In this document: in pieces, positions 1-43,847 of the stretch
How positions within the stretch are numbered: position 1 is the stretch's first letter
How the letters are laid out: each line of letters begins with the position of its first letter
Origin: Candidatus Rokubacteria bacterium 13_1_40CM_68_15
GTDB taxonomy: Bacteria > Methylomirabilota > Methylomirabilia > Rokubacteriales > CSP1-6
Direction of reading: 5' to 3'
Assembly (NCBI GenBank): GCA_001917585.1
Contig: MNEG01000130.1
Location: 1-43,847, forward strand
Length of the DNA stretch: 43,847 nucleotides
Position numbers and translations under genes: made by a program
Notes under the pieces: generated by a model
The model's input: only the letters and a program-made list of their open reading frames with translations
Database searches by the model: none
What the model was told of the DNA's origin: nothing

Positions 1-181
1 CCGAGGGTGGAGGAATCAGGGCTCGGACTCATCACCGGCTTTCCATTCTCCGGCCCGTACGAGGACGTGAAGCTCAGGGGAAAGTGAACCTGTACGTCGG
101 TCGGCGCGCGCTCCCTACCCTCGCTGGAACCCCGCCACCGATTCCCGTGTTGACGTACCATAGGCAGGACCAGTCCGCCCT

Positions 182-586
182 ATGAGCGTGAACGACGCTT
201 CGCCGGACCTCACCGACCTCCACCTGTTGGTCGTGGACGATCACGACGACACCCTCGAAGTGTTCGGCGCCGCGCTGGAGTTGCACGGGGCCCACGTCCT
301 GACGGCGAGGAGCGCGCGAGACGCGCTGACGCTGCTCAAGACGGTGCGGCTCGACGCGATCATCTCCGACTTGGCGATGCCTGGCGAGCGCGGCTTCTGG
401 CTTGTCGAGCAGCTCCGCGGACTGGAGAGTGAGAAGGGCGGCAGTATTCCGGCGCTGGCAGTCACCGCACACTGGGACCGCTACAGCGCCGAACAGGTGA
501 CCGCTGCCGGCTTCGAGGCGTTCCTGGCGAAGCCAGTCGATCCGCTCAATCTTTCGCGAACCGTCGCGTCACTCGTCGGGCGCTGA
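182..586 (+). CDS. single-domain response regulator receiver (CheY-like), receiver A
   Basis: Motifs LLVVDDHDD, phospho-acceptor IISDLAMPGE, AVTAH and LAKPVDP; no output domain. Confidence 0.9.
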   Translation: MSVNDASPDLTDLHLLVVDDHDDTLEVFGAALELHGAHVLTARSARDALTLLKTVRLDAIISDLAMPGERGFWLVEQLRGLESEKGGSIPALAVTAHWDRYSAEQVTAAGFEAFLAKPVDPLNLSRTVASLVGR

Positions 587-591
587 GCGAC

Positions 592-1053
592 GTGGGACGT
601 AGCCGTAGCCGCCGCAACGCCGGCGCGTCGGACTCAGGCTCGCCGCATAGCGGCAGCGGTGGCCCCGCGTCTGTCATCCTCATCGTGGACGACCACGCCG
701 ACACGCGCGAGATGTACTCCATGTACCTCGCCTCGCAGGGTATGCGCATCGTTGTAGCCGGCGACGGCGTCACGGCGATCCGTATGGCGGTTGCCGATCG
801 ACCAGACGTGATCGTCATGGACTTGTCTTTACCGGTGATCGACGGATTAGAGACGATACGGCGATTGAAGCGGGACGGCAGTACGGCGCACATCCCTATT
901 GTGGCCTGCACTGGGCGCGTCGACGGCGGCAGCGGAGAGTCGGCCATCGAAGCTGGATGTGACGCCTACGTCCTGAAGCCGTGCTTACCCGAGCACCTCT
1001 TGAAGGAGATCCGCACGCTGCTCGCTCGGGCCAATCGTCAGCACGGCGCATAG
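592..1053 (+). CDS. single-domain response regulator receiver, receiver B
   Basis: ILIVDDHADT, VIVMDLSLP, ACTGR, LKPCLPE; no output domain; starts 5 nt after receiver A. Confidence 0.88.
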   Translation: MGRSRSRRNAGASDSGSPHSGSGGPASVILIVDDHADTREMYSMYLASQGMRIVVAGDGVTAIRMAVADRPDVIVMDLSLPVIDGLETIRRLKRDGSTAHIPIVACTGRVDGGSGESAIEAGCDAYVLKPCLPEHLLKEIRTLLARANRQHGA

Positions 1054-1539
1054 CCCGCGGCGGCGACGGGATCCTACCGGTCGGCGTGTGGCCTCCGGCG
1101 CGACGGTGGAGCGGTTGGGTCGTCGATCCATGTCGCTGACACCGCGGTAACGGTCCACCTTCCGCCAGTGTGGTGCAGGCTCATTCGAGACGGTTTACCA
1201 TGATGAACGACGAGCCACTCCCGACGCCAGTATGGCTGGTGGGTCGTCCTGGAAATCCGTCTGGCGAGAATCGGCTTCACGCTGTCTGTGCGGCCGAAGC
1301 CACGACGTCGACGCAGCCGCCTCACGACCTCGTCCCATGACTCCCGCTTTCCGGAGATCGGCAACCCACCGCGGCGTTCAACCATGAGGAGCGGAGACCT
1401 CGAGCGCATGGCTCTCGATCGTGACGTAGCGGTCGTAACGCACACTCATAGAACGGATATCGACGGCTCCAGGTCGGAATCGGAGAGGCGTAGCGATGGA
1501 TCGAGAAGGTGGCGAGGTAACTTCCAGCCCGGGGCTGGG

Positions 1540-1953
1540 TCAGCGACCGACGAGGGACGCGACCGTTCTGGAGAGGTCGAACGGATCGACCGGCTTCGTC
1601 AGGAACGCCTCGAAGCCAAGCTCCTTCAGCCGGGTGGCAGCGTAGCGCTCCCGATGCGCGGTGACCGCAATCGCGGGGATGCAGCCGCCCTTCTCGTGCT
1701 CGAGTTGGCGGACCTGCTGAAGCAACCAGAGGCCATCCTCGCCCGGCATCGCCAGATCCGAGATCATCGCGTTCACTCGTACCGTCTGAAAAATGGTCAG
1801 CGCGTCTCGGGCCGTCCTCGCCGTCAGGACGTTCGCCCCGAAGAGTCCCAGAGCGGCACTGAAGAGCTCGAGCGTATCGACGTGATCATCCACGACCAAG
1901 ACGTGGATGTCGGCCAGATCTATCGGACGAACCTCGGATGTCGTGCGGGCCAC
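1540..1953 (-). CDS. single-domain response regulator receiver, paralog of receiver A (A')
   Basis: HVLVVDDHVDT, MISDLAMPGEDG, LTKPVDPFDLSRTVASLVGR; aligns over its whole length to 182..586. Confidence 0.9.
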   Translation of the reverse strand: MARTTSEVRPIDLADIHVLVVDDHVDTLELFSAALGLFGANVLTARTARDALTIFQTVRVNAMISDLAMPGEDGLWLLQQVRQLEHEKGGCIPAIAVTAHRERYAATRLKELGFEAFLTKPVDPFDLSRTVASLVGR

Positions 1954-2154
1954 GCCGGGCGCATGCGCAATATCGGGACCAACTCAGTGACGGACGTGAT
2001 TTTCGACACTTGACGATCGGCGTGAACGAGGCGCTGTTCGATTCGGAGTCAAGCGGTCACGGCTTGGCACGCGGGCTGACACACGCGGCCGAACAACGCC
2101 CGCAGTAAGCGCACTTCTTGTCCTCGGCATCTTCAGCGTCGCCTGGCCATGCGT

Positions 2155-2589
2155 CTACGCCGGGCGCTGCGGCCGGGCCTTGCGCGCCAGCAGGATGCGG
2201 ATCTGCTCGAAGAGCTGTTCGGGCAAGCACGGCTTCATGAGGTAGGCATCGCAGCCAGCCACGATGGCGCGCTCCGCGCTGCCGCCACCGATGTTCCCGG
2301 TACAAGCCACGATCGGGATGTGAGCCGTGCGGCGGTTCCCCTTCAGCCGCCGGATCGCCTCCCACCCGTCGAGTAGGGGCAACGAGAGATCCATGACGAT
2401 CACGTCGGGCTGCCGGCCTTCAGCAAGGCGAACGGCCGTCAGGCCATCACCGGCTACCACGACGCGCATCCCCTTCGAGACGAGATACGTGAAGTACATC
2501 GCCCGGGTGGCCGCGTGGTCGTCCACGATGAGGGCGAGCGGACCACGGTGCGAGACCGATGAGGTCGTCGGGTATTTCTTCGTCCTCAC
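2155..2589 (-). CDS. single-domain response regulator receiver, paralog of receiver B (B')
   Basis: LIVDDHAATRAMY, VIVMDLSLP, HIPIVACTG, MKPCLPEQLFEQIRILLAR; aligns to 592..1053. Confidence 0.9.
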   Translation of the reverse strand: MRTKKYPTTSSVSHRGPLALIVDDHAATRAMYFTYLVSKGMRVVVAGDGLTAVRLAEGRQPDVIVMDLSLPLLDGWEAIRRLKGNRRTAHIPIVACTGNIGGGSAERAIVAGCDAYLMKPCLPEQLFEQIRILLARKARPQRPA

Positions 2590-2640
2590 TGCGCCAGCTT
2601 ACGACGTGGCGGTTGGTCGAGAAATCGCCCAGACGTACTA

Positions 2641-2717
2641 GGAAAACATTTCCTTTGCTGAGCCAGGAAGGGTCTCCGTCCGGAAGGGTCTCCGTTCCTC
2701 TGGGAAAATATTTTCCC
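2641..2717. promoter_or_regulatory. cluster of dyad/tandem elements upstream of 2795 gene
   Basis: GGAAA-ACA-TTTCC (2641-2653), 2x GGAAGGGTCTCCGT (2666-2679, 2682-2695), perfect 16-bp palindrome GGGAAAATATTTTCCC (2702-2717), then TTGACT at 2721. Confidence 0.5.
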
Positions 2718-2794
2718 GTATTGACTGAGGGCGGGCAGCGAGCAAATAGTCGATCAGATAGTTCGAATCACGGGGCGGTGGTTGAGGAGCGCAC

Positions 2795-3172
2795 ATGACG
2801 CACCCGGACGCCGCCCGCCCATATCCGCATCCCCCACAGACCATCGATCGCGCCGATCTGGCCGTGTTCGACGCTGGAGAGTTGCTCCACCAGAACTACG
2901 TCGTGCAGGGTGGTGAAGGGTGTGACGTAGTCCGTGACTTCCTCCGTCGACATTATCCGTCAGCCTTCTGCGCCCGCTGTCTCGCCAGGACGCTTCGTAT
3001 CGTGCCTGAGCAGGCGCGGAAGCTGATCGCCGCGCTACGAATCGATGGCGAGACGATCGTCCTGCTCGGCGCCCACTGCGCGCGCTGTCATCGGCCGCGA
3101 ATGACCGTACAGGCCGTCGGGTACGAAGACGCCCAGCAGAAGTCCGAGCAGGCCGCGAGCACCTTCTTATGA
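2795..3172 (+). CDS. hypothetical protein with two CxxC pairs (Zn-ribbon-like)
   Basis: ORF with FCARC and HCARCHR motifs; ATGA overlap with next gene. Confidence 0.65.
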   Translation: MTHPDAARPYPHPPQTIDRADLAVFDAGELLHQNYVVQGGEGCDVVRDFLRRHYPSAFCARCLARTLRIVPEQARKLIAALRIDGETIVLLGAHCARCHRPRMTVQAVGYEDAQQKSEQAASTFL

Positions 3173-3886
3173 ATCCCGCACCGGCGGATGCCGTACAGCG
3201 CTGTGGTCGCGTGCTCGTCGTCGAGGACGAGCCCGATGTCGCCGAGCTGATTCGTCACCATCTCGGTAAGGAAGGCTGGGACGTGCTCACCGCGAGTTCG
3301 GGGCCCGAGGCGCTCCGGCGGGCGCACGATGTCCGTCCCGACCTGGTGGTGCTCGATCTCATGCTGCCCGAGCTCAATGGCTGGGGAGGTCTGCCGCCGG
3401 CTCAGGCAAGATCCGGAGGCCCGGACGATCCCGATCATCATGGTCACCGGGCGGGTCGAGGAAGGCGATGTGATCCTCGGCTTCGAGCTGGGCGCCGACG
3501 ACTACGTCACCAAGCCGTTCTCGCCGCGCGAACTGATCGCCCGTATCCACGCCGTCGTCCGCCGCACGGGTGTCGAAGAGAGCCGGAGGCAGGTGTTCGT
3601 CAAGGCCGGCGACCTCGAGATCGATCGTGACCGCTTCGAGGTGAGGGTGAAGGGGCGTCCCGTCGAGCTGCTTGCGGTGCTGGCCAGCAGTCCCGGCCGT
3701 GTGTTCGGCCGCGACGAGCTGCTCGATGTGGTGTGGGGCCAGAACGGCTTCGTCCAGCCTCACACCGTCGATGTCCACCTCGCTCGGTTGCGCGGGAAAT
3801 TCGTGGCGACCAAGCTACCGATGCCGGCCATCGAGACGGCCCGGGGCGTCGGCTATCGGTTCCGTGAGCAGAACGGGAACGGCTGA
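3169..3886 (+). pseudogene. OmpR/PhoB-family response regulator (REC + winged helix), frameshifted and with a shortened wHTH
   Basis: ORF 3169..3630 gives VLVVEDEPD...VVLDLMLPELNGW; the +1-shifted frame continues EVCRRLRQDPEARTIPIIMVTGR...GADDYVTKPFSPREL...DELLDVVWG...TVDVHLARLR...GVGYRF. One extra G in the GGGG run at 3383-3386. Confidence 0.8.
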
Positions 3887-4112
3887 AGGCTGAAGGGATC
3901 GGAGCCGTGCCCGCTCACTGAGGTGGCGGCCCCGCCCTCCCTTTTCAACAATCCTTCGAACAACAGCAACAGCGGTGCCATTGAGACGCTGGAGCGACTG
4001 CCGGGCGCGCCCGTCGTACGGACGTAACCCGTGACAATCCGCCAATCGGCACGGACGGGAGGGGGTACGGATCCGTCTCCCGACTGCCGATGACCTTCGC
4101 GGGGAGCCCACA

Positions 4113-4640
4113 ATGCTGGAGTCGCACGCCGCCGTCGGCAGAACCCGGATGACCTTGCTCGCCTCGGCCGTCGAGGAGCGATCCGGGATCCTCAAAATGA
4201 CTCACCATCTCGCCTTCCCCGGCGTCCGTGACTTCAGTGACCGTGAGCTGCGCGCGATGGCCGACCCGATGGGGCTCTACCAGGCCGCGGCGGGTGCCGT
4301 CATCTTCGAGGAGGGCAGCCGCGAGGCCTGGATGGGGATCGTCGCGGGCGGACACGTCGATATCCGCAAGGCCGACCGAAGCGGCAGCGATTGCTTGCTG
4401 GCCACGTTAGGCGTCGGCAAGGTGATGGGCGAGATGGCCCTGGTGGATACCGTGGCCCGTTCCGCTCGTGCCGTTGCGTTGACGGATGTCCGGATCCTCG
4501 TGCTCACGAAGCGGGAATTCGAACGCCTCCTCGTGACGAGCCCGAGCCTCGGCGTGAAGCTTCTTCTCGCGCTGGCGCGATTGATGAGCAGTCGGCTCCG
4601 CCTCACGAGCGGAAGGCTGGTCGATAGCCTGAGCTCCTAG
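4113..4640 (+). CDS. cyclic nucleotide-binding (Crp-like cNMP) domain protein, no HTH
   Basis: GAVIFEEGS...GIVAGGHVDIRK...LGVGKVMGEMALVDTVARSARAVALTDVRILVLTKREFERLL; alternative start at 4197. Confidence 0.8.
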   Translation: MLESHAAVGRTRMTLLASAVEERSGILKMTHHLAFPGVRDFSDRELRAMADPMGLYQAAAGAVIFEEGSREAWMGIVAGGHVDIRKADRSGSDCLLATLGVGKVMGEMALVDTVARSARAVALTDVRILVLTKREFERLLVTSPSLGVKLLLALARLMSSRLRLTSGRLVDSLSS

Positions 4641-4674
4641 CCGTTCCAAAGGTCGATCAACACTGAAGGAGCCA

Positions 4675-5742
4675 TTGATGCAGCGAATCTACAGCGCGTC
4701 CACCGCCCTTCTTGCCTTTGTCGCTTTCGTCGTCGCCACGCCGTCCGCCGCGTTCGCTCAGCCGACCAAGGCTGGGGTCGTCACGACGCTGCACGGAACA
4801 GCGACCGTGGCCCGCGTATCGCTGTCGCAGCCGGTGCCACTGAAGTTCAAGGACGACGTCTTCGTGCAGGACCGCCTCAACACCGGCGACGATTCCGTGG
4901 CCCGCATCCTGCTTGGCGGCAAAGCGATCGTCACCGTCCGCGAGCGCTCGTCACTCACGATCACCGAGGTGCCCGGTGTCTCGACCGTCAACATCGGCGT
5001 GGGCCGGGCCGCGATCGCCGTGGCCAAGGAGCGCATGAAGCCCGGCGAGACGATCGAGATCCGCACTCCGAACGCGGTGGCCAGCATCCGAGGCACCATC
5101 GTGATCGTCGAGGTCGACCAGACGACGGCGCAGGCGGGGCCTGGCCCCGCGGCATTCACGACACGGTTCACCGTCATCACCGGCGAGGTGCTGGTGCGCC
5201 ACCTCCAGGGCGGCCAGCCGTCCGGCGCCGGCGTCACCCTCAGCGCCAACGAGCAGGCACGGTTCACGGGACTCACACCTCCCGTCAGCCGCCGGCTCAC
5301 GCCGTCGGAGGCTGGCGAGCTCTCGAACAGCTTCAAGGCGACCAAGACCGATCCCCCGGCGGCGGCGATCGCGCCCCTCATCACGCACGCCCAGGCCCTG
5401 GCCACGGATCTGGTGAACAGCGCCATCGCGAACGCGGTTCCGAGCGCGACTCAAACGCCGCAGGACAACGGCAGTCCCGACAAGCGAGAGGACCTTGCCG
5501 TACAGCAAGCGACCTCGACGACGATCGCCCGCGAGACGTTTGCCGCCACGGCGGCCACCGCCAGGGTCTGGAACAGTCTTTCCCCGATCGAGCGGCAGGA
5601 GCTCAGTCAGGTGATCCAGCAGCTCAAGACCAGTGGCTCACCGACCAGCGGACTGGGCAGCGTGACGCTGACCACGGGGACCAAAGTGATCCTGCAGAAC
5701 CTCACGCCGACGATCACCAACAGCATCCTCGGAGGGCACTAA
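4675..5742 (+). CDS. FecR-domain secreted protein
   Basis: Signal peptide followed by FecR fold (HGTATVAR...LNTGDDSVARILLGG...ERSSLTI...IEIRTPNAVASIRGT). Confidence 0.75.
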   Translation: MMQRIYSASTALLAFVAFVVATPSAAFAQPTKAGVVTTLHGTATVARVSLSQPVPLKFKDDVFVQDRLNTGDDSVARILLGGKAIVTVRERSSLTITEVPGVSTVNIGVGRAAIAVAKERMKPGETIEIRTPNAVASIRGTIVIVEVDQTTAQAGPGPAAFTTRFTVITGEVLVRHLQGGQPSGAGVTLSANEQARFTGLTPPVSRRLTPSEAGELSNSFKATKTDPPAAAIAPLITHAQALATDLVNSAIANAVPSATQTPQDNGSPDKREDLAVQQATSTTIARETFAATAATARVWNSLSPIERQELSQVIQQLKTSGSPTSGLGSVTLTTGTKVILQNLTPTITNSILGGH

Positions 5743-6111
5743 TGCAGGTGTGAAAACACCGCGCGGTCCGGTGTGTTTGCTGCGGCGGCCAGACTCCAGA
5801 GGCAGCGGCGACGTGAACCGCAACCAGGGGTCCACGGAATTCGACTACGCCCTGCACTCTGCGGCGTGCGTTCCACATTCTGCCCGCCCCCTATCGCTTC
5901 GACCTCCGCCACCGCGTCCCGCTGGTGGACGAGGCGACGGACGACCGCTGAGACGATCGCGGCCGCTGGGCTGGACGCCGCTATGGTTGATCGAAGGGAC
6001 AACCCCTAGTAAGGCAAGGGCGCACGGGGGGACGCCGGTCGCCGAGAGCTCGCACAGCAACACCACGTGATTCGCTTGACGCCCCCCCGCGTGACGACAT
6101 AACGTGCTTAC

Positions 6112-7104
6112 ATGCTTGGCCGCCGATCGTTCCTGGCCGGTATCGCCTGTCTCCTTGCCGCGCCGCGCGCCGCTGAGGCAGAGGAGGTGGGGAAGGCTCC
6201 CGCGGTTGGTATCTTGTGCCCGCGCCGTTCTTTTGATTCACGCGGGATGCCCCGAGACTCGTTCGAGGACGCTCTCCGCGAGCTGGGCTGGAGCCCTGGG
6301 TCAGATGTGATTCTCGACTACCGGGAGACGGAGAAGGAAGGCGCTGCGCTGACAGAGACGGCGGCAGTGCTGGTCCGTCGCAGGGTCGACGTCATCGTCA
6401 CGTGCGGCGGCCGGGCCACTCGCGCCGCTCAGCAGGCCACCAGCGCAATCCCAATCGTCATTGCTGCCACCACGGACCCGAATCGTTCGGACTTCTTCTT
6501 CGACATGCTCGTCCACGGTCGCCGCAAGAACGTCACCGGGGTGGTCCTGTTGAAGACGGATGCTGCCCCGACAGCCCTCGAGCTGCTCAGCCAGGCTGGC
6601 CCGGGGTTCGACCGTATCGCGGTTCTCTGGGACAGCCGGAGCGCCTTCCATCCGTCACGACTCAACGCCGTGGAGAATGCGGCACGGAGCCTGGGTGTGC
6701 AGGTTCGGCCTGTGAGTGCCGGAAGCCTGAGCGACCTGATGCCCGCCTTCGCGGCGATGCAACACGACGCCGCAAAAGCCATTCTGATTCTCGGGAGCCC
6801 ATATTTCTTCGCCGAGAGGCGCCGGCTCGTCGAGCTGGCCGCAAAGTTTCGGCTCCCGACGATGTTCGATTCGAGGGACGCGTTGGAAGCGGGCGGCCTG
6901 ATGAGCTATTCACCGAATCACGCCGTCTTGTTTGGGCGGACAGCCGCGTATGTCGACAAGATTCTGCGGGGCGCGACGCCTGCGAACCTGCCCCTCGAGC
7001 AGTTCTCGAAGTTCGAGTTCGTCATCAACCTCAACACCGCGAAGACGCTGGGCCTCACGATCCCGCCGTCGCTGCTGCGCCGGGCAGACCAGATCATTCA
7101 GTAG
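6112..7104 (+). CDS. ABC transporter substrate-binding protein (ABC_sub_bind family)
   Basis: Tat-like leader GRRSFLAG; LRELGW...LVRRRVDVIVTCGG.ATRAAQQATSAIPIVIA...TGVVLL...FEFVINLNTAKTLGLTIPPSLLRRADQII. Confidence 0.85.
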   Translation: MLGRRSFLAGIACLLAAPRAAEAEEVGKAPAVGILCPRRSFDSRGMPRDSFEDALRELGWSPGSDVILDYRETEKEGAALTETAAVLVRRRVDVIVTCGGRATRAAQQATSAIPIVIAATTDPNRSDFFFDMLVHGRRKNVTGVVLLKTDAAPTALELLSQAGPGFDRIAVLWDSRSAFHPSRLNAVENAARSLGVQVRPVSAGSLSDLMPAFAAMQHDAAKAILILGSPYFFAERRRLVELAAKFRLPTMFDSRDALEAGGLMSYSPNHAVLFGRTAAYVDKILRGATPANLPLEQFSKFEFVINLNTAKTLGLTIPPSLLRRADQIIQ

Positions 7105-7392
7105 ATCGTTTCACTGGCCGCTGAAGAGCTCCACGGCTCCTCCTGCGGCGTCAGGATCATCGATTCGACCCCTGATTGCTCGATCCGGGAAAACTCTCCG
7201 CCTCCGTAGGACGAACGACTACATGCCACCCCGTCGAATTCCTACTCGGGCATAGGGTGCCGCGCCTATAGCCGACGGTAACCTGCGGCGTTAACTTCCG
7301 GTCGTCGGACTCGCAGGGAGGACCCACGTCCGCTGGATTTTCAACGGCAGCGGACTCGCAGCTCCTGGAGAGCGCATTCACAGGGGGGGGCG

Positions 7393-7833
7393 ATGACGAC
7401 AACGACGATTGGAACGTCATCGAACGCTACGCTGCGGACCAATGGCTCGGCGGTGCCGCCGGGGCCAGCGTCGAAATCCTCGATGCGCAAGAAGCGGATT
7501 ACCGGCCGCGACGATCTGAGCGACGCCGAATGGGCGCTGGTCGCGCCGCTGCTGCCGCCCGAGCGCGGTCGAGAAGGCCGCCCGGCGCGTGACAATCGGC
7601 TCGTGGTCAACGGCATCGTGTGGCACCTCCGCAATCGCGCGCCGTGGCGTGAGATGCCTGGCCGCTGCGGGAAGTGGAACAGCGTGTATCGCCGCTACAG
7701 CCGGTGGAAGCAGGCCGGCATCTGGGAGCCGGTGGCCCGGCTGCTGACGCAAATGCTGGGGCGCGGCGGCGAGTGCGATTGCGGATGCTCGGAACGAGGG
7801 CGTGCCGGAAGCGGAGCCGAAGCCGTACGTTGA
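7393..7833 (+). mobile_element. IS5-type transposase N-terminal fragment (DUF4096), truncated
   Basis: LSDAEWALVAPLLPPERGREGRPARDNRLVVNGIVWHLRNRAPWREMPGRCGKWNSVYRRYSRWKQAGIW; the expected DDE half is absent downstream. Confidence 0.75.
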
Positions 7834-8255
7834 GAAACTTTCCGCACGCCATCGTGGTTCATTCGTCATCAACAGATCGGCAAGAAACTGAGTCCCCCGC
7901 CGGGTAGTGGTTCATCGCATTGACCTACTAGCCGGTGACGATCGACTCGCCGATGTTGACTTGCGCGCTACGCGTGGCTTGAAAGCGACCGGGGCTATCT
8001 GGTTCCTGCCCCCAGGCGAGCATCGAGGCGGGGCGGCCTCTAGGCGGAGCCGAGAAGGGAGGATGATCGAACTCCGTCATCGTGGCTTGTTCCCGACTCA
8101 CCTTCCCTCGTGACATTTCGCGGAGACACTCGACGAGAAGGTACGGCCGCCCTTCGTTAGCGGCGTTCGGGGACGCAAACACCGTGGGACGCATCAGCGC
8201 TGCCCCCGCGAATTCCTGGCCCTACAACGTTTCTGCCATAAAGGAGAGGCGCTTG

Positions 8256-9020
8256 ATGATGCTCAGAATTATGCTCGTGGTCTCCTTGGCGATTTTGGCT
8301 GTGATCCCGGCCGTTCCTGCGTTTGCCGATCGCGACGACGACGATAAGCTTCGAGCTGAGCCGTTCGTGTTTGTGGGGCAACCCGGCGACTGTGGTCCGC
8401 TACCGGGCAGCAATATCGTCATGTCGGCTTGGCTCCCTGGTATGGGACTACCGGACAACGGTGGCCCGAATACCGCCACTAATGCCGCAGATCGGCGCTT
8501 CGGCCTTCTTCTGTCGAAGAACGGCCTTACGAGCGACTGCTCAGCTTCAGGCGCCGAGATCAAGGGCTTCGAGAGGCTGCGTCAGGGAACCACACCCTCG
8601 ACGGCCATCGTGCTTGGGTTCGATTACCGCAACGGCGGGCACTGCGGTGCCGGCGCTCCGCGCTTCAATGTCGTCGCGCGACCTGCGACTGGTCCCGACA
8701 CGTTCCACTTTGTTGGAGGTTGCTCCAACGATACACCCATCCCCGCACAGCAGGACCCGGCCGAATGGACGCGGGTACGGTTTAACACTGCCAATCCCGC
8801 ACAATCCTTCCCGGTTATTCCGCCGGGCAGCAGGATCAGAAGCATTGATCTAATCTTTGACGAGGGCACGGATAACCCAGTACCTCCCTTCGATGCGGGA
8901 GGCGTAGGCCTGGCCGTCGTTGACAACATCAACATCAATGGCAGCTTTATCCGTAGCGGTCGCGGCATCGCGCCAAGCCCCGACGACGGCGAGGACCGTC
9001 GCGACGGCGGCGACGACTAG
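8256..9020 (+). CDS. hypothetical secreted protein
   Basis: SD-like AAGGAG at 8241, start codon ATG at 8256, signal peptide MMLRIMLVVSLAILAVIPAVPAFA. Confidence 0.65.
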   Translation: MMLRIMLVVSLAILAVIPAVPAFADRDDDDKLRAEPFVFVGQPGDCGPLPGSNIVMSAWLPGMGLPDNGGPNTATNAADRRFGLLLSKNGLTSDCSASGAEIKGFERLRQGTTPSTAIVLGFDYRNGGHCGAGAPRFNVVARPATGPDTFHFVGGCSNDTPIPAQQDPAEWTRVRFNTANPAQSFPVIPPGSRIRSIDLIFDEGTDNPVPPFDAGGVGLAVVDNININGSFIRSGRGIAPSPDDGEDRRDGGDD

Positions 9021-9170
9021 ATCGACACCAGCGCTGTCCTGAGACCTGAAGGATGGGAGGCGGGGCGTACAGCCTCGCCTCCACTTTCTTTCCTCCGCGT
9101 TCTGCCAACGAGCATCGCCTGGCCACAAAGGTGGTCGAGACGCGATCCCAGGAACGCGAGGAGCCCGTTT

Positions 9171-9386
9171 TCACGCGCGTGGCCCGAAGACGAATATGCC
9201 CCAGGCGGCGCCGGCGGCGACCAGGCCCGACAAGATGGCCAGGGCGAGGATGCGACGAGCCGGATGACGTCGCGGCGGGTACTTTCTCCGCTGGCAGCGC
9301 TCGCAAAGGAGATAGCCGTGCATCAGCCGCCACTCGGTGGCCCCCGGGCAGCGCCGACACGCCTCGAACTTGTGAATGATCACCAT
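9171..9386 (-). CDS. small protein: CxxC zinc-ribbon-like N-term plus C-terminal TM
   Basis: MVIIHKFEACRRCPGATEWRLMHGYLLCERCQRRK...ILALAILSGLVAAGAAWGIFVFGPRA; internal ATG of ORF 9171..9629. Confidence 0.55.
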   Translation of the reverse strand: MVIIHKFEACRRCPGATEWRLMHGYLLCERCQRRKYPPRRHPARRILALAILSGLVAAGAAWGIFVFGPRA

Positions 9387-9415
9387 GGCGTTGTGCCTCT
9401 CAACCGGCTTCAGGG

Positions 9416-9622
9416 TTACCCGAGACGTTGTCCAGGCCCGGTTTCTCGCGAATCGTGTGGCTTCTTCCAACGGCACTCGCACTTGCGCTCGGAGCGGGGG
9501 AGCTTGTAGTAGGTCCACTGACCGTTCGGACGTGGGTAACGGATGTAGGACGCCTCCATGCGCGTTCCATCCACTGCTGAGAAATGGCGCACGACCCGCT
9601 CGGGATATTTCACGTCGTCCAT
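9416..9622 (-). CDS. hypothetical small protein
   Basis: 68-aa ORF MDDVKYPERVVRHFSAVDG... upstream of and on the same strand as 9171..9386. Confidence 0.4.
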   Translation of the reverse strand: MDDVKYPERVVRHFSAVDGTRMEASYIRYPRPNGQWTYYKLPRSERKCECRWKKPHDSRETGPGQRLG

Positions 9623-9706
9623 TCGTCACTCCGTCGCCCCGATGAAGACTCGTTTTCGATCGGACTCTCGACGCCGCGCCCCCGAGATCGCGCCGCGTCC
9701 CCGAGA

Positions 9707-10039
9707 TCAGCCGTGGCCCGGGCTACTTCGCGATGAGCGGGGCGGCCGGCGAGGGCGTCGCGCACGATGCACGAGCTCACACCACGGGCGATTGGTCTCC
9801 GCCTCGGCCTCGCCCACCGTGCTCAGAAGGCTCGTACCGAAGATCGCCCGGTCGTCGTCGTGACCGTCGAACTCGGGCCGATGCTCGTCGCACCAATGCA
9901 CACTCAGGATTTCCTGCAGGGGGTCACGCGTCGGCTCGCAGCCGGGGCAGTACGACGCCGCCAGGTTGGGAGTGTCGTTCATGTCGCTCACGAGATCGAC
10001 TCCTCGGCGAGGTCCATTACCGTGCGTGGCCGGGAGCAA
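9707..10039 (-). CDS. hypothetical small protein with CPGC and WCDEH motifs
   Basis: MNDTPNLAASYCPGCEPTRDPLQEILSVHWCDEHRPEFDG; likely starts at internal Met. Confidence 0.5.
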   Translation of the reverse strand: MLPATHGNGPRRGVDLVSDMNDTPNLAASYCPGCEPTRDPLQEILSVHWCDEHRPEFDGHDDDRAIFGTSLLSTVGEAEAETNRPWCELVHRARRPRRPPRSSRSSPGHG

Positions 10040-10294
10040 CTGCCATGCCGGAGCGAAAGGCGCGGGAACGCTCGCGGACGTTCAGATCAACCGTGCGAAG
10101 GCGACAACCCCACCGACATGACACGGCGATCTAATATCGCCGCGATCGATGGCTCGTCAGCCGCGCGGAAGTATCGGTGACCGCTCGCCGTTCGCGCGTA
10201 ACGGGCGGCGCGTCCTCGACGTGGAAGCTCACGGAGAGCGCGATCACGCCCGCCACCGCGTAAGCGGTGCCGACATCATGCCGACGATGTATGT

Positions 10295-10561
10295 GTGGAA
10301 ATTCGAGTAAACCCGAACGCCCGAGACGACGTCGTGATCAATATGAAGGTAGAACGCCACGTGATCGAGGCGCGCCTGATCGAGCCGATGGCCGCTGCTC
10401 AGATCGCGGCGCTGGTCGCGGCGTTGGCTCGCGCGGAGTTCCGGCGTCTGAACATCCGCCTGATCCTCGACCACCAGGATAGCCTCGTCGGCATCGTGAT
10501 TCCGCGTCGGATCCTCGCCGACGTCGGGCTTCGTACCGCCGGCAACGCCGACCGCGCATGA
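10295..10561 (+). CDS. hypothetical protein
   Basis: 88-aa ORF with protein-like composition; no family recognised. Confidence 0.4.
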   Translation: MEIRVNPNARDDVVINMKVERHVIEARLIEPMAAAQIAALVAALARAEFRRLNIRLILDHQDSLVGIVIPRRILADVGLRTAGNADRA

Positions 10562-10721
10562 GCGACAGGCGCCGCGCCGTAACCCCAACGATCGAGTCGC
10601 CCGAATTGTCGCCTTCGCCGCCGAGTGACACCTCCATCAGGTCCAACGTCATTCATCGTCCGCCTTTGCGCGCGCCGGTCGAGTTCTTGCACCTGAGCCC
10701 GGGCAAGGACGCGCGGTCGAT

Positions 10722-11000
10722 GTGGGTACCGATGCGGGATTGACAGGGATGCCGACGCGATCGCGGGCCGACGGCGAATCGACGCACATGCTCTTCGCGA
10801 TGCAACTCCGCATCGGCGATCGCTTCACGGATCTCGACGGCGCCTGGGAGATTGTCGGAGATCCGTTGACCCTTCACGGCGGCAAGACGGTCGAGGCGCG
10901 AGTGGCACGCCCCAACGACCCGCGCCGCGTGAAGCACATGACCTGGGCCGCCCACGAGAGGATTCCCGTGCGGCGGTCGGCAGGTCGAGGTTCCCGGTAA
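10722..11000 (+). CDS. hypothetical protein
   Basis: ORF MQLRIGDRFTDLDGAWEIVGDPLTLHGGKTVEARVARP...; followed directly by the next small ORF. Confidence 0.5.
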   Translation: MGTDAGLTGMPTRSRADGESTHMLFAMQLRIGDRFTDLDGAWEIVGDPLTLHGGKTVEARVARPNDPRRVKHMTWAAHERIPVRRSAGRGSR

Positions 11001-11170
11001 TGGCCAGATTACGGAAGTGCCCGAAGTGCGGAGTGGCGATGCGCCGGACGGGCTTCGACGTCAAAGATCACGGAGAAACGGTGTTCCACTACAAGTGCGC
11101 GACATGCGGGCATATGCATCGAAGGACGTTCAAGCCCGGCTCGCCGAGGGACCATGAACCTCGCCGCTGA
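11000..11170 (+). CDS. 56-aa zinc-ribbon microprotein (absent from ORF track)
   Basis: Manual translation MARLRKCPKCGVAMRRTGFDVKDHGETVFHYKCATCGHMHRRTFKPGSPRDHEPRR; two CxxC knuckles; overlaps adjacent ORFs at both ends. Confidence 0.6.
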   Translation: MARLRKCPKCGVAMRRTGFDVKDHGETVFHYKCATCGHMHRRTFKPGSPRDHEPRR

Positions 11171-11357
11171 CCTGGACCACTTCGGCGCGGTCCACCGGGC
11201 GCATGGCCCCTTCGTCGCCCGGGTGGGCGACGTCACGCCGAATGGCTATCGCCTCAAGGTCTCCTGTGAGTGCGGCGTGACGTTGGAGCGCTGGGTCACG
11301 CAGGAGGATGAGGTGGACGACGTCTTGAGGGAGAGGCTACGCGTGCAGCGCACCTGA
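11154..11357 (+). CDS. hypothetical small protein
   Basis: 67-aa ORF MNLAADLDHFGAVHRAHGPFVARVGDVTPNGYRLKVSCECGVTLERWV; overlaps previous microprotein. Confidence 0.45.
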   Translation: MNLAADLDHFGAVHRAHGPFVARVGDVTPNGYRLKVSCECGVTLERWVTQEDEVDDVLRERLRVQRT

Positions 11358-11401
11358 CCCTCCGGCCACCGTGGTATCATCCGTGAACTCGCGAGTCGTT
11401 C

Positions 11402-12601
11402 ATGAAAATCTGTTTCTTCCACCTCATGCCGTACCGGTTCCTGCCCGACGACTTCGAAGCGCGCTACCGCTCGGTATGGGTGGACGTCCCGCATAGCCTC
11501 TACGATCCCGAGAAGACCAGTCAGCTCTACCACGAGTTCCTCGACGAGCTGGAGTTCGCCGAGCAGGCCGGCTTCGACGGCCTCTGCGTCAACGAGCACC
11601 ACAACAACGCCTACGGCCTCATGCCGTCGCCCAACCTCATGGCCGCGACGCTGACACGCCGGACGTCGCGCGCTGCCATCATCGTGCTCGGCAACAGCCT
11701 GGCCGCTTACAACCCCCCGCTGCGCGTGGCCGAAGAGTTCGCCATGCTCGACGTGCTCAGCGCCGGCCGCCTGGTCGCCGGGTTTCCCGTGGGCACGTCG
11801 ATGGACATGAACTTCGCCTATGGGATCAATCCGGCCACGCTGCGCGAGCGTTACTACGAGGCCCACGACCTCGTCATGCAGGCCTGGACGCGGCCCGAGG
11901 TCTTCCCGTTCAACGGCAAGTACACGCAGCTCCGCTACGTGAACATCTGGCCCCAGCCGTTGCAGAAGCCGCATCCACCCGTGTGGATCCCGGGCGGGGG
12001 CAGCGTCGAGACGTGGGAGTGGACGGCGAAGCTCGATTACGTCTACTGCAATCTCTCGTACTACGGCTACAAGCGCGGCAAGGCGACGATGGACGGCTTC
12101 TGGAACGCGATCGGCGCGCTGGGCGCCGACGACAATCCCTATCGCGCGGGATTCCTCCAGCTCGTGTGCGTCGCTGACAGCGACGCCGAGGCGGAGCGCC
12201 TGTACTTCCCGCACGTGCACTACTTCTATCAGAAGTGCCTGAATGTCTGGGAAGGCTTCGCCGAGGCCCCCGGCTATCGCACGGTCAAGACGTTGCAGCT
12301 TGGCATCCAGCGCCAGGTAGGCGCGCAGGCCAAGCAGATCCGCCAGTCGTTGAACTGGGCGAAGTATTTGGACTCCGGCTACGTGATTGCTGGTGGCCCG
12401 GCGACCGTGCGACAGCAGCTCCTGGAGTGCATCAAGAGCCTGCGCGTCGGCCACCTCATGGTGCTGCTCCAGATCGGCAGCATGCCGAAGGACCTCACCC
12501 TGCACAACACGACGCTCTTCACGCGCGAGGTCATGCCGCACCTGCGTGACGTGTGGCCCGGCTACAAGGATCGGTGGTGGCCAGCGCAGTGCGAGCGGTG
12601 A
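11402..12601 (+). CDS. LLM class flavin-dependent oxidoreductase (luciferase-like monooxygenase)
   Basis: GFDGLCVNEHHNNAYGLMPSPNLMAATLTRRT...NSLAAYNPPLRVAEEFAMLDVLSAGRLVAGFPVG. Confidence 0.92.
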   Translation: MKICFFHLMPYRFLPDDFEARYRSVWVDVPHSLYDPEKTSQLYHEFLDELEFAEQAGFDGLCVNEHHNNAYGLMPSPNLMAATLTRRTSRAAIIVLGNSLAAYNPPLRVAEEFAMLDVLSAGRLVAGFPVGTSMDMNFAYGINPATLRERYYEAHDLVMQAWTRPEVFPFNGKYTQLRYVNIWPQPLQKPHPPVWIPGGGSVETWEWTAKLDYVYCNLSYYGYKRGKATMDGFWNAIGALGADDNPYRAGFLQLVCVADSDAEAERLYFPHVHYFYQKCLNVWEGFAEAPGYRTVKTLQLGIQRQVGAQAKQIRQSLNWAKYLDSGYVIAGGPATVRQQLLECIKSLRVGHLMVLLQIGSMPKDLTLHNTTLFTREVMPHLRDVWPGYKDRWWPAQCER

Positions 12602-12602
12602 A

Positions 12603-13385
12603 ATGATCGAAGATACCCTCGTGGCCATTCGCGCGGGCGCCATCACGTTCCGCGTGCTGGGCGCCGGCCGGGGCGCGCCGCTCGTGTACTTCCACTCGAT
12701 CCACGAGCGCGGGGGCTGGTCGCCCTTCCTCGAGCGCCTGGCCCGGCGCTACACCGTGTACGCGCCGCTGCATCCGGGCGTCGGTGGCTCCACCGGCGTC
12801 GAGACGCTGGACGACGTGCTCGACCTCACGCTGGCCTACGACGAGCTGCTGACCGCGCTCGGGGTCGCGCGCGCTCATCTGTGCGGCCACTTCTTCGGCG
12901 GTATGGTGGCCGCCGAGCTGGCCGCCCTGTTCCCGGAGCGTGCCGCGCGTCTCGCGCTCGTATCGCCGCTGGGACTCTGGCGAGACGACGCGCCGTCGCA
13001 GGACATCCTGATCCTGCCTCCCGACGAGCTCGGTCCCGTTCTCTTCATGGACATGGCATCGGACGCGGCGCGCGCCTGGTCGGCGTTGCCCGACGACGAC
13101 GATGCGAACGTGGCGGCGCAGGTGGAGTCGATCGCGCGCCGGGCGGCGATCGCGAAGTTCGTCTGGCCCATTCCCGACAAGGGCCTGCGCAAGCGCCTGC
13201 ACCGGATCACGGCGCCCACGCTGATCCTGTGGGGCGAGAACGACCGCGCCAATCCCGTGGTCTACGCCGAGGAATGGCAGCGGCGCATCAAGGGCGCGGC
13301 GGTCAAGCTCGTGCCTAGCGGTCACATGCTGATTCACGAGACGCCCGACGCGGCGGCGCGGGCGGTGGAGGGGTTCCTGGGATGA
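12603..13385 (+). CDS. alpha/beta hydrolase fold protein (nucleophile elbow GHFFGG)
   Basis: LCGHFFGGMVAAELAALFPERAARLALVSP...TLILWGENDRANP...PSGHMLIHETP; starts 1 nt after the LLM stop. Confidence 0.88.
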   Translation: MIEDTLVAIRAGAITFRVLGAGRGAPLVYFHSIHERGGWSPFLERLARRYTVYAPLHPGVGGSTGVETLDDVLDLTLAYDELLTALGVARAHLCGHFFGGMVAAELAALFPERAARLALVSPLGLWRDDAPSQDILILPPDELGPVLFMDMASDAARAWSALPDDDDANVAAQVESIARRAAIAKFVWPIPDKGLRKRLHRITAPTLILWGENDRANPVVYAEEWQRRIKGAAVKLVPSGHMLIHETPDAAARAVEGFLG

Positions 13386-14176
13386 ACGGAATGCTGAGCG
13401 GCACGGCGGTTGTCACGGGCGCCGGCTCCGGCATCGGCCGCGCGACGGCCGTCATGCTGGGCGCGCGGGGGGCGGCGGTGGCGGCGGTGGACCTCGACGA
13501 AGCGGCCGCGCGACAGACGGCCGAGCTCGTCGCGAAGAATGGCGCCCGGTCGGTGGCGTTCCGGGCCGATGTGTCGCGGGCGGCCGAGCTCGACCGCGCG
13601 GTGGACGCCGCCGTGGCGGCCCTCGGCCCCCTCGAGATGATGGTGAACAACGCGGGCATCCTCGACGGCTATTTCAACGTGGACGAGACCGACGAGGCCG
13701 TGTGGCGGCGGGTCATCGACATCGATCTCACCGGCGTCTTCCTGGGCTGCAAGCGGGCGCTCCGCGAGATGCTGCCCCGCGGGCGTGGCCGGATCGTCAA
13801 CATGGCCTCGGTGGCGGGACTCAACGGGACGGGCGGCGGCGCCGCGTACGTGGCCGCCAAGCACGGCGTGGTCGGCCTCACGCGGCAGATGGCGGTGGTG
13901 TACTCGGCGCGTGGGATCACCATCAACGCGGTGTGCCCCGGTCCGATCCTGACCGGTCTCCGGCAGCACTCCCAGACGATTCTCGGCGCCGGCGTCCCCG
14001 ACATGACCGGTCGCGGGATCGCCGTGAACGACGAGCAGGTCCGCGCCGTCGTCCCGGCGGGACGCCGCGGCACGGTGGAGGACATCGCCTCCGCGGTGTG
14101 CTTCCTCGTCTCGGACGACGCCGCCTACATGAGTGGCCACACCCTCGTGGTCGATGGAGGCTGGCGAGCCAAGTGA
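13382..14176 (+). CDS. SDR family oxidoreductase
   Basis: VTGAGSGIGRA, NNAG, NMASVAG, YVAAK, PG; ATGA overlap with hydrolase. Confidence 0.93.
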   Translation: MNGMLSGTAVVTGAGSGIGRATAVMLGARGAAVAAVDLDEAAARQTAELVAKNGARSVAFRADVSRAAELDRAVDAAVAALGPLEMMVNNAGILDGYFNVDETDEAVWRRVIDIDLTGVFLGCKRALREMLPRGRGRIVNMASVAGLNGTGGGAAYVAAKHGVVGLTRQMAVVYSARGITINAVCPGPILTGLRQHSQTILGAGVPDMTGRGIAVNDEQVRAVVPAGRRGTVEDIASAVCFLVSDDAAYMSGHTLVVDGGWRAK

Positions 14177-15312
14177 TCACCAAGTTCTCGGTCCTCTACG
14201 TCGGTCAGATCGATCTCGACAACATCGGCCGCGACGGCACCCCGGCGAACGAGCGGCGCTACACCAACGAGCGCTTCGCCGGGGCGTTCTTCACCGCGCG
14301 GGACGTGGCGCAGACGATGGACGAGCTCGGGTATCACTGCCTCTGGATGGCCGAGCATCACTTCCAGCACGAGGGCTACGAGGTGATCCCGAACTTGCTC
14401 CTGCTGTCGACGTGGCTGGCCACCCAGACTCGGCGGGTCAAGTTCGGATGCGCGTTCAACATCCTGCCCATGTGGCATCCGATCCGGCTCGCCGAGGACT
14501 ACGCGATGGCCGACATCCTCAGCGGCGGCCGCGTCATCATGGGCGTCGGCCGCGGCTATCACACACGTGAGGTCGAGACCTTTGGCGCGCCCATGCTCGA
14601 CAACGCCGCCAACAAGGAGCTCTTCGAAGAGCAGATGGAGGTGCTCCTCAAGTGCTTCAACGAGGAGTCGTGGAGCCACCACGGCAAGCACTACGATCTG
14701 CCGCCGGCCGTGCCCTACCGCGGCTACGAGATGCGCGAGATCACCTGCGTGCCGCGTCCAATCCACCGGCCGGTGGAGATCTGGCAACCGATCGCCAGCG
14801 GCAAGACCCTCGACTACATCGCGGCCCGCGGGATCAAGGGCATGATCACGCTCAACGGCGAGCGCATCGTCGATCAGATCTTCCACGCCTACCGTGACGC
14901 CGCCGCCCGGGCCGGCCGGACGCTGCAGCTCGGTGAGGATCTCTGCTGGGGCGTGGGCATCTATCTCGCCGACTCCGAAGCGGAGGCGATCCGGCAGGTC
15001 GAGCCAGCGCACGACGAGCGTTACAAGTGGTTCGCGCCCTTCGGCTTCGTCCGTTATGCGGACGAGCACGGCCGCCCATGGGGCACGCCGGGCGCGCCCG
15101 CCCGGGTTCCCACGCTGCGAGAGGGCATCGAGCAGAAGGCGTGGCTGTGCGGGCCGCCGCGCCGGATCATCGAGGTCATCCGTGAGTTCGAGGCCCGCTA
15201 TCCCGGACTCGACGAGCTCATGCTCCACTGGCCGGAAGGCGTTCCCGCGCGGGAGTACCAGGACCAGCTTCGTCGCTTCGCCCGCGAGGTCATGCCGGCG
15301 CTCCGGCGCTGA
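14173..15312 (+). CDS. second LLM class flavin-dependent oxidoreductase
   Basis: GTG start at 14173 (GTGA overlap with SDR); GYHCLWMAEHHFQHEGYEVIPNLLLLSTWLATQT...HPIRLAEDYAMADILSGGRVIMGVGRGY. Confidence 0.9.
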   Translation: MITKFSVLYVGQIDLDNIGRDGTPANERRYTNERFAGAFFTARDVAQTMDELGYHCLWMAEHHFQHEGYEVIPNLLLLSTWLATQTRRVKFGCAFNILPMWHPIRLAEDYAMADILSGGRVIMGVGRGYHTREVETFGAPMLDNAANKELFEEQMEVLLKCFNEESWSHHGKHYDLPPAVPYRGYEMREITCVPRPIHRPVEIWQPIASGKTLDYIAARGIKGMITLNGERIVDQIFHAYRDAAARAGRTLQLGEDLCWGVGIYLADSEAEAIRQVEPAHDERYKWFAPFGFVRYADEHGRPWGTPGAPARVPTLREGIEQKAWLCGPPRRIIEVIREFEARYPGLDELMLHWPEGVPAREYQDQLRRFAREVMPALRR

Positions 15313-15460
15313 GCGCCCTATACCCCTCACCGGTATTTTTTAGACGGGCGAGACACCCCCACCGGCGGGATTTTTTCTTTGCCTCCCCTCGTACGCATGG
15401 TAGTAATACCCCCAGGCTAGGACTCGGGCGCTCCACCCACACACGAGGAGGAGGGAGCAG

Positions 15461-15622
15461 ATGGCGACGAAGAAGAAGGCGTTCGGCGGCTACTCGATCA
15501 GCTTCAAGGGATGCGAGGACTCCCTCGAGTCCCTCTTCGGTAGTAATCCGATCGGGCCCTCGGACATGACGAAGAAGCTCTGGGCGTACGTGAAGCGGAA
15601 GAAGCTCGGCAAGCGGCGGTAA
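15461..15622 (+). CDS. 53-aa SWIB-like microprotein (absent from ORF track)
   Basis: Manual translation MATKKKAFGGYSISFKGCEDSLESLFGSNPIGPSDMTKKLWAYVKRKKLGKRR; MTKKLWAYVKRKKL resembles the SWIB core; SD-like GAGGAGG upstream; strong terminator downstream. Confidence 0.65.
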   Translation: MATKKKAFGGYSISFKGCEDSLESLFGSNPIGPSDMTKKLWAYVKRKKLGKRR

Positions 15623-15648
15623 GCGCCCGGCGCAGGCAGGAGAGACCC

Positions 15649-15676
15649 AGCGGCCCACTTCGGTGGGCCGCTTTTT
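15649..15676 (+). terminator. rho-independent terminator
   Basis: Perfect 10-bp stem AGCGGCCCAC-TTCG-GTGGGCCGCT followed by TTTTT. Confidence 0.9.
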
Positions 15677-15694
15677 CGTCGGGCGAGGTCGGGA

Positions 15695-16300
15695 CTACGC
15701 TGGCAGCTGGTCGAGCCGACTGACGACGAGGTCCGCACGCAGGCCCAGCTCTTCCTCGGGCGCGCCCGCACGGTTGCACCACGCGACCTGATAGCCGAAC
15801 GCCTTCGCGCCGGCCACGTCCCAGGCGTTGGACGAGACGAACAGCAGCACACCGGCGGGAATGCCGAGGGCGCGGGGACCGAGCGCGTAGACGTCGGGCG
15901 ACGGCTTGTAGGTTTTCACGGCGTCCACCGACAGCACGTGACCCAGATGACGCCCTTGGTCGGGGCGCCAGCCGTTCCAGAGCCGCCGGTACCTCGGGAA
16001 AGCAGGCGAGGCTCAGGTACGCGTCCATGAGCCGGCGGACCTGCGCCTCGCTGGCCGACAGGGCGAGCCGGTGAATGGAGTGACGCAACGCCGCCTCGGT
16101 CACCAGCCAGAAATCTTCGTAGCGCTGCATGAGGGCGCGCAGCCACGTGTATTCGAGCTGCTTCTGACGCCACACGGCCGACAGCGTGGCAGGGTCGCTG
16201 GTGATCTCGCGTCCAGCTTCGATGACCGAGTGAACATCGAAGAGCGTGCCGTACGCGTCGAAGACGAACCCGCGGATGCGGGCAGTCAGGGCGTGGCCTG
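15695..16300 (-). pseudogene. haloacid dehalogenase type II-like HAD hydrolase with out-of-frame internal deletion
   Basis: N-part RGFVFDAYGTLFDVHSVIEAGREI...PAALERLAP in one frame; C-part GHVLSVDAVKTYKPSPDVYALGPRALGIPAGVLLFVSSNAWDVAGAKAFGYQVAWCNRAG in another; the expected LSNG motif region is missing. 5' boundary approximate. Confidence 0.75.
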
Positions 16301-17179
16301 AGCGGCCCGCCGGACACGAATCGACTTCTTCGGCCGGGAGCGCTCGGGCTCGGGCGGGTCGAGGCCGGTTTCCACGAAGCCGAAGCGCAGGACACGCTTG
16401 GCGTCGAGGAACGACTGCGCCCGACTGCGCGAGCCGAGCACGATCATCACGAACTCCTGGCCGCCCCGCCACGCGGCCACGGCGAGATTGTAGCCGGCTT
16501 CGTGGGTGAAGCCGGTCTTGAGCGCCTGCACGCCGAGCGGATCGTCGAAGAGCGGAATGTGCCGCGCGTAGACGCGGCCGCGGTAGATGAAGGTCTGCCC
16601 GCCCAGGAGGGTCCGAGCGGCCGGATAGTCGTGGAGCAGCCGGCCGATCAGCAGGGCCATGTCCTTCGCGTTCGTCCGCTGCAGCACGTCGGGCAGGCCA
16701 TGGGCGTTCGCGAAGCGCGTGGCAGCCATCCCGAACTCGCGCCCCTTGGCGTTCATGCGCTCCACGAAGCTCGGCTCGTCACCCGCCAGGTGGTCAGCGA
16801 CGGCGGCGGCCGCGTCGTTGGCGGAGGCAATGGCGACGCCCTCGAGCAGGACGCGAAGTGGGACGTGCTCGCCGGTGCGAAGGCCCATGCGGTAGCGGCC
16901 GACCCTCGAGGCGTGAGCGCTCACGGTGACGACGTCTTCGACGTCGGCTCGACCGTGCTCGATGGCCTCGAAGGCGAGATAGAGCGTCATGAGCTTCACC
17001 AGGCTGGCCGGGGCCCGCTCCAGGTCGGCGTTCTTTTCGAAGATGGTTCGCCCGTCGGCGTCGAGCAGGAGGACTGCCTCGGCATTGAGCCTCGGCGAGC
17101 GGAGGGTCTGAGCGCTGGCGGAGGCGGCGAACAGCAAAGGCAGCACCACCAGAGCGATGGACGCGACGCGAAGCACCAA
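16286..17179 (-). CDS. D-alanyl-D-alanine carboxypeptidase (peptidase S11)
   Basis: SLVK (SxxK), SAN (SxN), KTG motifs; signal peptide. Confidence 0.92.
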   Translation of the reverse strand: MVLRVASIALVVLPLLFAASASAQTLRSPRLNAEAVLLLDADGRTIFEKNADLERAPASLVKLMTLYLAFEAIEHGRADVEDVVTVSAHASRVGRYRMGLRTGEHVPLRVLLEGVAIASANDAAAAVADHLAGDEPSFVERMNAKGREFGMAATRFANAHGLPDVLQRTNAKDMALLIGRLLHDYPAARTLLGGQTFIYRGRVYARHIPLFDDPLGVQALKTGFTHEAGYNLAVAAWRGGQEFVMIVLGSRSRAQSFLDAKRVLRFGFVETGLDPPEPERSRPKKSIRVRRAAQATP

Positions 17180-17202
17180 AAGCTATTCTAACCGAAGAGC
17201 CC

Positions 17203-17472
17203 TCAGCGAACGGCCTGCTTCAACTCCTTGGACGGCTTGAAACGCGGTATCCGCCCGGCCACCGTGACCGTTTGCCCAGTTTTTGGGTTTCGCAAGGTGC
17301 GGGGGCGGCGGCGAGCGACCGAAAAAGTCCCGAAACCGACCAGCGTGACGGGATCACCGCGCTTGAGGGACGCGCGGATCGCGATCAACATCGCCCGGAG
17401 CGCGCGCTCGGTGCCGGCCTTGGGCCAGCCGGCGGCTTTCGCCATGTTCACGATGAGGTCCGCCCGGGTCAT
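17203..17472 (-). CDS. HU family DNA-binding protein
   Basis: VTLVGFGTFSVARRRPRTLRNPKTGQTVTVAGRIPRFKPSKELKQAV. Confidence 0.95.
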   Translation of the reverse strand: MTRADLIVNMAKAAGWPKAGTERALRAMLIAIRASLKRGDPVTLVGFGTFSVARRRPRTLRNPKTGQTVTVAGRIPRFKPSKELKQAVR

Positions 17473-17964
17473 CTACATGCCGAAGGCGCCGCGAGCCTCG
17501 TCCATGACGCCTTCCGTGATGGTGAGCACGCCCTTGGCTTCCGCGTACCGCTCGATCGCGCGGCGGGCCATGGGCCGGATGAACTCGGGGATGCGGGCGA
17601 CGCGGGCCTCCGCTTCCGGGCTCCATGTGACGCCGGCCGGCGCCGCCGTCGCGCTGTCGCTCAACATCGCGGCGAACGGGCAACCGCCCTCGGCCGTCTG
17701 GGCCACCGGCTCTTCCGCGAACGCATCCGGCCGCGCCCCCGCCATCGAAGCGCGGAGGTGCTCGAAGGGCGTGGCCGGCGTCGTTCGTCCACCGATCTTC
17801 ACGCCGAGGCTCTTCACCATCTGCGTCTCGAAGGCATTGGTCAGCATCGCCACGCGGAAGCCACACTCGGGACAGCGAAAGGTCACGGTGAGCGAACCCT
17901 CGTCGGGTCCGGCGGTCCCGTGGAGCTTCATCGGTTCGTCGCAGTCGAGGCAGAGGAACTTCAT
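17473..17964 (-). CDS. PCP reductase-like domain protein with N-terminal zinc ribbon
   Basis: N-term CLDC...CPEC; C-term WSPEAEARVARIPEFIRPMARRAIERYAEAKGVLTITEGVMDEAR (PCP_red-like). Confidence 0.75.
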   Translation of the reverse strand: MKFLCLDCDEPMKLHGTAGPDEGSLTVTFRCPECGFRVAMLTNAFETQMVKSLGVKIGGRTTPATPFEHLRASMAGARPDAFAEEPVAQTAEGGCPFAAMLSDSATAAPAGVTWSPEAEARVARIPEFIRPMARRAIERYAEAKGVLTITEGVMDEARGAFGM

Positions 17965-18320
17965 GGCCGCGTCATTCTAGCAGGCAGCGGAAGCCGCGGC
18001 CACGCGCGAAGCGCCGCCGGTGTCTGCAGCAGCAGAATCGCGGCGGCGGCGCCACCCGCGAGCATCCACCAGCCGGTGAGAACACCTCTCAGCACGACGA
18101 CGGAGAAGAAGACGTACGCCGAGAAGCGCGCACGACGATGCCGCGCGAGCAACAGCGCCGCCACCACGGGCGCGGCGACGCCCGAGATCCACCAGTGGCC
18201 GATACCGAGTGCGAACGTCGCGTAGCCGGCGAGTCCCAGCGCGAGCAGCGACGCGAGCGCACGCTCCCCGCAACGCGAAGACGACACTGCCTGCGACACG
18301 GGGCGCAGCGTAGGCGACAC
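17961..18320 (-). CDS. hypothetical membrane protein
   Basis: Several hydrophobic helices; overlaps downstream gene start. Confidence 0.5.
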   Translation of the reverse strand: MSPTLRPVSQAVSSSRCGERALASLLALGLAGYATFALGIGHWWISGVAAPVVAALLLARHRRARFSAYVFFSVVVLRGVLTGWWMLAGGAAAAILLLQTPAALRAWPRLPLPARMTRP

Positions 18321-18403
18321 GCCTCAGAGTGTCAAACGTGAGGTGATACGCTGACGCGACCTTGCCCACCCGAGCGAATGATGCGAGGCTTGCTGTCCAG
18401 CCG

Positions 18404-18964
18404 ATGAGGTTCGTGAAGCACGTCGTCGCGTGTCTCCTGCTCGCCCTGGTCGCCTCGGTCGCGCACGGCGCCGACCCGGTCTGGGAAGCCTTGCAGTCAC
18501 GCGGCAGCGTCGTGGTGCTGCGCCACAGCTTCGCGCCCGGCGGATTCGATCCGCCAGACGCCAGGCTCGACGACTGCTCCACGCAACGCAATCTGGACGA
18601 AAGCGGTCGCCAGCAGGCCAGGCAGATCGGTGAGGCGTTTCAGCAGAACGGAATCGCGGTCGGGACGGTCCTCTCGAGTCCTCGCTGCCGGTGCCTCGAT
18701 ACGGCCCGCCTCGCCTTCGGACGGGTCCAGTCCTGGGACCCGCTACAAGGTGCGCTCAATGACACGGAACTTCGGCGACGGCACGTCGACGAGATCAAGA
18801 AGGCGATCGCCGAGCATCGCGACGGACCACCACTGGTACTGGTCACTCACGGCAGCGTCGTGGCCGATTTGACCGGTGTCAATGTTCGGATGGGTGAGTT
18901 CGTGGTGCTCCGGCGTGCGGCTGACGGCACGCACTCCGTCGCGGGTCGGCTCTACGTGGATTGA
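18404..18964 (+). CDS. histidine phosphatase family protein, secreted
   Basis: VVLRHSFAPG...LDESGRQQARQIGEAF...VLSSPRCRCLDTA...LVTHGSVVADLTG. Confidence 0.85.
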   Translation: MRFVKHVVACLLLALVASVAHGADPVWEALQSRGSVVVLRHSFAPGGFDPPDARLDDCSTQRNLDESGRQQARQIGEAFQQNGIAVGTVLSSPRCRCLDTARLAFGRVQSWDPLQGALNDTELRRRHVDEIKKAIAEHRDGPPLVLVTHGSVVADLTGVNVRMGEFVVLRRAADGTHSVAGRLYVD

Positions 18965-19005
18965 GAGCCCGTCACCATGCTGCCGGGCGCCGGGCGATCA
19001 TCGGC

Positions 19006-20085
19006 TCACAGGCGGACGACGAACGACTCCAGCGACGCCCCGTCGAACTTCTCGTCGGGGGAATGACAGACGTGACACGCCCGAACCCCGATGTCTGAGA
19101 CCAGCGTGTAGCCGGTGGTCCCGTGACGCCAGATGATCACGTCGTAGCCCCGACGCTGGACGAGCTTGAACCTCGGGTTCTCACCCAGCTCCAGCTCGTT
19201 GTAGCCCGCCTCCTCGATGATGAAGAGCGAGACCCGGTGGTCATCGAGCTGGTAGTCGATCGCCGCGGTTTCGGCACCGGCCAGGCGAGACAGACGAGCG
19301 CCCATCAACGTGATCTTGGGATTCTTGAGATCGGGAAGCACGACCTTGAACTCGACGCGCTGCCGAAACCAGTCCTCCACCGCGGCAGGTGACACCCCGG
19401 CGATCGCCGGTCGCATCAGCCCGCGAACCAGCTTCTGATGCTGATCGACCGACGCGTCGGCGACTCCGTTCAGCCTGGTGCCACGCTGCATCGATGCGAT
19501 CGAGCCCGCGCCGAGCGTGATACCGGTGGCGAGCACGACGGCTGCCGCGAGCGCGTAGAGCCACGGCTTGTAGCGCGGACGCCGGAGCCTGGTGCTGGGT
19601 ACGGCGAGGTCAACGAGCACGTCGGCAGCCCGCGCAGGCCTCGAGATCAGGATCTCTCGACGGAGATTCCCGCCGGACACGTCGCCGGCAGGGGATGGCA
19701 CCGGCAGAGCGCCGCCGGCGGCTTCTCCGGTGTGCTGCCGGATCGCGGCCACCAGGGTATCGGGCGAGCACGGCCTGGCCAGGAAGCCGTCGGCACCGGC
19801 ATGCCTAACGGTCTCCCGCACCCCCGGCAACGTATTCCCTGTGATGATGATGACCGGGATGGCGGCAGTGCGATCATTCGCCTTGAGGCGCCGACACACC
19901 TGCAGGCCGTCCAGGACCGGCATCGCCAGATCGAGGACGATCACGTCGGGCCGGTGGTCCGTCACGACGTCGATCACTTGACCGCCGTCGGCAGCCTCGT
20001 CGACGACGAAGCCGGCCAGTGCCAGCGACGTGACATACAGCTCGCGCTGGTCTCCGAGGTCGTCAGCGATCAGGATACGCTTCAT
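19006..20085 (-). CDS. receiver domain - TM - RsiW-like anti-sigma C-terminal domain with CxxCH
   Basis: N-term ILIADDLGDQ...VIVLDLAMPVLDG...LARPCSPDTL; TM LYALAAAVVLATGITLGAG; C-term VEDWFRQRVEFKVVLPDL...LMGARLSRLAGAETAAIDYQ...GYDVIIWRHGTTGYTLVSDIG then ACHVCH. Confidence 0.8.
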   Translation of the reverse strand: MKRILIADDLGDQRELYVTSLALAGFVVDEAADGGQVIDVVTDHRPDVIVLDLAMPVLDGLQVCRRLKANDRTAAIPVIIITGNTLPGVRETVRHAGADGFLARPCSPDTLVAAIRQHTGEAAGGALPVPSPAGDVSGGNLRREILISRPARAADVLVDLAVPSTRLRRPRYKPWLYALAAAVVLATGITLGAGSIASMQRGTRLNGVADASVDQHQKLVRGLMRPAIAGVSPAAVEDWFRQRVEFKVVLPDLKNPKITLMGARLSRLAGAETAAIDYQLDDHRVSLFIIEEAGYNELELGENPRFKLVQRRGYDVIIWRHGTTGYTLVSDIGVRACHVCHSPDEKFDGASLESFVVRL

Positions 20086-20181
20086 ATATCTAACGAAGAT
20101 ATGAGTGCTGCCATCACAGCAAAATTCAGTCCCGGCCCGACTGCCTTCAAGGCCGCAGAATCGTGTAAGTTTACGCCCGAG

Positions 20182-20223
20182 AACGATGGTCAAATGCCCC
20201 TCGGCGGGCAAATGCCCATCGTT
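20182..20223. repeat. nested inverted repeat, intergenic
   Basis: AACGATGG...CCATCGTT outer arms enclosing TGCCC...GGGCA; also two CAAATGCCC direct copies. Confidence 0.5.
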
Positions 20224-20307
20224 TGGACCCTTCGGGCAGTGCGTCCCGCCACAAGCTCAGCACGGGATGATAAACTTCACGACGTTCCGGCCGCAGGCCG
20301 CCGAGAC

Positions 20308-20382
20308 GCCGGGGTAGCTCAGAGGCAGAGCAACTGATTCGTAATCAGTAGGTCGCGGGTTCAACTCCCGCCCCCGGCTCCA
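20308..20382 (+). tRNA. tRNA-Thr (anticodon CGT), CCA encoded
   Basis: GCCGGGG/CCCCGGC acceptor, GCTC/GAGC D stem, ACTGA-TTCGTAA-TCAGT anticodon arm, GCGGGTTCAACTCCCGC T arm, TCCA. Confidence 0.96.
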
Positions 20383-20806
20383 GGTCTCCCGCCCAATCAA
20401 GTCAACGAGTTCTGCATCGCAGCGCGTAGCCGGCTCGGTGTGGGTTCCAAGAACTGGTTTCATGCTGCGCTCGCGACTCTCCCGTCCGGTTGAGTCGAGG
20501 ATCCGACAGCGCTTCGTGCGCGGGGATAACATCCGGCGCGAAGCGATCTCATCGGGGCTCCGCGTGCCCAACCGTGCAGCGCACCGATCCAAGCGCCCGC
20601 CGGGGCGGTCCAGGACGAGTTCGCTCGCGATCTTGCCCGAGCATGCAGACGGTCTCGACGAGGGCCGAATTCAACCAATGGCGAGGTCGGCGCTGTTTAC
20701 AGCGGGGTTCGATCGTCGGATATGCCGTGTACTCGAGCCGGGCAAAAATCACGGTGATCACGCGGTGGTTGGATCCTTGCACCGGACGCGGTCACGAGGT
20801 GATCCC

Positions 20807-21613
20807 ATGCGACGATGGATCGTCGTGCTGACCCTCACGTTCGCGCCTGTTTCCTTCGTCCACGCCGCTCCCGGTGACCCCCGTCTCGTGCAAGGCATTC
20901 TGGAGTGGCCGGCCAAGCTGACCGTCGAGCCCTTCGTCGTGCTCCGCTCGGAAGACGGGCGGTGGTATTACGCCGAGGTCAAGGGCGCGAAGCGCCTGGA
21001 GTCAGTGCCGATGACCGCCGGCGCGCGAGTCACCATCCTCGGCACCGAGGCGGCGCGACCTCACGAGATCACGGCGCTCGCGGTCAGCTCGGGAGATGCC
21101 GCCGCTCTGGCGCTCGCGCTCATGTCTCACGCGACGCCGACACCGCCGGCATCGGCCGCCTCGCCGCCGCCGACCGCTGAGTCGGCGCCGCCATCCAAGC
21201 CCGTGGCCGCAGAACCTGCGCCGAAGACCATTGCCAAGGCGGAACCGGCTCGCCCTCAGCCCGCGGCATCCAACCCGGCACCGCCGGCGAGGCTGCCGGT
21301 CACCGAGCCGCAAAAGGAGAAGGTGAAGCCGTCTGCCAGCGTGTCGGCGACGCCTCCGGGCACATCGCGATGGTCAGAAGTTCGCGGCACGGTGCACTCG
21401 CTCGGCGGCCAGGAGGTCGTGGTGCGGGCCGAGGACGGCCAGCTCGTGCCCGTCGATCTCTCTGGCCTTCGTGGCGCGGCGGTATCGCTCACGCCCGGAT
21501 CGCCGATCGTCGTGTACGGCATGCGTAGCGACGAGAAGTTTCAGGCGATCGGGCTGATCCAGCAGGAAACGCGACCACAGGCAAAGCCCGTGGCCGCGCC
21601 ACCGCGCCGCTGA
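20807..21613 (+). CDS. hypothetical secreted Pro/Ala-rich protein
   Basis: Signal peptide MRRWIVVLTLTFAPVSFVHA; long P/A-rich linker between two globular segments; ATG at 20807 in frame with ORF 20438..21613. Confidence 0.6.
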   Translation: MRRWIVVLTLTFAPVSFVHAAPGDPRLVQGILEWPAKLTVEPFVVLRSEDGRWYYAEVKGAKRLESVPMTAGARVTILGTEAARPHEITALAVSSGDAAALALALMSHATPTPPASAASPPPTAESAPPSKPVAAEPAPKTIAKAEPARPQPAASNPAPPARLPVTEPQKEKVKPSASVSATPPGTSRWSEVRGTVHSLGGQEVVVRAEDGQLVPVDLSGLRGAAVSLTPGSPIVVYGMRSDEKFQAIGLIQQETRPQAKPVAAPPRR

Positions 21614-21629
21614 CGTCGCGCCCGTGCGG

Positions 21630-21649
21630 CATGCCGTTTCGCCGGCATG
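21630..21649. terminator. candidate bidirectional terminator between convergent genes
   Basis: CATGCCG-TTTCGC-CGGCATG hairpin between stops at 21613 (+) and 21671 (-). Confidence 0.5.
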
Positions 21650-21670
21650 AAATGGCGAATCCGCCGTACT

Positions 21671-22210
21671 TCAGTCACCGGTCGCTCCATCCGGCCCCCG
21701 CGGGTCCACGGTATTGGGCAGGCACACGTGGTCGAACACCAGCGGTCTCCCGCTCTTGATCCTCATTTCGAAATATCCGTCACGGACCGTGATGAGTGAG
21801 TCAGTGTCGCGTCGCGCTTCGGCACGTGCCTGTTCAGGGGTCAATGAGGGGCGTTTCGGGTCCCACGGAGTCCCGCCTTTGACGACGTTGAACGCCGCAT
21901 CGCCCCGTATGCCGAGGTAGGCTTCACGCTTGCCCTGAGCATTGGCCGCGGCGGCATTCCGGCAATCTGCAAGGTGGTCGTATTCTTCCACGACGCGCCA
22001 CTCACCGGTCGAAAAGGCGCGACTGTCCGTGATGTACACCCACAACACCCACGCGCGATCGGCGGCTGCGGCCGTGGTGAGCCCGGTCAGGACGAGGACG
22101 GAGAGGACGATATTTCGAAGCGCGTTCGCACGGCAATTACGGGCGACGCCGACGCGTGAACACTGCGTCAGCCGTTGGTGAGTCGATCGGTCAATCGCGG
22201 TCCGAATCAT
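21671..22210 (-). CDS. hypothetical secreted protein
   Basis: Hydrophobic leader IVLSVLVLTGLTTAAAA; two Cys (ADCRN, HVCLPN); start uncertain. Confidence 0.55.
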   Translation of the reverse strand: MIRTAIDRSTHQRLTQCSRVGVARNCRANALRNIVLSVLVLTGLTTAAAADRAWVLWVYITDSRAFSTGEWRVVEEYDHLADCRNAAAANAQGKREAYLGIRGDAAFNVVKGGTPWDPKRPSLTPEQARAEARRDTDSLITVRDGYFEMRIKSGRPLVFDHVCLPNTVDPRGPDGATGD

Positions 22211-22482
22211 GGCCGCAATCTCCCTGAGAGGTGGTCGGACGCGTTGCTGCAATTCACCGGGTCAGCGCCGTATTTCACTTTATCCTAGACGGCCCGTTGC
22301 CCGAAAATTCGCGAACATCAGGAAACGGCTCCAGGTACCGCAAGGGCTTCCGCGAGACGGCTATCCCACAACTTCGCGCACTTGCGAGAGGGGTAAGCAG
22401 CGACCTCCGCGAAAGTTGCTTTCGGCGGCGCCGGCGCGGGATCATCCAGGAAGACGAAAACATCTCTTACGGGGAGGCGGTC

Positions 22483-22695
22483 ATGGCGAAAGAACTCAAG
22501 TGCTCCGACGTAGGGATGAAGTCCTGCAACTTCGTGGCGCAGGGCAGGGACGAGAAAGAGGTCATGACGAAGGCTGCCGAGCACGCCAGGAACGCCCACG
22601 GCATGACAACCATCCCGCCAGACGTCGAGAAGAAAGCGCGGGCTGCGATCCGCGAGGCTCAGCTCAAACCCTTCACCGCAGGACAGAAAGTCTAG
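22483..22695 (+). CDS. DUF1059 family small protein
   Basis: MAKELKCSDVGMKSCNFVAQGRDEKEVMTKAAEHARNAHGMTTIPPDVEKKARAAIRE. Confidence 0.85.
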   Translation: MAKELKCSDVGMKSCNFVAQGRDEKEVMTKAAEHARNAHGMTTIPPDVEKKARAAIREAQLKPFTAGQKV

Positions 22696-22711
22696 TCACT
22701 CAGGCGTTGGC

Positions 22712-22746
22712 GCCGGCGCGCTCCTAATCGTCGGGAGCGCGCCGGC
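22712..22746 (+). terminator. strong hairpin downstream of DUF1059 gene
   Basis: Perfect 13-bp stem GCCGGCGCGCTCC-TAATCGTCG-GGAGCGCGCCGGC 17 nt after stop; no U-tract. Confidence 0.65.
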
Positions 22747-22944
22747 CTCTCATCGACCCTGTCAAGTTCACCCTTCGGGCCCGAGCCATCGTTCGCGTGT
22801 CGGAGAAGTTGACGTCTTCGCCATACGGCGATTCTCGGCCGGCCGCGTAACCCTCGCTGTATCGATACTTTCGCCTTTCGGCGCGGCGCTTGCACCACGG
22901 CTGCGTGCTCGGAGCCATAATTCTTCTCATATAGAGGAGGATCT

Positions 22945-23000
22945 AGAAGCGGCGCGCCGTTGGCCGGCACCCTCCCGTACGGCGAACGGCGCGCGTTTCT
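22945..23000. repeat. long imperfect inverted repeat
   Basis: AGAAGCGGCGCGCCGTT ... AACGGCGCGCGTTTCT; 10-bp perfect core, 23-nt loop. Confidence 0.6.
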
Positions 23001-23998
23001 ATCCCCTCTCCGAACTCTTCCACTGGTCGGTGACATCGTCCGCGCGATAGAGTCCTACGACTTTCCACTTCACACGCGGGCGCTCTGAGGTTAGGTACGC
23101 TTTACTCTGTTTTGTAGGGAATCCGAAGCATGGCGCAAAAACTGCAACCGTCGCAGATCGGCTCTTACACCTGCGCGCCGCCCACTGACACCGGGCCGTT
23201 GGCGTATCCACCGGCACCCGTGCCCGTCGGCGGGTTCACTGACGCCGTGGTCGGCGGGCGGCGCGCTTCTCTCTCCGGCGACCAGTTCACGAACGCGTTC
23301 GCCCCGTATCGATGACCGCTGTTCTGCCTTTGAGGAAATCTTTTCCAGCCGCGGTGCGGCCCCGCCAAGGAAATCAGCGAATTGAATTGGTGGCACTCAC
23401 ATTGCTGCGTTTTGCCGCGTATGGTCGACAAGCGTCGCGGCCGTGACAGCTTCGAAGAGTCGTTGGAACGGACACTCGACAAGGGGGTCTGGCTTCCAGC
23501 CGCGGATCGGCTCGCGGCGATGACGACACGAAACGGCGAGGATCGGCTCGACATCGTCGTCCGCGCGTCCCATCAACCATCCGAGTCCGCGCGCTGAGCG
23601 CCGAGCAGGACCACAAGCTCTCGATCGACTCGTAACTCCGTCACACCCCCGCTGCACAGATCCTGTGCAGCCTGCACAGTTTCAGTCGAGCGGCACCGCT
23701 CTCATCTCCGGGCAAGCCCTTGATAACGCGTCGGTGCGCTGATGGTACCGGCGTTGCCTTACAGGTGTTGCGTGACGGAAATCGACCAGTTCCGAAACGC
23801 CTTGGCCTGGGCGCTCGCGACCGGTCAGTACGTCGAGCGCCGCAAGGGCGGGCCGGCCAGTCGTCGATACGAGTGCCGGGTCGCGGGCTGCCGCGCTCGC
23901 GGCTCGTCCCCGAGCTCCCTCCAGCACTCGCCGAAGTGTGAATACGGGCGCAGCCTGCTGCTGCTGCGCGGGGACCTCTCCGGGGTGAGCGAGCAGTC

Positions 23999-24991
23999 TC
24001 AGGCTGCTCGCTGGGCCGATGACGCCCGAGGACGAGAGAGCCGTGCCCTCGCCCACGCGGTCAGCCCGAACCAGACACCGTAGAACATCACCAGCGCGAC
24101 GAGCGCCGCCGCCACGCCGAGCCGCAGGTCGCCGGTGACCTTGCGCACCACCACCACCAGCTCGACGGCGAGCCCAAGAGCGAGTGTGGCCATCGCGCTC
24201 AAGACGAGCACGCTGGCGATGCGGTGGAAGCGTTCGGTGTCCTCACCGTCCTCGACCATGCGGTGCCACGCGGCCGGCGTCATCAACATCATCATGGCCA
24301 GGGCAATGAAGCCGAGCGATCCCAGGTGCAGCAGCCGCGATGACGCGGGAAGACGTTCGAAGGTCTCGCCGAGGATGCCAGCGAACTGGAATCCGAGCAG
24401 CGCCTGAGCGCCGGGCAGCACGACGCGGGCCTCCGTCAGCACGTGCTCGATTCGATCCGTGAGCGTGGTGCGCGCAACCTCCGTGCTGCGCAGGCTCGTC
24501 GCAATTCCTCCGCGGCGGCGCCAGCGGCGGCGCGCCCACAGTCCCACGCCGTACCACGCGCCCAGCGCCAGCCCGAGCGCGCCGAGGGCGAGGCCGATGG
24601 CGCCGGCCGGCCCGAGCACGAGCTCGCCGGCGAAGAAGAAGTCGATCGCGAGTGTCATCGCGAAGGGCAACAGGGCCAGTGCACAGGCGAGTGTCGTCAC
24701 GCCGTGGAGCCGCCGCGTGTCCGCGCCGCCCTCCACGATCTGGTGCACCGCGGGCGGCGTCAAGAGCAGCATCGTGGTGACGAGAAGCAGGCCGAGGGCG
24801 CCAAGCTTCATGAGCTGCAGAATGGTCGGCAGGCGATCGAACCCGGCCTCCAGGGGCGCCCGGTAGTGGAAGCCCAGGAGCACCGAGGTCCCCACCACGA
24901 GAATGCGCGCTTCGTCGAGCGCGTGCTTGACTTGAATCTTGAGGTCCGCCACGTCGACACACCGCCGGAGCAACGCGCGTGCCGCTGGCAC
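23999..24991 (-). CDS. membrane protein with two tandem DUF6328-like halves
   Basis: Repeats DEARILVVGTSVLLGFHYRAPLEAGFDRLPTILQLMKLGALGLLLVTTMLLLTPPAVHQIVEGGADTRRLHG and TEARVVLPGAQALLGFQFAGILGETFERLPASSRLLHLGSLGFIALAMMMLMTPAAWHRMVEDGEDTERFHR. Confidence 0.8.
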   Translation of the reverse strand: MPAARALLRRCVDVADLKIQVKHALDEARILVVGTSVLLGFHYRAPLEAGFDRLPTILQLMKLGALGLLLVTTMLLLTPPAVHQIVEGGADTRRLHGVTTLACALALLPFAMTLAIDFFFAGELVLGPAGAIGLALGALGLALGAWYGVGLWARRRWRRRGGIATSLRSTEVARTTLTDRIEHVLTEARVVLPGAQALLGFQFAGILGETFERLPASSRLLHLGSLGFIALAMMMLMTPAAWHRMVEDGEDTERFHRIASVLVLSAMATLALGLAVELVVVVRKVTGDLRLGVAAALVALVMFYGVWFGLTAWARARLSRPRASSAQRAA

Positions 24992-25062
24992 GAGTCGGGA
25001 CGCGGCCCTCCGGGAGTGGGTGGCACTGTCGTTGCTCCCGCCGGCGGGTGGAGGAATGGCTG

Positions 25063-25263
25063 ATGGAAGTGGTAGCGGTCGCCGAGCGTGAACACCGCTG
25101 GCGATGGGAAATCCGACACGCGGGCAAGATGGTCAAAGAATCGGACACGCTGTTCTCGACGGTGAGTGAGGCTCTCGAGGATGGTAGGCGCAACCTGCTC
25201 GGGTTGTGGACTGGAGAGGATCGGCCCCCGATCACCCGACGCTCGCAGCGGCGCGCAGGCTGA
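25063..25263 (+). CDS. hypothetical small protein
   Basis: MEVVAVAEREHRWRWEIRHAGKMVKESDTLFSTVSEALEDGRRNLLGLW; terminator downstream. Confidence 0.5.
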   Translation: MEVVAVAEREHRWRWEIRHAGKMVKESDTLFSTVSEALEDGRRNLLGLWTGEDRPPITRRSQRRAG

Positions 25264-25326
25264 GTCGAGACGCCCAGCGAGACGTTTCTCTTCCGACGTT
25301 CCGCAGAGGAAGGATGTGGAAGCGGC

Positions 25327-25358
25327 TCGGCCCGGCCGCCAACGAGCGGCCGGGCCGA
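25327..25358. terminator. bidirectional terminator hairpin between convergent genes
   Basis: Perfect 13-bp stem TCGGCCCGGCCGC-CAACGA-GCGGCCGGGCCGA between stops at 25263 (+) and 25373 (-). Confidence 0.75.
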
Positions 25359-25372
25359 ACGCGCGCGCGTGA

Positions 25373-25795
25373 TTACTGGGAGTCGTCGAGAGAGATGCCG
25401 ACGACTCGGTACTGGCCGTTCTCTTCTTTCACGGTGACGGTAGCCGTGCCTCGCGTTTCCTTGTCGCCCACGCGCAGCCCGAGCTCCTGCACGGTCACGC
25501 TCTTGACTTCGTCTCCGGCGCGGACGGTCGACAGGCCGCGGAACGGGAACACGATCATGACGTCCGACTTTCGCGAGGCCGGTGCGACGGCGAAGACCTT
25601 GTCACCCAGGCTCACCGACACGGAGTCCGCGCCGACGGCCTGCATCTGGTCCCAGCTCTCATGCCCCCAACCCACCAGGAACGCGCGCACCGCCTCGATG
25701 TACGGCGGAGCCGTCGTTTCCTGCTCGGCACGGGCGGCCACGGGCGCCAGGAGAACGAGGACAAAAGCCAGAACTGGTCCCCAGCGGAAATTCAT
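25373..25795 (-). CDS. hypothetical secreted protein
   Basis: Signal peptide MNFRWGPVLAFVLVLLAPVAARA; globular C-term. Confidence 0.6.
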   Translation of the reverse strand: MNFRWGPVLAFVLVLLAPVAARAEQETTAPPYIEAVRAFLVGWGHESWDQMQAVGADSVSVSLGDKVFAVAPASRKSDVMIVFPFRGLSTVRAGDEVKSVTVQELGLRVGDKETRGTATVTVKEENGQYRVVGISLDDSQ

Positions 25796-25974
25796 GGCAG
25801 CACCTCCTGACGTCGCGTGACGCAAGCTGAGTACCAAACCACGTACGCCGCGAAATGGCGGACTTCCCGACGCTGGCGGCCGCGGACGTGCGGCCAAGTT
25901 GACAGGACGCGGTGACAGCAGCGCCATCTCGACACCCCCTGCGTTAGAATTCTGCGACGAGCCGTGACGCTGCC

Positions 25975-26496
25975 GTGCCCGCGGAGCCGATGATCCCTTT
26001 GAGCCTGGCCGGCGTTTCGAGACGTGACGCCCGGCCGACCACCGTGCTGCGGCTCATCGCCGCCTTCAAGATCGTGAAGGGCCTCGTGCTGTTGGCTGCG
26101 GGCTCCGGCACCCTCCGACTGCTCCGCCGAGACGGCGCCGCCGACCTGTCGGCGTGGGCGGATCTGCTTCACATCGATCCCGACGATCGTCACCTCGGTC
26201 GCTTGCTGGAGAAGGTCAGCGCGCTCGACGAGCGAACCCTGACGCGGATCAGTGTCGGGATGCTCGTGTACGCCATCGTGCTCTTGATCGAGGGCACCGG
26301 ACTCATGCTCGAGAAGCGGTGGGCCGAATACGTCGCGGTGATCGTCACCGCGTCGTTCATCCCGCTGGAGATCTACGAGATCGTCCGGCACGTCACGGTC
26401 ACGCGTATGCTCGTCCTCGTAATCAACGTGGCCATCGTGGTGTACCTGGCGCGCCGACTGACGCAGGGCGACGAGCGTCCGGGCACCAAAAGGTAG
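25975..26496 (+). CDS. DUF2127 domain membrane protein
   Basis: LRLIAAFKIVKGLVLLAAG...ISVGMLVYAIVLLIEGTGLMLEKRWAEYVAVIVTASFIPLEIYEIV. Confidence 0.85.
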   Translation: MPAEPMIPLSLAGVSRRDARPTTVLRLIAAFKIVKGLVLLAAGSGTLRLLRRDGAADLSAWADLLHIDPDDRHLGRLLEKVSALDERTLTRISVGMLVYAIVLLIEGTGLMLEKRWAEYVAVIVTASFIPLEIYEIVRHVTVTRMLVLVINVAIVVYLARRLTQGDERPGTKR

Positions 26497-26543
26497 CGAG
26501 CGCGGAATTATCCTGGCAGACTCTGGCGTGGGAGGCTACCGGA

Positions 26544-26798
26544 ATGCCCAGGATCATCTCGCTGCTCGCCACGCTCGCGATCATGGCCAGTTGCGCCACC
26601 ACGGCCCCACCGCGCTACGCGAAGCCGAACGCCTCGCTCGATGACGTCCGACGAGATATGGTCGACTGCGCCAAAACCGCGCTCGGGCGAGAGGACGATC
26701 CCCTCATCATCAGCGCGTATCCGCGGGTGGATCGGGATGCCGTGGATCAGTGCATGCGCGCCAAGGGCTACGCGATGCGAGACGTACAGGGCAACTGA
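26544..26798 (+). CDS. small putative lipoprotein
   Basis: MPRIISLLATLAIMASCATTAPP (lipobox-like IMASC). Confidence 0.6.
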   Translation: MPRIISLLATLAIMASCATTAPPRYAKPNASLDDVRRDMVDCAKTALGREDDPLIISAYPRVDRDAVDQCMRAKGYAMRDVQGN

Positions 26799-26819
26799 GG
26801 CGCCCACCTCGACCGGCCG

Positions 26820-27488
26820 ATGATCCTCCCGATCGCGCTGCCCTTCCTGGTACTGCTGTTCCTGGTCCTGCTCGCGGTGCTGATCGTGATGGTCGAGCTG
26901 CGTATTCTCGCCTACGCCTATCGGAAGATCGGCGTGCGTCCCCGGTACGTGTTCGCCGTCCTGGTCCTGTCGCTCGTCGGTAGTTACGTCAACATCCCGC
27001 TGTACTCGGTTCGGGTGCCGCGGCTGGTGGCCCCCGAAGCGGTGACGATCTACGGCCGCACGTACGTCGTTCCGCCCGCGATCGAAGCCGGCGCCACCGT
27101 CGTCGCGATCAACGTCGGCGGGGCGCTGCTGCCCATCCTGCTCTCCCTCTACCTGTTCTTTCGGCTCCGGATGTACGTCAGGATGCTGGTGGGGGTGGCG
27201 GTGGTGGCGCTGATCGTGCACAAGCTCGCCTATATCGTTCCCGGCGTCGGCATCGCGGTACCGATGCTCATTCCGCCGCTGGCGGCGGTCGCCGTGGGTC
27301 TGCTACTCGCCTTTCGGAGAGCTCCTCCTGTCGCCTACGTCGCGGGCTCGATGGGAACGCTGATCGGAGCCGACGTGATGAATCTCGGGCGCATCGCGGA
27401 GCTCGGCGCTCCGATGGTCTCGATCGGCGGTGCAGGGACCTTCGACGGCGTCTTCCTGACGGGAATCATCGCCGGCCTTCTCGCCTGA
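26820..27488 (+). CDS. DUF1614 domain membrane protein
   Basis: YRKIGVRPRYVFAVLVLSLVGSYVNIPL...GADVMNLGRIAELGAPMVSIGGAGTFDGVFLTGIIAGLLA. Confidence 0.85.
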   Translation: MILPIALPFLVLLFLVLLAVLIVMVELRILAYAYRKIGVRPRYVFAVLVLSLVGSYVNIPLYSVRVPRLVAPEAVTIYGRTYVVPPAIEAGATVVAINVGGALLPILLSLYLFFRLRMYVRMLVGVAVVALIVHKLAYIVPGVGIAVPMLIPPLAAVAVGLLLAFRRAPPVAYVAGSMGTLIGADVMNLGRIAELGAPMVSIGGAGTFDGVFLTGIIAGLLA

Positions 27489-27541
27489 CCGTGTCGCCGG
27501 CGGCGGCGTCGGCGCTCAGCGTTTTCGGCGGCGGGCTCCGC

Positions 27542-28342
27542 TCATCGACGCACACCGTATGCAACGAAGAGCCAGGCGCGCTTCAGTCGCTGAAGGACCC
27601 GGCCGAAGAGACCATCCTGGACGTAATACGTCAGCATCAATGTATTGCGTTCGCCGTCGGCGTCCGACGTGCGGGCCACGCTGTGCCAGCTCTCGTGATA
27701 CACGACCGGGAACGCGTAGCCGGTGGCCGGTCGGAACATCAGCGTCTTGGTCCGCAGGGCGGCGTCTCCGTTCCGTCCCTCGTGGAGGACCGTCCCGAGG
27801 TGCGACTGCGAATCGTCGCGCGGGAGATAGAACTGCACGGTGATCGCCTTGCTGAGCGAGTCGCCGTGGATGCCGATCCGGTAGCCACCCAGGTCGCGGA
27901 GCAGCATGGGGACGGGATAGAACGTGAGCCGGTCGACGCTGCGCCCGAACCGTCGCTCGAGTGCGCCGCGGAATTTCCGCTTGAAGGCGTCCTGCAGCTC
28001 GCGCGAGCGCAGGGCGCGCGAGAGCGGCAGCCAGAACGCGCGCTGGTCGGCCGGGAGCACCATGATGTGCTCCGGGTACAGATAGAATTTACGCCGCGCA
28101 CTGTGGCCGTCCGCCTGCATCGCCTGGCCATGACGGAACTCGCGATAACGACGCGTCGCCGGTAGTCGATCGAGGAGCTGGCGGTACACCGGCGCCGGGA
28201 AGACGCGCTCCATGTACAGATGGTCGAAGGGCGCGGTCGCGAGCGGCGTCGCTTCGATCGCGGCGACGAGATCGTCGGGGACGGGCGGCCGCGAGAGGGC
28301 CGGGGCGTCGGTCGCCTGCGGCCCCACGTGTGCGTTCACCAT
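27542..28342 (-). CDS. 2OG-Fe(II) oxygenase-like protein
   Basis: FDHLYMERVFPAPVYRQLLDRLP...YRIGIHGDSLSKAITVQFYLP (HxD) ... YHESWHSVAR distal His. Confidence 0.7.
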   Translation of the reverse strand: MVNAHVGPQATDAPALSRPPVPDDLVAAIEATPLATAPFDHLYMERVFPAPVYRQLLDRLPATRRYREFRHGQAMQADGHSARRKFYLYPEHIMVLPADQRAFWLPLSRALRSRELQDAFKRKFRGALERRFGRSVDRLTFYPVPMLLRDLGGYRIGIHGDSLSKAITVQFYLPRDDSQSHLGTVLHEGRNGDAALRTKTLMFRPATGYAFPVVYHESWHSVARTSDADGERNTLMLTYYVQDGLFGRVLQRLKRAWLFVAYGVRR

Positions 28343-28386
28343 CGCGAAATCAGAGCGGCTCTGCGGGCGCTCACGGTCCCGAAAAG

Positions 28387-29205
28387 CTAGCATGGCGAGC
28401 CGGCTTTCTCCAGGACGAAATACACCGCCTGCGGCCCGAATTTCTGGATCAGGCGGGTCCGGTGATACCGATCGTTCCAGCTGAAGGCGACGCTCACGAT
28501 CGAATCCAGCGCGGTGAGAACCCGGTGGTTGAACGGAGCGATGCCGACCGCGTTGGCCAGCTTGGTCACCACCGGGAAGACGCAAAATCCGCGGCGCCGT
28601 ACCCGGAATCCCGTCTTGGCGATGATCTCGTGAAAGATCTTCAGCGGAATGCCCCGCTCGCGTTTGGTCAGCCCGGCGCGGGGGCGACGCCAGTCGCCCA
28701 TCGAGGTGATCGGCTCCCGCACCATGAAAATGCCGCCCGTACGCAGGCACCGGTGACACTCGGCCATCACGTGGGAAATGTTGGCAATGTGATGGAGCAC
28801 GCCGAAACAGGTGATCAGATCGAAGCTCCCGCTGTCGAACGGCATGTCACCGTTGGTCCGCGGCTTCACGTAGCGGCACGGGACGCCGGCCACGTGGTCG
28901 GTCGAGAAAGAATCCGATGGATCGAGGATCGTGATCCTCCGCAGCCGGTGCACGATGGGAAGGAACTCATCGCCGTACGCGCTGCCCAGGCCCAGCGCGT
29001 GCTCGATGGGCCCGGGGGGAAGGAACCGGTAGCCGTGGTGCTCGTTCAGTGCAGTGTAGGCGTAGCGGTATGTCGATCGGTCCTTGGCCCCGAGATCGGC
29101 ATAGGCGTCCGCTTCATCTTTGAACCAGGCCTCGATCTCCTGCATCGAAAAATCGTCGCCGTACAATTTTGTTCCCGCAAAATAGTCCGCGAAATCGCTG
29201 CTCAT
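28387..29205 (-). CDS. class I SAM-dependent methyltransferase
   Basis: Degenerate motif I (IEHALGLGSAYGDEF), ITILDPS, FDLITCFGVLHHIANISHVMAECHRCLRTGGIFMVREP. Confidence 0.75.
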   Translation of the reverse strand: MSSDFADYFAGTKLYGDDFSMQEIEAWFKDEADAYADLGAKDRSTYRYAYTALNEHHGYRFLPPGPIEHALGLGSAYGDEFLPIVHRLRRITILDPSDSFSTDHVAGVPCRYVKPRTNGDMPFDSGSFDLITCFGVLHHIANISHVMAECHRCLRTGGIFMVREPITSMGDWRRPRAGLTKRERGIPLKIFHEIIAKTGFRVRRRGFCVFPVVTKLANAVGIAPFNHRVLTALDSIVSVAFSWNDRYHRTRLIQKFGPQAVYFVLEKAGSPC

Positions 29206-29309
29206 CGCTCGTCTCCCAAAATTCGCGCTTCGCGACGCTGAATTCGATGGTACGGCCAAATCGGAATCAGGCAGAAGAGGTTTCGTGATTAGGTATACTC
29301 CCGCATCGG

Positions 29310-31154
29310 ATGAGTGACTTCGCCGCCTGGTACGCTCGGGCACGCGCGGCGTTGCGAGGGGGCCGTTTCGCCGACGCGGAAGCCGCGTTGCGGGAGGCGG
29401 TCAACCTCCACCCCGACGACGTGAGGGCGCGCCTCGACCTGTCGCTGACGCTGCGGCGACTGCGCCGGGCCGACGACGCCGAAGCGATCGTGCGCGATGC
29501 GCTGGTCCGCCATCCCGAGCTCGCCTCGCTGCAGTTCGAGCTCGGCGTCGTGCTCTTCGAGCAGGGACGCTATGCCGATGCGGCGTCGGCCTTCCGCGAA
29601 ACCGTCCGCCTTCGTGCCGATTTCGCCCGGGCCCATGTGAATCTCGGTCTCGCCCTCGAGCGCCAGGGCGACTGGGTGGCCGCCGAGTCCGCCCTGCGTG
29701 AGGCATTACGGCTTCGACCCGACGACGCGACGGCTCGCGCGAATCTCACCACCGTGCTGCAGCGGCAGCGTCGCAGCACAGCCGTGGAGGCGATCCATCG
29801 CGAGGCGCTCAGCCGAGTGCCGGACTCCGCTCACACGCACGCCGATCTGGCCGCGTCACTCTTCGAGCAGGGCCGTTGCGCGGAGGCGGTGGCGGCGTGG
29901 CGTGAGGCCGTGCAGCGAGAGCCCGACTTCGCGCGCGCCCACGTCGGCCTTGGCGTCGCGCTCGAGCGTCTCGGCCGTTTGCGGGAGGCCGTGGCCGCGT
30001 ACCGCGACGCGCTCCGGCTCCGTCCCGCCGACGCGGCGCTCCATCGCAAGCTCGGCCTCGCGCTGAAGCGTCGCCACCGCCACGGCGAGGCCGAGGCCGC
30101 GCTGCGCGAGGCGGTGCGGCTGAACCCCGCAGATGCCGAGGCGCACTACCATCTCGGCACCGTGCTCGATCGCCGTGGCCACCACGGCGCCGCCGTCGCC
30201 GCCTTGCGTGAGGCGCTGCATCTGAGTCCGCACACCAGCGCGCCCTATCGCGCCCTCGCCGCCACCTATCGTCGTCAGGGCCGCTTCTCGGATGAGGCGG
30301 CGACGTATGCCGAGGCGTTGCGCCTCCACCCGACGGATGCGGACTTTCACGCCGCCTACGGCCACGCGCTGGGAACGCTCGGTGATTACGCTGGCGCGAC
30401 CGCGGCGTTGCGGCAGGCGATCGCACTGCGGGCCGGTGACGGCGAGCTTCGTTACGAGCTCGGGGTCGCGCTCGGCCGCCAGGGGCGCCACGCCGAGGCG
30501 GAAGCGGCCCTGCGTGAGGCCATTGCGCGGCAGCCCGATGACATCCGCATGCGTGCGAATCTCGCCTTGAGCCTCGGCCGCCAGGGTCGCCATGCCGAGG
30601 CGGAAGCGGCCTACCGGCTCGCGCTGGCGCGCCGTCCCGATCATGCGTCGCTCCATCGCGGCCTCGGCGTTGCCCTGTACTGGCAGCGCCGGCACGACGA
30701 GGCGGAGGCCGCGTTCACGGAGGCGATCCGGCTGAAGCCGACCTACGTCCGCGCCCGTTGCGACCTGGGCGAGCTCCTGGCCGAGCAGGGTCGTCACGTC
30801 GAGGCCGAGCAGGCGTATCGCGCTGCGCTCGCGCTGAAGCCGGTCTCCGCCCGTGCCCACGCGGCCCTCGGCGCCGTGCTCCTCGCCCAGGACCGCCCCG
30901 CCGAAGCCGAAGAGATGCTGCAGCACGCCGTCCGCCTGGACCCCGAGCTCGCGCGCGCGCACTTCGATCTCTGGACGGCGCTGGAGGCGCTGGGACGCTG
31001 GCCGGAGCTGGAGCGTGCCGCGCGCACCGTGATCCAGCTCAAGGGCGATCACGCGGCCGCGCATGCCCGGCTCGCGCGCGCGTTGACGGCTCAGGGGCGT
31101 CATGCCGACGCCGAGGTCGCGCTAGAGCGGTCGAGGGTGCTTAGCGGACGTTGA
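29310..31154 (+). CDS. large TPR-repeat protein
   Basis: About 17 tandem 34-aa TPR units (e.g. LGVALGRQGRHAEAEAALREAIARQPDD). Confidence 0.92.
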   Translation: MSDFAAWYARARAALRGGRFADAEAALREAVNLHPDDVRARLDLSLTLRRLRRADDAEAIVRDALVRHPELASLQFELGVVLFEQGRYADAASAFRETVRLRADFARAHVNLGLALERQGDWVAAESALREALRLRPDDATARANLTTVLQRQRRSTAVEAIHREALSRVPDSAHTHADLAASLFEQGRCAEAVAAWREAVQREPDFARAHVGLGVALERLGRLREAVAAYRDALRLRPADAALHRKLGLALKRRHRHGEAEAALREAVRLNPADAEAHYHLGTVLDRRGHHGAAVAALREALHLSPHTSAPYRALAATYRRQGRFSDEAATYAEALRLHPTDADFHAAYGHALGTLGDYAGATAALRQAIALRAGDGELRYELGVALGRQGRHAEAEAALREAIARQPDDIRMRANLALSLGRQGRHAEAEAAYRLALARRPDHASLHRGLGVALYWQRRHDEAEAAFTEAIRLKPTYVRARCDLGELLAEQGRHVEAEQAYRAALALKPVSARAHAALGAVLLAQDRPAEAEEMLQHAVRLDPELARAHFDLWTALEALGRWPELERAARTVIQLKGDHAAAHARLARALTAQGRHADAEVALERSRVLSGR

Positions 31155-31875
31155 GCAGGCGCCCGAACTCTTCCAGCTCGCGCTGGGGAACGTCGGGCCG
31201 CTGCCGAAGCTGCTCGTAGACTCCGGCAGGATTCTCGTCGATGGCCTGGCTAGCGCGCGCAAAGGTCCGCATGAGGCGGCGCGCCTCGAGATCGGCTTTG
31301 CGCTGGGCGGCGCCGCTGGCCAGTTTCATAAAGTTCGCCAGGAAGCGGCTGTCGAGCTTGACGTAGCCGCTGACCGTGCTGCGGATGAGACTCTTGCCCT
31401 CGGGGGCCGGCGTCGCTTCGTACTCGATCATCGTGACGGCGTCACCCTGGATCGTCGGCATGAACGTCTGCTTGAACTCGCCGCGGGCTCGCATGAGCCG
31501 TGTGCCGTTCCCGGCGTACACGACCCAGAAGTACCCCGTCCCTCCCCACCCGTCGTCGAGATAGAGTCCCCGGGGCGTCTGCCAGACGCGATAGCGCGCG
31601 AGGCGTAGCGTACGGGTGACGTGGGTGGCGAACTCCGGATGATCGAGCAGGTATTCGAAGACGTGGAGACTCGCCACGAAGGGCGTGGCGTCGACGCGCG
31701 TGGCGACGTCGGCGCTCTGTGCCATCTGAGTCACCCGCGCGCGTTCGGCGCCGGGAACGCCGTCGGGAAGCTGCGGCACGAGCGAGCTCGCCGCCGCCGA
31801 CGCGAGCCACGACGCGCTCGCCCCGAATGCCGCAAAGACGACGACACGACGCGTAAACGATCTCCGCGTCAGCAC
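31141..31875 (-). CDS. hypothetical secreted protein with Tat-like leader
   Basis: GTG start at 31875; VLTRRSFTRRVVVFAAFGASASWLASAAA...; convergent 14-bp overlap with TPR gene. Confidence 0.65.
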   Translation of the reverse strand: MLTRRSFTRRVVVFAAFGASASWLASAAASSLVPQLPDGVPGAERARVTQMAQSADVATRVDATPFVASLHVFEYLLDHPEFATHVTRTLRLARYRVWQTPRGLYLDDGWGGTGYFWVVYAGNGTRLMRARGEFKQTFMPTIQGDAVTMIEYEATPAPEGKSLIRSTVSGYVKLDSRFLANFMKLASGAAQRKADLEARRLMRTFARASQAIDENPAGVYEQLRQRPDVPQRELEEFGRLLNVR

Positions 31876-31974
31876 GACCCCGCCATTATAGCCGCTTGAC
31901 CTCCGGCCCGGGCGCCTGTACCGTCGACCACACCCGCGCGGTCCACGCCGACTCCCGCCTGGTAGGAGGCAGAG

Positions 31975-32631
31975 ATGCCCGAGGCGTTGTCCCGACGTCC
32001 TTCTGCACAGTACTACGTGTACGCTCTCGTGGACCGTGTGCCCCGGCGGTGGCGCCCTCCGGCGACCGGTGTGGGAGGCGGACCCGTCGAGGCTCAGCGC
32101 ATCCACGACCTCTTCCTGGTCGTCAGTCGGGTCGTGAACCCGTTTGTTCGCACGCTTCGCACCCAGGCTGCGCACGACGACGTTCTGGCCTCGTTGATGG
32201 ACGCCGACGCGGTGGCGCCCTTGCCCTTCGGCACTGCGGTCATGGATCTCGAGGGCTGGGTGGAAGCGCGGGTGCCGGACTTGCGTGCGGCGCTCAACGC
32301 CGTTCGGGGCTCCGTCGAAATGACCGTCCGGCTCCTCCGTCTCGACGCGGGCGTCGACGGTCCACACCTGAGAAGCCTTGCCGAGAGGCTCATCGAGCGC
32401 GCGGCGCTGCCGCACTGGCGGTACCGCCCCGCCGCGAATCCGACGAATGTCGCAGCGTCGTTGTCGTTCCTGGTGCCGCGCGACGAAGTGGCGGCGTTCC
32501 TCGCCCGTATCGCCCCGGTCGCCTCGCGGGCGGCGGGACTGGCCGTCGTGCCGACCGGGCCAGCGCCGGCCTACTCCTTCGTCTCGAGCGCGGACACCAG
32601 TCGCGCTGCCGCGCTGGCTCCGGCCGGCTGA
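31975..32631 (+). CDS. GvpL/GvpF-like protein
   Basis: YYVYALVD...HDDVLASLMDADAVAPLPFGTAVMDLEGWVEARVPDLRAALNAVRGSVEMTVRLL. Confidence 0.65.
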   Translation: MPEALSRRPSAQYYVYALVDRVPRRWRPPATGVGGGPVEAQRIHDLFLVVSRVVNPFVRTLRTQAAHDDVLASLMDADAVAPLPFGTAVMDLEGWVEARVPDLRAALNAVRGSVEMTVRLLRLDAGVDGPHLRSLAERLIERAALPHWRYRPAANPTNVAASLSFLVPRDEVAAFLARIAPVASRAAGLAVVPTGPAPAYSFVSSADTSRAAALAPAG

Positions 32632-32647
32632 CCGCTCGTCGGTCAGC
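32627..32647. terminator. hairpin containing the stop codons of two convergent genes
   Basis: GCTGACC-GCTCGTC-GGTCAGC; TGA of 32631 (+) and of 32643 (-) both lie in the stem. Confidence 0.5.
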
Positions 32648-33297
32648 GACACCCGGACACCAGGACGTGGCGTTCGCTGACGACGGCGCAGTCGAGGTGA
32701 CCAAGTCCGCTCGCCTCGAGTTGGCCACGCACTTCCTGCGGTGTGAACGCCGCCAGGAGTGAGTTGAAGAAGTCGTCCTTCAGGATCGAATCCTCGTCGC
32801 CGGCTGCTGCCTCCACGATCGCGCGCGCCTCGTCGACGGATCCCGGACGGAACAGATCCATCACGTGCACGGCGCCGCCCGGGCGTACGAGCCGTGCAAC
32901 GTCGTGCCACAGCACGGCCGGGTCGGGAAGGTGGTGGAGCAGACTGTTCGCGATCGCGGCGTCGAAGCCGCGGTCGGCGAATGGCAGGTGCGGCAGCCGA
33001 GCGCAGATCAGGCTGACACGAGGCCGGCGGCGCCTCATTGCCTCGCGCCCCCAGCGCGAGCATCGCCACCGAGGCGTCGACGGCCACGATCCGGGCCTTC
33101 GGCAACGCTGCCGCGAGCCGAGCCGGGATGTCGGCGGGCCCACAGGCGAGGTCGACGACGCGAGCGTGGTCCAGGGTGGGGTGTCGGGACACCAGTTCGT
33201 CGACGAAGCGCCGATTCACCTCGGCGAAGTCAGCTCGAGCGTAGGCGAGGGCCTGCCGGGGATCAGCCATCACCTCGGGTTCCAGGATCCGATCCAT
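32643..33297 (-). pseudogene. class I SAM-dependent methyltransferase, frameshifted
   Basis: VVDLACGPADIPARLAAALPKARIVAVDASVAMLALG in one frame; REAMRRRRPRVSLICARLPHLPFADRGFDAAIANSLLHHLPDPAVLWHDVARLVRPGG in another; one extra C in CCCCC at 33048-33052. Confidence 0.8.
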
Positions 33298-33368
33298 GCA
33301 ATCTCTGGCTAGGTTGGGTGCCTTGCTGAGCCGTGTGCGTTCGGGGTACTCTTCCGGCCCCAACGCTG

Positions 33369-33566
33369 ATGCCTCGAATTCCACGTCACGAGGTCGAGCG
33401 GCTGATGGCGGAGCGTCCTGACGCGACGCTCGAAGCCGCGCTGGGGGTCTTCGAGGTCTTTGCGAGTGGCTCGCTCATCGACGAGGTCTATGTGCTGGAC
33501 GACGTCAGCGGCAAGCGTATCGCGATCGCTCCTACGGCGCTCAAGGACAAGTACCGGCGGGGGTGA
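33369..33566 (+). CDS. hypothetical small protein
   Basis: MPRIPRHEVERLMAERPDATLEAALGVFEVFASGSLIDEVYVLDDVSGKRIAIAP; immediately upstream of kinase. Confidence 0.5.
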   Translation: MPRIPRHEVERLMAERPDATLEAALGVFEVFASGSLIDEVYVLDDVSGKRIAIAPTALKDKYRRG

Positions 33567-33569
33567 ACC

Positions 33570-34397
33570 ATGGCCATCATTACGATTTCCCACGAGATGG
33601 GAGCAGGCGGGCCCGAGATCGGCATGAGCCTGGCGAAGCGCCTCGGCTACCGTTACGTGGATCAGGAGTTGATCCAGGACGCGGTCCGACGCTACGGCCT
33701 GGCCGAGGAGAAGCTGTCGCACCTCGACGAATCGAAGCCGACGCTGTTCGAGCGCTTCGACGCCGAGACGCGGCACTACATCACCATCTTGCAGACGACG
33801 CTGCTCGAATTCGCCGAGGCCGATAACGTCATCCTCATCGGCCGCGGTGGCCAGTGGCTGCTGCGCGGCATCCCCCATGTGCTGCGCGTGCGCGTGATCG
33901 CGCCATTCGAGCAGCGCGTGCGGCAGTGGATGAAGCGCACGGCCGAGGTGACGGGGGAGATGCCGACCCAGCGGGCGGCCGCCGACTTCGTCCGGCGTGA
34001 CGACAGCGAGAAGTCAGGCCGCATGCGCTATCTCTACGAGGTGAACCTCGCCGATCCGTCACTCTACGAAATCGTCGTCAACACCGAGAAGCTCTCCTAC
34101 GACGCGGCCGTCGAGATGATCGAACGGGTGAGCCGTCATCCGAACCTGGCCACCACGGACGCCGGCCGCCAGGTGGTGGCGTCGCGCGCACTCGCCTCGC
34201 GCGTGCAGGTGGGGCTCGCCATGCATTCGGAGACGCGCCGCTACCGCTTCACGGTGGAGGCGCAGGGAGGCGTCGTCACGCTGGAGGGGACGACGGCGCT
34301 GGAGCGCGCGGTCGACGTGGCCCGCGATGTGCCGGGCGTCAAGCAGGTCCGGACCCGACAGCTCGAGATCCCGCCCATCCCGCCGTTCGTCGCCTGA
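33570..34397 (+). CDS. cytidylate kinase-like protein with C-terminal BON domain
   Basis: ITISHEMGAGGPEIGMSLAKRLGYRYVDQELI...NVILIGRGGQWLL...RDDSEKSGRMRYLYEVNLADPSLYEIVVNTEKLS; C-term VEAQGGVVTLEGTTALERAVDVARDVPGVKQVRTRQLE. Confidence 0.85.
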   Translation: MAIITISHEMGAGGPEIGMSLAKRLGYRYVDQELIQDAVRRYGLAEEKLSHLDESKPTLFERFDAETRHYITILQTTLLEFAEADNVILIGRGGQWLLRGIPHVLRVRVIAPFEQRVRQWMKRTAEVTGEMPTQRAAADFVRRDDSEKSGRMRYLYEVNLADPSLYEIVVNTEKLSYDAAVEMIERVSRHPNLATTDAGRQVVASRALASRVQVGLAMHSETRRYRFTVEAQGGVVTLEGTTALERAVDVARDVPGVKQVRTRQLEIPPIPPFVA

Positions 34398-34399
34398 GC

Positions 34400-35569
34400 T
34401 CAACGACCGGCGGTCGGCGTGTCGGGCGCCTCGGTCACCTTGAGCTCGACCGCCCGCGGTTGCTTGTCGCGGACGATGCCGAGCTTGACCGTCCGCCCGA
34501 CCTCCGCCTCGGCGGCCAGCCGGTGCAGGTGGTTGTAGTCCTCGACGGTCACGCCGTCGAACGTGACGATCACGTCGTTCTGTCGAAGCTCGGCGGCCGC
34601 CGCCGGACTCGACGGATACACGCGGGAGACGACGGCGCCCTTGGCCTGCTTCATCCCGAGAGCCTGGGCGAGCTCCGGCGTCAACGGCTGCACGGCCACA
34701 CCAAGCCATCCCCGCGTGACCTTGCCGCGGTCGATGAGCTGATTGACGATACGCTTCGCCATGTTGGCGGGGATCGCAAAGCCGATGCCCTGGCCGGTGG
34801 CCACGATGGCCGTGTTGATCCCGATGACCTCGCCTCGAAGGTTCACGAGCGGCCCACCTGAGTTTCCCGGATTGATCGACGCGTCGGTCTGAATGAAGTT
34901 CTCGTAACTCGCGATGCCGACGTCGGCGCGGCCGGTCGCGCTGACGACTCCCACGGTCACGGTCTGATCGAGGCCGAAGGGATTGCCGATCGCGACCGCC
35001 CACTCGCCGACACGAAGCGCGTCGGAGTTGCCGAGGGTGGCCACCGTGACCTCGGCCTCCGGCTCGAAGCGCACGACCGCAAGGTCCGTCTTGGCGTCGG
35101 TGCCGACGATGCGCCCACGGTACTCCCGCTTCGAGCTGAGCCGGACGATGACGCCGTCGGCGCCCTTGATGACGTGGAAGTTGGTCAGGACGTAACCCCG
35201 GCCGTCGACGATGACCCCTGAGCCGAGCCCGGGCTGGTGGAACTCTCCGCGGTTGCCCGGGGCTCGGGGCCCGAAGAACTGATCGAAGAATTCCTTGAGG
35301 AGGGGGTCGTCGGCGAAGGGCCCGGGTGATGCTGGCGGACGCCGCGTCCGGGCAACCTGGACGGTTCCGATGTGCACAACGGCCGGGCGGACCCGCTCGG
35401 CGACAGTCACGAACGCGGCCTGGAGGACGTCCGCGGTACTGAGGGGAGGAGGAACCGACGCTTCGGGGCCTCGTCTGCTCGTCCAGAACGCATGGAGCCA
35501 GAACCCGGCGCCGATACTCGCGAAAACAATCGCGAGGGCGACGAGGCCACGCGCTGATCTGGGCGTCAT
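34400..35569 (-). CDS. DegP/DegQ-like trypsin-family serine protease with PDZ domain
   Basis: Triad NFHVI / KTDLAVV / NPGNSGGPL; C-terminal PDZ RGWLGVAVQPLTPELAQALGM. Confidence 0.93.
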   Translation of the reverse strand: MTPRSARGLVALAIVFASIGAGFWLHAFWTSRRGPEASVPPPLSTADVLQAAFVTVAERVRPAVVHIGTVQVARTRRPPASPGPFADDPLLKEFFDQFFGPRAPGNRGEFHQPGLGSGVIVDGRGYVLTNFHVIKGADGVIVRLSSKREYRGRIVGTDAKTDLAVVRFEPEAEVTVATLGNSDALRVGEWAVAIGNPFGLDQTVTVGVVSATGRADVGIASYENFIQTDASINPGNSGGPLVNLRGEVIGINTAIVATGQGIGFAIPANMAKRIVNQLIDRGKVTRGWLGVAVQPLTPELAQALGMKQAKGAVVSRVYPSSPAAAAELRQNDVIVTFDGVTVEDYNHLHRLAAEAEVGRTVKLGIVRDKQPRAVELKVTEAPDTPTAGR

Positions 35570-35605
35570 ACCGGTATCGGGTCCCGAGCGTCCTAGTGCG
35601 GCCGG

Positions 35606-35635
35606 ATCATAGGCTCCGCGAGGCCCAAGTGTCAA
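35606..35635 (-). promoter_or_regulatory. sigma70-type promoter for the DegP-like gene
   Basis: Minus strand TTGACA-N18-TATGAT, about 40 nt upstream of start at 35569. Confidence 0.7.
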
Positions 35636-35669
35636 GGAAAGTATTGCAAAAATGTGCATTTTTCTTGAC
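35631..35669. promoter_or_regulatory. palindromic operator candidate between divergent genes
   Basis: GTCAAG...CTTGAC outer arms, inner AAAAATG-TG-CATTTTT. Confidence 0.5.
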
Positions 35670-35700
35670 GGTCTCTCGACGAAAAAGCGAAAATGACATA

Positions 35701-37341
35701 TTGTTCGACGTAGCCTGCCGTCATAAAAGGCACAGTTCTTTCCGGGACACGCTTTGCGTCGTCCTCATCATCTGCCTCGTCACTCCGTCGTTGGCCGCTG
35801 CTCAGCCCGGGACCGCCCAGGAGCCCCGGGCCCCCGCGATCCCATCCAGTCAGCCGTCGCCGGCTCTCGCGACCCCCTCGGATAGCCCCGTCAGGACGCC
35901 CGGTGGGCCGACCGTCCGCCCCGACCCCTGCTTTCAGGGGGGGTCTGGCACGGGCATCGGCCGCATCGTCTCTGGTCCAGACTATCGAGTTGGTCCGGGT
36001 GACGTGGTGGAAGTGCAATTCGTCGGGCGCCTCGACGTCACCCGGCAGCAGCTCGTGGTCGACCCCGAGGGCATGATCAGCATCCCGCCGATCGGGACCG
36101 TGAAGGTCGGCGGTCTCACCCTTCGCGAAGCGAACCGACGCGTCGCGGATCAGGCGCGCCAGCTCTTCCGCTTCGGTGAGATCACGCTGACGGTCGCGAC
36201 GGCTCGCTGCTTCGAGATCGTTCTGTCCGGCGAGATCGAGCGGCCCGGCGCCATCCAGGCCTCGGCCGTTCGCCGGGTCCACGAGGTCATCCTCGCCGTC
36301 GGCGGCATCACGCCGCGCGGCAGCCTGCGTCGCGTCGAGGTCACGCGCGGCCGGTCGACGGTCGAGATCGATCTCCTCCGCTTCGAGATGCGCGGCGACC
36401 TCTCTCAGAATCCGTTCGTCGAGGAGGGCATGGCGATCCACGTGCCGCCGCGCGGCCCGTTCGTCACGCTGGCCGGCGCCGTGCGTCGGCCGGGTGACTA
36501 CGAGATCGGCCCACGGTCGTCACTCCGGGACCTCCTCGACGTGACCGGAGGCCTCGCCCAGAACTCGGCGCCGACCGAGGCGCGGCTGACGCGGCTTCTC
36601 CCCGACGGCCGCAAGGAAACGATCACGGTGGACCTGACCCGGGCGCTCGCGCGTCCGGCCGACGTACCGCTGGCCACGGGTGACCAGCTATTCGTGCCGT
36701 CGCTGACGCTGCTGCAGGACGTGGTCGAGGTGCGCGGCGCCTTCAACGGGACGGCCGAGAGCAGTCGAACGATGACGGCCGGCAAGCCGACGATCGTCCA
36801 GCGCTTCGAGCTGGCGCACGGTGATCGTGTGAAGGACCTGGTGGCTCGCGCCGGTGGTGTCGCCGCCTTTGCCGACCTCCGTCTCGCTGCCATCGACCGC
36901 GCGGGCGACGGCGGACCGCGCCAGCGGATCCCGGTCGATCTGCATCGCCTGCTCGTCGAAAAGGACGAGACCCAGAACATCATGCTCGAGAACGGCGACG
37001 TGTTCACGGTGCCGGTGGCCGAGGACAAGGTGTACGTCCTCGGTGAAGTGCGGACGCCGGGCGCGGTCGATTTCCGTCCCGACCTGACGGCCCGCGAGTA
37101 CGTGGCGATCGCCGGCGGGCCGACCGTGCGGGCACGGTTCCAGAACGCGACCGTCACGCTCCCCAATGGCCGCTCCTATCTCATGGCCGAGGCGCCGCCG
37201 CTCGAGGCCGGCGCGGTGGTGACCGTGCCGGAAGTGGCCGTACGCTGGTACCAGGACTACCTCACGATTGCCTCGGCTCTCGCGGGCCTCGTCACCGCCT
37301 ACACGGGGCTCTACTTCATCTTCAACACGAATCGTCGCTGA
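35701..37341 (+). CDS. polysaccharide export protein (Wza-like, poly_export + SLBB repeats)
   Basis: YRVGPGDVVEVQFVGRLDVTRQQLVVDPEGMISIPPIGTVKVGGLTLREA...VTLAGAVRRPGDYEI...VYVLGEVRTPGAVDFRP. Start uncertain: TTG 35701 or upstream ATG 35596. Confidence 0.88.
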   Translation: MFDVACRHKRHSSFRDTLCVVLIICLVTPSLAAAQPGTAQEPRAPAIPSSQPSPALATPSDSPVRTPGGPTVRPDPCFQGGSGTGIGRIVSGPDYRVGPGDVVEVQFVGRLDVTRQQLVVDPEGMISIPPIGTVKVGGLTLREANRRVADQARQLFRFGEITLTVATARCFEIVLSGEIERPGAIQASAVRRVHEVILAVGGITPRGSLRRVEVTRGRSTVEIDLLRFEMRGDLSQNPFVEEGMAIHVPPRGPFVTLAGAVRRPGDYEIGPRSSLRDLLDVTGGLAQNSAPTEARLTRLLPDGRKETITVDLTRALARPADVPLATGDQLFVPSLTLLQDVVEVRGAFNGTAESSRTMTAGKPTIVQRFELAHGDRVKDLVARAGGVAAFADLRLAAIDRAGDGGPRQRIPVDLHRLLVEKDETQNIMLENGDVFTVPVAEDKVYVLGEVRTPGAVDFRPDLTAREYVAIAGGPTVRARFQNATVTLPNGRSYLMAEAPPLEAGAVVTVPEVAVRWYQDYLTIASALAGLVTAYTGLYFIFNTNRR

Positions 37342-37345
37342 CGCC

Positions 37346-38155
37346 ATGTACGAAACGTACTGGGGCCTCAAGGAGCAACCGTTCGACAACTCGCCGAACC
37401 CGAAGTTCTTCTATCTGTCGCCCGAGCACGAGGAGGCCCTCGTCCGTCTCATGTACGCCGTTCGCCAGCGCAAGGGCTGCGCGCTGCTGACCGGCGAGTA
37501 CGGATGCGGCAAGACGACGCTCTCGCGCGCGCTCATCCAGCGGGTGGAAGCCGAGCGATACGAGATCGCGCTGCTGACCAATCCGAGCTGGACGGCGGCG
37601 AGCGACTTTCTGCGGGAGGTGCTCTATCAGCTCGGCATCGAGTCGCAGGGCACGACGAAGACCGACCTCCTGCATCAGCTCAACGACGTTTTCTATCGCA
37701 ACTTCCAGGCCGGGCGCGACACCGTCATCATCGTGGACGAAGCACAGCTCATCGACGACGACGCCATCTTCGAGGACCTGCGTCTGCTCCTGAACTTCCA
37801 GACCGACGACCGGTTCCTCGTGACGCTGTTGCTGATCGGCTCGCCCGAGCTGGCCGCGAAGGTCCGGCGGCTCAAGCACCTCGACCAGCGGATCGCCATC
37901 CGCTATCACCTCAACACGCTCGACGACGCCCACACCTCCGCCTACATCGCCCACCGCCTGCAGATGGCCGGTCAGTCGAAGCGAATCTTCACCGAGGCCG
38001 CGGTGAAGCTCACCTTCGACTTCACGCGGGGCACGCCGCGCGAGATCAACAACATCTGCGACATCTCCCTGCTCGTCGGCTACGCCAAGAAGGCCCAGGC
38101 CATCGACGAACGGATTATCGCCGAGGTGATCAAGGACAAGGTGGGCACGGGGTGA
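37346..38155 (+). CDS. ExeA-like AAA ATPase
   Basis: MYETYWGLKEQPFDNSPNPKFFYLSPEHEEAL...LTGEYGCGKTTLSR (Walker A)...VIIVDEAQLI (Walker B). Confidence 0.92.
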   Translation: MYETYWGLKEQPFDNSPNPKFFYLSPEHEEALVRLMYAVRQRKGCALLTGEYGCGKTTLSRALIQRVEAERYEIALLTNPSWTAASDFLREVLYQLGIESQGTTKTDLLHQLNDVFYRNFQAGRDTVIIVDEAQLIDDDAIFEDLRLLLNFQTDDRFLVTLLLIGSPELAAKVRRLKHLDQRIAIRYHLNTLDDAHTSAYIAHRLQMAGQSKRIFTEAAVKLTFDFTRGTPREINNICDISLLVGYAKKAQAIDERIIAEVIKDKVGTG

Positions 38156-39264
38156 TGGTGCGCATGAGCGACCTGGTCCGCGGCGCCAAGCCACCGGCGC
38201 CGGCACCGGCACCGGCCGCGGCGGCGCCCGCACCTTCGCCCGCCCCCCGCGCGCCGTCGACGCCGGCCGCCGAAGAGACTGCGCCGCCGGAGTCGCCCGC
38301 GCCCGTCCGTCTGGCACCGCGGGCCATCGTTCGTCCAGTGGCGGCGCACGTGGAAGCGCCGGCGACCTCGGCCGAGACGCCGACCGACGCGATCGCCCTC
38401 TTCGACGAGTTGCAGAGCGTGCTGGAGGCGGTGCGCGACCGCACGCGCGCGTCCCAGCCCCCGTCGTGGGAGGCGCTGACTCACCTCGTCGGTCGCGTGG
38501 TGGATTCGCTGGCCGCCTCCGGGGAGCTCTTCTGGGCGGCCAACGCGCCGACCGTGCCGGCCGGCCACGACTATCTCGCGTTTCACCAGGCGTGCGTCGC
38601 CGTCCTGGCTGTCCGCCTCGGCGCCAACATCGGATATGACCGGCCGCATCTCGTCGAGCTGGGCCTCGCCGGTTGCCTGATCGACGTGGGACTGTGGCAG
38701 GTCCCCGCGGAAAGGTTGCGCCGGCTCGACACGTTGAGTGGCGACGAGCTGGCTCAATATCGCGCGCATCCCCGGCTCGGCGCGGAGATCGTCCGCGGCT
38801 CGGCGCCGCCCTTCGAGGGGCTGGTGGACGCGGTGCTGCAACACCACGAGCGCGAGCAGGGACAGGGCTTCCCCCAGGGACTGCCGGGAGCGAGCGTGCA
38901 TCCGCACGCGAAGATCCTGGGCCTCGTCGACACCTACACGGGGCTGACGGCGCCGCCCTCGTTGCGCCCAGGACTGCGGCCGCACGAGGCCCTGCGCGAG
39001 ATCGTGCGCTCGAAGAACGAATCGTTTCCGACGGCGCTCATCAAGGCGCTGCTCAGCGAGATCTCGGTCTTCCCGCCCGGCACGGTCGTGCGGCTGAACA
39101 CCGGCGAAGTCGGACGGGTGATCGCGGTGAACCGAAATCATCCTCTGCGTCCGCGGGTCGAGGTGTACGATGCCAAAGGGCAGCGCCTGGCGACACCCAA
39201 GATGATCGATCTCTCGGAGGCGCCGTTCCTGTACATCACCGGTCCCGTCTCGGAGGTGCGATGA
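38155..39264 (+). CDS. degenerate HD-GYP domain protein with Pro/Ala-rich N-term
   Basis: AGCLIDVGLWQVPAERL...LSGDELAQYRAHPRLGAEIV...VLQHHEREQGQGFPQGLPGASVHPHAKILGLVDTYTGLTAPPSLRPGL; TGATG overlap with ATPase. Confidence 0.8.
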   Translation: MVRMSDLVRGAKPPAPAPAPAAAAPAPSPAPRAPSTPAAEETAPPESPAPVRLAPRAIVRPVAAHVEAPATSAETPTDAIALFDELQSVLEAVRDRTRASQPPSWEALTHLVGRVVDSLAASGELFWAANAPTVPAGHDYLAFHQACVAVLAVRLGANIGYDRPHLVELGLAGCLIDVGLWQVPAERLRRLDTLSGDELAQYRAHPRLGAEIVRGSAPPFEGLVDAVLQHHEREQGQGFPQGLPGASVHPHAKILGLVDTYTGLTAPPSLRPGLRPHEALREIVRSKNESFPTALIKALLSEISVFPPGTVVRLNTGEVGRVIAVNRNHPLRPRVEVYDAKGQRLATPKMIDLSEAPFLYITGPVSEVR

Positions 39265-39283
39265 GGCTGGGGGCGGCCCGGTA

Positions 39284-42200
39284 ATGGCGCAGTACGAGAT
39301 GAACCTGCGGGACTACTGGCTGATCATCCGCCGCCGCCGGTTCATCATCCTCACCTCCACCATTCTCGTCGCGCTCTTTAGCTTCTGGATCGCCCGTCAG
39401 AAAGTTCCGCTGTACGAGGCGACGGCCGCGGTCAAGTTCGAGCAGTCGACGGCGCTGTCCGGTCTGCTCGTCGAGGTGCTCTCCTACAACAGCGCCGATT
39501 CCATCGAGACGCAGGCGACCCTTCTCAAGAGCTACCCCATCCTCGAAGAGGTCGCCCGGCGCCTCGGCCGGCTGCCCGAGACGGCGCGCGGCGAGGCCGT
39601 GCAGGAGTCCAAGTCGTACATGGCCGCCCTCGACTCGATCGGCGGCAAGATCCGCACGAGCCGCGTGCCCAGTACCAGCATCCTCGAGGTGATTGCGACG
39701 TCTACCAATTCCCGCGAGGCGCGGGACCTCGCCAACACGGTGGCGGAGGCCTACCGCGACTACAACCGCTCCGTGCGCAACGGGCGCATCACCGAGGCAC
39801 GCAAGTTCATCGAGGCCCAGCTGAAGGAAGTCGAAGGCCGGGTGCGGCGTGCCGAGGAAGAGGTATGGGCCTTCCGCGAGGCCAACCGCATCATCTCCCC
39901 GGGCGCCGAGTCATCGGTCCTCCTGTCGCTCTTCACGCAGCTGCGCAGCGACATCGAGAAGACCCGCCAGCAGCGCACCGAGCTCGAGATGACCCAGGGC
40001 CGCCTCGCGCGCAACGACGGCGCCAGCGTCGCCGAGCGCGTCTTCGTGGACAGCGCCAACCCGGCGCTGCAGCGGTTGCAGGCGACGCAGGTCGAGCTGC
40101 TGCTCGAGCGCAACAATCTCGCGCTGGAAGTCACCGATCGCCACCCCCGCCTGCAGGCGCTCGACGACCGGCTGCGCGAGGTGCGCAGCGAGATGCGGCG
40201 CGAGGTCAACGCCCAGGTCAACCTGCTGCGCAGCCGCGAGGAGATCCTCAACCGCCAGATGGGCGAGCTCCTCCAGAAGAATCGCGAGGTGCCGTCCATC
40301 GAGCTGGGGTTGCAGCGGCTGCAGCGCGACGCCAAGGTCAACGACGACCTCCTCACGCTGCTCAAGACGAAGCACCAGGAAGCCCTGATCAAGGAGTCGG
40401 AGGGCATCGAGGAGGTCAGCATCGTCCGGCCGGCTACCGAGCCGGGCGCGCCCGTCGGCGGCGAGACGTTCAACACCGTGGTGGTCGGGGGGCTGGTCGG
40501 TCTGATGCTCGGTCTCGTGCTGGCCTTCGTGCAGGAGACGCTCGACACCTCCATCGGGACCATCGAGGACGTCGAGACGTATCTGCAGGTGCCGGTGCTC
40601 GGCATCGTCCCCCACATCGACGCCCGCGAGACGGTGCAGCGCCTGATCGAGCGGCGACCGGCGCTGGCCGACATGGAGCCCGAAGCGCTCCAGAGCCACG
40701 CGCTGCTCATCACGCACTTCGATCCCAAGTCTCCGGTGGCCGAGGCGTATCGCACGCTGCGCACGAACATCCAGTTCATGCGCATAGAGCGCCAGGGCAA
40801 GGTGCTCGTCGTGACGAGCCCCACGCTGCAGGAAGGCAAGACGACGACCATCGTGAACCTCGCGCTCACGATGGCGCAGAACGGTCAGCGCACGCTGCTC
40901 ATCGGCGCCAACCTCCGGCGTCCGAGCATCCACCGGTTCTTCGGGATCGAGCGCGAGCCCGGGCTGGCCGACGTTCTCGTCAGTAACGCGCGCTGGCGTG
41001 ACTGCATCCGCACCGTCGCCGACATCCTGATGGGCCGGTTCGAGATGGAAGACATCATGGCGTCGCCGGGCCTCGACAACCTGCACATCCTCGAGTCCGG
41101 TCCCATCCCGGCCAACCCGTCGGAGCTGCTGTCGACGCCCGCCATGGCCCAGTTCCTCAGTGAGGTGCGCGAGGAGTACGACGTCGTCCTCATCGACACG
41201 CCGCCCGTGCTGCCCGTCACCGACTCCGCGATCGTCGCCGCCCAGGTCGACGGCGTGATCCTCGTCTACCAGGCGGGCAAGGTCGGCCGCCTCGTGCTCA
41301 AGCGGGCCAAGGCGCACCTGGAATCGGCCCGCGCGAAGGTGTGGGGCGTCGTCCTCAACGACGTGCAGACCGAGATCGCCGGCTACGCCTACACGCACTA
41401 CTACACCCACTATTACGGCGAGGAGACGCCGGGCGACACGACGCCCAGCCGCCTCGAGCGTGTCTGGAATACCGTGCGGAGCCGCTTCCGCGGTGACAAT
41501 CGCTCGTCCACCGGGCCCACCGTGCCGATGGATCAGGTCGTCGACACCATCGACGCGCCGGTGGCGACCGAGCCGAGAAGCCGCCGCAAGTACCGCAACG
41601 TCATCGGCGGCGTCATTCTGCTGATTGCCCTCGCCGCCTTGATGTCGGTGCTGGCGTGGAAGGCCGGATGGTTCGGTGCGAGCCTGCAGCCGCGGGAGAT
41701 TCTCCGCAAGAAGCTCGACGCGCCGGCGGAGGTGGCGCCCGTCCGCGAGGCGACGGCCGCTCCGGCGGCGCCGACAGAACCGTCGCCCCCGCCCGTTCTC
41801 CCGGTCCCCGAGACATCGACGTCCCCGGCCTCGGCGCTCCCCGTGATGAGCGCGCCGGCACCCGCGATGTCCGCCCCGACGGTGACCACGCCGCCGAGCG
41901 CGGTCAAGTCGCTCAAGTCCAGCGCTACGGTGCCCACGCCAGCCGCGCCGCGTGCGGTGACGGCGACGCCGCCCGGCGAACGCTTCGCCGTCGAGTTCGG
42001 GCCGTTCCCCACGGCGGGCGAAGCCGAGAGCGTCGAGCGTCAGCTCATCCAGGCCGGTCATCAGACCGTCCGCTTCCGCCAGCAGACGGGCGGCGCGCTG
42101 TACGGGGTGCTGATCGAGCGCGTGCCCACGGCCCGCGACGCGCAGCAGATCGTCACCGCGCTGCGGGAGCAGGGTCTTCCCGAAGGCATGATCCTCGGTG

Positions 42201-42433
42201 GCGGCGAGCCGCTGACGGTGCGGATCGGTGATCCGCTGCCGTTGCACGGCGCCGTCCAGCTCGCCGAGCGTGTGCGCGGGCGGGGACATCAGGTCCGCGT
42301 CGCCGTGCAGGCCGGCGAGGCTGTCACGTTCGTCATCCGCCATGGCAACTTCGCCGCGCGGTCCGAGGCGGAGGAGAAGGCGGAGGAGTTGAGCCGACTG
42401 GGCCTACCGAACCGCGTCGTGCGGGTACGGTAG
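39284..42433 (+). CDS. Wzz chain-length determinant / BY-kinase / Tyr cluster / TM / SPOR-like fusion
   Basis: Wzz N-term with two TMs; kinase TSPTLQEGKTTTIVNLA, LLIGANLRRP, VVLIDTPPVLPVTDS; YAYTHYYTHYYG; third TM VIGGVILLIALAALMSVLAW; two SPOR-like C-terminal segments. Confidence 0.88.
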   Translation: MAQYEMNLRDYWLIIRRRRFIILTSTILVALFSFWIARQKVPLYEATAAVKFEQSTALSGLLVEVLSYNSADSIETQATLLKSYPILEEVARRLGRLPETARGEAVQESKSYMAALDSIGGKIRTSRVPSTSILEVIATSTNSREARDLANTVAEAYRDYNRSVRNGRITEARKFIEAQLKEVEGRVRRAEEEVWAFREANRIISPGAESSVLLSLFTQLRSDIEKTRQQRTELEMTQGRLARNDGASVAERVFVDSANPALQRLQATQVELLLERNNLALEVTDRHPRLQALDDRLREVRSEMRREVNAQVNLLRSREEILNRQMGELLQKNREVPSIELGLQRLQRDAKVNDDLLTLLKTKHQEALIKESEGIEEVSIVRPATEPGAPVGGETFNTVVVGGLVGLMLGLVLAFVQETLDTSIGTIEDVETYLQVPVLGIVPHIDARETVQRLIERRPALADMEPEALQSHALLITHFDPKSPVAEAYRTLRTNIQFMRIERQGKVLVVTSPTLQEGKTTTIVNLALTMAQNGQRTLLIGANLRRPSIHRFFGIEREPGLADVLVSNARWRDCIRTVADILMGRFEMEDIMASPGLDNLHILESGPIPANPSELLSTPAMAQFLSEVREEYDVVLIDTPPVLPVTDSAIVAAQVDGVILVYQAGKVGRLVLKRAKAHLESARAKVWGVVLNDVQTEIAGYAYTHYYTHYYGEETPGDTTPSRLERVWNTVRSRFRGDNRSSTGPTVPMDQVVDTIDAPVATEPRSRRKYRNVIGGVILLIALAALMSVLAWKAGWFGASLQPREILRKKLDAPAEVAPVREATAAPAAPTEPSPPPVLPVPETSTSPASALPVMSAPAPAMSAPTVTTPPSAVKSLKSSATVPTPAAPRAVTATPPGERFAVEFGPFPTAGEAESVERQLIQAGHQTVRFRQQTGGALYGVLIERVPTARDAQQIVTALREQGLPEGMILGGGEPLTVRIGDPLPLHGAVQLAERVRGRGHQVRVAVQAGEAVTFVIRHGNFAARSEAEEKAEELSRLGLPNRVVRVR

Positions 42434-42455
42434 GGGCGCTTCACCACTTTCGACA

Positions 42456-43847
42456 ATGGCCAATCCGCTCCTGCGCGTCATCGTCTTGGGCGTGCTCCTG
42501 GTGGTGGCCACGTTCCTGGTCTCACAGGGGATCACGGTCACCCGTTTCGAGTACGCCATCGGCGCGGCCTGCGTGCTGGCCGTGTTCATGTTCGTCTTCA
42601 TCAAGACCGAGGCTGGGCTCTATCTGGTGCTCTTCTCGATGCTGCTGTCTCCCGAGTTTGCGCTGGGCGGCGGCGGGCTGGCCGAGCGGCGCACCGTCGT
42701 CGTGCGCCTCGAAGACCTCCTGCTCATCGCGATCGGGTTGAGCTGGTTCGCGAAGACCGCCGTGAACAAGGAGATCGGCCTCGTCGTCAAGACCCCGCTC
42801 AATCTGTGGATCCTCTTCTATGTCCTCAGCGCGTTCCTGTCGACCGCCCTCGGCTACCTTCAGAACACGGTCAAGAGCGCCATCGGCTTCATGTACGTGC
42901 TCAAGTACGTCGAATACTTCGTCGTCTACTACATGACCGTCAACCACGTCCGCGACCGCGCGCAGGCCCGGCGCCTGATCATGGCGGCGTTCGTGACCGC
43001 GGCGATCGTGAGCGTCATCGGCGCCGCCCAGATCCCGAGCGGCCAGCGGGTGTCGGCGCCCTTCGAGGGTGAGGCGGGCGAGCCGAACACGTTCGGCGGC
43101 TATCTGTTGCTGATGATGGCCATCGCCGCCGGCATCGGTCTGGAGACGAACCGTCTGAAGCTTCGCGCGTGGGCGGCTGCTCTGGTCGGGCTCATGGCGG
43201 TTCCCTTCGTTTTCACGCTCTCGCGGGCGTCGTATCTGGCGCTGTTGCCGGCGATCGGCACCCTGGCCCTGCTGTCGAGCCGTCGGAAGCTGATGGTCGG
43301 TGCCCTGGCCCTGCTGGTGCTCGTGTCGCCGGTCGTCATCACGACGGCCGTGCCGGAGCCCGTCAAGAAGCGCATCCTTTATACATTCCAGCCCGAGCGT
43401 GGCCAGGCCACGGTGCGGTTCGGCCAGATCGCGTTCGACCCGTCCACGTCCGAGCGCCTGCTCTCGATGCAGGAGGCGTTCGCGGCGTGGACCAGGCGTC
43501 CGCTGTTCGGTTACGGTGTCACCGGCTTTCGGTTCATCGACGCGCAATACTCACGCACGCTCGTCGAGACCGGCGTGGTCGGGTTGGCGGTGTTCCTCGC
43601 GCTGCTGTGGGCGGTGTTCCGGGTCGGGGTCGCCTCAGCGCGGCGCCTCGATGACCCGGAAGACCGGGGCGTGGCGTTCGGTTTCGTGGCCGCCACGGTC
43701 GGGCTTCTCGTGCATTCGATCGGGTCCAACTCGTTCATCATCATCCGCATCATGGAACCGTTCTGGTTCTTCGCCGGGATCGTCGCCATTCTTCCCACGC
43801 TGCCGAAGGAGGCGGAGGCTCCGGCGCCGCGTCCGGTCCGCGCGTTC
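42456..43847 (+). CDS. O-antigen ligase/polymerase (Wzy_C)-like membrane protein, 3' truncated by window end
   Basis: Manual translation from ATG 42456: 464 codons without stop; MANPLLRVIVLGVLLVVATFLV...FTLSRASYLALLPAIGTLALL...GYGVTGFRFIDAQYSRTLVETGVVGLAVFLALLW. Confidence 0.85.
   Translation, partial: MANPLLRVIVLGVLLVVATFLVSQGITVTRFEYAIGAACVLAVFMFVFIKTEAGLYLVLFSMLLSPEFALGGGGLAERRTVVVRLEDLLLIAIGLSWFAKTAVNKEIGLVVKTPLNLWILFYVLSAFLSTALGYLQNTVKSAIGFMYVLKYVEYFVVYYMTVNHVRDRAQARRLIMAAFVTAAIVSVIGAAQIPSGQRVSAPFEGEAGEPNTFGGYLLLMMAIAAGIGLETNRLKLRAWAAALVGLMAVPFVFTLSRASYLALLPAIGTLALLSSRRKLMVGALALLVLVSPVVITTAVPEPVKKRILYTFQPERGQATVRFGQIAFDPSTSERLLSMQEAFAAWTRRPLFGYGVTGFRFIDAQYSRTLVETGVVGLAVFLALLWAVFRVGVASARRLDDPEDRGVAFGFVAATVGLLVHSIGSNSFIIIRIMEPFWFFAGIVAILPTLPKEAEAPAPRPVRAF

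Follow-up and report, generated by a model that had tools for sequence, protein, structure and literature searches.

The window, which is the whole stretch of 43,847 nucleotides that we analysed from Candidatus Rokubacteria bacterium 13_1_40CM_68_15, carries a gene for an unusual 1049-aa protein (39284..42433). As read from its sequence and predicted structure, this protein joins in one polypeptide a Wzc/PCP-2a-type co-polymerase with a BY-kinase-like domain, a third transmembrane segment (TM3), a disordered Pro/Ala-rich linker and two SPOR modules (ORF, Pfam, NCBIfam, AF2 and Foldseek). Our best reading is that it is the predicted co-polymerase and chain-length regulator of a Wzx/Wzy-type exopolysaccharide exporter, with the SPOR pair as a possible tether to the wall, the septum or envelope partners. 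Glycan binding, septal targeting and a loss of kinase activity are predicted roles that we infer from these parts. All features below are on the forward strand unless we say otherwise.

The ORF runs through its 1049 codons in one frame without interruption. The Wzz domain (residues 5–93, 39296..39562; Pfam PF02706, 34.0 bits, above the cut-off) includes TM1 at residues 19–37, and the GNVR domain (residues 345–418, 40316..40537; PF13807, 36.9 bits, above the cut-off) includes TM2 at residues 398–416, with both segments placed by hydropathy. The BY-kinase-like domain and its tyrosine cluster follow at residues 470–718 (40691..41437). Here residues 518–664 match AAA_31 (Pfam, 45.6 bits, above the cut-off), the protein scores 182 bits and above the cut-off as the tyrosine autokinase TIGR01007 of NCBIfam, and the PDB profile matches are to CapAB, BceF, Etk and Wzc. 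We searched the PDB with Foldseek using the full-length AF2 model, which has a low pTM of 0.35, and the best matches were Wzc octamer subunits (9r64, E 1.8e-28), with CapAB kinases also found. The features of a PCP-2a (Wzc-like) protein are present, namely Wzz and GNVR with two flanking transmembrane segments (Pfam, hydropathy), a fused BY-kinase-like P-loop domain that is cytoplasmic by predicted topology (TIGR01007, PDB profiles), and linkage to OPX and Wzy genes (Pfam, synteny).

Exactly three hydropathy peaks of at least 1.6 occur in the protein, at residues 19–37, 398–416 and 773–791. The last of these is TM3 (41600..41656). It is the highest peak of the protein (2.77), is conserved in 33 orthologues and matches a helix at residues 771–793 in the full-length AF2 model, where disorder (~795–896) and then both SPOR modules come after. 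Our assignment of TM3 is based on hydropathy and charge bias: across 33 orthologues there are 147 Lys/Arg on its N-side versus 71 on its C-side. By the positive-inside rule, this bias predicts an N-in/C-out topology at TM3 with a periplasmic C-terminus. From the three crossings we infer that the kinase-like domain and Tyr cluster would be cytoplasmic while the SPOR pair would be periplasmic, on a tether of roughly 70–240 residues. The Pro/Ala-rich linker (residues 796–893, 41669..41962) has low AF2 confidence, and the length from TM3 to the SPOR region is 72–240 aa in 27 orthologues.

SPOR module 1 (SPOR1, residues 898–970, 41975..42193) matches PF05036 over residues 898–965 (34.8 bits with the whole protein as query; cut-off 21), its nearest solved structures are CwlC (1x60) and FtsN (1uta), and the corresponding segment matches PF05036 in 30 of 30 orthologues. 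SPOR module 2 (SPOR2, residues 977–1049, 42212..42430) reaches 19.1 bits when the window protein's module is searched alone, slightly below the cut-off of 21, and 30 of the 31 orthologous segments match SPOR (best 4.6e-8). For the C-terminal 155 residues, AF2 gave two b-a-b-b-a-b modules with a pLDDT of 91.9. Foldseek on this model had the CwlC SPOR domain among its matches (probability 0.82, E 0.12); matches to this ferredoxin-like fold are unspecific, so the SPOR identity rests on sequence. A PDB search with SPOR2 alone gave no meaningful match. We also tried the protein as an FtsN and rejected this (TIGR02223, 14.1 against a cut-off of 107.65). The original prediction had named the Wzz, BY-kinase, Tyr cluster and SPOR parts, a third TM at about 41600–41660 and a periplasmic C-terminus, and all of these were found where it had placed them (Pfam, NCBIfam, hydropathy, HMMER and AF2), the last by prediction.

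The part of that proposal that we could not establish is that the C-terminus binds peptidoglycan. RlpA contacts denuded glycan through Q270 and a cluster of Arg, and of these residues only Q270 is highly conserved (PMC6895207); this Gln, the most conserved for denuded-glycan binding, is Gln251 in FtsN (PMC6895207). We assigned the equivalent positions in SPOR1 by HMMER alignment to CwlC and FtsN. Residue 904, at the key Gln, is Glu in 31/31 orthologues, and residue 941, the equivalent of FtsN R285 and RlpA Arg309, is Ala or Gly in all 31, so that SPOR1 does not have the conserved Gln with a basic patch. SPOR2 has Arg or Gln at the key Gln site and is without the aromatic of the GxF position. 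With these changes in both modules, the canonical denuded-glycan site is not intact. Three Arg are invariant in the orthologues, 930 and 932 in SPOR1 and 1019 in SPOR2. With the key Gln and Arg lost from SPOR1, peptidoglycan binding by the SPOR part of the window's clade cannot be assumed. Glycan binding is not disproved by altered residues on their own, because known SPOR domains bind largely through main-chain contacts plus a basic patch made from residues that differ in each protein (PMC6895207). In the sister subfamily (L094, L095 and L097) the glycan-contacting Gln and Arg are intact and SPOR scores above the Pfam cut-off.

A scan for short exact peptide patterns, in which each species was represented by one genome, found 36 loci, nearly all from Candidatus Rokubacteria. 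The hosts are Rokubacteria that live in soil and groundwater. TM3, the linker and both SPOR modules occur in all 30 of the Rokubacteria orthologues that are complete at the C-terminus. Some tblastn matches stop short of residue 1049, and we considered whether these have a differing architecture. We rejected this: the C-terminally complete loci all carry SPOR, and L028, L031, L035, L037 and L042 run off the contig. L036 was excluded from alignments, its ORF being truncated from its start (210 aa). We also sampled 60 genomes evenly across the phylum. The orthologous kinase is encoded by 26 of the 35 that belong to the same family, in one case as a fragment, and the remaining same-family genomes contain different BY-kinases or none. 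Against L007, an orthologue from the same genus, dN/dS was 0.04 for the co-polymerase, 0.08 for the kinase, 0.72 for the linker and 0.06 for each SPOR module. The SPOR modules are under purifying selection and the linker hardly is. A plasmid search with the kinase domain gave relatives below 60% identity only.

The kinase-like domain is the most conserved part that we measured, with a mean column identity of 87% in 32 orthologues. Walker A (SPTLQEGKTTT, residues 512–522, 40817..40849) and Walker B (VVLIDTPP, residues 634–641, 41183..41206) are kept, with Lys519 and Asp638 each present in 34/34 orthologues. The tyrosine cluster YAYTHYYTHYYGEE (residues 701–714, 41384..41425) has a nearly invariant THYYGE end. 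Walker A' (LLIGANLRRP, residues 538–547, 40895..40924) is degenerate, with GxN for the canonical DxD. Over the 34 orthologues that cover this motif the consensus is LL[IVL]GxN[LM]RRP: residue 541 is G in 33 and N in one (giving NxN once), residue 543 is N in every case, and the Arg is invariant alongside the Walker A Lys and Walker B Asp. A canonical BY-kinase paralogue in the same genome has VDADMRRP, DxD is kept in most canonical BY-kinases of the same genomes, and the sister subfamily has ExD. Compared with an active BY-kinase, then, the protein has the Walker A Lys, the Walker B Asp and the Tyr cluster but not the Walker A' DxD. An EcpK-type pseudokinase has lost all Walker motifs and the Tyr tail; here Walker A' is the only loss. 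The original prediction had taken the kinase as canonical, and it missed both the degenerate Walker A' (538-LLIGANLRRP-547) and the altered SPOR1 glycan-site residues. The contrast that it drew with canonical BY-kinases, in which the Tyr cluster is the end of the protein, was upheld, as ~60 residues and then TM3 come after the cluster here.

The Walker A' motif recognises Tyr, contacts a nucleotide phosphate and initiates phosphorylation (PMC12004946), and both of its aspartates were mutated as the active centre of B. subtilis EpsB (PMC3973450). Because both aspartates of a motif with this role are lost here, we believe that autophosphorylation would be impaired or absent; the domain probably still binds nucleotide and has probably lost efficient autophosphorylation. 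It might then be a nucleotide-dependent scaffold for octamer assembly. The conserved Tyr cluster may dock into the adjacent subunit, or another kinase may phosphorylate it, and other BY-kinases of the same genome are candidates for doing this in trans. So well conserved a Tyr cluster is odd for a dead kinase, which counts against our best explanation. We examined genes of the window for a cognate phosphatase and found none; LMW-PTP genes sit on other contigs.

The neighbouring genes are those of an exporter. Upstream are an outer-membrane polysaccharide export protein (OPX, Wza-like) with SLBB repeats (35596..37341; Pfam Poly_export and SLBB; true start uncertain), an AAA ATPase of the XrtA/PEP-CTERM-associated type (37268..38155; TIGR03015, 240 bits, below the cut-off of 324.5) and an HD-GYP-like protein with a degenerate HD dyad (38155..39264; Pfam HD_5, E 1e-22). 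Comparison of 32 orthologues of this last protein showed that none retains the His or the Lys of HDxGK. Downstream is a Wzy_C polymerase/ligase that runs off the window (42516..43847; Pfam PF04932, E 4.5e-12), and this gene, the OPX gene and the ATPase gene are syntenic. The order of HtrA (on the opposite strand), OPX, ATPase, HD protein, fusion gene and Wzy is found in nearly all Rokubacteria loci with sufficient flank, and the order of OPX, fusion or kinase gene and Wzy is also found in most distant relatives.

The explanation that we favour, and to which we give about an even chance, is that of a co-polymerase with three TMs. Its periplasmic SPOR pair would tether the exporter to the wall, possibly at the septum, and its kinase-like domain would be mainly a scaffold with probably inefficient autophosphorylation. 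The most plausible point of attachment to peptidoglycan would be the division septum, where amidases have stripped glycan strands, and polysaccharide secretion would be kept in register with wall growth. Support for this explanation comes from the domains, TM3, the topology, the Wzc-like model, the complete architecture in 30/30, the orthologous kinase in 26 of 35 same-family genomes, the synteny and the pairing of constrained SPOR modules with a free linker; further support comes from the sister relatives with intact Gln and Arg, the alignment with the stand-alone protein L044 (see below) and the double loss in Walker A' in 34/34 with Walker A and B kept. Against it stand the altered glycan sites of both SPOR modules, the conserved Tyr cluster, the fact that the topology is a prediction, and the low pTM of the full-length model. 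The data are from a MAG, and in another genome (L099) the kinase frame can extend into the following gene, so one might ask if a missed stop, a misassembly or a chance ORF has fused two genes. We regard the likelihood of this as vanishingly small and ruled it out, because the identical fusion, order and single frame recur in dozens of separately assembled genomes and the C-terminal modules are under purifying selection (dN/dS 0.06, versus 0.72 for the linker). It is also very improbable that residues 773–791 lie outside the membrane and that the SPOR modules are cytoplasmic protein-interaction domains. The topology is a prediction and AF2 is unable to place the membrane, but this segment is the strongest hydropathy peak, conserved in 33 orthologues and with a positive-inside bias. 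Known SPOR domains are otherwise periplasmic or extracellular, and a Pro-rich linker after a TM is also what FtsN/DedD-type proteins have.

A possible account, which we hold only tentatively, is that the SPOR-fold modules, although periplasmic, have stopped recognising denuded peptidoglycan in the Rokubacteria clade and have been re-purposed as a docking arm for the exported polysaccharide or for a protein partner such as OPX. The changes of the key Gln to Glu and of the key Arg to Ala/Gly in SPOR1, each in 31/31, argue for it, as do the strong constraint that the altered site still shows (with Arg 930, 932 and 1019 invariant) and an OPX gene that adjoins wherever the flank is long enough. However, known SPOR domains depend largely on main-chain contacts and on a basic patch of variable make-up (PMC6895207), and the sister relatives keep the canonical residues. 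The kinase might instead be active, as an atypical BY-kinase with different residues in the role of the Walker A' aspartates, the Tyr cluster going through the usual cycle of phosphorylation and dephosphorylation, and the SPOR tether as an add-on. We hold this about as tentatively. A Walker A Lys, Walker B Asp, A' Arg and Tyr cluster that are all invariant or nearly so speak in its favour, and so does a kinase domain that is the best-conserved part measured (87% mean column identity). Nevertheless, no orthologue keeps either aspartate of a motif that touches the nucleotide phosphate and starts phosphorylation (PMC12004946), B. subtilis EpsB was mutated at both DxD aspartates as its active centre (PMC3973450), and DxD is retained by canonical paralogues encoded in these genomes. 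More doubtful still is a third co-polymerase design, which would be a three-TM, wall-tethered PCP-2 protein that works without covalent Tyr phosphorylation: the kinase domain would be a nucleotide-binding scaffold, the HD-GYP-like neighbour a non-catalytic (perhaps c-di-GMP-sensing) partner, and the SPOR tether would position exopolysaccharide export relative to peptidoglycan growth.

Among known systems, Wzc, Etk, VpsO and BceF have in common with the fusion protein the Wzz-GNVR body, two TMs, Walker A and B, the Tyr cluster and the OPX/Wzy linkage, and the likeness is backed by profile, fold and NCBIfam matches. Those proteins stop at the Tyr cluster and keep DxD, whereas the fusion protein has GxN and continues with TM3, the linker and two SPOR modules. 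FtsN, DedD and DamX also have a bitopic TM, a Pro-rich linker and C-terminal SPOR, but they are separate division proteins, and here the module is joined to a polysaccharide co-polymerase. To our knowledge CpsC/CpsD of S. pneumoniae have no SPOR domain; they are localised through other contacts and their kinase is active. They are similar as a co-polymerase/BY-kinase pair (PMC4574921), and they sit at the division site and couple capsule synthesis to the cell cycle (PMC4574921), which makes septal capsule synthesis linked to a BY-kinase a precedent (PMC4574921). A further precedent is given by phosphorylation-independent co-polymerases with pseudokinases in Myxococcus (EcpK/EpsV) and Caulobacter (HfsB/HfsA), where a co-polymerase goes with a BY-kinase-like domain that is without catalytic residues (PMC12004946). 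Of these, EcpK and HfsB are stand-alone and without the Tyr tail, EcpK is also without all Walker motifs, and SPOR is not reported for either; the fusion protein is a single polypeptide that has lost only Walker A' and has kept the Tyr cluster. S. meliloti SMc01795, Mesorhizobium Mlr8439 and others also have a PCP-2 body and a pseudokinase in one polypeptide, and the passages of PMC12004946 consulted mention no C-terminal TM-SPOR extension for them; our comparison with this group is by description.

We see the fusion protein as a variant of the PCP-2a co-polymerases, and our claim of novelty is limited because the literature scope was partial and phyla outside Methylomirabilota were searched with short exact patterns only. 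The architecture could have turned out to be common and already described; it is indeed common within Rokubacteria, and no published description of a BY-kinase-SPOR fusion was found in the literature searched, with most subscription journals outside its coverage. How diderm bacteria coordinate envelope polysaccharide export with wall growth and division is a standing question. With a co-polymerase and SPOR-type domains in one chain, coupling of export and wall becomes directly testable. The tether could give polysaccharide export a physical connection with the wall or with the place where the cell divides. The loss of Walker A' with a retained Tyr cluster is unusual, and falls between active BY-kinases and complete pseudokinases like EcpK.

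The distant Methylomirabilota relatives are 42–48% identical in the kinase and have graded architectures. L094 and L095 have TM3 and a tandem SPOR region, L097 has TM3 and one SPOR, L098 has TM3 and a short SPOR-like end without a Pfam match, L058/L106 have TM3 only, and L057 and L096 have neither TM3 nor SPOR. In the kinase-domain tree the Rokubacteria form is one supported clade (100/98), the distant relatives are another (99/99), and three architecture changes are required. This is compatible with a single gain of TM3-SPOR and losses afterwards, with independent gains as an alternative. Such a gradient within one phylum is a natural series for tracing tether gain and loss. It is plausible, judging from profile comparison, that the tether arose by fusion with a protein like L044, a stand-alone bitopic protein encoded on contig C30 of the same genome, in which a TM and a Pro-rich linker precede a tandem SPOR region. 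With hhalign, the fused-tandem profile aligned to L044 over 134 columns (probability 91%, E 1e-6) with a shared LPLRxAV stretch; BLASTP of the single sequences was not significant (E 0.28). One genome (G044) has both the Rokubacteria and the sister forms, so these are either paralogues or one of them was transferred.

The Tyr cluster of the fusion protein (window 41384-41425; THYYGE) is unusually invariant in sequence, and it is flanked by two predicted membrane anchors rather than placed at a free C-terminus.

For the HD-GYP-like protein encoded directly 5' of the fusion gene (window 38155-39264), we compared 32 orthologues. All 32 lack the His of the HDxGK motif as well as the Lys that comes next, and the HHE...GxG[FY]P loop is retained in nearly all of them. 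Judging from its sequence, this protein is probably a second non-catalytic signalling enzyme at the locus.

The genome that contains the window also encodes, on the complement strand of contig C30 at about 1096-2200 (L044), a separate bitopic protein that consists of a TM segment, a Pro-rich linker and tandem SPOR modules, and is similar to the C-terminus of the fusion protein. One of the genomes compared, G044, encodes the ExD form (L098, contig C60) together with the GxN form (L088, contig C159). There is also an orthologue with 67% identity to the fusion protein (L015) on a 3.3-kb contig labelled Chloroflexi; this contig is probably mis-binned Rokubacteria DNA.

In the window's own genome, a co-polymerase gene on contig C115 (L004/L005, about 12120-13280) is matched twice by query part 309-460, with the copies about 684 bases apart and the repeated stretches apparently identical, which could be either a tandem duplication or an assembly artefact. 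In L099 (G030, contig C88), the frame of a canonical BY-kinase continues into an OPX protein that carries a signal-like segment of its own, and two homologues, L100 and L101, end ahead of the OPX part. This may be a genuine fusion or an absent stop.
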